NCBI GenBank assembly: GCA_025331445.1
Contig: JAIWNE010000030.1
Span: 124,001 to 188,000 of the forward strand
DNA: 64,000 bases
Direction: 5' to 3'
Origin: Blakeslea trispora
Taxonomy: Eukaryota; Mucoromycota; Mucoromycetes; Mucorales; Choanephoraceae
The notes under the pieces were generated by a model. That model saw nothing but the letters and a program-made list of their open reading frames with translations. It was not told the DNA's origin and did not search any database. The stretch's first letter is position 1. Every line of letters begins with the position of its first letter. This document shows positions 1-64,000 of this stretch, piece by piece. The translations under genes were made by a program, and so were the position numbers.

Positions 1-308
1 AAAAAACTGTAAAAAAAGATAAGGGGATTCTTTTTCCCGCTTACTTTTTGATTTCGGATCACAAACACAATAAAATCTTATAGCATTTGAAATGATTGGT
101 TTGCTGTTATTTAATCTTCTATATAAGCTTTGAAAAAAAAGATTACTGTTTTTTCCCTCTTCTTTACATTCACACTCACACTTTTCTTTCTTATTGCCGA
201 GACATTCTCCCTTTTGATTTTTATCAGTCAATTCTTCCTTACCCTGTAGGTTATATTTAAAAAGATTATTTTGTGAAAATATTGTATTTGTTGTTTTGTA
301 TAAAGAAT

Positions 309-1827
309 ATGACGAACGAGCATACTACTTTAGATCATCCTGAAAAGACTTTTTCTGACGTGGGTCATGATTCAAAATCTCAAGGTAATTTCAAATACTG
401 TTTGTTTTTGTATCATGATTGACTCATCTTGTTTTACAAAGTAACCAATCACAGTGAAGAAGTATCATCATCATCTACTGAAGTAGAACATGATGGTGGT
501 TATGGTTGGCTTGTTGTCTTGGGTGCATTCTTTGTCCAAGTGACTAGTTTTGGTACTATTACAAGTTGGTAAGCTATTTTCTTCTCAAAATGTATGTGAA
601 TGTATAAGCTAACTCTATATGCATTGACTGTAGGGGTAAGAAACAGACGAATGTTATGCTTGAGCGATCTAATTTTCTTTCTTTTTTGGGGGAAATGCAT
701 TCTATGTAGGTGTCATGCAAGATTACTATGAACAACATTACTTTAGTCAAGTTCCTCAGGCTGCACTTAATCTCAGCTTTGTTGGTACACTTTCGATGGT
801 CTTTCTGAACGGTGTCTGTCCACTTGCTCAAATTTTTGTGTCTCTGTACGGCGTTCGAGTTGCCGTAGTCACAGGTACTCTTCTGATTTGTCTCGGTCTA
901 GAGATGGCTAGTTTGGCTACACAGATATGGCATCTGTACCTGACTCAGGGTGTTGTATTTGGTGTCGGGGCTGCTTTTGTTTATGTGGCCATTATGGGTG
1001 TAGCTCCTCAATGGTTTGCTCGACGTAGAGGGTTGGCTTTGGGCATTATTGCTAGTGGCTCAGGTATTGGAGGTCTGGTGATTCCGTTCGTCATGACTTC
1101 TGTCAACCAACATCTGGGCCCAGCCTGGAGTTATCGTATTCTTGGCTTTATCTGCTTGGTCTGTGATCTAATTGCCTGCTTTACTGTTCGAGAACGTGTG
1201 CCTCTTGCACGTAAACGTCTCTCTCAGATGATCAATTTCTCTGTCATGAAAAACGGTCAATTTGTCTTGTTTATGGTGGCTTCTAACATTGGTCTGTTTG
1301 GCTACTTTATTCCCTATTTCTTTTTACCTTCTTATGCCACCTATATTGGTTTGTCAGACACAGAAGGATCTGCTTTGGTGGCTGTCAGTGCTGCAGGCAA
1401 TTTCGTGGGTCGTATTCTCTGCGGGCTCCTTGCAGACAAGATTGGCAAGATCAATACCAATTTGATTTTCACGTTTATTTCATCCCTCAGTTGTCTGCTG
1501 ATCTGGACTTTTTCTAATTCTTACGGTAGCTTGATGGCATTTTCAGTTGTGTTTGGTTTGACGAGTGGCTCCTTTTTTGCTTTGATCTCTCCCTTGACTG
1601 CTTATTTGCTTGGTATGGAGTTGTTTCCTTCAGGTCTTTCTTTGCTGTTGTTGTCCAATGTAATTGCTGTGTTTGGTTCCAATATTGCTAGTGCTATTGA
1701 ATCAGGTGTTTCCTCTGCACCATTCTTTAGTTACAAAATGTTTGCTGGTGTTGCTTATCTAGTAGGTGCTATTCTGCTTCTCATCCTCAAATTGAAACTC
1801 GATCGTAATTTATTTGCCAAAGTATAA
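309..1827 (+). CDS. MFS transporter, monocarboxylate-porter (MCH/MCT) type
   Basis: Predicted plasma-membrane transporter of the major facilitator superfamily. Exons 309-384, 442-568, 634-635 and 710-1827 close exactly in frame to a 440-residue protein. The N-terminus is acidic and soluble and leads into DGGYGWLVVLGAFFVQ, the membrane-entry motif of fungal monocarboxylate transporter homologues, followed by SWGVMQDYYEQ. The body has about 12 hydrophobic segments, with the loop FARRRGLALGI between segments 4 and 5 and GRILCGLLADKIGK in the second half, both usual MFS positions. The third exon is only two bases; it is needed to restore the codons for Trp-Gly at the family motif. Both flanking introns (65 and 74 bases) have GT-AG ends and CTAAC or CTAAT branch sites. 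Substrate cannot be told from sequence. Family call is firm; the transported acid is unknown. Confidence 0.9.
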
Positions 1828-4174
1828 ATTGGCTTTATCCAAAATTGATATATAAAATCAGAGCAAAGATAATCTTCTATTATCTAAATAATAACATTAA
1901 CTTTAAGTGTTGCTTTATCGGATACTATGCTTCGTCTCCTACTTTTAAGAATAAAAGCAGTCTTGTGTATATTCAACAGTTATAATGCAAACAGGCCTTG
2001 ATTATAAACAAAGTGTATATGCAGGAAGATGTCTTATTTAGAACTATCATTCTTTCTTGATTCAAATTGATCATCACTGTATATAAATAATGCATTGTCC
2101 AAACATAAGCAAGATAAGAGACTGCTTTTATTTTCTTCCTTCTATGAACTATTGATTATATGAAACCAAGGAGATTTTTATTGCTGTTTTTTTTTCTTAA
2201 ATGCAAGTGGCCAAAATCTTTATGTTGATTTCTGCAAATTCATTTTTGTTTATAAACAGCAAAAAAAGGAGGGGGTGATTCTCTAGATTTAGGATCAGTA
2301 CAGTGATTGAGTCTGAGAGATGAGAGTGAGCATATTGCACAACATTGAACTTGTTGTTGACCAAGATCATTTATTGCATCTAAGCCTGAGGTATGATTTA
2401 CCATCACATGTTATCATGGGTGTATCTGATATATTTGCCCAACTCACTATAGGTAAACTAGGCTCTATAACGAGACATGCTGATATCAAGCCCTGATTCA
2501 TCTCCAAACACACTGTCATTTTCATATAATCCAATTTTCTTTTTTTTTTTATATACATAATTTATGTTCCTAACTAGATAGGGCTACTTTTTCTCAACCC
2601 TAAGCAATACTATTTCTCGCTACAGACTAAATGAGAAACCCCTTCCACTGAACTACTGCATTCCTCTTTCATAAACTCAGCCATTCTAAATCTCTTTGTA
2701 ACATACCTTTCAAAGCTATATGTCAAATCACCAACTGCTTCAACAACAGTTGCAGTTGAGTTGCCTTTTTTTTTTCTAACCAAAGAAGTTGACTGTATGA
2801 TTCTTATATCAATCCTCTGATTTGTTTTTAAGGCGACTTGATCCTGGGTTTTCCTTTTTGGTGAAACCAATTCTATTGGAGTTTTCCTGTTGTTGCTTTT
2901 GTGTAGTATGGTAGTGTATGTTAGCAGCAGCTTCTTTAGCCTTCATACATTTCTCGGCCTCTGATCGATAGATTACTGTATTTAGTGACTCTATATCTCT
3001 CTTGCAATGATCTGATTTTCGCCATGTCTACATCGATCAAAGTTAAATTAAAATTCCTTTCAACCAAGTTTTAGAATCTGTAATTGGAATACAGGAGCTT
3101 TATCACATAAACCCGCCTGTTTCCTTCCGCAAAAAAAAAACTTACTTTCGTTTCTATCTTATGGATACAATAGCCTGTCGCGTTCTAAAGCAAACAAATT
3201 CAACACAAAGAAACTGTTAAAAGAAATAAGATCACTTCAAAAAAATGATTCAATGGCTTGTGAATCTGACCAATTGGGTTCGAAAGTCTAACCAGTGTTT
3301 TCGGTAAAGTGTATCAATTGAGAATAGAAGCGCTGTGCTACCTTGTTTGTAATTTTTTTTCAGTTCTGTAGTACTAACACTATCATAATTGACATTGACT
3401 TGGAGGTGGATTGTCAGACACTATCGTCACTACTTTATTTAAAGTTTGGTGTTGCAACTATAATTGTCTATCAGCGTATACAATTGTCTATAAAAAGTAA
3501 TGAACGGCCCGAAAGTATTTTTTTTTGTAGCTCCTATGATGGGCTGTTCAATAGATTCACAAAACTTGTTTCATTATTTCGGCTTATGGAGATTTGCTTG
3601 ATGGAAGCCGGTACTGTAAAGTCAGTATCATCATGATGAATTTCTCGAAAGGTAGTTGGATTTGATCTACTCAAGGTAATTTTTTGTTATTTCAAGAACA
3701 TTGTACTCTATTTGACAATAGTTACTTGCTTTAACCAAGAAAATTATGCTTTCTTCCTTGTTGCTTCTATTTCTTTTATGCTATGTTTATCTTTCTTACC
3801 CCTTTTAGACCAAAGCAATACAAACCCACTTGAATCAAAACAAAAGCTTGATCTTTTTAATTTTAGAATGAATGATGGAAACCGTATGATGCACAACAAT
3901 TTGAAATCCGTTCCACTCACAAAAATATACAAGGCAGAAAAACAAAGGAGGCTGCCAGTTTAGTATTTGGTCTGTGAGTGATACAAAAATAACCACATGA
4001 GCGCCAAAATAATTAATTTTCATTTGTAGCTGTTGTTGCTATTGTCTTTCCTTTTCAAACATTGCCTTACTATATAAACAATCAACATAATTCACCTTCT
4101 CTCCCCCTTTGTTTACTTTTTCTCCTTTCCTTATTCCCCTCCTTTTTATTATTTATTTATTGTTCTTCTACAAG
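1828..4174. other. Gene-poor interval
   Basis: No supported gene. A-T rich DNA with several oligo-A/T runs. On the minus strand between about 2640 and 3020, two overlapping frames read as Lys/Gln-rich protein-like sequence (for example PKRKTQDQVALKTNQRIDIR), but the frame switches and no start or intron model holds, so this may be an old gene or transposon fragment. The last 80 bases before 4175 are CT-rich, as upstream of other genes here. Confidence 0.4.
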
Positions 4175-5562
4175 ATGCCCGCTACATTAGATACCTATTT
4201 ACCTCTATCGAAACCTCGATTCCTAATCGAACCTTATTTAAAAAGTTATTACCTAAAAAATAACCGAAACAAACGTAGTCATCGCAAACAACAAGGTAAA
4301 AACTGCTTGAGCTGTAGTTTAACTTTTTTTTATATGTTTTCTAATTTCCTTTACTAGATAAATTCAGTTGTTTACCTTATGAAATCATCTGTCAAATTAT
4401 TTCTTACTTGGATGGTCCTACTTTATGCCACCTTGGCTCTGCTTCACGTCAATGGTTTAGACTAATTCGATTCAATCAATCTCTATGGAAGCATCAAACA
4501 TTAAGCACATTCAACTCGACACCCCATCAATCCAATATGGATTGGTACCGTTTCTATCAACAACAAGCCATCTTGAAGAAACGATGGGACCTTGGCCAAG
4601 TGAGCACACATTATTTACTGGGACATCTCGACAGTATTTACTGCCTTCAATTCCATGGTCGTCTATTGTTCACCGGCAGCCGAGACAAGACGATTCGATG
4701 CTGGGATTTAAAAGACTATCGCTGCCTCTATACACTGAAAGGTCATCAGGGCAGTGTGCTCTCTCTTTGTTTCGCTGGTCAACTGCTGGTTTCAGGCTCC
4801 AGTGATGGTAGTGTGATTGTATGGCATATCCAAACACAACAACCTATCTTCCATTGGAGAGGATATCATCAAAGTGCTGTTCTAGATGTCTGTATGAATG
4901 AAGACTATATCGTCAGTTGCTCCAAGGATCAAACCATCTGTATCTGGGACATCAAGACAGGAAAGCTCAAGCGACAAATGTTGGCCCATCGAGGTCCTGT
5001 CAATGCCATTCGGTTAGTAGGCAATCGTCTGGTATCAGCCTCTGGTGACACGTTGATCAAGATGTGGGACATTGAGTCAGGAGAATGTGTCCGCAAGTAT
5101 GCAGGTCATACACGGGGTATTGCTTGCCTTGCCTTTGATGGTACTCGTATTGTCAGTGGTTCTAATGATAAGACAATCAAGGTGTGGGATGCAGAGGTAA
5201 ATAGAAAAGAAGAAAGCAAACCAATAGAAACATATACTCATATTTCCACCTTAGTCTGGACAATGCATGCTGAGTTGTGAAGGACATACTGACTTGGTCC
5301 GAAGTCTCAGTATAGATCAAGACCGTATTGTTAGTGCAAGCTATGATCAAACGATTCGCGTATGGAACATCAAGACAGGTGCTTGTTTATTGAAATTCGA
5401 AAGTGGACATTCAAGCTGGATATTTGATGTCCAATTTGATTCCAACAAGATTATAAGGTAACTAATAACATTAAAAAAAAAGAGGGAGAAACAAGCAACT
5501 CATTCGTCTCTTTTAGTGCAAGTCAAGACCGACGCGTTCTTGTTATGAACTTTTCATCGTAA
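4175..5562 (+). CDS. F-box/WD40-repeat protein, SCF ubiquitin-ligase substrate adaptor type
   Basis: Four exons (4175-4295, 4358-5196, 5255-5457, 5517-5562) give 402 residues with every junction in frame. A short basic N-terminus is followed at about residues 40-85 by an F-box (FSCLPYEIICQIISYLDG onward, ending near SLWK), which in this family binds Skp1. About seven WD40 repeats fill the rest, recognisable by recurring GH...D and SGSxDxTIxxWD blocks such as LFTGSRDKTIRCWDL and IVSGSNDKTIKVWD; they would form the propeller that binds a phosphorylated target. The architecture is that of Fbxw7/Cdc4, Pop1 and Met30 relatives, but the short N-terminus prevents assignment to one of them. The protein ends right after the last blade. 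Cellular target unknown. Confidence 0.9.
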
Positions 5563-6292
5563 CTTGAAACCTTTATTTTTTGTTTGTTTATGAAAGATAC
5601 CATCTACTATGAATATAGATACCATTTGTACATACTATTCTATAAGAAGCATGAAATTGTGGCTTACTGCTCATCTCTTACTATTCCTTTCAACTGTTCC
5701 TTTTTCTTATTTGGGAGGGAAGAAGCGCAGTCGAATTTGTTTAAATAAGCATGTGTCTTATCTTTTGAGTCTGTCCCCATTTAAAATAACTCAGATTTTT
5801 ATTAGCATCGTGTTTATTGACAATATCGAATATAGGTATGCATTTCTGCAACTACTACTCAGCATACTGTTAAAATACAAATGACAGTTTACAAACACTA
5901 CAACTCCTCTTGTTAGCGTCTTTATCAAAAGGCAATATCTGTAGAAACATACAGACATGTTCATACTCAGCGTGAAGTTGAGATGTCAGTTCCCTGTCAA
6001 AAGCCCTTTCTTTTTTCTATGGATGCCTTAATAGATAGATTGCTCTCATTATTAGGTTAACTTTGCTAGTTCAAGGATTTTTCTGTGTTTGCTTTGAGCC
6101 AGTTTCTTACTCTTTCTTTCAGTCTGTTTGGATTACAACAGCATATTTAGCAGTAGTTGCAGTATAAACACGATGCTGAGTTATTTTAAATGGGGGTGCT
6201 GTCAAAAAATATATAAATTTAGAAAATGTTTATTTAATGAACCAATCAGATCGAGTCTTTTACTTAATAATTTTTCTTACACATGACTTGTG
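5563..6292. other. Intergenic interval before the DUF6729 element
   Basis: 3' flank of the F-box gene and unassigned AT-rich DNA. An open frame at 5609-5884 is rich in Leu/Ile/Phe but has no start context or homology I recognise. I see no gene here. Confidence 0.4.
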
Positions 6293-6316
6293 TGTACAGT
6301 GTAACTGGTAATTTTT
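6293..6316 (+). repeat. Left terminal inverted repeat of DUF6729 element
   Basis: 24 bases matching the reverse complement of 9914-9937 at about 20 positions; starts TGTACAGTG. Confidence 0.6.
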
Positions 6317-6348
6317 CGATTTACTAGTATTTAAGTCAAACAATCCAT

Positions 6349-6584
6349 TGGCCAAGTTGGCGAAACGAAGACAGAGGATGTGGTTAATGGCTCTCTAGCC
6401 GCGCTTTTATTCTCAGGTAATTAATAAAAAAGGAAAATTTATGCCACATTCTATTTCTTTATATCTTTCTAAGCCAAGTCAAGCAAATTTTCAATCCTTC
6501 TTTGGGCGGGAGAACCAATGCCAAGGTATTGTCCAAGGGCGGGTACCCACCACATCCTCTGTCTTCGTTTCGCCAACTTGGCCA
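6349..6584. repeat. 36-bp perfect inverted repeat inside the element's end
   Basis: Bases 6349-6384 (TGGCCAAGTTGG...ATGTGGT) are the exact reverse complement of 6549-6584, with a 164-base spacer. The right arm lies inside the 3' end of the coding relic, so the left arm looks like an inverted duplication of coding sequence towards the transposon end. It could fold as a long hairpin. Confidence 0.8.
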
Positions 6585-9500
6585 TTGCTAGATGAACATA
6601 GCTTTGACCAAGCAGCAGCCATCAATCCAAAGTTTACGCTTCCATTACTGGACTTAAGGTAAACATACTTGGCATTTTCAGTAGAATCAGATAGCATACT
6701 GCTGAATAGTGCTTTTTCTTGTGGTGTATGTACAGCTGTTACTGCATACTTTTTTCCTTGACACTTGCTCAAGTACCTATAGATAAACTGGTGTAATGTA
6801 TAGTAAAGATTGGGTAGCTTAACTATAGAAAGAGTACTAAGCTCAAAAATCCGTTCTTCTGAGATACGTGATTTGGTAAATCTAGCTAGATGGCTTTTGG
6901 TTTGCTCTTTTAAGAATTTCTTTGAAGGGCTTTGGCTGTTACTTGTCTTGATCGTATTACTTTCAATAAATTGATCCAGTTTGAAATAAGTGAGAGGATC
7001 ATACGGCTTCATCAAATGATCAATTTTGACATGAGAAGGTATTGGCGTAATACCAAACTTTTCTGTTGTATGGCCATACAAATACGTATTTCCCAACAAG
7101 TTGTTTCCAAAGTACGAATCGGTTCGAACAGGATGACCTACTTTCGAACGCAAAATGTCGATAGATTGAGCAAGCCAAGGACTATAGTGACTCTTGTGAA
7201 TAAGGCCGTATCGGTTCTTTGATCCCATCTGCATAGCAATTTGCAAAGAGTTAATAAGCGCCTTTATCTATACTCTTCTCCATACTGTTCCACTATACTT
7301 ACGTTTATGTTATGATACAATCGATAGTCAGAAAGTGCTGTATTTGTCAGTCGGAGGCCAGCATTAAAAGGAGAAAATTTTCTGATAATGTTAAAATGAC
7401 AGGATCCTTCTACAGATGAAGTACCTCTGCTACAAGAGTACCTCATAAGGCCATTTTTGTCATGCCCTTTCTCGGTATACAAAGGCGGACCATCAACAAC
7501 GTCTGATACATATCCAGCTTTTATCTGGTCCATCACTCTTTTTGATGCTGCTAGCGATTCTTTATCAAACAAAGTATTCCCTGTCCTTATGCATTTGAGT
7601 TTTGCAAATTTATCAAAGCAATTTTGAACAAGGACGGCAAGTTCATCTGATGGCGGTATAGTCCTTCTCACCCTTTCCCATACAAAATCAGGATTATTAA
7701 CGAGATGTGTATCCCAATCAGAACCAATGCTGGTTAAACATTCTTGTACTTTTTTTTTGTCTTCTTGATTTACTGCAAAAAGACAGTCTCTAAATCGACG
7801 TTTGAAGTCCTTGGCCACACCATGTCTCAATGAAACAGGAACTTGCTCAATTAAATGAAAAGCATCTTTCAGCACTCTACTTGGAACTGTTGCTTCTAAG
7901 GTACTGTTTACACAGCTTGATTGCAAAGTAAGATCATCATTCAATGCGGAGACGGCGACAGAAGGAGCGACAGAAGGAGCGACAGAATCTTGCAATCTTC
8001 AAGTGTGTTCTTGTCCGCCATCAGATTGTCAGCGTAGAACACTTTTGGCATTTCAAATCCATAGCTTCGGTAGCTATCCATCATAGACTCAAAACTACCA
8101 GACAGTTCTTTCAGAGATTCGGTATGCGCCAATACCTGCATACCTATTTCCTCATACTCATTCATAATAGTGTATAAAGAAGAAAACACGGATGTTCCAT
8201 TGGTTTTACCCATGTGCTTGATTATCTTGAATGAATGGTCGCCTTTCAATGCAGCACCGTCAAGCATCAAGTTTGATTGATCCATAAACGGAACAAACTC
8301 CTCGATATATAAACTATAGGCATGACTCAAGAAGTTTGAACAAGAAATGTAGCCGGGATACTTCTTCTTATCACAAAAGTGTGAAAAATCATCATAGGAT
8401 AAGATGTTGTTGTTTTTCCTGTCGATACAATCAGCCATTGTTGAACTTCTCAGTCTAACAACCATTTTTCCATAGCATTGCAACTGAAGTTCATCAAAAC
8501 GCTCGGTATGCATGACTCGCAATACCTTACTAAGTCGATGTGGTCCAACTCCACTTTGGAACAAAGGACACATCAGTTTTGCGAATTAGGTCGAAATTCC
8601 TAAACATTCTGTCAAGATTGCCGAAAATTCTTTGGCGCAAACTCTTGGCAACTGACGCATTAGATCCCCATCATATCCGTTGAAAGTATGAGGAGTCTCT
8701 TTGTTTATACATCGATATCTTAGAGTCATCAGATAGAAGGAACTGTTTGATTTGTTAAGTTATTTTCCAATTTAATACGATAGCCTTATGTCAATTTGTA
8801 TTCCTACTTACTCATCTATATCAGTAATTCTTCTTGCTCTCGGATACGTATTCCACTCCTTGACAAAGAAAGTGGTTGGGATGGTACATTTGGGGCATTT
8901 AAGATTAGATACTAGATGGTGAGAAAACCATAGAAACCCCCGTGGCTGATACAGTATTTCAGGGCTTAATTCCAACTGATCTCTTGAAGCAAAAGCTGGG
9001 TCTTTTCTATGCACCCAAAAAGTACCATTTCTTTACTCCTTTGGAGGCCTTGGAGATCGGAACGCATCTTTCTTTTTATCCTCCTTAATTTTATCTTGAA
9101 TGGTTTTGAGGTATCTGTCAACAGCGCTATTTTCTTCCACTAGGCCAGCTTCTCTATCCATCTGTTCTATTATTTCTTCGCCAAGATCGTCCAGCAATTT
9201 TTCTTCAAAGTCATCAATAACTCTGCCTTCAGAAGTTCTCGAGCTTTGTTCCTCCTCGGCAGGTTCATTTGTGACACAGTTGTTAACTATATTGTTTAAA
9301 TTTTGGACTTCCAAATTAGAAGCTACTCCTTCAAGACGGCACTCCACCTCGCTACATTGAGAGACTGACTATGTAGTCTTCTTATGAATATGTTAGTTCT
9401 TTTCTTATAGATGCAGCATAATCAAAGCATAGATTTCTTACGCTTGTATCAGCAGAATTATCAGTGATAACAAAAGAGTAATCAAAAGAGTTGTTTGGAA

Positions 9501-9687
9501 CGAGATCCTTAGCACTTTGGTTCGAGATCATCGCATTGTCTTGGTTAGACAAGGAAGAGGTCATTCTTGATTGGTTTGAGCTATGGCTTTTAACAAGAGT
9601 TGCTTTTGCAGTGCCAAATGGGCGACCACGCTTTGTTGTTGAACCTTCCTGAGCTGCTACTTGATTAGCGTGTTTAGACTTTCTCAT
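6491..9687 (-). pseudogene. DUF6729 transposon protein, broken by stops and a frameshift
   Basis: Read from 9687 downward. The N-terminal part has an AT-hook-like KRGRPFGTAKA, then an acidic stretch (9033-9347), then the DUF6729 core: FWVHRKDPAFASRDQLEL, LYQPRGFLWFSHHLV, KCPKC, and after an intron near 8760-8818 the segment YRCINKETPHTFNGYDGDLM. Then comes the transposase-like half (KVLRVMHTERFDELQLQCYG; YADNLMADK; SCSRGTSSVEGSCHFNIIRK). Two in-frame TAA codons interrupt the core, one just upstream of FWVHRK (about 9030) and one near 8580 before FAKLMCP. A further frame change sits at 7941-7995, where a 12-bp unit (TTCTGTCGCTCC) is tandemly repeated. These fungal proteins are typically about 1,000 residues with this order of blocks. 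I call a dead copy; the exact intron set at the 5' end is unresolved. Confidence 0.75.
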
Positions 9688-9913
9688 TAGTTAACTTAAA
9701 GAATGAAGCAAGATATATCAGGGGAAACTACTTTGAGTTTTGGAACTCCCTTACACTTTTCCTGTATTCTCATCGGCTTATTAGAAGATAAGCCAATAGT
9801 CCTGCCCTATTTTCTTTCAAACTCCCTTACACCTTTTTTCGAAATCTGATTGGACAGGATACCCCACCTACAAGAGTACGGCCGAAATCGCCATTTATTT
9901 TTTCAAAACGGAC

Positions 9914-9937
9914 AAAATTTACCAGCCGCACTGTACA
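9914..9937 (-). repeat. Right terminal inverted repeat of DUF6729 element
   Basis: Partner of 6293-6316; read on the minus strand it starts TGTACAGTGCGG. Confidence 0.6.
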
Positions 9938-10024
9938 TCCATAAGAAAAAAGGGCAAAAAAAAAAGTTTTTTGTATTTTTTTTTCTCTTTATTTTATTTT
10001 GAATATACTATAGAGAAAATTATA

Positions 10025-11731
10025 ATGTTTAATAGCATGAATTATCCTATAACGCAGCCAGATATCTATGCCATTTTATCTACGGATGATCCTGTAGATG
10101 TAGAAGGGTCTGAGCATATTGATGCTGATGCTCTTGTCATGGACATGTTTAATACACCTTATACCCAACCTACATCGCAGCCAGATTTTCGTTTTCCTAA
10201 TAGCTCCCCCGCTATCCAGAGAGTGATGATGGAAGAGCATCATCCTTCGTCTATTCAGTTGAACCAATCAAGTGAGCTAATGTTTTAGTGCTTATTTGTA
10301 CAAGACAGTTTAAATTAACTTATTATCATTAGCACCATTAAACACACAACATTATACCCTTTCAGACCCTTTCGTTTCTTTTCAGTTCCCAGAGCCACAG
10401 TCCTTGGGCCGACGTCATTCAGTAGCTATCAGTGGAGGAATGAGTGAACTCCGTAAACCAACACCACCAGGGTTTCAACCTCAAGTGCGTACTCCTTTAG
10501 TGAAACAACAACCACCTGGTTATGCGCCTCGTAAAACACAGCTATCTACAGTAATAGAGTCACATACTCCCCATATGGGCCATCGTGCCTCGATGCCGAA
10601 TATCTTTCTACCCGAACGACGCCATCAAGCTAGAGTAGAATCCGTATCGGCCAAGACAACACCAACAAACACTCCACCGCCTATATCTATTCAATTTAAT
10701 GCAATGCCTTGGTCTACAGATTCATCTGAATCCATCAATATGCAGCAACAGCAACAAATACAGCAAATGCAGCAACAACAACAACAACAGCAACAGCAGC
10801 AACAACAAGAACCTTTTGCACGCAAACGCTTCTATTCTCAGCAGTTTGATTCAATCAGTCCAGTCCCTTTCTACAACACTCCTGCCATGTCTCAACAAAG
10901 TAGTAATTTATGTCCATTCCCTATGTCGGGCATCTCGAGCAGGCGTGCAAGTGTAGCCACACCTCAAGATATTTCCACTTGGAACCATATGGTGGATGCC
11001 AACAATCGTATTGTACCCCCTCCACCCCCTCCGCCATCTTCCACATTACCATCTTCGTCAAGAATGGAATCTCAGCCGATGGCTGGGAAAAAACGTGCCC
11101 GAGAAAAAGACGATGTTGAACCCCAAAAGGAGCAAAGGATAAAACTGGACGTATTGGAAGAATCGTCAGCCGAAGATTACCCTGTGATCACTGAAGCCGA
11201 TTTAGATGCGGCCAAGAGAGACACCAATGCTATTCCTCGACGACAAAAACTACGCTTTGAAGGTGATGAATATACACCCAAATGGGTGCGTTATACAGGT
11301 CAATTGAAAGAGGGATACTGCGATACTTGTCAACCAGGCAAATGGCTCCAGTTGAAGAATAGTGCATTTTGGTATCACAAGCAATTCTTTCATGGCATTT
11401 CATCTGTCTCTGGAAAACCTTTTGAGCAGCCTTTAGAACAGCGGTCAGGTGAGAACGATGTGGTTGAAGGCCTTTGCCATCAATGTCATCAATTTGTACC
11501 CATCTGCAATTCAAAGCGAAAGAACAGTGTACTTTGGTATCGACATGCTCATAAGGTAATCATGAAGTTGTTTCACTCTATGTTTTTTTTTCTTGTTACT
11601 CATGTGTTGTTTAATAGTGTCATATCTACGATAAGCCAAAGCCTAAGGCGATGAATAAGCGAGCTTCTATTTCTCCTTCAAGCAACCTTAAATTTGAAAG
11701 CAACAATGACCAACTGCAGAAAATATATTAG
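10025..11731 (+). CDS. PolyQ protein with Rua1-type C-terminal zinc domain, probable transcription regulator
   Basis: Three exons (10025-10271, 10393-11555, 11618-11731) give 507 residues in frame. The N-terminal half is low-complexity: Pro/Ser-rich, a 22-residue stretch dominated by Gln near 10742-10808, and a Pro run (IVPPPPPPPSS). A basic patch (GKKRAREKDD) precedes the C-terminal domain: LRFEGDEYTPKWVRYTGQ, then EGYCDTCQPGKWLQLKNSAF and WYHKQFFHGISSVSGKPF, then GLCHQCHQFVPI and LWYRHAHKCH. The paired CxxC and His residues match the Rua1 C-terminal domain (DUF4451), known from a smut-fungus regulator of iron and ustilagic-acid genes. The second exon could use either of two AG acceptors seven bases apart; only 10392 keeps the frame. 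The regulatory target here is unknown. Confidence 0.85.
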
Positions 11732-14700
11732 GCATTTTATCATTTTCACAAAATCTCATGCCCTTTCATCTATAATAGCATCTATATGATATGTAAATAC
11801 AACACCTCTCTTTTTTTTATTGTAATCAAAATAACCTAAAAAAAAAAGACACACACACTCGTATCATTGTAAATAAAACACGCATCAATAAGAAAAGGAC
11901 TGCAATCTGTTTCAAATAAAACTGTTAGTATAAAACTCTTTCTTTGCTGAGACAACTTTAAGCAAGATATCTCCTTTCTTCTTTTGTCTCCTTTTCTGCA
12001 AATAAGATGGACAATTGCCCGAAACAGATAGCGTAGATTCAATTCTGGGATGACTGTTTCCCAAAATAGACTCTATGCTAAATGAAATACCTTGCTCCTT
12101 TTCATCAATATTCTCTACTTTCCTGATTCATTTGTGTTATCCTTAGTACCTAACTAGTGTTTTTATTTTTAAATTCTGTTTGAAAGCCCTTTACAAACCT
12201 GAGCAGATGGATAGGGTTAAACCTTATTAAAAGCGTTTGATCGTTCCCCCCCTCTACGCCTCATATCCTTCCTATGATAAACCTATTAAATGCCTGTTTT
12301 ACTAGAAAGAAAAGAAGAGGCAGTAAACCATTCTGTTTGTGTCTATTGGTATTGATTGTATCAGGTTTCAATGAGAGAGAGTTAAACAAGATCAAAGAAG
12401 AGGGTTTTTCTTTTGTCAACTCTGAAGAATAATACTATAAAGTAACCATTTAGTCCTAGCTGAGTTTATATCACAACTCAATGATATACTCCTGTTACGA
12501 TACATCAAATATCTTTTTGATATATTTTGCTCACGACTAAAGCTATTATTTGATCATCCTTATGACCAAATAAACGTCTAGCCTCACCCATTTTTTTGGT
12601 TATCTTAGCTTGATTTTTCTTGATGTAGCATATGGATTTCTTCTACTTTTTTTTTCAATGTCATGATGTTTTAAAAACTCCAAGTAAAGCGTGCTCTATT
12701 GCTTAGAAGATGGTCACTTGGATAAACAGGAGCGAATTGCACCATTAAACAATATTTATATTGGAGTAACAAGACTACTCCTCTTGATATGCATGAGAAA
12801 AACTCATCCGATACGGATACAGTTTGACATGAAAAAGCCGATAAACAATATATAACAACATCACTAAGATTTTGGTACCCCCTCCCCCATTAACCATTAA
12901 ATTTCCTCGTATAGTTTCCAAGACACACGTTGAAGAAAGTTTTCTAGCGATACAAGAAAAGAAGCACATTTTGTATAAACATTTCACTTTAGAAAGCAAT
13001 TTTTCGGGAACGGTTATTGTTTCCGAAGTTGCAACATGGTTTTTCGTCTACTTTCCACATTAAATAGACAGGGTAGCTTTTATCAAGGGGAATATATGTC
13101 CATAGATTCCTTTTCTCTAGTATACTAAGAAAGCTTGTCTCTAGTTGCTGTTACAAAGCACTGCTTTTCATAATAAGCTTTTTCTCTTAAGACTAATCAA
13201 TTTAATGCTATATCGCTTTAGATCCTGAATATATCCTTTTCCTACCCTCTTTACGCCAAATCAGATACTATCAGTCTGATGTATTAGAAAACTTTTCGCT
13301 CTTAAGTCCTGAAGGCTGTGTACATCTTGGTTATTGAAGAATCTCATGTTGAGCCTAAAGAGAGAATTGCATTGTTAGCATGAAAGCAATTTTTTTTTCA
13401 ACAAGCAGCTGAATTTTGTAGATACATGCATTGTCGCTTAAATATATGCGTATTCATTGACAAGTTAATCTTTCATATTTCTGATGTCTTATTTTTTTTC
13501 TGTATATGATCGACATGAACGGCTCAAGAGCTATTATCCACTTCTTATAGCTATTGCGCCTATACAGCAGTCGCTCTATTTAAGGGTGTTCTGTTTGAGG
13601 GTATTCTCTATATAAGGGTGGGTTTCTGAAAAGGATTTATCAATACAAGCTCTAAAACCAATTCTATTTAAGGGTATTCTCTATTTAAGGGTAAGATTTT
13701 CAAGATTTTTGACTACTCTTAAATAGAGCGACTACTGTACACATCCCAAACCAAATCGAAAAAGCTTTCGTAACTGTAGTCCTTGCAATTCCTGGTACTA
13801 ATACATTCATTCTTTTGTATAGAAAGGGTTGCATTGGCTGCCAACAAAGTATGGTTTAGTAAAATAAGTAAAAGGATCAGAGTGTGAGTGCCAAAATCCT
13901 GGCAACTTCAAGGTTTTTGTTTTCTGGACTTAAAATATGAAGGGACCAATATATCGAGTTTCATAAATGACTAAATCAAAACTAAGGTACACTTGTATAT
14001 CGCACTCGCAGCTATATAGCATCTGAATACAATCATGACCTCTTTGTATGCAACATTTCTCGAACATAACTGGGATAATATTAGGATATTAGCTGAAGTT
14101 GATCTGGAGCATAAAAAAATCAGTCAAAAAAACAATAGAGATACTGTGTTAAACATATACATTTCTTTTTATGATGCTACCACCGCGTCATATACGACAT
14201 AAAGCAATATGCAAATGTTCAGCGCTTAGTATGCAAACCAAATGACAACAAAGTGTAGCTGTTTAAGACAACTTGCATCATTCCCCAGTCTACTGTTTTG
14301 ATTCAATAGATGACCTGTTCTGCTTTTTTGGTATCATTTGATATTTCAAAAAAAAAAAGGTTCAAATAAAGTGTAATCTCATCCTAAAAGATCTCGCAAG
14401 TATCAAACTCCTTATGGCTCAGATCATAAGTATGAACTATCACTTAATGTGTTTCTGAAATATATGACAAATGTTTTGCTTGTCATTTAAGATTGCTCTT
14501 TGAAAAAAAATGTAAATACAACTGCCAAAAAATCACCATTAAACGACTCTTACTTTTCTGCTATTCTACTGCTATTAGAATGAGTTCTCAACATTTGATG
14601 AAGCCATAAAGCAAAAGCCAGTTTGAGTGGAATACTTGGCATATATCTCTAGCTGCCAATTTTTTTTTTATATAGCCAATTTGATTTTTCTATGGCCGAC

Positions 14701-15100
14701 AACAAAGATAGTGGTAAAGTGAAGGCAGAAGACGTAGTTGCTCCCATACAAAACTCTTGGCAATCTCAACCTAAGGATCTTTTCTGATCTGGTATCTCAC
14801 CCCCGAAACAAAAGCATAAATCGTTATCCTCTACTTGCATTGAAAGATATGAGGAAGAAAGGGGTTTGAAATTCGTTTACTATATATACATATGAAAAAT
14901 CAAGCATGGCCCTGAGAGCATTAACCACATTGGAAGTAACTGAGATTGTTTTAGGTAAGACAAACACTTAACCGACAATATCCACTGGCCGAACTGTCCC
15001 TTATTTTTTTTTTTTTTTTAGTTCTCCTCTCTATTTTTTCCTTTTCTTTTCTTTTCTCTCTCTTTCTCTGCTTTCTTTCTTTATTATATATTCCATCTCT
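11732..15100. other. Gene-poor interval with one MITE
   Basis: 3.4 kb without a supported gene. It contains the 177-bp MITE at 13563-13739. A short open frame from 14692 (MADNKDSGKVKAEDVVAPIQ...) ends after about 31 codons and may be a fragment. The last 80 bases (15021-15100) are an almost pure CT tract, a likely core-promoter feature of the Spa2-like gene. Confidence 0.5.
13563..13739 (+). mobile_element. 177-bp TA-flanked MITE (Tc1/mariner-pogo type ends)
   Basis: Starts TA-CAGCAGTCGCTCTATTTAAGGGT and ends with the complement ...CTTAAATAGAGCGACTACTG-TA. The inside repeats the phrase CTATTTAAGGGTATTCT several times in one orientation. A second copy of exactly the same span lies inverted at 62914-63090. 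No coding capacity. TA flanks and CAGT ends suggest mobilisation by a Tc1/mariner-group transposase. Confidence 0.85.
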
Positions 15101-17719
15101 ATGTCGTATCAACACACTTCGCCTGCACAATCCGTATCTTCGCAGGAATGGACCAAGATCAAAACACAATCAACATCATCTACAGCTTATTCGGTTTCAT
15201 CTTCATCAAGTCGACAGACTGCTGTATCTATACAAGAGTCGTATGCCAAGCAGTACTTTGAAGATCTCAAGCGGTATCTTTCTGATATGTTAGCCGCAGG
15301 TATGATAACTTTTTTTTTCAAGTAACAATGTTGGGGGTTTACTGAATAGTTTGACTATTAGAGTTATCAGAAGGCGTACCACCTCAAAGAACATCAGCAA
15401 GGCAAAAGCTATCAAGACTCAATAATCTACAGTTTCACGAATTAGCTACTGATGTTTACGATGAAATGATACGAAGACAAGCTGATAATAGTAAAATTTG
15501 TGTGCTGCAGTTGAATTTGGCTTTCAAAAAAGTGACATTGACACGTTTCTTTCCATAGAATCCTTTTTGCCCAGAAAAGACGAATATCATTTGAGGAGAA
15601 ATCAAGCAAGACAAAAGCTTTCGACACTTCCACTCTATCGATTTCAAGATCTTGCGAGCGATGTTTATCATGAATTAAAGAGAAGATATCCACAAATTAT
15701 ATCTATAGAAGAGGAGGTAACATATAGAAAATGGTTGCAGATTAAAAGAAAAAAAAATAGGGATACGACTAATATTGATGATAGGAGACGCCACCTATGC
15801 CAACAAAGTCTATAGAGCCGCAAGCACATCCAAGTCAATCCACCAATATTGTGCCCGTCAAGGGTACGATTAATGTCGAGAACGTTACTTTTGGCGATGA
15901 GAATGATGAAGGACGGCCATCTACTGATCCAGAAAATCTTCAGTCGTTGGATAGTTTGATGGCAGATTTGGGCAATATGGTACAAACGCCACATGGCCCC
16001 CAAGAGGTAAGGAAGTCTGTTTTGTGAGTTTGATGAAAAGCAAATTAATAAGTTGGCGTATTCTAGTCCCGTTCATCTGGTGTAGAGACTATGCGCCATG
16101 ACTATGAACTTAAAATTTCGTCCATGGCAAAGCGAATAAAAATGCTAGAGTTATCACTTGATACAGTAAGTCATATACACTTGCTATTGAAATAGAATAT
16201 TGATCCGATCCAAATAGGAGCAAAGCCATGAATCAGGTTCTAGCCCTTCTGTAAGTTATTGAGTGAAATGTGTGTATATATAAAAGATTGCCATTGATTT
16301 TAAATCAAGCAAATTTAGACAAGATTAAAGCAGATGCAACAAGAATATGATCAGCTAGACAAGCAGTACAATCAGTTAAGCAGGGATCATCAAGAACAAC
16401 AAAGGGTAAACAGTCGAGATATTCTATTGTTAGCTGTTTCTAAAAAGAAAATCTTGAGGGATTTCAATAGGCAGTTCGTGAGGTCAAGAATGAGATGAAA
16501 CAGCTGATTGAAGAAATCAAGAATCTGTCTGTCAAAAACGAAGAATTGAGATCCGAGAAGGAAAAGGCAGATACACAGATCAAAGCTATGGCAGATGAGG
16601 TTAGAGATATAAGCAAGATCTGATTTAGTGTGACGGTTCTCTAACCTGCTTGATTTAGATGAAGGCATGGAAAAGAAAATACGAAACGATTAGCATGGAG
16701 TTAAGGAGCTTTAAAGTAAAATCGATCAGCCTGGAAAATGCCAATGTTCCTAGTGAGCTTCTGTTAAAACCAAGTTCAAAAGGAGCTATTGCTCATCAGT
16801 ATATTATTGATTTTCAGACAGCCATTGATGAACTCATGAGAACGTCAAGGTATTTTTGCTCTTTTTCCTTTTTTTTTTCCAACAATCACACCTATTCATG
16901 CCTTGTATAGATCGAGCAAGCCTACTGATGTATTGATGTCGATGCGAGTGATTGTAATGGCCTGTAAGTCCATTACGACTGAAGTAGAAAATCACGAGAC
17001 ACAAGTTGAGCTATCTTCTCACACTCAAGAGCAGCTGTACGATATCAAAAAGAGATTCTCAAATGAGCTAGCCAATCTGCTAGCTGCCTCAAAGGCCTAT
17101 GCAAGTGGCATGGGTATCACACCTGTCAGTTTGATTGATGCAGCTGCCAACAATCTTACCAGCACCATTGTGGATCTTGTGCGATTATTGGGCATGAAGC
17201 CTATTGAATCATTTCAATCAGAATCGCCGTACCATCTTTCGTCTTCTCAAAATAGCAATATCATGAGTCCCAGCGAGCTCTCGGTAAGTTGGGTTTTCTC
17301 TATCAAAATAATGCTACGTTTGCAATTAACTGGAGGGGGTTTTTTTTTTCTTGTAACAGCAATTTCTTAAGGCAGAGACAGATCATATCGTTTCTTCAGT
17401 ACAAAATTTACTGAATGCTCTTAGATCTAGCGATAGCAGTTTATATAACATTATTACCTCTATTATTGACATTGTATCCAACATTGTTCATACTTCAAAA
17501 ATTACATTTTCCAATGGTGAAGGAGTTCGATACAAAAACCAAGGCCATGTTATCTTGAACGATCTGGATAACTGTAATAGCAAGATTATTCGTATCAGAG
17601 ATACCTCGTTTTCAAATTCACCTCAAAACGCTAATGCTATTGCTAAGCGCAATTTGGCTCAAGAGTCATATGAAATAGCCAAGTACACAAAAGAACTGAT
17701 TGGCATGCTGGATATGTAA
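15101..17719 (+). CDS. Spa2-like polarisome scaffold with two SHD/GIT repeats
   Basis: Eleven exons (15101-15299, 15362-15490, 15559-15716, 15785-16006, 16067-16165, 16218-16250, 16319-16405, 16471-16599, 16659-16849, 16911-17283, 17360-17719) sum to 659 residues with every phase matching. After a Ser-rich start come two tandem Spa2-homology repeats: ARQKLSRLNNLQFHELATDV and ARQKLSTLPLYRFQDLASDV, the second followed by YHELKRRYP. A coiled coil follows (exons 5-9, Lys/Glu/Gln heptads), then an alpha-helical C-terminal region containing TDVLMSMRVIVMACKSI and AAANNLTSTIVDLV, as in the Spa2 C-terminal box. In yeasts and filamentous fungi Spa2 localises to growing tips and tethers Bni1 formin, Pea2 and MAPK components. 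A CT-rich tract immediately precedes the ATG. Orthology is likely; binding partners are inferred. Confidence 0.88.
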
Positions 17720-18385
17720 AATCTTCAAGTTCAAAGTGTATATATTTCTCTTTTAAACAAACAATAAAATCTTAAAACATCTCCATTGTTATCATGCTTG
17801 CTTATTATCTATTGCTGAGTTAAAAAAAAGAAGAAGAGGTGGGCTTTATTGTAGTCCTGAGCTTTATCTCCAGTGCTTAAAAGACAAAAAAAAAAGGCTT
17901 AAATGAGTGTTTCAAATTTTCTCGAACGATTTTACGAACAACCAATAGAGGAAATTACAAAATTAAGTGGCAAAGTTCCCCTCTGGTTTTAATCGCATGT
18001 GCTCAGGAGACTTTACGTCAACATATTGATCAAAGTTGATAATTTTATCCAAAGGGTACTGCTCTTCATCAGCTCAATAGGCTCATTTCCAAACTTATCA
18101 ACGAAGCTGCCTGTTCTGTCTTTGTCGTGTACTTGAAAATTCATGTCCTTTTTTTTTTAAGCCGACAGTTTTCTTATGTGCCTTTTTTCTCCAATAATTT
18201 TGGGAAAAAGTGTCTGATTTTAAAGTTATGCCACTGTATTCTATTCATAAACCACATAATAACAGCTTATTTATGGCTCCATATTTTCTTTTAGCAATAA
18301 TAAAAAAAAAAAAGAAAGACTATTTCTTTTCTCCTTTTTTTTGTCTCTTTATTACGTTTAGCTTCTTTGACTACTTTTCTTATAG
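17720..18385. other. Intergenic interval
   Basis: 3' flank of the Spa2-like gene (an AATAAA at about 17763) and promoter of the reductase gene. T-rich tracts occur just upstream of 18386. No gene seen. Confidence 0.4.
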
Positions 18386-19403
<1,018 letters not shown>

Positions 19404-19407
<4 letters not shown>

Positions 19408-20654
19408 TAAACAGAGTTGGGTTTAAACCTAGTTGCCAGATTGACTGTACAGGGTCCATAGTCCTTCAGATCAACCTGAATTTCTGTCCAAGTAGACCAA
19501 ATACCCATCACCTGTTCCTCTGTTATAAATCTTTCCATTGTTATGTTAAGATAGACAGAAGAAAATGCAAATAGAAACTTTTCTTCTTGACTATCATGTT
19601 GATAGTCTGGCAGCCGTAAAGCAGGCTGAGAAGTAAACTCAGTAATGGCATCTTGACTATTTTCATCTACTAGAGCAGTCCTTGATCTTAAAAGTTCCAC
19701 CTCTTCTTCCTTTAGTAACACACACCAGGAAAATATCAAGCCACCTTCTGACCATGTTTCTAGCATTCTAAACAGAAAAATATCTGTATCATTCTGACAG
19801 TACATTTCTATCAGACTGCCATACTGAGTCACTTGTTTAGAAAAATGATAAGTTATCTAAATCGTAATGAGTAGTGAGCAAATACCTACACTGTTGATTG
19901 ATACTTGTTTCCCATTGCCGATGTGCCCTTCTCTCTCGATTGACTGATTCTAACGCTGAGTCAGCTAGACCACCTTTTGATAGGTCCACCAATTTCCGTT
20001 TGTTTCGTCTACTTGAGAAAGGTGAAGGTATTCGATGTGCTAGGAAATCAAATTCAATTGGTTTTACTAATCCTGTTGGTGGTGGTAGTGGTGGTGGCTG
20101 TAGAGTCAATGCGTGAATGCTATCTACAGGAGGAAGCACAGATTCAGTCGAGAAATCAGATATAATGCTGTCTGTATCGCTGGCTAGTCTCTCTACAGTG
20201 CCGGCCAGACCCTCATGAACTGAAGAGAAATCAGATACGACGGTATCATGTTGTGTATTGGGAAAGTCAATGGAAGGTATAGAGCTTATGCTGTCTTTTC
20301 TTTTGTAAGACCTATTTTGAGGCAAATCGAACAAAAAAGGTGCAGTCAAATCAGCATCTTCATTATCGTCGTACTCTTCATCTGACAGCGATGACCGCTG
20401 CTTGCCTTCCACAGGTAGATTAAATGACGGAACATCGAATTCTTCTTCTTGTGTTGCTGCGCTCGTTTGACTAAATGAACCGATCGGATCTTTATCAAGC
20501 AATCTTTCTTGATCTAACTGACGTGATGACTTGGTCAGAATAGAATCAGGACAGAAATTAGAGTCCTCAAAGGCCCTTTTCTACAAAAAAAAAGTTAAGC
20601 ATAACCAAGTAATCTCGATATGTTTATACTTACCCTGCTTTGAGTATTCGACAT
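19404..20654 (-). CDS. Unrecognised acidic protein, 374 residues
   Basis: Three exons on the minus strand: 20634-20654 (seven codons), 19905-20580, 19404-19831, joined in frame. The frame demands the donor GTATCA at 19904 rather than the nearer GTATTT, so that junction is less sure. The N-terminal two thirds is Ser/Asp/Glu-rich and probably disordered (LSDEEYDDNEDADLTAPF, repeated SDTDSIISDFS-like runs, a Pro run LQPPPLPPPTG). A basic patch (SSRRNKRKL) precedes a compact C-terminal part rich in aromatic residues (FLFRMLETWSEGGLIFSWCV, MGIWSTWTEIQVDL). I do not recognise a family. Its stop codon TAA shares bases with the stop of the reductase gene on the other strand. Confidence 0.75.
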
Positions 20655-20870
20655 GGTTTCTTCTAAACGATCGTAAAAAAAAAAAAAAAAAAATCTGTCG
20701 CATACAACTGCGAGTGATTTAAAAGTCAGCTGTAACCATAGCAACCGAAAATTTTGAAATCTAAATGCTGGCTCATGTGATTTTTTTTAATCAATTTTTT
20801 TATTGCATGAGTACGTTGTGAATTACGATGAATAAAAAGTATATGTACAGGTGGAATCGATAGGCGTGAG

Positions 20871-21416
20871 TTATAAGCCCATTTCTTTTAGCTCTCTAAT
20901 CATAGAAGCTGTTTCTTCTTCTGTTAGATGTTGCTTGAATGCGCTTTTGAGCTCTGTTGCCTTGGCTATACTTCTTATCCGTTGATTTACTGCTTTGTAT
21001 TGCCAATTCGATTTATTAGAGTCATTGACTAATTGAGCAGAACATGACCTTCGATGTCTGTTTTTGCTAATACTACTCTTTTCTGTCTTTAATGTCTTTC
21101 GTAGTAATTTATCTAATGCTTCTGCATGCTCTAATGGGCTCATTTTGCTTTCTCTTTTTCTAATAGGCGCCACCAAGCAATTCTCCAAGCCGGGTGGCAA
21201 CAGCATGTCTAGCATAGGCTGCTGTTGGGGTGAAGGTGGGGGTGCTTGTAACATGTCATTATTGTCAGAAGCCATTGAAAGTCTTCGACTGGACGGTAGC
21301 ATGCTTGTACTGGCTGAAGGAAACAATTCGTCTATCATGAACGAAGAATAATCTTCTGTCTTATTGACGAAAATAAGGTCGTCATTCAAGTCGTTGTCCA
21401 TCACTAAAGCACTCAT
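20871..21416 (-). CDS. Unrecognised small protein, 181 residues
   Basis: Single-exon ORF with ATG at 21416. The N-terminus is acidic (SALVMDNDLNDDLIFVNKTE) with a Ser/Pro/Gln-rich linker (PPPSPQQQP), then a basic helical C-terminal half (KLLRKTLKTEKSSISKNRHR; QRIRSIAKATELKSAFKQHL) ending in EETASMIRELKEMGL. Codon use and composition resemble neighbours, and the ORF is much longer than chance in this AT-rich DNA. Same strand as the 20654 gene and 217 bases upstream of it. No family recognised; the acidic-then-basic arrangement could suit a nucleic-acid or adaptor role, but that is a guess. Confidence 0.7.
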   Translation of the reverse strand: MSALVMDNDLNDDLIFVNKTEDYSSFMIDELFPSASTSMLPSSRRLSMASDNNDMLQAPPPSPQQQPMLDMLLPPGLENCLVAPIRKRESKMSPLEHAEALDKLLRKTLKTEKSSISKNRHRRSCSAQLVNDSNKSNWQYKAVNQRIRSIAKATELKSAFKQHLTEEETASMIRELKEMGL

Positions 21417-21746
21417 TATGAACCAAAGTTTTTTTAAAAAGAAAGAGAAAGATAAAAAGGAAAAGAATAAATGGTTCCACCGTCACTTGTATTGAATACC
21501 ACAAAAGGAAATAACAGTCCTCACACTAGCATATGTGTTTCATTGATTGACTTTTGAGAAATATTCAAGTTGAGATTTGGGAAAGTTAATCGAGAAAATA
21601 CTTCAACAATATTTGATGATTGTTTCTTCATTTAAAATACATAAAACCACCAAGTTTTTTGAGATGCGAACCCAAGTTTTCATAAATAAGGTAGATACTA
21701 TTGTAGTAAGAAATTATGAAAATTCCGTGTTCTTTTTCTCAAGAGC

Positions 21747-21778
21747 ATGAACACTCTTAAATAGGGCGACTACTCTAG
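21747..21778. repeat. Degenerate single end of the 177-bp MITE family
   Basis: ACACTCTTAAATAGGGCGACTACT closely matches the terminal CTCTTAAATAGAGCGACTACT of the MITEs at 13563 and 62914. No partner end is visible nearby. Confidence 0.5.
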
Positions 21779-21964
21779 CACAAATTATAATAAAAGATGG
21801 ATATGCTGAATTGTTTATTGAATGAATTGTAAGGAACAAAAACGTTCTTTGGTGAATGATATGAGTATGAGATATTGGCTATGCAAGGATTTGTAATTGT
21901 AGATTTGAAGCAAGACTAACATGAGAGAGAAGAGTCCAGACAGAAAGACAGTAGCTTGATTGTT

Positions 21965-22093
21965 TTATTCTGCCCACTCACATTCACCATTAGAATCAGA
22001 GTCTTTACCTTCGGGACAGTGACCATCAACTGCTCGTTCAGCGACTGAAAGACCAATGAATAGAAATAAAGCTAAGAGAGTCAAATGGCGCAT
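21965..22093 (-). CDS. Small secreted peptide, 42 residues
   Basis: Start ATG at 22093, stop TAA at 21965, no intron. Residues 1-18 (MRHLTLLALFLFIGLSVA) form a classic signal peptide with a likely cut after SVA. The mature part is about 24 residues, acidic, with two cysteines (HCPEG and GECEW) and ends in WAE. A TATATAAA box lies about 53 bases upstream, well placed for a short transcript. The ORF is below the usual length cut-off. The secretion signal and TATA box together make it credible; the function (signalling peptide, effector, or wall peptide) cannot be told. No CaaX end is present, so it is not a typical lipopeptide pheromone. Confidence 0.6.
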   Translation of the reverse strand: MRHLTLLALFLFIGLSVAERAVDGHCPEGKDSDSNGECEWAE

Positions 22094-22145
22094 AATTGAT
22101 GTTTATGATTGAATTGAGAGAAACAAAGTTGTTTGACCTTTTGCA

Positions 22146-22153
22146 TTTATATA
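22146..22153 (-). promoter_or_regulatory. TATA box of the small secreted peptide gene
   Basis: TATATAAA read on the minus strand, about 53 bases before the ATG at 22093. Confidence 0.5.
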
Positions 22154-23316
22154 CAAAAAAAACAGTTACAATTTTAGTTAAATAAATATCTTTTCTTGAG
22201 CTATTTTAGGTTACTTAATTTTGCAGAGCAATAATATGCACAAAATCATACTTACTTAAAGGAATAAAAAGAGGAGAGAGATCCTTCTTTAGACACATAC
22301 TGATGTATATAAGCCCTTGACCAACGACTTCAGAAACAAAGAAAGGGTTGGAGAACAGGAACAAATTAAATTCTCGCCTCCAAACCTTAAAAGTGAGTCC
22401 CAAGAAACCTTGGTTGTTGATGTTGATGCATATAATGCATATGTACTATCCCTGAAAATAAAGCGTAATCGGTACAATGCTATAGAGTAAAATCAGGCAA
22501 ACGAACAAACAAGAGATAAATAAAAGCAAAAGAAAAGTCGAATAGAGCAGGAACAAGAAGGCATGTTTCCAGAAAATGATGGATTCAGTCCCATTGGTGT
22601 TCAATATACATTTGTTACCAAGATGGCAATCGATTCAAACACTAGGGAAAAGGCCCTTAGAAGTGCTAAATATTCGACAGAATTGATATATTGCTCAAAG
22701 TAAAGGGGAAAATTTATCAAGAAGGCGAGACAAAAGAAAAGACAAACTTTACTTGTTACATAATGTTGGTTGGAAGAAAGAAAATTGTTTGAGTGTCTCT
22801 AGTTTATTTTTGCTCCTGCTTAAATTTCTTTGTTCAGTCCAAATAATGGCTTTTATAAAAGTAGAAACACTTTAAAACCCTTGGCTTCTTTTGTGTGAGC
22901 TTCATACTCATCAACTAGGACTAAGCCTTATTGGGATACTTTGCCTAGCTCTTCAGAGCAAATCCTAGAAACAAACAAGCTACTAGAAGAAGAAATAATT
23001 AGCCTAATGCGAGATGGCTGTAACAAGTTTTCAAGCAGTATCTTCTATGCTTATACTATGATTCTTTGCCAACATTTAAAGAATGATTGGGCTTAAACTC
23101 TTTTGATGTCTTGAAAATCTAGCTCTTGTCGCCTAGTGCATATAATTTGTGCAGCCATACAATATAATTTCATTGTCTGTCTTTTTTGAAGCATTTGCTC
23201 GATATATAAATTGATAATACAACAATCAAACAAGTAATAAATTAAGCCTAATGTAGTTTTTCTTTTCTCTTTTGCTTCTTAATTTTCTTTGACCTCGATT
23301 TTTTTTTTAGTTAACA
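22154..23316. other. Intergenic interval between divergent genes
   Basis: AT-rich DNA between the secreted-peptide gene (minus) and the 23317 gene (plus). Short open frames on both strands have no start context or recognisable content. The last 30 bases before 23317 are T-rich. Confidence 0.4.
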
Positions 23317-24876
23317 ATGGATCCAGATTTAAGTCAATTCAAGTATAAGCTTCCTGAACCTCTAAGTACACAACCTCTGTTGTTATTTGTTCGCTCTGTG
23401 TTGTACAGTATCCTACAGACTTGGATTATGTATTTTGCTACATTTATCATAATTCGAATTATACGGTTTCATCTCCTTTTATGGAGTGGCTGGTCGCCAA
23501 AGCATGCATTGCTCATGATCATAATTGAAGCACTCGATACGCAGCCGAATCTAACGGACATTGACTCAACAACTTACCTTGATGAAGATACTAAAGTCAT
23601 TCATTATGAGACTACCACAGAGGATTCCAATTCAAGCCTTCCACAACTATTTCTCGAGGAACTAGGCTTAGACCCAACTTCAGAAGACACCGAGCTTACA
23701 TCTAGCACTAACAAAACCCCTGGTGATGTAGCATTGAATCCCATTCAGGCAGTGTTAGGGCAATTTGAAGGAGAATCAGACCAACACCTTATCGAAGCTT
23801 TTTCTGATAAATCATCACCAGATAAAATCAAAAACAACCAATCGGATAGGGATCAGGAAGATTTGGAAGAGGAAGTTAAGAGAAAAAACAAAACAATAGA
23901 TACATATCTCGATCAGAGGCAGCAACAAATCATATCCGAGAAAGTGCCAAGCCAAAGCTGTTTTGAAAAGGAAAGTAATCAATCAACAAAATTGCAACCT
24001 GACAGGACACAACATCAGCATAAACAACAAGAAATACAAAGCCATAAAAACATGGACCGAAATGCTTTGGATATGAAACAGCCGAGCTATACTGATAAGC
24101 TATGGTTTGCATCTATGCAGCAAAAAATAGTCGAAAAATCAAGAAACAACAAGCAGTATAAGGAGCAAAGACAAGCGATTGAAGAACAATACAAAAGAGA
24201 GCGTATTAACCAAATTCAGTTACAATTGTGGAAAGATGGATTGCGATATGAAAAGCAAAATCAGGACCATATAAAAGAAAATCAACAGTTTAAGCAACCA
24301 AAGCAAGGCCATAGTATATCGAGAGCACGCGCAGACCGCACAACCATGCCTGAGCGCCAAAAAGACATAGGCATCTCCAACATTAATCCAATGGCTATGA
24401 ATACTCTCCAGCATGTTAATTTCAAACATGTATCTGCAAGAGACCCATCAAAAACAAGACACATGTCTCCTTATGCTGCTCAAAATGAATCTTATTATGC
24501 AAATGCTGGCAATGAAGCAGTTGCTTTTCAAAATGATCAAAAACAAGAGAAGCATGTATCTCAAGAACAACTGAATAGGCTTTATATTAAAGAAAAGCAT
24601 AAAGGCACAGAAACCAAAAGTAATTACACTGCTAGAGAGCATATTCAAGCGCCATCAGCCTCGAATCAAGATAACGAGACGATGTATTTGGATTCTCAGA
24701 CTGAGGATGAAGGATCTGAATTAATTGGACATACAGATATCTCTGGAGAAACCCCACCGACAGATTTTATCAAACTCAAACAGGCATTTAGCCAAGAAGT
24801 TTTCAAAGACGATCATGAAAAAGCAGACAAGATAAATGCTGCATTAACTTTTGCTAGTTTAAATAAATTGAGATGA
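23317..24876 (+). CDS. Unrecognised protein with N-terminal membrane segments and Gln/Lys-rich tail, 519 residues
   Basis: A single long exon; the ATG lies directly after a T-rich tract. Residues about 20-70 hold one or two hydrophobic segments (LLLFVRSVLYSILQTW, MYFATFIIIRIIRF, HALLMIIIEAL). Everything after about residue 75 is hydrophilic: an acidic stretch (DIDSTTYLDEDTK), then a Gln/Lys/Arg/Asn-rich, probably helical and partly disordered region (KEQRQAIEEQYKRERINQIQ), then an acidic segment and a short C-terminal helix (KADKINAALTFASLNKLR). The layout suggests a membrane-anchored protein with a long cytosolic coiled tail, as in tethers, but I find no family signature. The ORF is far too long to be chance. 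Confidence 0.75.
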   Translation: MDPDLSQFKYKLPEPLSTQPLLLFVRSVLYSILQTWIMYFATFIIIRIIRFHLLLWSGWSPKHALLMIIIEALDTQPNLTDIDSTTYLDEDTKVIHYETTTEDSNSSLPQLFLEELGLDPTSEDTELTSSTNKTPGDVALNPIQAVLGQFEGESDQHLIEAFSDKSSPDKIKNNQSDRDQEDLEEEVKRKNKTIDTYLDQRQQQIISEKVPSQSCFEKESNQSTKLQPDRTQHQHKQQEIQSHKNMDRNALDMKQPSYTDKLWFASMQQKIVEKSRNNKQYKEQRQAIEEQYKRERINQIQLQLWKDGLRYEKQNQDHIKENQQFKQPKQGHSISRARADRTTMPERQKDIGISNINPMAMNTLQHVNFKHVSARDPSKTRHMSPYAAQNESYYANAGNEAVAFQNDQKQEKHVSQEQLNRLYIKEKHKGTETKSNYTAREHIQAPSASNQDNETMYLDSQTEDEGSELIGHTDISGETPPTDFIKLKQAFSQEVFKDDHEKADKINAALTFASLNKLR

Positions 24877-25076
24877 TCTTCTAGGAAATAAAACCTGGAC
24901 GTCTCAATCACCGTATTGGATGATCCTTCTTCTTTCACAACCTCTCTTTCATCAACAGTCATTAAATAGACTTAAAAGACTTCAAACCTTGACAAACTAC
25001 TATGTTGCTAAAGCATGAATTTTAATTGGTTAAAAAAGGGCCTCGGTTCTTTTTTTCTACTCTTTCTTTTGCAACA

Positions 25077-26259
25077 ATGATCGTTAAGGACTTGCCAGAA
25101 GAACAGCGTGTTGCCATCAGAGTAATGCAACTAACTCAACAATTCTTTCCAAAAAAAAAGACTTGCTTACAGTAATTGCGATTAGAAAGTTCAACAAGAG
25201 ATTAGCTGTCTTTATGCTGCAGTCTCTAAAGATTACATGGATGACTGGAAAGTCGAATGTAAAAAGCAGGCTTATACAGAGTGTCCCGAGATTGTTCAAC
25301 ATGCAAGTGTTTCGCTAAAAAATAAGAGTGAAGATTATTTGTTTATACTATCTTTTATAGGTTAAAGAAGAATGCGAAAAGCTCGGTATCTTGGATTATT
25401 GTCAAATTATCCCTGTAGAGCCAGACTATTATGACTGGGAACTTCAGCAAAGAGCGTAAGTAAATCTAGAAATAACTTGCTTGAGTTACCAGTGACCGAA
25501 AAGTTTAGTTTTCGAGTGAATGCACCTTCAAAGGAGCATATGTGTAAAAGCGTTATTTTAGAAAACACTCGTTGCACACACGAAGAGATTTCAGGTAACA
25601 AAATAAGCAAATCCTGCCTATTTCTTTATCTAATCTAAAATCAATAGATCCTCTTTATTCCAGATATTACTGTGTGATTACTCAAGTAAGCAACAGAAAG
25701 GTTTCTTCTTTGTTTGTCTGTTAACAGCTTTCGACATATAGTATGTCAAACCTGTCAACACACAAAAACTGTTGAATTACTGTCGTGCTATGAAAAACAA
25801 AGAAATCAGCAAAAAGCATTATAACTACCGTTTGGCTGATCCTGAGGTAACTGATGGAGATAGTTGGAAGGAGCAAAAGAAGAAGGCCTTGATTTAAACG
25901 AGCGTTTTATTTGATAGATCTCGCTTCAATTGACAGGATTTCAAAAGGGTGGCGTTAGCGCCATCGGTAAGTAGAATGCTAGAAATAGCTCAAGCAGGAC
26001 ATATATTGAGAGTTCTTTTTTTTTTTTTTTATTTGTAGGGATGAAGCAACCTATTCCTATTATTATTGCAGAATCTATTACTCACCTGGAGGTAAGATAA
26101 AGAAATGAAATATGAAAGTTGACATGCTCAAAGAGAATTGAAATTACGTATTAGCCTGGCGTAATTTATCTTGGTGCTGGTCATATTGACTGGAAGCTAG
26201 GAATTCCTGTGTCTAAATTTATTGAGGCAACTAGATGCTTTATTGCTGACTTGGATTAA
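25077..26259 (+). CDS. YbaK/EbsC-type aminoacyl-tRNA deacylase-like protein
   Basis: Nine exons (25077-25121, 25186-25302, 25361-25455, 25509-25594, 25648-25685, 25742-25846, 25918-25966, 26039-26091, 26155-26259) give 230 residues, all phases consistent. The second intron starts with GC rather than GT (CAT|GCAAGT). The N-terminal third is an added domain (EECEKLGILDYCQIIPVEPD), as in eukaryotic relatives. The YbaK fold is marked by KEHMCKSVILENTRC, the conserved block ISKKHYNYRLADPE, LTGFQKGGVSAIGMKQPIPI and YLGAGHIDWKLGI. Bacterial YbaK/ProX proteins remove mischarged amino acids from tRNA (Cys-tRNA(Pro), Ala-tRNA(Pro)); the eukaryotic stand-alone branch is little characterised. I am sure of the domain, not of the tRNA substrate. 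Confidence 0.85.
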
Positions 26260-27707
26260 AAGATAGAATAAACAACAAACGAAAGATCAGATAGTTGACT
26301 TATCGACGGGATTCATTTAAACTTAGTCTTCGGGGAATAAGGGGCTTGAGAATACTATGCTTAACAAAATAACACTCTTTTTTATATATGTAAAGATAAT
26401 TCTTAGAAAATCATAGGGTATTATTGCCTTTCTAGTCTTATTAACGAGATACACTTTTCTTATGATATATTTAAAGTAAACGTTTTATCTTCTTTGGTAT
26501 AGGAAACCCTGTATGTTTTGTTTTTGAGAAAGATAAATGATATTACAGCAATCAGATCAGCTCAAACCAGCCCCCAAATGTTGTTAAGCCAACTGATAAA
26601 TCTCATCCAGTAACAGGATTCGGATTTGAAGGAGATACAGCCAAGATAGTAGAATTGAACGATACAATCGATGTTTATAAGACTGAATTCGACTATGAGT
26701 TTATACTGTTAAGCTTCTGTGAATTGATTGATACTCTTAAACTATCATGGATAATTCTAGCTTTGAAATTGTATCCGTTTTATCAGCACCTATTCGCTTC
26801 TTAATATAATTCATTTCGATTCAAAAAACAAAAGCATACTCAAGTCTTTGTAACATATTTCACCAAAGTATTTATATTTCCTTTCAAAGGCTGTCATCTC
26901 AGAGCGAGACATATATAGAGCATGTGTAAGCTTGTAGAAATGAGAGTGGCTCTTGTTGCTATAAATAATGCTCCAGTCCATATTTCTGACTTGGTCACTT
27001 CTGCAGTTTTAAATCAAAGGTATTTACCCGTGTATCTTTTTGCTTGAGGAAAACGAATATACAACAAACTCAAAAGCATCAAAGCGCTAACTATAAGAAT
27101 GATTGAAGATACCAAAGCTGAATCTATTAGATGCATTGCTAAAACAAGATTACTATCTAGTATCATTACAAAGTGTAAAAAGATTCTAAAAAATGGGCAA
27201 TAAGCATTTAATAGTCTCATTTTTAAGTTAAAAAATTCAGTCCAGACGAGAAGTGACTTTATATGAAATAAACTACATGTCAAACAAATGTTCTTTCTCC
27301 TTTTTGCAAATAATACACGTCATAACTAAAATTAAATGAGTTCAAATGGTGTAATGAGAAGTCAAGTAAGACAAAAAATATCGAGCCTTTCGTTTTGCTC
27401 ATTTCTTTCTTTTTCTTTTTTTGTCCTTCGCTTGATCTACACTTCCTTCCTTTCTCTCTAGTAACAAAGATCATAAAAGAGAAAAGAAAAAAGAGAGAGA
27501 AAAATATATTTATGAAAATCGGAATTATTGTGTTTGTTTGTCTTACCTGCCAAATGAAGGAGAATGTTTATCGAATTATTTACTTATGAGCTATTAAATC
27601 AATTCCTGGATAAGAGTGTACGTGTGTATGTGTTGAGCATACTTTTTTTTTCTTTTTCTTTTTTATATCTTTTTTTTTTTTGTTTCTCACTATTTATAAT
27701 ATCCCCG
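26260..27707. other. Intergenic interval
   Basis: 3' flank of the YbaK-type gene and 5' region of the kinase gene. A stretch near 26550-26720 reads open for about 55 codons (KPTDKSHPVTGFGFEGDTAK...), preceded by TTACAG, and might be an orphan exon or old fragment; no start could be found. Just before 27708 lies a long T/CT tract. Confidence 0.4.
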
Positions 27708-30700
27708 ATGTCAAGAAAACATATTATTCGGCAGCTAACAGATAAAGATGCTTTAATTGATGCATTAATTTCACTTTATCACAGTGCAACAAAATGTCAA
27801 CCAAACGATAACCTTAATAAATTCATTCAGTTATGTAAGAGATACAGATTTCAAAGAAAGCAATAAGATCCTTCTACTGCTTACACTTATTCTAATTACT
27901 AGACAAACCAGTATATTATGATATCATTCAGTCAAGATTATCGATAAAAGACTTTCAGATTGTTCACAAAGATTCATTTGCGGAAGGCGCTTTCGGGAAA
28001 GTGATGATTGTAAAATCCAAAGATAATCAGATCTATGCCATGAAGACATCCAACAAAGCAAAACTTATTCATCAAATGGATCGTTCATCACCGATGGAAG
28101 AACGTTTACTGTTATCCATAGCAACTGAAAAAGACGATCCATGGTTTCCGAAACTACATGCATCATTCCAAGATCGAACGAATCTCTATCTAGTCATGGA
28201 ATATGCTCCAGGTGGAGATTTACAAGGTCTTATGGAAAGAAGATCTTATGCACCTTTTGCAGAAGAAGAAGCTCGTTTTTATTGCGCAGAATTAGTTTTG
28301 GCTATTGAAAGAGTACACAAGTTAGGGTTCATGCATCGTGACATCAAGCCTGGCAATATATTAATTGACAAGACGGGACACATCAAATTGGGAGATTTCG
28401 GTTCTTGTATTTCAATTGACACTAAAGTAAGACATCTTTCTTGATGCCATTTTCATAATATTGATATTGTTATTTAGGATTATCTGTTTATGGTAGGCAC
28501 GATGCCATACGTTTCACCAGAGATGTGCAACTCCGAAGGAAGTAACCCTCTTGACGGGCCTGCTTACGGGCCCGAAGTGGACTGGTGGTCCGTGGGTATT
28601 GTGCTATACGAACTATTATATGGCGATACCCCTTTTATTGGGACTGACATAAAGATCCAGATGAGTCTTTTGGATCCAAAGGTATAGCTTTATCACTGCT
28701 ATCATCTGCTTATATACCTTTATTCTTTCTTAATAATATCAACACATATATGCATCTTTACTATGATTTCTAGATCGAAGTTCAATACAACCCAAACATT
28801 GAAACATCTTCTGAGGCTCAAGATTTAATATCAAGGTAAGAAAAACAGAAAAAAAAGGGGCTTTTTCGTAAATAAAATATCATAACATTGTTCTATAGAT
28901 TGTTATCCAAATCCAAGGATAAGCGACTTGGCTTTAGAGGAGTTGAAGAAATCAAATCGCATTCCTTTTTCAGTTCCATTAATTGGAACTCAATACGAAC
29001 AACAGCCACACCTCCATTTGTACCTATCATCAATTCACCTGACGATGTCACCTTTTTCTCGACTACAAAAAGCGAAGATGGGACTGCACAATGGAAAGAA
29101 AATGATAGCATGTATTCAGACAGCTTTGAAGATGACCTGAATGATCACGAATACCCCTTTATCGGCTATACCAATATTTACCGTGGTACAAACCAAAGCG
29201 GAAACCAAGTCAAACAAGACAAAGATACCAAACATTATCAAGACGAAATAGACCAGCTACAAGAGCGGCATTTAAAAGAAACACAAAAGCTAGAACAGGA
29301 AATACAACAACTTAAATCAAAACTTGAAACAGATCAAACAAGCAAGGAGCGACTTCCACAGCGATTAAATCGACTGGTTCAGCAAGACAATAAAACACCC
29401 CGCTTGGATGAGCGCATGATCCAGCTACAAAAGAAAGAAAAGCAAAAGCTTCAAGATCAGATGATTCGTATGAAACAAGACTATGAACAGCAAATGAAAA
29501 AAGTGCAACAGGAGAGAGCCAGTCTTCAGGCATCGTTTAATAAACAATTAGTTGAGAAGGAAAAACTACAGGCGGCATTGGAATTGAATCATGCATCCTC
29601 AGACTTTCAACAAACGATTCAACATCAGCAATCACGGCTGGAAGAGCTGGAGAAAGAATTGCAAGAGAAATCAGCTGTGTATGAACAAACAATTCAAGAG
29701 ACGACATGGTCATTAGAGCAAAAGTTTCAACAAACAACAGAAGCGTACGAACAGGAGATGGAGCGTAGTCGGCAGCGTATTGATGACTTGGAGAAAGAGA
29801 AAGAAGAGCAGATGACTGTCATAAAAGAACAGCAGGATCAAGCCACTGAGACAACTGATGTTGAGCTGACTGCCACATTAAAACGACTGGAAGAAAAACT
29901 GGAATATGAAGTTGAAAAGACAAACAAACTAAGGGAGAGATTTAAGCAAAAATTAAAAGACCAATATCAAGACTTTAAACTTCTTATTCAACAAGCTCGA
30001 GACGAAAGCTACCAGTTAAGACAACAATTAGAGAAACATCAGGAACATGATCAGCAACAACAACAGCAGCAGATGAAACCATCATCAGAAAAAAGAAAGT
30101 CGTTACCTAGAGTGCCTCATCATACACAATTTTCACCACCTGAGGAAAGCAAGACAATTGCCACTACCATGTGGAAGCGAGATAGAGAATCACTCAAGAT
30201 GGCTCAGCAAGCGCTAGGCGATTCAGAAGATCAACTCTCTTATGCCAAAAAGCAAATCGCCCGTCTAAAGAAAGAAATCAAGTATTATCAGAACCACTCT
30301 TATGAACATACTACAAAAACTGATGACTATGAAAACAATGATTACGAATATCGCTATGATGAAAAAAATTATGATGCAAATTACCATGCATTTAGAAACA
30401 AGATAGACTATACCAACAGCAAGCCTAGCTACTATCATGCCTCTAAACCATTACCATCCTCTGAAAAGCCAACAGTTTATCATGACTACACTGGCCTCGA
30501 ATCGAAATCAAAGTTTTACAAATCTATACAGCATCGATCAAAACCACATTCAGACAGGTAAATGAGGTAGCATACCATTGGCTATTGACTAACGTCTCTG
30601 CTTTCTTTATAGAGCTCAAGATATTATTGAGCGTATTCAACAAGAAAAAGACTTTATTCAAAGTACACAAAAGACATTACTGGCTCGAGCGCGCCTATCT

Positions 30701-30841
30701 CGTACACGTAACGATGTAGATAAAGAACTCAAGGTCTCTCTAGAACGCTCTTATTACCAACTCTCCATATTAGAAGCTCAACTAAAGAGTATCAGTCAAT
30801 CCCCATGCATTGCTGAACATACCAAAATAAATGCTCTTTGA
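27708..30841 (+). CDS. AGC serine/threonine kinase with long coiled coil, citron/ROCK/MRCK type
   Basis: Six exons (27708-27834, 27903-28426, 28478-28681, 28774-28835, 28899-30557, 30613-30841) give 934 residues. The kinase domain (about residues 65-330) has the glycine loop FAEGAFGKV, the ATP lysine in YAMKTS, catalytic [13 protein letters not shown], and [11 protein letters not shown] in the activation segment, followed by an AGC C-tail with [20 protein letters not shown]. From about residue 400 a long Gln/Lys/Glu coiled coil runs for over 300 residues, and a short helical module rich in Arg/Leu ([20 protein letters not shown]) closes the protein. The kinase core followed by coiled coil is the DMPK/ROCK/citron plan: Rho-family effectors acting on actomyosin and septation. 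No PH, C1 or CNH domain is visible at the C-terminus, so the fungal form is shorter than animal relatives. Confidence 0.88.
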
Positions 30842-31083
30842 TCAGCTCATGCTTTTCTTTTCCTTTTCACGTACAAAAGAAAATAAAAACATACGATTTG
30901 CTTGTCCATTTTTTTTTTTTGGCTCATCCAATTACAAACTAAATAGACTGCAACATATTGTTTAGGTATTGACCAGAAACCATCATGCAAAGAAAAGGAT
31001 ATCTTTATAGACTATTAACTATATGAATGAGGATATTTGCAGACTGGCTTTTTGTTTTTATTGATGGAGCTATAGACGCATAT

Positions 31084-32182
31084 TCAATCCTTTTTTGTGA
31101 TAATCAACTTGAAACGATCACCATCCAAACTCTTTAAAATTATACGGTGATTCTGGTGGTCGTCTTCTGTTTGTTTGGTATCAGCACTTCCCTCAACTAT
31201 CTCTAAATGAACTCCTTGCGGATACATTTGACGACTACATAGAATCTCAACATGTCCATGCTTACTCCTTGGCTTCAATTCAAGACTGTATTTTTTTGTC
31301 TCATGTTCAAACTCTTCTCCTAAGAATATGGAGTCAAAATCAACAAATTGGGTTGTAGGAGGGAACCCAAACTTTTCAATGTAGTCTCGAACTTTGGCTG
31401 CACAGACGGCACTTTGGATAAGCATTTTTTTAACAAAAGACCAAGGCAAAGATCCAGCTAGGTCTACCTGGTTTACATAGGTTATGCCAATATTTCCTTC
31501 TTTTGTTGTGTATAATTTCCAGCCTGATATATAGAGCTTGCCTCTCACTGTACTAGGGGTGTCAGGAATAGTATCATCTTCGACTGAAGTGATTGAGCAA
31601 TAAACTTCGGCATGCTGAATGTCTGTTTGAAAAAGAAAAGCGGAATTCGATTACTAACTTTGCCTCCCCACTTCATTTGCCTTACCTCGAATAGATGTTG
31701 CCGCAAAATCACGGGGACTAAATAAACTGCTTAATGAAGAAAATTCATGTAGCTCTCTTTTTTCTTTACCTGACAGGCCATGGTGCTTTGAGCTTCACCC
31801 AAAGCAATGACTCGTATCTTGTATAATATTCTTTTATCTCTGACGCGTCATATTTATCATCCCCTGTGACAACATTAGATAAAAGTGTTTGTTTACACGT
31901 TCGAAATAGCATACATATTTTTCGGCAACCGGGTAGTGTAGCAACGGTGGCAACTGTCAAAGGAGTACATCCAGGAGGTAGATTTTTTAGCACAGTATCT
32001 CCTCGAACTAAAATGGGCTCATTGGGGTCGCTTGTCTGTTGGGTATATAGCTGTGCACCTTCCTTTTCTTGATCGAGAGTCCAGTTATCAAGTGAGTATG
32101 TAAGGTGCTTCAAATAACCCAGTCTTTCTCTTGTATACTTTGCGTGCTTATTATTAGAGGGAATGATAGATTCGGTTAACAT
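31084..32182 (-). CDS. START-domain lipid-binding protein
   Basis: Three minus-strand exons (31770-32182, 31686-31729, 31084-31622) give 331 residues. The first intron is only 40 bases and has tandem acceptors AAG/CAG. The START fold is indicated by YESLLWVKLKAPWP, SPRDF, the strand HAEVYCSITS, then GKLYISGWKLY and ITYVNQVDLAGSLPWSFVKK, the characteristic C-terminal half ending in the long helix AVCAAKVRDYIEKFG. START domains bind sterols, phospholipids or ceramide in a closed pocket and shuttle them between membranes. No membrane segment or signal peptide is seen, suggesting a cytosolic carrier. A C-terminal region after the domain contains FEHETKKYSLELKPRSKHGH and is unassigned. Ligand unknown. 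Confidence 0.85.
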
Positions 32183-32907
32183 GATGTTTATGCAGAAGAG
32201 AAGAGAAAAATAAAGAAAAAGGTGAGATCCAAAAAAAGTTCTATCGTTCGAAACACAAGCACATGACTTTGTTGAGGGCTATACTCTTTCAGTATTGGTA
32301 TATTTCCTAGTATAGAGAATGTTTATCCGGTTTTATGATTAAGCTTTGGCAACTGACATGAAGCTACAAAAGAAAACAAATAACTTTTGTATATGAAAAA
32401 TGGATTTTGAACCGTTCACTTTATATTTCAATGCCTCTTAGTCGATGTTGACTTAAGGGATCAAGATTGCTGAATAAGTATGTATATGATACAAGCATCG
32501 AATATAGGTAATGTTGACTCTGTATCAATCCAGTTGACCAGTTACTACAGAATTTAGTTGTTGTCAGTTGAGGTTATGGAAAAAAAAAGACAGCTCAATA
32601 ACAACCTTGTAATGCACTAATCATCAAGGTATAGCCGTAAAATTTGAATGGTAATAGATTGTCATCAAGCGAACTTTTTGGATATTATTTAGGCTATAGG
32701 GATCGCTTGGCTGACAGTAACAAATTACGTGGACCTTATGGCGCAAATAGAAGGCCCATAGCTCTGTTGAAAAAAAAAAAGAAGCAAAGAATAGGACGTG
32801 AAACGAAAAAGCAATTACAACAAACAGAGGGTATATATAGTATATATTGATAATAATTGTAGTAATAAGGATAATGACAGTAATAAAATATATAGCAAAG
32901 AAACCGG
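32183..32907. other. Intergenic interval
   Basis: Promoter side of the START gene and 3' flank of the TBC gene. An open frame at 32644-32850 has no supporting context. No gene seen. Confidence 0.4.
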
Positions 32908-35900
32908 TTAGCGACAGTTTAGCTTTTGAGGCTCTTCAACAATTGCCTGTGCTTCTTCTGTTAGTGGGCCAGCGCCCAGGATATTTGCAAAGCGAGCGTA
33001 CATGCTTGTTCTCTTATGTTGATTACTATTAGAAGATGCATATGAATGGAAACTATCATCAGATCTTCTTGACTCTGAAAGAGTAGGCGACTGCGGATCG
33101 CTCATTAAACTGCTGCCTGTTCTGGACAAGACTGAGAATGAGTTCCTTTTGGATTGAATGGTTGGTCGTTGAGTCTGCTGCAACGGTCGGTGCGATAACG
33201 AATTGCTCTTTATTGAGGCTGTCTCGTATTCAACCAGTTTGAGTTTAGTTTCAGCTAGTATCTTCTCCAGCTCTCTGCAACGTAAATCGCTTTCAATGTA
33301 TTTCTTTTGATATAGGTTTTCACTGCCTTTATCGCTTGAAAGGGCTTGCAATGTATGTCTGCGACTCATAGGAGTTGGTTCTGAGACATTACCAAACAGT
33401 GATTCATGTGCAGCAAAAACTTCTTCTACAAAAGACCCACGAGGCATAAGATATTCACGACGCTGATCTTCAAGCTCTTTAACTCTCTTTTTTAGATTAT
33501 GACAGTCTTCGTCAATTGAAAGTTTCTCTAACTGAAGATCAGCACATGTTTTTGTGATAGCCATTTCTTTATGAGCCAGATCTTGGTTTTTTTGAATTAG
33601 ATTGTCGCGCTCTTTCATCAATCTCTCTTTATCAACTTGAAGTGATTCAATGGTTGTTTGAAGATCTATCATTCTTTCCATCAAGGCTGAATGCCCTTCT
33701 TTTGTAGATTCAATCGCTCTTGTGAGTTCTTCGTTAGCTTCGCACATCTTTTGGTATTTCTGGCCCATTTCAAAATTAGCCAACTTGGCTGAAATAAGTT
33801 CAGTTGTAACTTCGCCAAGATCAGTATTACTGAAAGCTTCAGCTGTTTCTTTAATAGCTCTTTTTCTGAGTAAGCGATCTGGGTCTGCTTCCTGGTCAAC
33901 AATGCCGGTTGATGAGAGTGTATCTGGCTGGTGAGTAGCAAGTGCTCCTGCAATTAGAGAACCAAAGTTTCCACTTGATTTCAATGATTCGACAAATCCT
34001 ACAAACTCTGTTTCTTTCTGTAATGCTTGAAGCCTTTTTTCATCTGACACATCTTTTCCGGCATGGTCGATAGGCTCAGTAGGTCTGGCTTGTTCATCTT
34101 TTAGTACATCGGGGTTATATTCTTGCTGGAGCTGTTTCTCTAATAAAACATTCCTTTTGAATAATTCTTCACGTTCCTTGGCCCAATCCATTTCTTTCAT
34201 CTCTCTAGCCATAAGATCCTCTGTCATCCGACTGTTTTCTTTTTGAAGGTGAGATAAGGCAACTACAAGGTCTTCAATTTGTTCATGTAATAATGGAACA
34301 GTGCGATCTTGAGGCAAGATAGGTGGCACTATGTCGCTTTGGCTTGAGGTTAAGGAAGAAGGGGGTGTGATGGTGATTGGATCTGATTTTGGAGATGAAT
34401 CATCTGCTGTGTTTCCCCAAGGAAACCAAGAATCCCTTTTGTTGTTAGATGGACGCTTTGGCGTTGAAGGGGGAGAGGAGGAGGATTTGCCAGAAATGCC
34501 CCATCCTCCAAAGCGAATGGCAAGTATCTGTTGAGCACGAGTTTTTTCTTGTTCCATTTCACGATAATATGTTTCAGATATATTGTCCATCTTTTGCTTT
34601 GAGATAACTGAGCTCAAAGTCATGGCATCGTGAATAACTGCTTCAGGGTCAGAGCTATATCCAACTTCATAGAGCTTTCGGGAACTGAGATACATCATCA
34701 AATGCTCGAATTCAGTAATCTCAAGCAGAGCTTCTTCATTCTTTTTCATGAGAGCAACAGCAACTCGTGTGATAGTTTCGACAGCACCTTCGGCAAACAC
34801 AAGGTCATAGATGCGCAGTACAAGCGAAATTGGGAATGAGTAAGCGAACAATGTTAGGTACCATTGTGACGCATACATGGCAGTGTGGATTTGGTGAAAC
34901 TTAAAGTGAGCATCCAGGCGAGGACAAAGCTGAGAAAGAAGCATTCCAAATTGGTGTAATCGAAGATGCAAGCCTTCCATATTTAGAGTGAACATAGTTC
35001 TCATATCGTATGTTTCCATGAGTCTAATAAGACAATAAGTACATTGATAATATGGACATAATTGTTGTCTTACCTAACAAAAACACAAAATGCTTGATTT
35101 TCAGGCATCTTTGATTCAAATTTAGATTACTTCGTATGACACTACTTCTTTATGTTGGACAATGAATGACTTACCGTCATCAATAAAGGCCCGACCAAGA
35201 AAGCAAGTCCCTGGCAATAACCAACATGAGCATCGTATAAGCTGTATGCTTTCAAAAGGCGACCCATAGCTAATTGACCTTCGCCACCATCGTCTTTGAA
35301 CATATCGAGTTGAGGAAAGGTACGAGATAGATCACGCTGTATAATTCTCTCGTATGAAGACGTTTCGCCTTCTTCAGATAGGCGACTATAAAGACTTTCT
35401 AAATTAAGTGAACTTGACTGAGACATGGATTGCCAGATAACTCCACGAATACGATGGGGAATGCCCCCGTGTTGGAGCTTAGCTGTCAATAGGTGAGGAA
35501 ATTTGGAAACTGCAGCAGGAAAATCTTTGACGACTTCCTGCCAAAAGTCCCACTCATCATCATCATTATTCACATTTTCTTTCAAGGGAACCTTGGCCAA
35601 CATAGCTTGGATGGTTTCTTCATAATCCTCTCTGGTTGGGGAGAAAGTAGCGTCACTGACTAGGTTTCGGATGGTACGAAAATCAGCTTGTAAGCGGTTT
35701 GACTCAATACAGACTGATTTTGGATCGGCGTTTAGAAGAGCATTTTGTCTCTCTAAGTGTGCTAACATGTATTCTTCGGAGTCCTAGATTAAATTAAATA
35801 GAAATAAGTTAATACAATAAGATTCTTCGAATTAGAATGAGGCTTACTTGAGCAGGGAGCTTTGCATTAGCCTCTTCCAGCCTTTTGAGGACATTCTCTT

Positions 35901-36144
35901 CATAATTATACAAATAAGCACTTGATTGATTATCTTGCAACTTTAGTTTTTCAAAATTAGTTGGAAGCTTTCTGCGTTCTGCCAAACTCGACTTTTCTAG
36001 AGATGAGCTTGTTGTCTGATCAGATGTCAAGTGGTATAGGTTGGCTGCTACAACTATCTCGTCTACCGAGACAGCTCCGTCTTTTTCTTGAAGTGTTCTT
36101 AGCCTATCAATAGCTTCAGGTGCTAAAGGAGCAGCTGCTGCCAT
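32908..36144 (-). CDS. TBC-domain Rab GTPase-activating protein with coiled coil (Gyp5/EVI5-like)
   Basis: Four minus-strand exons (35848-36144, 35175-35783, 35074-35108, 32908-35023) give 1,018 residues. The TBC domain (about residues 180-420) shows GIPHRIRGVIWQSM, the arginine finger in IQRDLSRTFPQLDMF, and the glutamine finger in YDAHVGYCQGLAFLVGPLLM; the short third exon encodes MPENQAFCVFVRLM, a conserved TBC block, and the domain ends around ISLVLRIYDLVFAEG. These are the two catalytic residues used to speed GTP hydrolysis on Rab proteins. The rest is a long coiled coil with Ser-rich linkers (SGKSSSSPPSTPKRPS), as in yeast Gyp5/Gyl1 and animal EVI5, which act in exocytic and endosomal traffic. 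The exact Rab target is unknown. Confidence 0.92.
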
Positions 36145-36645
36145 TTTTTATTATAGCAAATTTTTGATAAGAAGAACAAAGGAAGAAAGAAAAGCAGGTT
36201 AACAGGTACAAACTATATATTTTCTTTTGTGCTACGTTGGTGTGACAAGAACTTGTTAGCTTTTAAATGACTCTGTGTACACGACAAGAAAATCGGTACA
36301 ATCATAAATCACCATGGTATTTCTATAGATTTAGCATGCATCAGAATTAAAGATTGAGTCCATTTTAAGCAACATGCAGACATCGCACAGTGGAACAAAC
36401 GAAGACCCAAACAAGATGTTTGTTGTTTGTAAAAATGTAGTACTTTGTTCTTTAAGCATAACACAAATAACCAATTTAGGCAAGGATACTTTTTTTTTCT
36501 TTTATAGAAAAATCGGTTTAATCATTTACAAAGACAATAAGAGGAGATATGAATAAATATGTCACATTTTCTTTTTCAATTTGAATATGTACAATTATAA
36601 CAAAGAAAGTGAAAGCAGGAACAATAAATATGATGTGTTGTAAGC
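36145..36645. other. Intergenic interval
   Basis: Promoter of the TBC gene and 3' flank of the velvet gene. Nothing else seen. Confidence 0.4.
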
Positions 36646-38173
36646 TTAAGGTGGTGATAGAAACGTAGATATGTCGATACGTTTATAGCTTGGTTTGTTT
36701 AAAGATGATTGTTCTCGCCTTTCTTGCTCTTCTTGTTGTTGCTGTTCATTCTGTGGTAAAAGCGGTAATGGTGGCGGTGGCAGTCGTTGTGATGGCTGTA
36801 TTAATCTAGGTAATTGTGGTAGCGACAATTGTGGCAGTTGTGTTAGCTGTGTCAGTTGTGGTAATTGCGGTAGCTGCTGCTGCTGCTGTACTTGCTGTTG
36901 CTGTTGTTGTTGCTGCTGCTGTACTTGCTGTTGCTGTTGTTGCTGCTGTACTTGCTGTTGCTGTTGTTGCTGCTGTTGCTGTTGCTGCTGTTGCTGCTCT
37001 TTATCAGCCTTCAAAGACGAGCTGATATTCTTATTTTTGTTGTTACTATTATAACTATCAACTCTCAGTGTGCGATGGTTATCAGCTAATTTATTGTTGT
37101 TGGAATAAGATGTTCGATCAACTATTCGCCGTACTCTCCTACCTTTTCTTATGGATATCTTTATGCTTTGTTGAGCAAAGCATTGTGAGAGTAAAGTGGA
37201 ATCTAACGAGAAGATATAAGAGCTGGATAAAACATAGAGACTAGATATCCCATTTTCTGTTTGTTTGTTCTACCTGTCATGCCTGGAAAGTTCTTTGCTG
37301 AGTAAACAGTAAAGGGGTTGGAAAAGACAGAATCGGATACTTGTGTACTCATCGTCAGAGGGTCGCTAATATGGATTGTTATTAACGATACAGAGATATG
37401 TCTTTATAAAATTACCCTGCTGACAAATTAATAAACATGAACTTCAAGCAAAAGCGACCTTCTATCCGCACAGAAAGATCTTGAAAGACAAAAAAAATGC
37501 CCGGTTTGTTGTTCTGATCTAACAATTGATATGCATTTGACACAACAGCTCCCATGAGGGAGCGAGTGGGGGTTGGTTCTTGAAACGTCAAAAGTGCTCC
37601 AGTTGTCGGTATCACCCCTTCTGAAGTTGTAACTATAGATGTTTGGTCAATGTCACCCCAAGAATACTAGATGTATATATACCGTTGGGTGTGGCTGTAG
37701 ACGAAGGGTTATATACATGCCCACGCTGCTCTTTACAGTTTTCTGAATATAGATCGCATTGAACTACAAATAACGATATATTGCAATCGTCTTCACTGTG
37801 TAATAAGAAGAATGAGCTTGAAATAAAGGAATGAAGACATCAAGAAAATTTTACTTTGCGTTTTGTAGTGTTCCATCGGGTCGCTCAATGAATAATTGCA
37901 GAATCGGTGGTGGATCTATCGGTCTTCGATCTTTTTCACCAAACCCACAACATCTAGCCCTAATAGGATTCTGAATCACAACTAATTGAAAGAGAAGAAG
38001 GAGTTTCAAAAGGGAATAAGCAAGCAGGTGAATAAAAAAAAATAATAAAAAACAAAAAACGATTAGATATTTCAGAGACAAATCTATCACTCACTTAATT
38101 TATATTTTTTGCTTTTCTGACTTGGACGTCCTAATCCAAGTGGTGGGGGAATTAAGGCATTTCTATTAGACAT
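36646..38173 (-). CDS. Velvet-domain transcription regulator with Gln-rich C-terminal tail
   Basis: Six minus-strand exons (38095-38173, 37855-37981, 37683-37795, 37416-37632, 37274-37365, 36646-37202) give 394 residues with all phases matching. The velvet fold is shown by [41 protein letters not shown], then the second half [40 protein letters not shown] and [19 protein letters not shown]. Velvet proteins (VeA, VelB, VosA, VelC) bind DNA as dimers and link development, spores and secondary metabolism. Basic residues after the domain ([14 protein letters not shown]) could be a nuclear signal. The tail from about residue 275 is a polyglutamine region broken by single Val and followed by [14 protein letters not shown] repeats and a Pro run. 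No LaeA-binding or PEST clues let me choose between VelB and VosA types. Confidence 0.9.
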
Positions 38174-38772
38174 CAAAATAATAGAAAATGAACGCTTGTA
38201 TTTGGTCTTCTTATGTTCAGAAATCGAACGAAAAATTAAAGGAGAAAAGAAAAAATAAAAGAAGGAAAGAAAAAAAAAAGAAAAAATAAAAGAACTTTTT
38301 TGCTAGAATAAATAAATCGATTGAAAAAGAAGAATCCCTCTATAATTTCAGTTGAATTCATCACCAAAAATCCAGCAAAATATAAAAAAAAAAAAATATT
38401 TTCAACCCAGTTGTGTCCCACCCCACTTTAAAGACTGATCTGTCATCAAGGTTTAATCTTTGATCCAGAAAGTGAAAATAACTTTTAGTTTATAGCATAA
38501 AAGGTTAAAAAAAATCTAAAATCTCTAAGCTAATTTTCCTACATAAAAGAAAAATAATAAAATAAAAATTCTATATTGTTTTTATGTTACAATCAAAAAA
38601 AGACTTGTTCTTCTCAAAATGGTGACTTCCGTCACTAAGACAGATATGTACACTATGTGCAAGTACAAAAAAAAAAAAAAGCAGAAGCTAGCCTAAAAAG
38701 TAAATAATGAAAGCCGTAGTTTTTTTTTTATTTATTTATTATTAATATTTTCTACATTGATCGCAAGGCTGA
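38174..38772. other. Intergenic interval
   Basis: A-rich promoter region of the velvet gene and 3' untranslated region of the threonyl-tRNA synthetase gene; no coding signal. Confidence 0.4.
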
Positions 38773-41479
38773 TTAAAGCTTGTTTTCTAAACTTCTCTCG
38801 TTCTTCAAACGTTGGACACTTTCAATCACTTGTTCCAAAGGAACAGTTTGTCCCTTAGCCTTGGTACCAACATCATCTCTGTTACGGACATTGACGGAAC
38901 GAGTATTTTGTTCAACCTCGCCAACAACAAATATAAAGTTGTATTGAGCAAGCTCAGCATTTCTAATCTTCTTGTTAAGGGTATTATCGCCCAAGTCAGC
39001 ATCGGCATAAACGCCAAGCTTGACCAACTGGTCAACAATTTCTTGAGCGTAACCATTGAAAGCTTGAGCAACAGGAACAACTTGAATTTGGCGAGGAGAT
39101 AACCAAAAGGGGAACTTGCCGGCAAAGTGCTCGATCACAATACCCATCATACGTTCAACTGAACCAAGAATGGCACGATGGATAATGACGGGACGAGCCA
39201 TAGCATCTTCGGCACCAGTATTGTCAGTACGGTATTCCAACTTGAAACGTTCGGGCAATTGGAAATCAAGTTGAATAGTAGCACATTGATGCTTACGACG
39301 AAGAGCATCTGAGATAACAATATCAATCTTGGGACCATAGAAAGCACCATCTCCAGGATCAACATCCCATGTAGTGCCCTTTTGAGCTGTGAAACGGTTC
39401 AAAGAGTCTTCCAACATCTATTCCGCTCAGAAAATGAATAACAGGCCAATGATTCTATTAAACTAAATTACCTTTTCTGCCTTGTTCCAGACATCGAGTT
39501 CACCAATGTAGTTTTCAGGGCGAGTAGAGAGCTTCAAGTGGAAATCGAAGCCAAAGATACCATAGACCTTGTTCAAGAAGTCAAAGCAGCCAGCCATTTC
39601 TTGTTCAATCTATCGTAGAAAATGAGCCGGTGTGTCTACAACAACCATTCAGACATTACCTGATCAATACGACAGAAAATGTGAGCATCGTCTTGTTGGA
39701 AACGACGAACACGAGTCAAACCAGAAAGAGCACCTGAGAATTCGTTACGGTGAAGAACGCCAAAGTCTGCGAAACGAACTGGAAGATCACGATAACTTCT
39801 TTCCTTGTGGCCAAACATCAAACAGTGACCAGGACAGTTCATTGGCTTCAATGCGAATTCTTCTTTATCTACTTCAAGACAGAACATGTTTTCCTTGTAT
39901 TTTTGAGCATGACCGGATTGATTCCAAAGCTTCAAGTTGAACATGTTAGGAGTGATGACTTCAGTGAAACCTCTTTGTTGATATTCATCCTAACAAAAAA
40001 AAGAAGCCGATTAGAACTATATCCAAATAAGTCTCTATCAACCCGTTTACCTTAATCAAACTCATCAAAGCATTGTAGACACGAGCACCATGAGGAAGCA
40101 TAAAAGCAGAACCAGGCGATAATTCATGGAAGAAGAAAAGCTCTTGTTCCTAGTTATTCAAAAGTTAGACATGACTGTCTGTCCCTTAAAGCTGCCCTGA
40201 GATATTTCTTTTTTTTTTTTACCTTGCCAATCTTACGATGATCACGCTTAGCAGCTTCTTCAATGAATTGCTTGTATTCAGTCATCAATTTCTTGTCAGG
40301 GAAAGAGATACCATAGATACGTTGAAGAGAGTCATTCTTAGCATCACCCAAAAAGTAGGAAGCAGAATTCTAAGGCGAATGATTGAATTATCTCTTCTTT
40401 TTTAGTAGAGAAAGAATAAAAAGGTTGAATGTGTTACCTTGGTGACAGAGAAAGCCTTTACGCGACCAGTATGAGGAACATGAGGACCTCTACATAAATC
40501 GATCAAAGGACCACATCTGTAGACAGTGGTGCTAGAGCCGTCAGGAATCTTATCGTTGATAATGTGCACTTTGTAAGGGTTGTGCTTGAACATTTCCAAA
40601 ATATCTTCCTTTGAAATAACAAGACGTTCGAAAGTTTGCTTTTCCTTGGCAAATTGGCCAACCAATTTTTCAAGGTTAGAGTAATCTGTTTGGCTGACAG
40701 CTCTAGTGAATTGAAAAAAAAAAAGGAATGTTGATATTAGATCAAAATAAAAGGGGGGGGAGAGGAAACATACCTGTCAGAAAGACCCATTTCATAATAG
40801 AAACCACCTTCCTTCAATGGAGGACCGATACACAAATTACAACCATAGTGACGCTCACAAGCTTCACCCAACATGTGAGCAGATGAATGCCAGAAGACCA
40901 TCTTACCCTCATCATTTTCAAAGTCAAGCAATTCTAATTTACATGACTTTTCAAGAGGACGAGTCATATCCCAAAGCTCGCCATCTACCTTAGCAATGAC
41001 TGTACGCTCAGCAAGAGACTTGGCAATACCAGCAGCAATGGTCATAGGAGAAGTTTCCCAAGAAGTACCTTCCTTAGTAGAGCCATCAGGCAAAGTGACA
41101 GTGATGGGCTCACGAGGTTGTTCTAGAAGAAAACATACGATTTAGATCATTTTATGCAATTGGTCCATTTTCTCTTAAATTATGCTATTTACTGGCAATT
41201 TCAGCATCAGCAGCTGCTTTCAATTTATCAAACATCTCAATACGGTGTTGAAGATATTCAGGAGGAGGTGTCATCTAAATTGATTTCACGTAGAAAAAAA
41301 ATCATGTTAAAACTTAAGCATATTTCAAAAACGAAATTATTTTGAAGACACAAATAAGAAAAATATTGAAAGAATAAAAGTACCTCAAGAGGATAAGCGC
41401 TAGCATTGGCATCCTTCTTGGACTTGGGAGCCTTAGGCTTCTTCTCATTCTTGGGTACGGTTTGTTCAGGAGCTGACAT
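38773..41479 (-). CDS. Threonyl-tRNA synthetase, cytosolic type
   Basis: Nine minus-strand exons (41384-41479, 41193-41274, 40774-41122, 40438-40702, 40223-40369, 40051-40149, 39660-39989, 39472-39609, 38773-39417) give 716 residues. Charges tRNA(Thr) with threonine. Order: Lys/Pro-rich N-terminal extension ([15 protein letters not shown]), TGS domain ([20 protein letters not shown]), editing domain with [16 protein letters not shown] and the later [10 protein letters not shown], then the class II core: HGARVYNAL (motif 1 region), the zinc-cysteine loop [16 protein letters not shown], motif 2 [15 protein letters not shown], motif 3 [13 protein letters not shown]. The anticodon-binding domain includes [14 protein letters not shown] and [14 protein letters not shown]. 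No mitochondrial presequence is evident from this start, but an alternative upstream or internal start for dual targeting cannot be excluded. Confidence 0.97.
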
Positions 41480-43307
41480 GGTCGTGTTTTGAACAAGAAA
41501 AAAAAAAAAGAGAAAAAAGATAAGGTGGAGAATCAAAAAAATTGTTTTTATGTGAAAAATGTTTTAGACAAGCCACAATGCTCTTTTTTCAGTTTAAAAT
41601 TGGATCATGCTGAGGGTGGGATAGACAGGAGAGAAACTGAGTAGTAGACTTCAAACTGTTAGTTACATCATTGTGTATTTGATAAGCTAGACGTCCGTAG
41701 AAAATAGCAGCCCGTATATGATATAGTATGCCACAAACGTGTTGTAATAAAAGCTTCACCTTCAGTGAAATCACCAATAAATTGTTGGTAGAAAAAATTA
41801 TCAAAGCTGCATCTGTTGTAGACATACAAAGTTTCGAGCTCACGTGAAGATGCATAACAGATTCCTTCACCTTTCTGTCTCTCTGTCCTCTCCCCCCCTC
41901 TTCATTTTTGACACGTTTCAAAGATGTCCGATGTTGACACAGCAGAATTTTTTTTTCTCGGTTCAATTGAGTTTTTTGACCATCCTATTTCTAGACATAT
42001 AGTAGAAGTTTACTCCTGTCTTGTTCGAATTTATATGAAGTTTCTTTAAGAAAAAAAGCTCGCAGCTTCCACACTTGTAGTCTCCCTTTTTGTTTACTGT
42101 TTATCTTGTTACTTTCTGCTTTTAGAGAAAAGCAATAAAGCTACAGCAATCACAGTCATTTATCGATGATTAGCTAGTATACCATGTAAGCCAACAAACA
42201 AATCAGAAACAGCTGCTCTTTTTGAATCCAAGCGAATTGACATGATACCTCTACTTTATATACAAAGACTGTCGAGTTGGTTATTATATCATAAAGCTAC
42301 ATTTTGCTTTGGAATATTAGTTCCTTTCAATTGACAATACAAAGATCTTGAGTGCAACATGGTCAATGACAAGCATAATTATAAATACAAATATATTAGT
42401 TGCTCGATTTTAGAGTATTTGATTTAAAAACAATTCTTTGAACTTATGATCGTTTCAACCACTAAAATACCATTCAATATAAGTGTACATCTTTCAACAG
42501 AATGGACACTCTTAAATAAAGCGACTATCATGTAGTAGAATACAGAATGATCGCTCAACATCAATGTCTTCCAAGTATTACAATAACGAATGGCTTACAT
42601 ATGGCAATCATGATTATCAAGAATAACTTATTTGGCTATAAATAAAAGATGAAGTCAATACAACTGATACAGATACGCTTGTAGAATAGAAATCTTCTTT
42701 TGTTCTCTACTTTTTGGAATAAAACTGTGTGACCAGTTTCAAAGTACTAACTCTTGCCTCATCTTTCCCATTATTGTGTCTCTACACTTCGTTCGGTTTT
42801 GAGTATTAGATTTTCTTATCATGACCTCATCCATCAACAAACCTTTATTTGTGTGCTTTTTTCTTATTTGAATTCTCTAAGGAAGCACCAAAAAGTGGGC
42901 AATTAAACTCCAGCTTTTAAATTGAAATCTGTTTCGTGGTTCTTAGTTTTATTTACCAACTGGATAAAATATAATGGCTAATTTTGAATAAATGATAATA
43001 ATAGAGTAGTAATACTGACCAAGATGTTGGTAAGGAGATATGAAATATTGATAGAATATAAAATATAGTCAAATGGACAAAATTGTAAAAGAAGAAAAAT
43101 GGTGAAATAAGGAAAACTATTGGAAAGTGGTTCTTATATGTCTTGATGATTGTAACCTGATACAGATCACAACACCAGAACACATAAAACCCAAAAGAGT
43201 CGTCAAAAGCAAATTTGGTCAAATTTAACTCAGCTCAGAACAAATCCTCTATTTCCTGGTAACTTAAGGAATTTAATATCCGTCTGTGAGATTTTTTACA
43301 AACCTGT
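41480..43307. other. Gene-poor interval
   Basis: 1.8 kb between the synthetase gene and a transposon graveyard. A 125-codon minus frame at 41589-41966 lies across the synthetase promoter and has no recognisable content. At 42507-42540 (GGACACTCTTAAATAAAGCGACTATC) there is a degenerate single end of the 177-bp MITE family. Confidence 0.45.
42507..42540. repeat. Degenerate single end of the 177-bp MITE family
   Basis: CTCTTAAATAAAGCGACTA differs by one base from the MITE end at 13720-13739. No second end visible. Confidence 0.45.
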
Positions 43308-44320
43308 TTGTTTCGTGTTTCGCAGGCATGGAGCAGACAGCTGAATCTCAAGGTGAAGTATGGTGAAAGACCTCCAGACAACCGAGTGATGAAAGGTGAA
43401 ATGATGACTGAGCTGAAGCCGCTGTTGTTTGAAGAAGATTTAGATGGATTTCATCAAAAGATTGAGGCTTTCTTTGATGAATATTCAAACTTTCCGAGTT
43501 TTTTGATTATTTTGAGAAAGAGTGGTGCAGTGAGGATAAGTTCAAGATTTGGAGCCGTGCTTATCATCCTCTCGAGTTTAGCCATATGCTTGCCAACAAT
43601 TGCATTGAGTCCTGGCACAACCAGCTCAAAACTGTGTATTTGTTGAGAAGCAGAAACAAGATATTGGATCGATTGGTCTATGTTTTGACAGAAGAAGTTG
43701 AGTACGATCTTGAGAAGGAGAAGGCCAGGATCTTGCAAAACACAGGCGCAATGACCCTTGGTCAAAGAGAAAGGAGAAGAGTTGAGTTGGAAGCTGAAAG
43801 AATTCCAGAAGAAATGAGAAGCAGAATGGTTACATTCTTTGAAGAAGTTGATGTAGAAGGTGATGCTGAGGTAGAAAAGTTTTATATAATTTAATCATTT
43901 AATTCTGAGGATGTGCTGTACACTGCTTCAATTAATAAAGACCAAGTTATCAGAAGCTGTACATGCTACTATTTCCAAAAAACAAAAGGCTCTGTAAACA
44001 TTTGCACTTGTTGAAGCTTCATGTTCCTCACTTGAGCTTCCCTCAACCCATAACAATCAACATCTTTTCTAATGATGCTCCTATCGCTGAACAAAATCAC
44101 GATAGTGCTGCTGAAGAACTTTCACAAATTCAATACGAGCTTTTTCAAGCAAGTAATATCATACCATAATCGAAACGATTTGCTCCAAACACAAAACTGT
44201 ACAACACTTGAAGAAGCAAAACTTCTAAAAAGCAACATGCAAACATCCTTGAATGCCTTGCAAGCATTCATGGATAAATACAACAACCTCACTAGAATGA
44301 ACACACAAAGACAATAGTCG
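43308..44320 (+). pseudogene. MULE-type transposase relic with SWIM zinc finger
   Basis: Three frames carry successive pieces of one protein. 43308-43500 gives an N-terminal part (NRVMKGEMMTELKPLLFEED). After a frame change near 43495 comes the conserved block around FEKEWCSEDKFKIWSRAYHP and then MLANNCIESWHNQLKTVYL, typical of fungal MULE transposases. After 43894 a further shift leads to a SWIM-like zinc-finger region (CKHLHLLKLHVPHLSFPQ) and a Gln/Asn/Leu-rich tail to about 44317. MULE transposases normally are one long ORF of over 500 residues with the SWIM finger near the C-terminus, so this is a frameshifted 5'-truncated copy. I could not find its terminal repeats. Confidence 0.7.
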
Positions 44321-44737
44321 TTTTTTTTTTTTTTTTTCAATAAATAATATAACATTTTTTCCTTCAAAAACACTTAGCAATTATTTTGTTCAGAACCTTA
44401 AGCCATCTTTCTAAATAACAGAGTTTTGCAAGCCACAAACGGTGTTTAAGTTACCAGGAAATATAATCGTTCCAAGACTCATCTTACAAGTCTTCCTCCT
44501 TCTTTTTTTGGCGTTTTATATGGAGAATCAAATAAACCTTTGGAAATGAAGAAAAAATAGAAAGTATTGTGACAAAAAATTACCATATATGGAACAGCTA
44601 AAGAACAACAACAAGCTCTATATGAATGTGCAAACAAACTTAAAAATGATATGAGAAGCCTCAAGCAAAAACCGTGGATAACAAGCAATGAAAAAATTAC
44701 ATAGATTAAGCCTAAACCAGCCTGGGAGGGGGTTTAA

Positions 44738-44757
44738 GGGGAGGGACGACCCTCCCC
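44738..44757. repeat. Perfect GC-rich hairpin
   Basis: GGGGAGGG-ACGA-CCCTCCCC: 8-bp stem with a 4-base loop, strikingly GC-rich for this DNA. It lies between two transposon relics and may be a transposon end structure. Confidence 0.6.
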
Positions 44758-44766
44758 CTCACGCAA

Positions 44767-45412
44767 AGCAAGGTTGAATCAATTCATTACCAAGGTACAT
44801 CTTCAAAATAACCACATCCAAGTATTTGACAATACAAGCCTTTTGTATGTATTTGCAAATTTTACTTTTGGGAATGTCATTGTAGATTCTATAAACGAAA
44901 AAGTGCTTGATTTGATAAGGGATAGCCTGAAACACAATCTTTTCTGATAAAGCTGATTTTTTTGATGAAGAAATTAATAACATTGAGGTCTATAGAGTTT
45001 CAAATGAATATCTACAAACAACAAGCACAGGCAATTTTCTGCCTGTCAGGTCAACTTTAAAAGTAGAGAGTATTACAACGCTACTTAAAAATTTTGATCC
45101 TCAAAGAGGTTTATGCAATGGTTGTAGGTTAATCTTAAAAAGTATTCGTTCAGTAAGTCCTTGAAGTTGCAGTGATGAATGGTCTGAGCAATGATCATAA
45201 GCAAATCGAGAGTACTCCTGAAATAACCATCTCTACTTTGGGAGGTAACCATCCGTTTATTTTTTCAAAAAAGCAATTTACTATCAAGCTAAGCTTTAAC
45301 ATGACTATTCAAAGGATTTGATTTTCGTTTTTCTTTATTCACACATGGTCAATTATATATTGCTTTCTCTCAATGCGCTGATGTTCAAGAAATTGGTGCT
45401 CTACTTCAATAA
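44767..45412 (+). pseudogene. Pif1/Helitron-type helicase C-terminal relic
   Basis: Read through several frame changes. 44778-44945 gives a piece containing VDSINEKVLDLIRDSL; about 44943-45165 gives FFDEEINNIEVYRVSNEY and LLKNFDPQRGLCNGCRLIL, matching the hallmark of Helitron and Pif1-like helicases (usually LLRNLDPxxGLCNGTRL). Downstream, FIFSKKQFTIKLSFNMTIQR and, after a shift, LFTHGQLYIAFSQC correspond to the family's terminal helicase motifs (QFPxxLAFAMTINKSQG and HGQLYVALSR). Only the C-terminal third is present and it is broken, so this is a dead fragment of a Helitron or of a host Pif1 copy. Rep/endonuclease sequence is not seen upstream. Confidence 0.7.
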
Positions 45413-45949
45413 AACTACTTAAAATCATTTATCCTGAACTTTTTTGTAAAAAAAAAATATCGTTATTTTTTAAACAATACTTTATCATCAAAATATCATG
45501 CAAGTTTGAGTGTGGGTAATAAAAGCGAGGACCAGGATTCAAACCGAAGGCGACGACGACCGTAAAACGAGCGTAGCGAGTAGGGCGGCTAGTAATTGAG
45601 TACTAGGAAATAAAGGATTTCATTTTTTCGAAAACATGAAATCTCTAACTTCAATGACTTCCTTATTTTAGATATAGATAGATAGCTTTATTCATATTAG
45701 TGAAATTGATAATGGTAATTGATATTTGATTAATCCTAATTTTTTTGTAGTTCCTTGATATGGTAGAATGTTTGATTGTAAGCGAAATAAAAAAGATATA
45801 AAATGAGAAAAGATGTTGTGATGGGAAATAGTAACTAAGCACATTTATACATCTACTCAAGGATCAATGTAACCAGTCTTTCTAAAATAGGAAGTCGGGT
45901 CTCATTGGCTTATTTCAAACGCCAATTTCTATAGGTTTGACTTATCGGC
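45413..45949. other. Repeat-rich interval
   Basis: Includes 45530-45600, a GC-rich patch with AGCGTAGCGAG-like phrases resembling the repeat near 63.3 kb, and the small palindrome CTAGTA-ATTGAG-TACTAG around 45590-45607. No gene seen. Confidence 0.4.
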
Positions 45950-48420
45950 TCTGCAGCCACTGGTGCTCCGAATCTTTAATGACGCTTTAGCACTCTCCCT
46001 TTTTCCTTCTTCATGGCTGATGTCTGTCATGGCCCTCCTCCCAAAAAAGGGAGACCTGACCCCAGTCCGGAACTATCGCCCTATTCAGCTTGTCAACACT
46101 GATACCATGATGTTCACTAGACTGCTCAATCAAAGACTTACGGCCAATGCCTCCCACTTGATCAATCAGTATCATATTGGCTTCTTACCTGGTCATTTCA
46201 TTGCGGAACATGGTCTATTGACTCAAATGATTATGGAAGATGCCTGCTACAACCCAGAGGAGTTTACAACTGCCATTGGTATGCTTCTGGACCAGGAAAA
46301 AGCGTATGACCGAGTCAATCTTAGCTATTTAGAGGCCGGTTCATGCCGCTTGGGTGTCCCCACTATTTTCACCTCCTCTGTATGCTCTTTGTTTCGAGAC
46401 AACAAGATCGCAATCAATTGAATGGCTCGATATCTTATAGAACCGTGGCAAAACGACGAGGCCTCAAACAGGGCGACCCGATCTCCTGTATATTGTACAA
46501 CTTTACCCTAGAACCTCTATTGCGGTTCATCCTTCAAGATGCATCTTACCAAGGTTATTCCTTTGTCAACCATCAGCTAAGCTCTCATTCTCTTCCGAAT
46601 ATCAAACACCTTAGCTATGCTGATGACATGCTCGTTTTTCTCCGGGATCATGCAGACCTCTGCCTCAAATACTAAGATCAACTTTTCCAAGATCAATGCC
46701 TTCTCCTTAGCAGGGCCCAACCTCAATGAATATTGGCTACCTGTATTGGAGGGGCTTCAGATTTCTAAAGTCTGGAATCGGACTGACTCTGAACCATTAA
46801 TTTATCTTGGTTTTCCCTTGATACAGTCGGCACCACAGTGAGCTTCTTTTACCTTCACCTTCCTTCGCTCGCTCCGCCGAGTAGTCGAACTCCACAGCAC
46901 CCGCAACCTCTCTGTACTTGATCGAGCCACCGTCCCTAATGTCCTCTTACTGTATCAATGTTAGCACATTATGCGTGCTACTCCTTTCCCCAAATCGACT
47001 CTGAGCTCTATCCAATCAATTGTCTCTGGCTTTGTGTCCCGTGGCATCTATCCTCGCCTAAGCTGAGAAATCATGACTTCCACTAATACTGTGGAGGCTT
47101 GGGGGTTCTTGATCCTGCAGTTCAACAACATGCGCTCTTCTACAAATGTATTGATCCCTTTCTCTTTTACAGGCTTTACCGTACTCTGGTTCAGCAATTC
47201 CTTTTTGTCCACCTAGCTAATCAGTTTCAAACAGCCAACGTCCTCTCTTGCCTCTTATTCCCTCTTGCCCACCCTCGACTTAAGAGCACCATGGCCTCTA
47301 ATATCACCTTGGTCTGCCGGACAATTGACTCCACTCCCTGTGCGTTGGACGCTCTCTTACTGCCCTTGCGTGCAATTGTGGACGCTGACTGCTGCTACTC
47401 ACTCCCTCGCCCCCTATTACATGCCACTGTTGCTGACTTTTACGAATATCATCCCAATGGGCATTTTCTGACCGCAAAGCAGTCTCGTGCTGAGATCCCT
47501 TTCTCCTCTAACTCTGTCACCCGCTTTCGCAATACTGCGATGTCTGGTACTTGTGTCTTTAGTCCTGTTTCTGTTCAATGTATTCGGCCCTCTTCCCTTT
47601 GTCTGTATAACCCTGCCCACCCCTCAGTCATTCTCAAATCATGCAACTTCTTTGCTTTCCGCCGTCTACTCTTACTGTCTGGGGATGACCCCGCGCTGTA
47701 CAGCCCTTGTACCTCATGCAAGACATTTCGTGCCCAGATCACTAAACGCTCCACGGTTCTTAGTGTCCATCAACAGACTCTATCTAAAGCTGCCTTGTCT
47801 CGTTTCTGGCGCCTGGCTCTCACTACAGTTCAGCGTAATGTTCTCTACCGCTTACTACATCGATTGATACCCACTCGACGTCTACTATTTCACATCTTGC
47901 CTGCGCAGTACCCCTCCTCTGCCTGCGAGTTCTGTGTCGATGTTGAAGATATCTATCATTTGTTCTTTCGTTGTCCCCCCCCCCAAGTTCATCTTTTGGG
48001 ATCATCTAATTCATGAATACCTTTGGCCTGGCTCCACCATCGACCACATCTTTGTTGCGCTCTCCTCCTTGGACTTTCGCTCCATACGGCTACTGCCTTC
48101 GTGGCCCCTCTCAGCCACCCTACTTCTCACAATCGCCCTATCTGAGGTATGGAGGTTGCACTGGCTTGGCATATTTGAGAAAATACCGTACCCTGCCCCT
48201 GCTGATTTTCCTAATCTTCGATTCGCAATCCAGCGCAGGCACTCTGAAGATTCCCTTGTTGAAGAATAGTTCTTAAACTTGTTTTATTTTATTTGTCTCC
48301 CAAACACCTAGTCTAGTCACTCTCTTTCTCTACTTATTTACTATCCAATCAATTGTTGAGCACCGCTTTCAATTTTCCTAATTGATACGTGCAACAAATA
48401 AAACTCCTTTCAAGAAAAAA
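45950..48420 (+). mobile_element. 5'-truncated, frameshifted LINE (non-LTR retrotransposon)
   Basis: Pieces of one reverse-transcriptase ORF lie in order in different frames. 45963-46421 holds the finger/palm motifs (PKKGDLTPVRNYRPIQLVN; LLDQEKAYDRVNLSYLE); 46430-46675 has RGLKQGDPISCILYNFTLEP and the catalytic YADD box; 47099-48016 has the connection region and a C-terminal zinc-knuckle (CEFCVDVEDIYHLFFRC, a C-x2-C-x7-H-x4-C spacing), after which a C8 run at 47978-47985 marks another frame change; the tail reaches 48270. The endonuclease domain is missing. The element ends in a short A-run after AATAAA at about 48415. It looks like an L1/Tx1-like LINE inserted by target-primed reverse transcription and now dead. 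No target duplication could be confirmed. Confidence 0.85.
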
Positions 48421-49922
48421 TAGATTTGACTGTGGAACAAACATATATCCTGTTGTCATATTAAAAACAAAGTTTGATAACAATAAATAAGCTTAAATAA
48501 GCTTTCATTGCTAACATTACTGTTTACTTTCCTAAATCCAGGGTTTACTTGTTTCGCTTATCTTCATCATATACCTTGTTAATGAAGACGAATGAGTTTT
48601 AGACTGAATCAAAGCTCGTCTTTTGCTGATTCATGAAACTCTATTTCAAGCCAGATGGATAGTATTTTAATGCAAATATTGAAATGTAACACAAGTTTAT
48701 GCGCTTCATCCAACAATTGTTTTTTTGTTTGCCTTGATTCACCAGTTAATTTAGAGCTGATTATCAAAAATAAAGTAATGCATGTGCTCATCATTGTTCT
48801 CTCATAATTGGGCAGCTTTATACTAATTAGAATCGCGTTTGAGACAGTAGAGATATGTTCAAAAAGTTTCACCCTGAAATTTTTTGAATGTATCTATAGA
48901 TACTTTTCATGTCAATCATCATTATAGATAGTCGTTTCTCAAACATTCGATGAAGCAAGAGACGTAAGGGCTTCATCGAACTAAGCTTGATTGAATTGTT
49001 GAGTATGAGCAAATGGGGTGGGAAAAAACAGCTGATAGACTATACTATCTGCATGTGTAACACACACATAACATAAGAGTTTTTTAATACATGGCCTGAT
49101 TCAGATGGCTTTCTTGATTAAACCAAGGTGGAATGCTTCATTGCTTTTTTTGTAGTCTCTTCTATAGCAATCAGTCATCTCACAGGTAGCCAAGAAATAA
49201 AAAGGGAGTAAGGGATAGTGTCGTACAACAAGCGATATAAATGTCTGTGATAGATGATATAGATGATAACTACACATCTCCCATTAAGAAAATGTCAACA
49301 AAAGATATGGGTCTAGAAGTACTCTATGCATCACATTATTCGCTACTCGTTTTTGTTTCCTGGCTACATGCAAAATGACTAGTAACTACGAAAGAGCCTA
49401 AACAAAAAGAGAGATGCAATATTCTACTTTGCTTCAACCAGGAAGCCATCCTGCTTCAATCGAGGCAGATACCTTGCTTGTGGTAAATTGGAAAGAAAAT
49501 ATTTAAGGAACTGCTTTGCGTTCTCTCTACATAATTTTTTAATTACTTACAACACACAGAGTGTTTGAAACATCAATAAAAAAACGAAGTTGGTAGCCCA
49601 TAACAGCTATATGTGCAGTACAAGCATCAAACATATGACGATTATATAAGTAAGCATGTATGTAGTACATGGCCTGGTCTAAGTGGGAGAGTTAAAGGAC
49701 AAAAGTGACAAAAAGAAGGAAAACAAAGGATCATCCAAAGAAGGCGATGATAACAGTAGATATTCAAATACAAATGTGTTGGTATGATGCTCATTCTCGC
49801 AATCTGAAAATTGACAAGGCCTCTATATGTTTATGTGGAAGTCTGTAATTTCCTTCACATTGGCCAAAATGAAACATCATTCTTTTGTGTTCTCGGAGCT
49901 CTTTCCGTGTCTTTTGTTCATG
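48421..49922. other. Gene-poor interval
   Basis: AT-rich DNA without a supported gene or repeat family that I recognise. Confidence 0.4.
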
Positions 49923-50096
49923 TACAGTCAGACCTATTGAATTTGACGTTTCATAAAAAAAAAAGGTATGTCGCATTTGCTAATATTGTTTCATCTTGAT
50001 CTGCAATCTTACGAGGGATACTAGAATGAAACAATATTAGCAAATGCGACATACCTTTTTTTTTATGAAACGTCAAATTCAATAGGTCTGACTGTA
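49923..50096. mobile_element. 174-bp palindromic MITE with about 73-bp arms
   Basis: Begins TA-CAGTCAGACCTATTGAATTTG and ends with its complement ...AATAGGTCTGACTG-TA. The arms (49923 to about 49995, and about 50024-50096) are nearly perfect inverted repeats containing ATGAAACGTCAAATTC and an A/T run; the short centre holds CTTGATCTGCAATCTTACGAG. TA flanks and CAGT ends point to Tc1/mariner mobilisation. It lies about 110 bases upstream of the ATG at 50206, inside that gene's promoter. Confidence 0.88.
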
Positions 50097-50205
50097 ATGA
50101 AAATTTGCCTTGCTGCTGTGTAACAATAGTCGTTTCCATAAGTATGGTCTAACATACAATTAATTGAGTCTCTTTACCTTTACTTCACTTTACTCTGCTT
50201 CTGCT

Positions 50206-51921
50206 ATGAACTCCAACGAAAAAATTAACTCACTTTTAAAATCTTATTTTACTTCTTGCATATCCGATGATATTGACCCCTCTTTTGAGCAATTTATTGA
50301 AGCTCATTCTGCATCTCTTAGAGATACAGTTAACTTGCAAGACCCCAAGGCATTCGACAACTGCTTTGCTGCTTTTAAAAGACAAGCAGCTCAACAAGGG
50401 TTTGATCATGTAACTAAAGCTGGTGTTAAGTTGATTGTTCATATACTTATTCAATGTTATATGTAGGTCAAGAAGGGGCACGCAGCAAAAGCTTGGGGGA
50501 TTTTTGTAAGCTTCTAACGTTCTAGTGCGTATTATTCCTGCCCTAACCTTCATTCGTATAGGTTGTCCTCAAAAAGTGCAGTAGCGTCAAGAGAAAGCGC
50601 GTAGATTCCCATGTGACTGAAGAGTAAGTTCAAACCGTATACTTGTATTGGAAAAGAAGCAAGTAACCAAGCTTTGGTATGTAGGTTGGAAAACTTTGCC
50701 CTCCCTCAGCAACACGGCGAAGACTTCATCTTTAACCAGTACAATGTCAGCAAGGCTATCGCCCGATATGCCAGTGATTCTCTGAATCACTTCAAGTCCA
50801 ATAGCAATGAAGTCAATAAATTTCGTGAAGACATGAACCGATGGCTGTAAGTCACAAATGATAGCCTTTTTTTTGTCTGTGTTACTTATATATATCTTTT
50901 CTAGCGCCGTTCACAACATTGTGAAACTTAACAGACAATTGGACACTGAATTGGCCACAGTGTTCAATGCAGTCATTATGCAGGACCTCTGCCGTCACTT
51001 CAGAGTAGAAGTGTTTGGTAAGCCTGCCCGCTTTAGTACCAGCCTCAAAGTCGAAGTCTTGGATCTCCTTGCTGTATGACATTGTATAACCATTTTAAGC
51101 CTATAAACAGTCTCTAACTGACGTTTGAATAGGACTTCGATGAAACAAGGGACACAAAGGCTCTCAAGAAGAAGCTGAACAGCTTGTCCGGAGAAGAAGA
51201 TGGTGCTGTGTCGCGCACACTTGAAAGCTTGGCAAGCTTGTAAGTATGTTTTTACATTGCAGCATCAAAAAAGCAAAATTCCAATTTCTTTGAAATAGGC
51301 TGAACAAGATGACAAAGCAGAAGCCCAAGATGGGTGAAAAGAAGGTGGAGAGTATTCTCGAGGCTGTTTGGGGATCCTTGTTCAAAGTAACAGACGATCA
51401 TGATCCACATGGGTAAGACGCTGAAGTTTGAAAGAAGACACGCTCACTCATCACCTTTTTTTTTTCTTTAAAGTTATGACAATGTGCTTTTTCCTGCCCC
51501 CCATCCTCTCACCAAATGCCGCCCAGATTATGCTGTCAAGGTTTGCCTTGATGAATCCTTCATCAATTTGACTGGCGAAATCAAGCCATACCCTTGCTCC
51601 TCTTCAAAACTTGCACTCGATGCATATCGTCTCGGTGTTTTCTCCCTTTCCTTGATGCAGAAATATGGCTTGAACAATATCATGGCTTTCCAAGCCAAAG
51701 GTAAATACAAGAGCCAATTTAACTTTTCAACTATACTGACCAACAGAAAAAAAAAGGTTTAGAAGTAACCTTCTACCTTTTCTTCTGCCATCATGGCCAT
51801 TATTTCATGACAGAAATAGAGACAATCTGCTTTCCCGCCGTGTATGACGAATTTTGCAAGTTTGGCTCTTGTTTGGACGAGTTGCTGAACGTTGCAACTG
51901 CATATGACAAGTATTGTCATC

Positions 51922-51956
<35 letters not shown>

Positions 51957-52064
51957 AGTGCCATCTTCCCTTACGAAGCATTGAGCAACATGTATGAGCT
52001 TTCAACAAGCAAGCGCTCACATACAATTGCTGAAGAGTCGTCTTCAACAGACGCTCTAAATTAA
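50206..52064 (+). CDS. Unrecognised nine-exon gene, 449 residues
   Basis: Exons 50206-50424, 50467-50505, 50562-50623, 50685-50846, 50905-51073, 51133-51239, 51299-51412, 51474-51700 and 51814-52064 join in frame. The first intron (42 bases, GTTAAG...TAG) must be removed, or a stop follows at 50464. The protein has a helical N-terminal part (FEQFIEAHSASLRDTV), a central region (YNVSKAIARYASDSLNHFKS; FNAVIMQDLCRHFRVEVFGK), and a compact C-terminal part containing FPAPHPLTKCRPDYAVKV, NLTGEIKP and YRLGVFSLSLMQKYGLNN. The phrase DYAVKV...GEIKP resembles the layout of PD-(D/E)xK nuclease-like folds (D...ExK), but that is only a hint. A Gln tract of 12 (CAA/CAG repeat at 51919-51955) lies near the end. 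Function unknown. Confidence 0.8.
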
Positions 52065-53587
52065 ATCAAATAAAAGCAAAGCTGGTCTTTGCTCTTTTTC
52101 TTGCTTCTTTTTACTACAAAAACTGTCTTTTGCACTTCGAGCATTAAAAACATTTACATACGCTACTAGCACTGAGCAACAGCTTTTTTACTCTTCGTAA
52201 AGTTAATGATTATGGCTAGCAAAGTTTGGAAAATATGTTATACGGTGGTTGAATTTTTATTGTTAGGATACCCCTCAGTCGCTTCTTCCCTCTTGTTCTG
52301 TGGTGCCCTGATTTTAATTAAAACGCATTATTATGACTGTCTTCCTACAATGGTAAAACATACCTATTGTGTTATGCTACACCATTTACCTCAAATCATA
52401 TAAAACCACAACAACCCTCTTCCTCACACATCTTGTTTTTTTTCTCTTCCTCACATTCTATTTCAATTTAAATACTTTTAGCTTTACTTATATCAATTAA
52501 CTCATTACCAACAATTTGGTTAGTATTATTAACCACTTATTCTTATATTTTATGTTTTAACCTACAACTTTTATCCAGTTGGTAACTGTATTTTAAATAA
52601 ACTTTGAACCACAAATCACTCTCTATAAGGCCTACCAGCTTAAATTTTGAAAAACCGACCAACTTTGAAAGCCTTCAAACAAGAAAGTTTTTATGAAAAA
52701 AAATATTCTTTTACGATAACATTGTTTAGAAAGGTTATAAAGACATTCTTGTTGTGCTAGATTCTCAAAACATCCATCTCATAAGTGTATGAAAGATTTC
52801 AAAAAAGGGCTATATTTGGTGTTTTAAGCTCAGAGGCACTTTATGAGCTTTTGTTTATTAAAAGCAAAAGAATGAGTCAATGATCTTAGAGATTAGATGT
52901 CTGTTTAATAGCAAGGAAGTTTCTTTGGCAGAACTTTTTCCCTTTTTTTTATTGGTGCTTGAGGGTTTGGATTCTACTAGATAAGAAAATAGAAAAGAAA
53001 TAACAACAAAGTCAGAAAGTCATCGGAATAATAAAACCTTAGCGAATATGTGTAATATCTATTTGCCTATACTTCTGCAAAGTTTGCAACCATCATAGAA
53101 CTAACCCATGAGTGACGTCAATTTATCTTCTTGATCTGAGCAAGTCCGATGTTAGACCTTTGCTTTAACACTTTGAATAATCAAGTGCCTTCTTATACGA
53201 GCATCCTCAACATAAACCAAATGATGTTTTGGCCATTTGATTTTCCTTTACTTTTGATGAAAGATTCAAGGAGACTCATTTTGCTTGACAGTCTATCACA
53301 ATTCACTGTTCGACTCTTCATCATAGTAACTTATTTGAGGTCCTGAAAAAAGATGTGCCTTTTATTTATACAAAATCAATCAATTAACGGTTTTATAATA
53401 AAATGAGAAACTTTGGTTTGTATTATCACATATATCCATTAGCTTAATTTCAAAGAGAAAAGATGATCTGTAAAGCTTTTTCATAGTGTCTTTTGAGGGC
53501 TTCAGTTGCCTTGACGAATCGCAATCATAATTCAATCACAAATGTACATGGAAAAAAAACTACACAAAACAAATGAAGCAAGGGGCT
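52065..53587. other. Gene-poor interval
   Basis: No coding signal; AT-rich with A/T runs. Short frames at 52206 and 53149 lack support. Confidence 0.4.
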
Positions 53588-53898
53588 GTACACAACAGAG
53601 CATGCCGTTACAGGCTCTAAGTCCTGGCGGGTGATGTTTATGTACAGAGAAACATAATATATGTACATAGCAGAGCATGCCGTTACAGGCTCTAAGTCCT
53701 GGCGGGTGATGATTATGTACAGAGAAACAAGAGATGAACGCAAGAGAGACGAAATGTACACAACAGAGCATGCCGTTACAGGCTCTAAGTCCTGGCGGGT
53801 GATGTTTATGTACAGAGAAACGCAATATATGTACATAGCAGAGCATGCCGTTACAGGCTCTAAAAGTCCTGGCGGGTGATGATTATGTACAGAGAAAC
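53588..53898. repeat. Tandem repeat, four copies of about 66 bp in a two-step higher-order pattern
   Basis: Copies at 53588-53653, 53663-53728, 53756-53821 and 53831-53898 share GAGCATGCCGTTACAGGCTC and GTCCTGGCGGGTGATG, ending in TACAGAGAAAC. Copies 1 and 3 start GTACACAACAG, copies 2 and 4 start GTACATAGCAG; spacers alternate short (about 9) and long (about 27), so the real unit is a 168-bp dimer. A partial fifth core (CAGGCCATGCC) follows. It lies 120 bp outside the big element's left end. Confidence 0.85.
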
Positions 53899-54017
53899 AA
53901 GAGATGCACACAGCAGGCCATGCCACTACAAGTCGCTACATCTTTTTGCGCACTTGGGCAGGCCTTAGAAAGAAAGACTTGATTTTTTTTGCACACTGAC
54001 TAAGCAAAATATTAGCA

Positions 54018-54101
54018 GGGCTGCTGTGTCTGGGGCTACTCCGCCGGTAATAAGCAATACGATTGGACACCTTTAGCCAATAAGCCTTGTTAATACCGTC
54101 G
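54018..54101 (+). repeat. Left long terminal inverted repeat
   Basis: Starts GGGCTGCTGTGTCTGGGG, continues through CTACTCCGCCGGTAATAAGC and ends near TAATACCGTCG; reverse complement of 62520-62605. Confidence 0.9.
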
Positions 54102-54209
54102 TTGTATGAAGTTATCGTATTTTCAGGTCAAATCCGGGAAAATTTATATTAGCGCCGGAATTTTTGCCATATCAATTCAGAAAAAAATCAGCTCAATTAC
54201 GTGAAAATA

Positions 54210-55563
54210 AAAGTTCAAATACGGAGAAACTAGCTGATTCAAAAACGTGAAAAATACATCAACAGAGAGATCTAAAGACATAGGCAAGCTATAAAGAAAT
54301 AAGTTAGTGGAAATAGTTAGATACAAAAATAAATAATACATCGCACTTTTTCTTTATTTTTTCTTTATAATACTTCACTAAATCTTATTAACCAAGTTAT
54401 TTTATAAAGATATTCATTCAAGTTAACAATGCCCAGAACTCAAAAGAACATCAATCAAGACTCAAAGCGCACATACACTAAGACAACTGAAGCAATTCGT
54501 ATGGCTGTTTGTCATAACTTTTTTGCCAAAGGAATGAAAATTTCTGAAGTCGCTAATAATTACAGACTTTCTGACAGTACTGTGGATGACGATACTACCC
54601 GCTTTCGTCTCACAGGTACTGTAGAATACAAGAAGCGCGGTGGCGCAAGAAACATCAAGTTCCAAAGCAACCATTCCGATTTCTTGAGAGACCTAATTGA
54701 TGAATAACCTGAAGGCAACATCCTTAGTCTGGAAAAGCTCAAGGAAAGACTGATGGATAGATTATCTGAAGACTTCCCAAATGAAAAGTCGGTCAGCATT
54801 GCTGTTATCCACAATCACGTCAATGATCATCTAAAGCTCACCTTAAAAAGAACTTCGCCTCTGGAAAAGGCTCAGCTGCAACCAGCCACCGATGAGAAAC
54901 GAAGAGAATATGCCGAAAGCTTGCAGTTGAATGGGATTAACTATCTCACCAACTGTATTTTTGTTGATGAAAGCGGATTCAACGCTTGCATGGTTCCTGG
55001 ACAAGCTAGATCCAAGAAAGGTAAAAAGGCACATGTCCTTACAAAGGTCATGCGAAGCAAGAATATATCCATCATTGCAGCCATGTCATCAAGACGAGTT
55101 GAATCTCTCCAAGCTGTTATGGTCAATACCTCCACCAACAGGTTTATTTTCGCTGAATTCATCAAGCAATTGTTGGAATGGCTCGATAAAGAGTATGACC
55201 AGCCGATGTTTGTCATTATGGACAATGCAAGATTCCATTATAGCAAGGAGGTACAGGATCTTTTCAAGACCTCAAAACATGCGTGCGTTTTCTTGCCTCC
55301 CTACTCGCCAATGTTCAATCCTATTGAAACTTGCTTCAGCAAGCTCAAGAACTTTGTTAAAAGATCGCTCAGAGAAGACAGAGACAACATGCTTGATCTT
55401 ATTGAAGATGCTGAAAGAACAATCACTGGTAATGACTGTGAGGTATGGACCAAGCATTGTATTGAAAATCTCAATAAGTGTATCAGAGGAGATGATATTA
55501 CTTATAACAATTAATAAAATTTCTTTTGCAATCTTTACGTTTTTGAATCCGTATTTGAACTTT
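54210..55563 (+). mobile_element. Nested Tc1/mariner-type transposon, 1,354 bp
   Basis: Ends AAAGTTCAAATACGG (54210-54224) and its complement (55549-55563) are each flanked by TA (54208-54209 and 55564-55565). The inverted match resumes inside with ATTCAAAAACGT (54237-54248 and 55537-55548) after a 12-base insertion in the left arm. It encloses one DD34E transposase pseudogene. It interrupts the left part of the larger TIR-bounded element, so it arrived later. Confidence 0.85.
54429..55514 (+). pseudogene. Tc1/mariner (IS630) DD34E transposase, one in-frame stop
   Basis: One reading frame from ATG 54429 to 55514, broken only by TAA at 54705-54707; without it the protein would be 361 residues, normal for the group. 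An N-terminal helix-turn-helix (MKISEVANNYRLSDSTV) is followed by a linker. The catalytic domain has the first Asp in FVDESGFN, the second in FVIMDNARFHYS and the Glu in PPYSPMFNPIE, with 34 residues between the second Asp and the Glu. Everything apart from the stop is intact, so loss of function is recent, or read-through would be required. The stop lies between the DNA-binding and catalytic domains. Confidence 0.9.
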
Positions 55564-55747
55564 TATTGTTGGTCGTGCCTTCAACAATCCTTGTTGACTT
55601 CGACTCGGATTCCAATGTGGTAATAAGCTCCAAGAGCCGCGCTTTATTTTCCTTTTATGGATAAAAAATAATAATAAAAATAAAAAATACATATGTGATC
55701 CCCTTTTCCCTTTATACCTTCAAAAGCCGCGCATTCGTGGACAAACT

Positions 55748-56302
55748 ATGAGTGATATCAATATTAGTGAAAATGAACGAACATACACCCAAAGCGAAAT
55801 GGAAGCCATTATCAGAAACGTCGTTCAACAGATCGACAACGAGAAAGAAGAAAGAGCCAGTGGAATTGAAATACCATTGGAAATCTCTGATGCATTGGCA
55901 AACACCTCGTCGCATCAATTGCAAGAGAACTTTAGAAAGTTCAAACGAGACACGCAGCGATATGCTTTGGACGAATGGACAACCCCAGAAAAAATCAACA
56001 GGACAATCCTCCCTCTCCTCAAGAAACATTCAACAGAAACAAATTTGGTTGTCAACTCCATTCATAAAATTACAGAAAATACTAGATTCCAAGCCAGAGT
56101 GGCAACAGAAATCTTCGAACAGTTACAATATATGTTGGGGGAAGAAGTTACCCAAACAGAAGCAAAGAACATTGTTGAAAAATGTATGGAACAAAGTAAG
56201 CGCTTGGCAATCTTTGGATTCGCCACAGCAAAGGCACAAGAAAGAGAAGCAAAAGAATTCTCAGACAAAGCTCTCAACATCCCAATCAGTATAGTATGTT
56301 AG
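55748..56302 (+). CDS. Unrecognised 184-residue ORF inside the composite transposon
   Basis: ATG at 55748, stop TAG at 56300-56302. Hydrophilic and helical: SENERTYTQSEMEAIIRNVV, FRKFKRDTQRYALDEWTTPE, EEVTQTEAKNIVEKCMEQSK, AKAQEREAKEFSDKALNIP. The same frame stays open after the TAG for 31 more codons (YHQVFFNPKIDRFLWNQYYS...YDYDE), so the stop may be a nonsense change in a 216-residue protein. It is much better preserved than the transposase relic that follows. I do not recognise a family. It may be an accessory protein of the transposon or a capsid/gag-like fragment from another element; evidence for either is weak. Confidence 0.5.
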   Translation: MSDINISENERTYTQSEMEAIIRNVVQQIDNEKEERASGIEIPLEISDALANTSSHQLQENFRKFKRDTQRYALDEWTTPEKINRTILPLLKKHSTETNLVVNSIHKITENTRFQARVATEIFEQLQYMLGEEVTQTEAKNIVEKCMEQSKRLAIFGFATAKAQEREAKEFSDKALNIPISIVC

Positions 56303-56381
56303 AGATATCACCAAGTATTTTTCAACCCGAAAATAGACCGCTTTTTATGGAATCAATACTACTCCATGGGAGATAAGGAGT

Positions 56382-57420
56382 ATGACTATGATGAGTAGAT
56401 TGGCCTCTTCACTTTGCTACAAGAACAAAATCATTAAAATTTCTACATTTCCTAAAGTATTGGATTCCACTAAGTTCACAGATGAGATCTACATCCTTTT
56501 AAGTCGAATGTACGATGCCATCCTCAATGATAGACTGTCCGAACCTTCATTTAAACACCTTGATCTTCGCCAAAAGTTTATGAAGCTTCTTGGCATTACG
56601 CACCATGCGGCAAAAAGAGTCATTCATATCTACAACAACCCTTCGGAAGCTTCCGAAAGAAAGGAGGTTGGCCAACCTCGCAATGTACTTTCTTCGGAAT
56701 ATATTTCAACAGTAAAGACATTGTTTGAAAGAACAATCAGGAAGGCAGACCTACCACTGCAAAATCAATCAACAAGAATCTTAAGGAAATGCACGGTATT
56801 GAGATATCCAATTGTAGCATTTCGAGGGATTTCCATGCCATGAGGCTGTCTTACAAGACCGGAGACAGAAAAAAACATCAATCACGACGCACCTGCCAAT
56901 GTCAACTATAGAAATAAGTATGTCATTCAAAGGCTACAAAACATCAATGGCAAAGGTCAGCCAAAGCAACTCAAAATGTTCTAGGGTAACTCTTTAGCCA
57001 TGTGAACCATTATGCCAAGAAGACCTGGGCAGAACCTGGAGCCACCATACTTCAAAGAGGTAGGGGCTCAATGTTGGCCATCTTTTCTGCTTTCATGGTC
57101 CACTGTTCCAACAAAAAGACTAAAGCCAGCATGATAAAAGCCTGCATTAGGGTCTGGCATGTCAAAGGAAGCAGAGGTGTTCAAGCAGACTATCACGGCA
57201 ACTTTACCACTGACAAATTTGAACATCTTTTTGAAGCTCTTTGTCGCTCATTGAGAGAATATGGCAATGCATCATCCACATGGATGGTGCTTCTTATCAC
57301 AGACGCCTCTTAATTCCTGTGCCAACATGCAACAGTAAAAAAGAGTCTCTGAACCAAGCAGCAAGATACAACAAGAGCTTCGTGGAGGAGTGCGCGAGTG
57401 CACCTATGGACGGCTAAGAT
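56382..57420 (+). pseudogene. Second IS630/mariner-type transposase, decayed and 3'-truncated
   Basis: Successive frames carry parts of a transposase. 56382-56843 contains a helix-turn-helix-like N-terminus (LRQKFMKLLGITHHAAKRVI; EVGQPRNVLSSEYI). From 57002 the catalytic domain is readable: KKTWAEPGATILQRGRGSML, then GNFTTDKFEHLFEALCRSLR. After a frame change near 57275 comes IHMDGASYHRRLLIPVPTCN, equivalent to the second-aspartate motif of IS630/mariner enzymes (HMDxAxxH). The first-Asp region is scrambled and the PPYSPxLNPIE end is missing: homology stops near 57410, next to the end-like sequence at 57425. It differs from the transposase at 54429, so two mariner-related families are present. 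Confidence 0.7.
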
Positions 57421-57506
57421 TGAGGCAAGGCTGTCATGTCTGGGGGGAGAGAAGGTTTAGCAATTTAAAGCAATTAGAGTTTATGTAACACTTACAACCT
57501 TGCTCA
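57420..57506 (-). ncRNA. Candidate omega (guide) RNA region and element-end-like sequence 3' of Fanzor
   Basis: On the plus strand 57425-57447 reads GCAAGGCTGTCATGTCTGGG..., a degenerate match to the outer part of the long terminal repeats (GGGCTGCTGTGTCTGGGG). It is oriented as a left end and begins about 60 bases beyond the Fanzor stop. In TnpB, IscB and Fanzor systems the guide RNA overlaps the nuclease 3' end and runs to the transposon end, taking its guide from outside. I infer by position only that this stretch, together with the 3' part of the ORF, encodes the scaffold. No conserved fold was computed. Confidence 0.3.
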
Positions 57507-60500
57507 TCACGCTTCGCATGCAGCCAATACACCGCTTCTTGTACAGAAGGATGCTGTTTTGTTGTGCAGTTCAGTGTTAGAGTGACTGATAATTCTTGAA
57601 AATACAGGGAGAGTTTCTTGGAAGAGCAAAGTTGTCATTCCGGAGATGGCAATAGCAAGGGCAGACACTTTATCTCTGGAGGTTGTGTTACGACCGTGAC
57701 GAGCAGAAGGGCACTTGGAATTATAACAGATAAAGGCACCTTTGATTTCTCTATAAGTTATTTTGTCTTGTTTGATAATGCGCGATCTTGCATGAGTGAG
57801 CTTGTTGAAGCAATACACACAAGTCTGGGAAGTATAGTTTTCGTTTGTTATACAGACAGTCGTATACCTTGCATGCCTATCTTGTTTCCAAATACCACCA
57901 TATCTAAGATGTCCTCTAATTCTGGAACCTATCCCAAAGCCACGATCACCAATCATCATCAACAGGTTCTTTCTTTGTATTTCTTTTCCTTTCTTCTTGA
58001 CATCTTTCTTTTTCGGTTTAGGGTTCGTAAATTCCCTTTCGCGAGAGCAAAGGCGGTCCTTGATTTTCTTGGTAAAGTATTCCTGCTTCATGGCCTGTTT
58101 AGATCTTTGTGGAGAATCATAAAAGTTCCTGACTGTCTGTCTATTGGCTTGCAAAAAATGATAGTTTGTCTGGATTGCTTCTACGGAACTTGCATTGGAT
58201 AAACTTTTTTCGGACAACACCTTCTCAGCTTCAATCAAATTCACATCATTTGCTTTTTTAGCAGCAAGCTTGTGTCTGTAGTTCAAGTTTTGGCTTCCAA
58301 AGTCAATGTCTTCAGCGTTGATGACAGTGGACGACGGCAAAGGCTGAAATTCTTCTTCTTGTTCTTCAGTAGTAGTCAACGCAGAAAACCTGTTGTAGAG
58401 CTTCAGATAGTAAGTGTATCTTTGAATAGAAAGGGGCACTGATTCAGTCATTTTGACAACACCATTGTCTGTGCCGGAGAAGGTAAAATTTTTAGCAATA
58501 GTATCAGCGTCACCCATCAGTTGCATATCTTCAGCTTTAGCAATCGTAGGCTGGCCCGTAATCTGCTGCAGTTCTCTGGTCTGTCTGGGCGCTTTTTGAT
58601 CTCTTTTTGTCAAATTTAATGCTCTTCTGCGGATATACAGCTGGTATCGCTGGTCTGCCAGTTCAGACTTGACTTGTTGAATAGCCAGAAACAACCTACT
58701 TCTATCAGCCTTCAACTTATCAATGTACACCTTGATCTCATTTATAGCAGCAGTAATAAACTCTTCATCATTATTGGCATGCGGACGTCGAATATGAACT
58801 TGTATATTTCTGACAATGTCTGCAATTTGTTTCTGAACACCAGTCATACATTCATCAATTTGAGGACAACATACACCTGCCTTTTCTTCAGAATCACTAC
58901 CCTGCACAACAGCAACTTCAGGTTCTAGACCAATTGGGTTTTTCCAGCCTTGCTTGGCGGTTTTGATCTGCAAACTAAAATCTTGATTGCTGAATTCTTT
59001 AAATCTGGTTTTCAGCTGCTTTGACAAACGGTTGGTGTTCCCCAAGAGTTCATCGACTTCTTGTTTCAAGGTTTTATTGTCTTTTTCACGCTCATTGAGT
59101 ACATCTTTCCAAGTCGATTTAGGAATGTTGTATTGACGCTTTTGGCCTGTTACATCAGCAGTCTGCTTCATGGGCGCTTTCTCTTTGATACCAAGGATTC
59201 TGACATACTTTCCACCAGGCAGCAAATGAAGATGATGAGCAAAAACCAATTTACGACGTCTGCATAACTGTTGTATTCTATCAATCTTAAAAAAAGCATT
59301 GAAGACAGCATCTTTATGATTGATATATTCCAAAGGGCCCCTAATGACTCTGTTGTCATAGCCAAAAAATGTCATTTTGTTGTCACCATGCTCGCAGAAT
59401 GTCTTGAATAACGAAGGTGTATCCAGTCTAAAGGACTTTTGAGTTGCAACAGGCATTGGGCAAATTTTACGACAGAACTTAGCATAGCCAGCACAGCGCA
59501 GCAAATCGTTCGCAAGAATTACAAAAGGTAGCTGGTAGCCAATATGAGAATAGTTTTTCTTTGAAGGGATGTAAGGTTTTAAGCGTCGTAGTATAAGCAA
59601 ACACATTTCTGCTTCCTTCTCATTCAAGTCAGAGCGCAGACCTGTCAAGTCTTGTTCGTTAGGCAAATCTTCATCACGCAACAGCAAGCTCTTGATAAAG
59701 CCTTTTAAGCCAATAAACCTGTGTCTAGGAGCATCATCATCAGCATCTTTTATAGCATCCTCTTCTTCGACAACATCATTTTCATCCATGCTTGCGTAGT
59801 CTTCTGGTGTAGCAGGCAGAATAGTGTGTGTCTCTCCTGTCATGGGTGGTTAGAAAGTAACAGGTTTCGGATCGCTTTGGGGATTCATTGGCGCTTTCCC
59901 TTTTCCTTCGTACGGCTGTGTGGGAATATCTAACTCCATGCGACTAGTATGTAGCATACTGGGACCAGTCTCAGCAGAAGCAGTAGAGGGATATTGGATA
60001 GCAGGGATCTTTCTTGGACGCTCAGAACCTTCGGCGACATCAGGCTCAGAAGGTTGTTTTCTCTTGGCAGAAGTAGTTTTGGGTTCCTATTAAAAATGGT
60101 ATAATAGATATAGATGAGTGACTGATTTCCCGTTGATTGTAGGCATACATACCTTAGTTTCCAGAGCTTTTGTGTATGTTGCGATACGTTTCTCACTTTT
60201 TTGGGCTCGAGCTTCCCATTTTTGCTTCATATACGCAGATGATGAGCTTTTTGATTTTTGTCTGTATTTTGCAAGCCGGTAACGTTCTTTGCGGACTATT
60301 AACCTTCTTCTGCTTTGATGGAGCAGTGGAAACCAGTTGGTAGGATGACCTGCTTCTGTCTTACTTCCTTTTGCAGCTTCGTCTTTTCTTTCTTTAGAGG
60401 CATTTTTCGTAGACTTGATATATTCTTGATGCTTTTTTTCTCTTGTAGGAGCCAAATGAATACGTAGCAACACTAACAAAAGCTTGTCTAGGAGAATGTT

Positions 60501-61587
60501 GATCATCTTGTTATCACCCCACATGACAGATAGATTGGTAATACAGTTAGTCAATGCAGACTCATAGCAGGCCATATGAAGAGTGTTTTTTGGTTGGATG
60601 AACTGTTTGACTGAGTCAGAGATGGCTTCCATTAACAGGGTTCTCAAAGGATAATCTGTTTTGGTCTTTGTTTTCAAGCCACGAACACCATAAAAACCAG
60701 ACTTCAAAAAATGAATATGTCGGTCAGTGAAGAGAAAAGGAATGTCATTAGCATCAGGAGAGGCAAGAAAGTTGGAAGCATATGGAGAGGCAGAAAAAAT
60801 CAAGGTATCTTGTAGCTGAAAGTTACTTGGGAAGATGCTTTGTATTTGAAAGCCATTTGATCTATCAAATACTGATTTTCCATTGCGAACAGCAAAAGTA
60901 TGGCTTCAGAAACAGGACATTATCATAAACATGATTTTTTGAAAGTCACTGATAAAGTTGGAGGTCTGAGGCAGTAGTTCAGCAAGCTTAGTATCAAAGA
61001 GTTGTCTAACTTCAGGTGCAAGATCATCTCGTATCAACGAGGGAAAATACGCAGTACAGACTTCAAAATATTCTTCAACAACAACAAAGGGAGCAGGTTC
61101 GGTAGGGAGCTCTTCTGAAGAAGGTTCAATGGCTTGAGTAGAGCTAGTTGCTTCAGTAGTAGGATTGCTTACAGACTCTTGGACGACATCAAAATTTTGT
61201 TGGGCATATCTTCTCCAAAGATCAATTGCTCGAGACACTGAATTATCATTTTGAAATCTGTTTGCAGATTCTCGCAAACCGAGGTTAGCATGTTTATCCA
61301 TATCAGCATACAGTCCTCTTGGAATTTGACCAGCAAGAGTTTTGGCTTTGAGAGCAGAGTAGTTTGGCTTCTTTTTGTTTTTTTTCACGGATAATGTTAT
61401 CGTGTAGCTTGGCTTGAGCTACGATATAAACCAGGTCATGGAATTCTTCTACAGACATTTCGGATGCACGTCTCATGCCAGGAGCTATGGTAGATGGTTG
61501 TTGTTGCACATTGACAGACAACTGGGGCGCAGGAGTATAACGACCGCCCAAATAGAATGTATCTTGTAGAGCCCTGCGGTAGGACAT
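57507..61587 (-). CDS. Fanzor: TnpB-like candidate RNA-guided endonuclease
   Basis: Catalytic exon 57507-59836 lies in a 778-codon ORF whose first ATG is at 59843; residue numbers count from there. RuvC-I is FSGTDNGVVKM (Asp459), the RuvC-II region is MIGDRGFGIGS, and Glu668 in ITNENYTSQTC sits where rearranged Fanzor active sites place their glutamate. A zinc ribbon has C675-x2-C678 and C706-x4-C711, and RuvC-III is TSRDKVSALAIA (Asp724). Upstream, the same frame continues through exon 59960-60086 (introns 59837-59959 with CTAAC-CAG, and 60087-60152), then 60153-61388 and 61303-61587. Splicing the 123-base intron removes both the TAA at 59850-59852 and the ATG at 59843. Two joints stay unsolved: an A8 run near 61380 needs an intron or is a frameshift, and a TGA at 60906-60908 needs an intron or is a nonsense codon. 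Full length would be roughly 1,250 residues. Catalytic half intact; activity unknown. Confidence 0.82.
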
Positions 61588-62519
61588 TGCCTAAGAGGGA
61601 TTAGATCTATTCATAGCATATTAGTGGGGCAGATATATCAAGGTCAGAATAAAATATATCTTACTCCTTCAAGCAATAAGAGATTAGATGTATTAGAAGA
61701 ATCTAACAGATGAGGTAACAGAGAGAAAGAGAAAAACAGAAACAACTTTTTTTGCCTTTTATATGATAGATTGTATATTCTTTGTTCTCTTTGTGTAACA
61801 CTTGAGTGAGACAAACAAATCAGAGTCTTAAAATTGAAACTTTTTGAATATAGAGATGAATGTCGAAAGTTTTACCCCGAAATTCAACAGCAATTGACAA
61901 CCATTCTACAATAAATAGGCTTGAATGAACCAGGATGTCATAGTATGCTTGGGAAGAAAAAGAGCTTTCTGATCATGAGATCCTGATTCATGCAAGTCCA
62001 TTTCTTGTAGAATGGCTATTAATTACAGATAAATTTCAGGATGAAACTTTCAACACTTATTCCATATGCCTCAAAATGTATATTGCTGATGATTTTTACC
62101 CAAATAATCACATTACTCTGTAATTACAGACTTGATTCCATAAATGGGGCACTTTTTCATTTTCAGAAGGACTTTCTTCATTCTGACATGCTTGTCAGAA
62201 GGTCCTCTGAACGTTCAGCCAGAATGATGTTACTCGAAAGCATGTCTTTCATTGACTTCTCTAATAGTGTTTCTTATATGAAATACAGCTCTTTTAAGGA
62301 TTGCAGGGCGTTACTGGCTTCGTTTATGAGACAAAGCTTACTTCGTTAGCTTGATTGTCTTACTCACTTTCGTTTCTTATTTGTAGTCGAACAAGCTTTC
62401 AATCACTGTAATTTTCTTGATGAATTTCTTTGGTAGAAGAGAGAAAATTTTATAGTTTTTAGTAATATTCTGTTTGAGCCCACTCATCAAAAGGCATGGC
62501 ATGTGAAAGCTTAAATGAG
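61588..62519. other. Fanzor promoter side of the element
   Basis: About 930 bases between the Fanzor start and the right terminal repeat. A plus-strand frame at 62041-62349 has no recognisable content. A minus-strand TATATAAAA-like stretch (CATATAAAAGGC, about 61755-61766) could serve as a TATA element for the Fanzor transcript. Confidence 0.35.
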
Positions 62520-62605
62520 CGACGGTAATAACAACTTTTATTGGCTAACAGTGTCCAATCGTATTGCTTATTACCGGCGGAGTAGCCCCCCAGACACAGC
62601 AGCCC
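62520..62605 (-). repeat. Right long terminal inverted repeat
   Basis: On the minus strand it begins GGGCTGCTGTGTCTGGGG, has two extra G before CTACTCCGCC, and ends TTATTACCGTCG. Confidence 0.9.
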
Positions 62606-62913
62606 CGCCAAGATTGACTTCTCGCTGAGTTTAAATCAGTAAAAACAAAGTTTTTAGTTTTATTTTTTTGAAAACACAATCTCAACAATGGTCAGTGATG
62701 GCTTGCAAAGAATAAGGAAACAAAGAACATAGGCATAATCCCGAGCACTGGCATTAGCAAATGGTACAAATTTTCTCGTTCAGTTTGTAGTTAACATTCA
62801 TATATATTAGCCCTGAGACAAATACGACACAGAGGATTTGAACATCATCTCCCTTTGTTTAAAAAGCTTTTCTATCAATACATTGTTGGCATGTCTGCCA
62901 AGATTGAGCAACA

Positions 62914-63090
62914 TACAATAGTCGCTCTATTTAAGGGTAGCCAAAAATCTTGAAAATCCCACCCTTAAATAGAGAATACCCTTAAAGAAAATTGGTTTTA
63001 GAGCTTGTATTGATAAATCCTTTTCAGAAACCCACCCTTATATAGAGAATACCCTTAAATAGAACACCCTTAAATAGAGCGACTACTGTA
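62914..63090 (-). mobile_element. 177-bp TA-flanked MITE, second full copy
   Basis: Same length as the copy at 13563-13739 but inverted: TA-CAATAGTCGCTCTATTTAAGGGT at the left and ...CTTAAATAGAGCGACTACTG-TA at the right, with internal CCTTAAATAGAGAATACCC repeats and the shared core TTGGTTTTAGAGCTTGTATTG. About 300 bases outside the large element. Confidence 0.88.
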
Positions 63091-63259
63091 GCACTTGCAT
63101 TAACATAAAGAGATGAACAAAGACCTTATACTTCTAATATTGTCTTAAAAAGTATTCCGTTTACTAACTCACATCGTATATAGTGAATTTTATCATCAAA
63201 TAAACATGTCTGTCATATGAGTCAAAACTTTCGATTGATATGTGTCTTTTTTTTTTCTT

Positions 63260-63500
63260 ACTGCCCCGGGGCCCGTGTTTTTTTATTACCGAAGCAAAGG
63301 CTTAAAATACACGAAGCGAAGCCAAGGGCTTCTTCTATACCATAGCGAAGTTTCGAAAAAAAAATTGAGTGGGGCCCCACTTAAATCTTCATATCGGATT
63401 AGCTGGCCTGCGTAGCGTTATGGAACCATAGTGAAGGTCAAGAAACTTTACTGCAGCGTAGCGAAGGTCAAAATTTCATTACCGCAATGGAGGCTTGGTT
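63260..63500. repeat. GC-rich dispersed repeat with CGTAGCGAAGG phrases
   Basis: Contains CCCCGGGGCCC, GGGGCCCCAC and recurring phrases ACGAAGCGAAGCCAAGGG, AGCGTAGCGAAGGTCA. Composition is unlike the surroundings. A similar patch is at 45530-45600. Probably the tail of a dispersed repeat; no coding signal. Confidence 0.5.
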
Positions 63501-63708
63501 TGGAAAGTATTCATTCTTATAACAAAGTGTGCATTTTTCCCACTATTGGATCAGAAGAAATTAATACTCCCTTTTAGATTTGAAGGGTTAAATTGTAGTC
63601 AAGGAAAACAAGAGTAAATTTCTTTATAAGTCATTAGAAGAGAAAATAGAAAGATAGAGAAAGAGGATAAGTATAGAAAACAGTAAGAAGAAATTCAGGT
63701 TGCTAAAA

Positions 63709-64000
63709 TTAAGGTATATATTGTATAGAAATTTCATTGTCGCTTGCTTCCTCTGGAAGCAGAATTCCGTATCCTGTGCCTTTGATTGGTTTCTTTAAAT
63801 CTGTATTTACCATGTCGTAAAGGCTTGATTCAACTTTTTGACCCATCAGCCTTCTCACTTCGAATGAGTCATGCTCTTGCTTCATTTTGTTAATGGTGCG
63901 ACAGGTTGCTTCGATACACCCCTAAGATTTATGTTAACATGCTTGACTGAAAAACAATGTTAAGTTGTATCTTACTCTAAGGCACCATGCCAGATTACCC
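63709..64000 (-). CDS. 3' end of an unrecognised gene running off the window
   Basis: Two minus-strand exons: 63976-64000 (partial, reading GNLAWCLR) and 63709-63921, joined across a GT-AG intron in phase 0. The last 71 codons read GCIEATCRTINKMKQEHDSF, then VRRLMGQKVESSLYDMVNTD, then GTGYGILLPEEASDNE, ending at TAA 63709-63711. Hydrophilic, helical, no family recognised. The 5' part lies outside the window. Confidence 0.55.

Follow-up and report, generated by a model that had tools for sequence, protein, structure and literature searches.

A Fanzor-like gene on the minus strand of the window (the whole stretch of DNA analysed, 64,000 nt) raises the questions of which transposon carries it and whether its product is an RNA-guided nuclease. 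The first-pass annotation placed the gene in one transposon enclosed by inverted repeats of about 85 bp at 54018 and 62605, and described it as a mariner-associated element of a mucoralean-type fungus. The host assignment was correct, the fungus being Blakeslea trispora. In the reading considered probable here, the gene is the only one of a non-autonomous B. trispora DNA transposon and encodes a large, highly diverged Fanzor1-like nuclease, with an omega-RNA at the right end (RE) and a transposase acting in trans.

The inverted repeats are real (54025-54116 with 62505-62596, 92 nt, 83%; 54008-54035 with 62588-62615, 28 nt, 89%), but they are not paired ends. The 3' region has 39 matches elsewhere in the genome, of which 29 start at 57424 exactly and the other 10 no more than 9 bp away. 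Copies stop about 83 bp past the Fanzor stop codon, and a perfect 8-bp target-site duplication, AAGATTGA, is present at 57416-57423 on the RE side and at 62610-62617 on the left-end (LE) side. With its ends matched to genome copies, the Fanzor-like element (F element) occupies 57424-62609 on the minus strand (5,186 bp), with the LE at 62609 and the RE at 57424 in the Fanzor sense. The LE terminal repeat is about 105 bp (62505-62609, minus strand), and the RE terminal repeat of about 24 bp (57424-57447, minus strand) is related to this LE repeat and to the RE of putative transposase (T) elements. For the repeat at about 54015 (54015-54116, plus strand), the scored hits include no right end that pairs with it; it is a separate, LE-like remnant of a different copy and not the partner of 62609. 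Duplications agreeing at 7-8 of 8 positions flank 24 of the 31 LE-RE pairs; six pairs have no matching duplication and one (C216) has no recognisable LE edge. Elements with mismatched duplications have single flanks in common with other copies (C248/C107/C242, C113/C45, C74/C1), which points to recombination or assembly chimaeras. No paralogous empty site was found for the insertion in the window, the only matches being its own two flanks.

A single 8.6-kb mariner-type transposon from 54018 to 62605 with the Fanzor as cargo would account for the similarity and inverted orientation of the outer repeats and for the DDE_3 ORF (54753-55514) between them, but is virtually ruled out by the 8-bp duplication and the element boundaries. 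The mariner-type element inserted separately and has terminal repeats of its own (54206-55567, plus strand); as the F-element duplication differs from TA and the DDE_3 ORF falls outside 57424-62609, the F element is not a mariner. Degraded ORFs at 56382-57313 (plus strand), which are presumed to be transposase-like from their motifs and have no Pfam match above cut-off, adjoin the F-element insertion point.

Intact copies of the gene have two exons and encode a 1,337-aa protein with a long N-terminal region. In the window copy, all on the minus strand, exon 1 (60153-61587) has a frameshift near 61378 and an in-frame stop at 60906-60908, positions that are open in relatives P0003 and/or P0011; it is followed by a 66-nt intron (60087-60152, GTATGT..AATAG) and by exon 2 (57507-60086), with an in-frame stop at 59850-59852. 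The 778-aa ORF (57507-59843, minus strand) downstream of these lesions is the C-terminal part of the 1,337-aa protein. It contains the motifs TDNG, NENYTSQTC and SRDKVSALAIA noted earlier, with the codons of D459 at 58467-58469 (RuvC-I motif TDNG), E668 at 57840-57842 (NENYTSQTCVYC) and D724 at 57672-57674 (SRDK). The catalytic residues are thus present as claimed, but the gene is broken upstream of the ORF by two in-frame stops and one frameshift, and the F element of the window is a single broken member of a family with many copies.

Profile searches, proposed as a check on the Fanzor assignment, gave no match of the protein to PF07282 or to other Pfam and NCBIfam TnpB models. PDB sequence searches with the ORF, a family profile and a C-terminal profile matched no Fanzor chain, and the viral contigs searched gave 24 pattern matches with no confirmed relative. 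Among the PF07282-positive loci of the B. trispora genome, four (L088-L091) look fragmentary and were used as weak comparators only. The assignment as Fanzor-like is supported by motif, spacing, conservation and alignment. The full motif D-X(125,275)-[TS][TS]-xx-C4 zinc-X(5,50)-RD (after Bao and Jurka 2013, with zinc spacings chosen in the present analysis) is present in the window ORF, P0005, P0007 and P0010, in 0 of 5,000 shuffles and in 0 of 38 T proteins; only 3 of the 19 listed homologues have it, the other 16 being mostly partial sequences. E668 is followed by six residues and then C675, which fits an alternative catalytic Glu six residues ahead of the zinc finger, and the 36 residues from G632 to E668 fit the conserved Gly 36 before Glu (reference pair in Fanzor1/TnpB, G500/E536). 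The zinc segment of Guillardia theta Fanzor1 (GtFz1; PDB 9CER), an RNA-guided nuclease, scored 31.15 against the family profile and outscored all 160 decoys, with decoy maxima of 16.25 (60 shuffles) and 22.98 (100 T-protein pieces). Both proteins have a zinc region E-x-Y-T-S-Q-x-C-x-x-C and a CxxxxC second knuckle; unlike GtFz1, to which there is no whole-chain sequence match, the F-element protein has DNG in RuvC-I and reaches 1,337 aa in intact copies, and the last residue of its triad is Asp whereas the GtFz1 triad is reported with Asn (PMC11423790).

The family comprises two protein subfamilies, about 51% identical. RuvC-I reads DNG in all six sequences of alignment A2 and DYG in P0009, and not the DPG reported as near exclusive in Fanzors (PMC10711439), although the published metal site of SpuFz1 includes D383 and N385. 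Two AlphaFold2 models had mean pLDDT of 48 and 42, too low for use. The lack of TnpB HMM matches and the DNG where DPG is expected would be consistent with a protein that is no RNA-guided nuclease, but a degenerate RuvC or transposition accessory, the conserved RE then being a mere transposase-binding end. This is judged quite unlikely, because relatives 38-55% identical retain the D, E and D residues, the zinc ligands and the G-36-E spacing, and because dN/dS is 0.23 (mean dN divided by mean dS, from 10 pairs among 5 copies), which places the Fanzor-like protein under purifying selection in the open copies that were compared. The family adds a Fanzor-like lineage, with many copies, open relatives and a protein under selection, that TnpB HMMs overlook here.

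At the 3' end of the element, a stretch of about 135 bp is near-identical between the subfamilies: RE consensus columns 780-869 are equal at 87 of 90 positions, and upstream, in ORF columns 30-779, at 449 of 750 (mean 60%). This stretch, a likely omega-RNA in view of its conservation, the helix it can form and its survival in deleted copies, is annotated as a candidate scaffold at 57424-57559 on the minus strand (start approximate); it shares ~50 nt with the end of the ORF and extends to the element edge. A 15-bp helix ending at the edge can form between a 5' arm at 57487-57503 (GCAAGGUUGU..GUGUU) and a 3' arm at 57425-57440 (minus strand); 522 of 525 cells are paired and 32 of 35 distinct REs are fully paired, with one-sided changes only and no compensatory pair among the 35. 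The minimum-energy fold of the window RE (105-160 nt, without the duplication) favours other pairing at most lengths tried. Fold z-scores were modest (window RE -1.1 to -2.8, C231 +0.3; one T-element RE -3.22), a small RE hairpin was broken in 4 of 35 rows, and an Rfam search gave two matches, both under the gathering scores of their families. The helix evidence, and the occurrence of both ends in the two subfamilies, would also suit an RE that only binds transposase, but the conserved stretch (~135 bp) extends far past the ~24 bp that F and T elements have in common and into the end of the coding sequence.

Four of the 31 pairs are deleted copies of about 750 bp (751-760 bp) with both ends kept, three of them with 8-bp duplications; all four REs were included in the RE alignment, and the two copies that were aligned keep 412-439 bp of the LE and 247-249 bp of the RE. 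As expected of ghost or MITE copies, they retain both ends together with the candidate guide-RNA region. Over ~400 bp the LE, too, is about 89% identical from one subfamily to the other, so either transposase binding or gene conversion could account for the common ends. An origin of the near-identity in recent gene conversion, or in an exchange of the internal gene, in place of RNA-level constraint, would agree with this common LE and with the mismatched-duplication elements that carry flanks of other copies; it is considered unlikely, as RE identity is higher than LE identity and drops within the coding end, and the conserved RE stretch is retained in the deleted copies.

The T protein matches PF20499 (DUF6729) and PF01612 (3'-5' exonuclease). 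The LE of T elements is 89-91% identical to the F LE over 93-102 bp and their RE is related over the ~24 bp already mentioned, and from these related ends the F-element transposase probably comes in trans from the DUF6729 and 3'-5' exonuclease elements, which names a likely transposase partner for a Fanzor element. The T copies recovered did not include one with both ends plus a duplication, and no mention of DUF6729 was found in the literature searched.

A target motif, TTTAAACTCAG (family consensus TTNAAACTCCG), lies at 62625-62635 on the minus strand, 7 bp outside the duplication. Matches to TTNAAACTCCG at 7/10 or better lie exactly 7 bp before the duplication in 22 of the 24 insertions verified by their duplication, and counts were unchanged in leave-one-out; such matches occurred at 0-1 of 24 sites at 12 other offsets and, with both strands of the window scanned, at 0.33% of positions. 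No conserved TAM adjoining the insertion point was seen. Among T-element insertions the motif was seen once, at C256 (8 of 10 positions), and was absent from C234. The motif resembles the B-box, TTCRANNCC; a tRNA/B-box target was rejected, with the motif out of register and 0 tRNA genes found by ARAGORN in 17 LE loci. Guide-directed insertion was also rejected, as insertion sites had no excess similarity to RE flanks over shuffles: for 40 LE flanks against 31 RE flanks, duplication-aligned, the best match was 11/15, equalled or beaten in 104 of 200 shuffles (alignment after the duplication also gave 11 of 15 at best, without shuffle control). A Fanzor-like RNP that itself picks insertion sites, with CCG as TAM and the next 15 nt (7 bp plus the 8-bp duplication) as guide-matched stretch, would fit the 14-15-nt guide of SpuFz1 (PMC10432273), the heteroduplex length of SpuFz1 and PpFz1 (15 bp, against 9 bp in GtFz1; PMC11423790) and the spacing fixed in 22 of 24 sites. 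It is nevertheless very unlikely, since insertion-site 15-mers resemble no other copy's RE flank beyond shuffled expectation and the 11-bp motif is much longer than TAMs in the cited papers. Only an outside chance is given to the fixed 15-nt distance from CCG to the insertion being a Fanzor R-loop, in which the RNP would read CCG as TAM, open 15 nt and steer the DUF6729/exonuclease transposase to its end; if true, a eukaryote would have RNA-guided DNA transposition.

For the favoured non-autonomous transposon, the RE would be transcribed as omega-RNA, with the terminal helix in the scaffold and flanking DNA as guide. The protein, a predicted nuclease, would cut matching DNA with this RNA, for example an empty or allelic site, and repair after the cut would restore the element by copying, in line with the proposal made for TnpB. 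Transposition would be carried out in trans by the DUF6729/3'-5'-exonuclease protein of the related-end elements, and this protein or a host factor may also read the target motif. A strict target motif placed relative to the guide makes the Fanzor's role for its transposon testable in a culturable fungus.

Among known systems, PpFz1 (Parasitella parasitica Fanzor1) is also mucoralean and was shown to cleave DNA, using a loose ATN TAM; its chain was not among matches to the F-family profiles, as no PDB Fanzor chain was. The mariner-borne Fanzor1 elements PGv-1 and PUl-1 similarly have a Fanzor within a DNA transposon with inverted ends, but have TA duplications and a mariner transposase, neither of which the F element has. 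The Fanzor1 elements of Bao and Jurka (MCi-2, MCi-4, MCi-5, ROr-4, PBl-3) are likewise DNA transposons of Mucorales, several without their own transposase; their duplications are 9-bp (MuDr), 11-12-bp or 6-bp, whereas the F element has 8 bp and DUF6729-type partners. Compared with Spizellomyces Spu-1 and its 'ghost' copies (SpuFz1), the F element has a likely trans-acting transposase and a motif 7 bp from the duplication, as opposed to the adjacent CA of Spu-1; in both, the Fanzor gene lies between inverted ends and ORF-less copies retain the RE/omega-RNA region, a candidate one in the F element.

The genome (285 contigs, 37.2 Mb), in which the window corresponds to C210:124001-188000 (C and a number denote a contig), was searched with both ends of the Fanzor-like element, which lies on the minus strand; its left end (LE) and right end (RE) are named in the Fanzor sense. 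A 121-bp query spanning the 3' side of the ORF gave at least 40 scored places among 74 candidates, and the 5' repeat gave at least 40 among 91. The RE boundary is at 57424, where 29 of 39 non-self matches start exactly, the remaining 10 lying ≤9 bp away. The window copy occupies 57424-62609, with AAGATTGA flanking both sides. An RE was found within 12 kb of 31 of the 40 LEs. Twelve of these pairs, from protein subfamily A, were 4.94-4.99 kb long; nine were 5.71-5.75 kb and belonged, wherever the protein was matched, to subfamily B (~51% identical to A); four were 0.75-0.76 kb; and six were 4.57, 5.21 (window), 6.0, 6.3, 7.1, and 10.2 kb. An 8-bp duplication was present at 7-8 of 8 positions in 24 of the 31 pairs (23 at 8, one at 7), a matching duplication was absent in six (C248, C113, C1:873198, C262, C107, and C243), and the LE edge was not recognised in C216. 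Since C248, C113, C1, and C107 each have one flank in common with another copy, their mismatched duplications are likely to reflect recombination or assembly chimaeras. Copies with one flank common and the other not were C248, C107, and C242:206147; C113 and C45; and C74 and C1:873198. The RE lies ≤520 bp from a contig end in C107, C248, and C45.

The first-pass annotation had drawn one mariner-associated transposon at 54018-62605 with 85-bp inverted repeats and a Fanzor gene whose catalytic residues were intact. Both the inverted repeats and the ORF (778 aa) are present as described; the repeat near 54018 does not hold as the element end, as no RE partner for this repeat (~54015) was found among the scored RE matches and the mariner-type insertion at 54206-55567 (DDE_3 ORF; PF13358, 1.9e-29) has its own repeats. 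The ~54015 repeat aligned at 86% over 108-115 bp with the LEs of T elements, which encode a putative transposase (DUF6729 and 3'-5' exonuclease), and at about 90% over ~90 bp with Fanzor-element LEs, the latter alignment being higher in identity but shorter. Just left of this LE remnant, at 53587-53938, a 109-nt direct repeat occurs four times with 75/93/75-nt spacing.

For gene models, 10 gap-free copies were examined, of which one was without a recognised start and nine were modelled. The subfamily A gene encodes 1,337 aa from two exons with a 66-nt intron and is uninterrupted in three of the nine. The window copy is not intact: it has a frameshift near 61378, within a homopolymer, and two stop codons in frame, at 60906-60908 and 59850-59852. 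The homologues P0003 and P0011 are open at both stop positions, and P0011 is also open across the frameshift. Mean dN over mean dS was 0.23 (10 pairs, five copies with an open second exon), and about 0.4 for the window copy against those five, as expected of a decaying copy.

The window ORF had no Pfam match at E ≤ 1, and in the profile search for TnpB/Fanzor identity its relatives matched none of the TnpB models of Pfam and NCBIfam. Homologues were few (13 proteins, then 19 using a profile), the named ones all mucoralean. Using zinc spacings set in this analysis, the Bao and Jurka motif was present in the window ORF, P0005, P0007, and P0010 and in 0 of 5,000 shuffles; of the 19 homologues listed, 16 lacked the full motif, most of them being partial predictions, with P0014 holding the second half. 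The putative catalytic Glu is six residues ahead of the first zinc cysteine, and a Gly precedes it by 36 residues, the spacing of Bao and Jurka's G500/E536. The zinc segment of Guillardia theta Fanzor1 (GtFz1), taken from a printed alignment, scored 31.15 against the family profile (probability 72.8), exceeding 160 decoys; a TnpB-like segment of this genome matched weakly (probability 4.2). RuvC-I reads DNG, not DPG. Given the motif, the Glu and Gly spacings, and the GtFz1 score, yet also this DNG, the protein is termed Fanzor1-like, with membership provisional. A genome search with PF07282 gave 17 matches elsewhere and none in the Fanzor-like family. Six above the cut-off (C1:618090, C20:33602, C233:102916, C13:12014, C223:49018, and C234:213168) form a second TnpB/Fanzor-like family, and the four loci read appear fragmentary.

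The RE contains a conserved segment of ~135 bp, taking in the final ~50 nt of the ORF, that is a candidate omega-RNA. In consensus DNA of nine A and eight B copies, columns 780-869 were equal at 87 of 90 positions and the remaining RE columns differed chiefly in a poly-C run whose length varies, compared with 449 of 750 (60%; 12 to 25 of 30 per block) in upstream coding columns 30-779. The LE is likewise ~89% identical across ~400 bp, which counts against the omega-RNA reading. A 15-bp helix pairs GCAAGGUUGU..GUGUU, just past the stop codon, with GACAU..ACAGCCUUGC at the very end of the element; 522 of 525 cells are paired, and pairing is complete in 32 of 35 distinct REs, although sequence changes are one-sided only. 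Of the window-RE lengths folded, 80-100 nt gave this helix as the minimum-energy structure, as did one of two predictions near 105-115 nt, but a different pairing was favoured at 130-160 nt; fold z-scores were modest, at -2.78 for 80 nt, -1.26 for 105 nt, and -1.11 for 145 nt, against +0.3 for C231 and -0.95 for one deleted copy. Two T-element REs, which fold differently, gave -1.53 and -3.22. The RE segment is kept in all four ~750-bp copies, and the two that were aligned retain LE stretches of 412-439 bp and RE stretches of 247-249 bp. ORF-less "ghost" copies of Spu-1 retaining omega-RNA are described in PMC10432273, and PMC10711439 describes other Fanzor1 reRNAs with TIR and duplication within the scaffold.

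At the 24 duplication-verified sites, the consensus TTNAAACTCCG occurs at -18 to -8. A score of ≥7/10 was reached at that offset by 22 sites, also when each site was left out of its own consensus, by 0-1 sites at 12 neighbouring offsets, and by 0.33% of window positions, counting both strands. The motif was absent from C249 and C264. Among T elements, C256 has it at 8/10 positions with the same spacing, and it was not found at C234. Conservation is low across the 7-bp spacer, duplication, and RE flank of the 24 sites, leaving no visible TAM adjoining the insertion point. None of 17 LE loci held a tRNA gene according to ARAGORN, and guide-like matches between sites and other copies' RE flanks did not exceed the shuffled level. 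Inside the window LE, ACTCCG at 62578-62583, about 27-32 nt from the element edge, resembles the core of the external motif.

The T elements of C234 and C256 have an LE in common with the Fanzor-like elements (89-91% over 93-102 bp). The C234 protein matched PF20499 (DUF6729), its C112 relative PF20499 and PF01612 (3'-5' exonuclease), and the C256 protein was matched by similarity only (82%). Putative DDE-like residues were read off the alignment consensus rather than taken from a domain match. The named proteins among 38 listed relatives are from Mucorales, save two basidiomycetes. The T-element RE terminus is CAGACATGTCACCCGAGCC in C57, C112, C157, and C216 (one substitution in C216), versus CAGACATGACAGCCTTGCC in Fanzor-like elements. 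Four of the six T copies have an RE with the LE edge unrecognised, and in C234 and C256, which have an LE, the RE was not found; hence none of the six yielded both ends with a duplication. We infer that the T protein may mobilise Fanzor-like elements in trans: most likely, a DUF6729-type protein would move the element, and this protein or a host factor would read the target motif. Carrying RE RNA, the Fanzor-like protein would cut sequences matching the flank, favouring retention or copying of the element via repair. What is shown is anatomy, conservation, selection, and insertion preference. At C112:171900-179330, a DUF6729/exonuclease element is joined directly to a Fanzor element without an LE terminus, and the exonuclease domain of the former appears, from the alignment consensus, to lie between parts of the DDE-like region. 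At C57:131500-136700, a 5'-truncated DUF6729 element starts beside a match to the flank of a Fanzor-element LE on the same contig (C57:115782).
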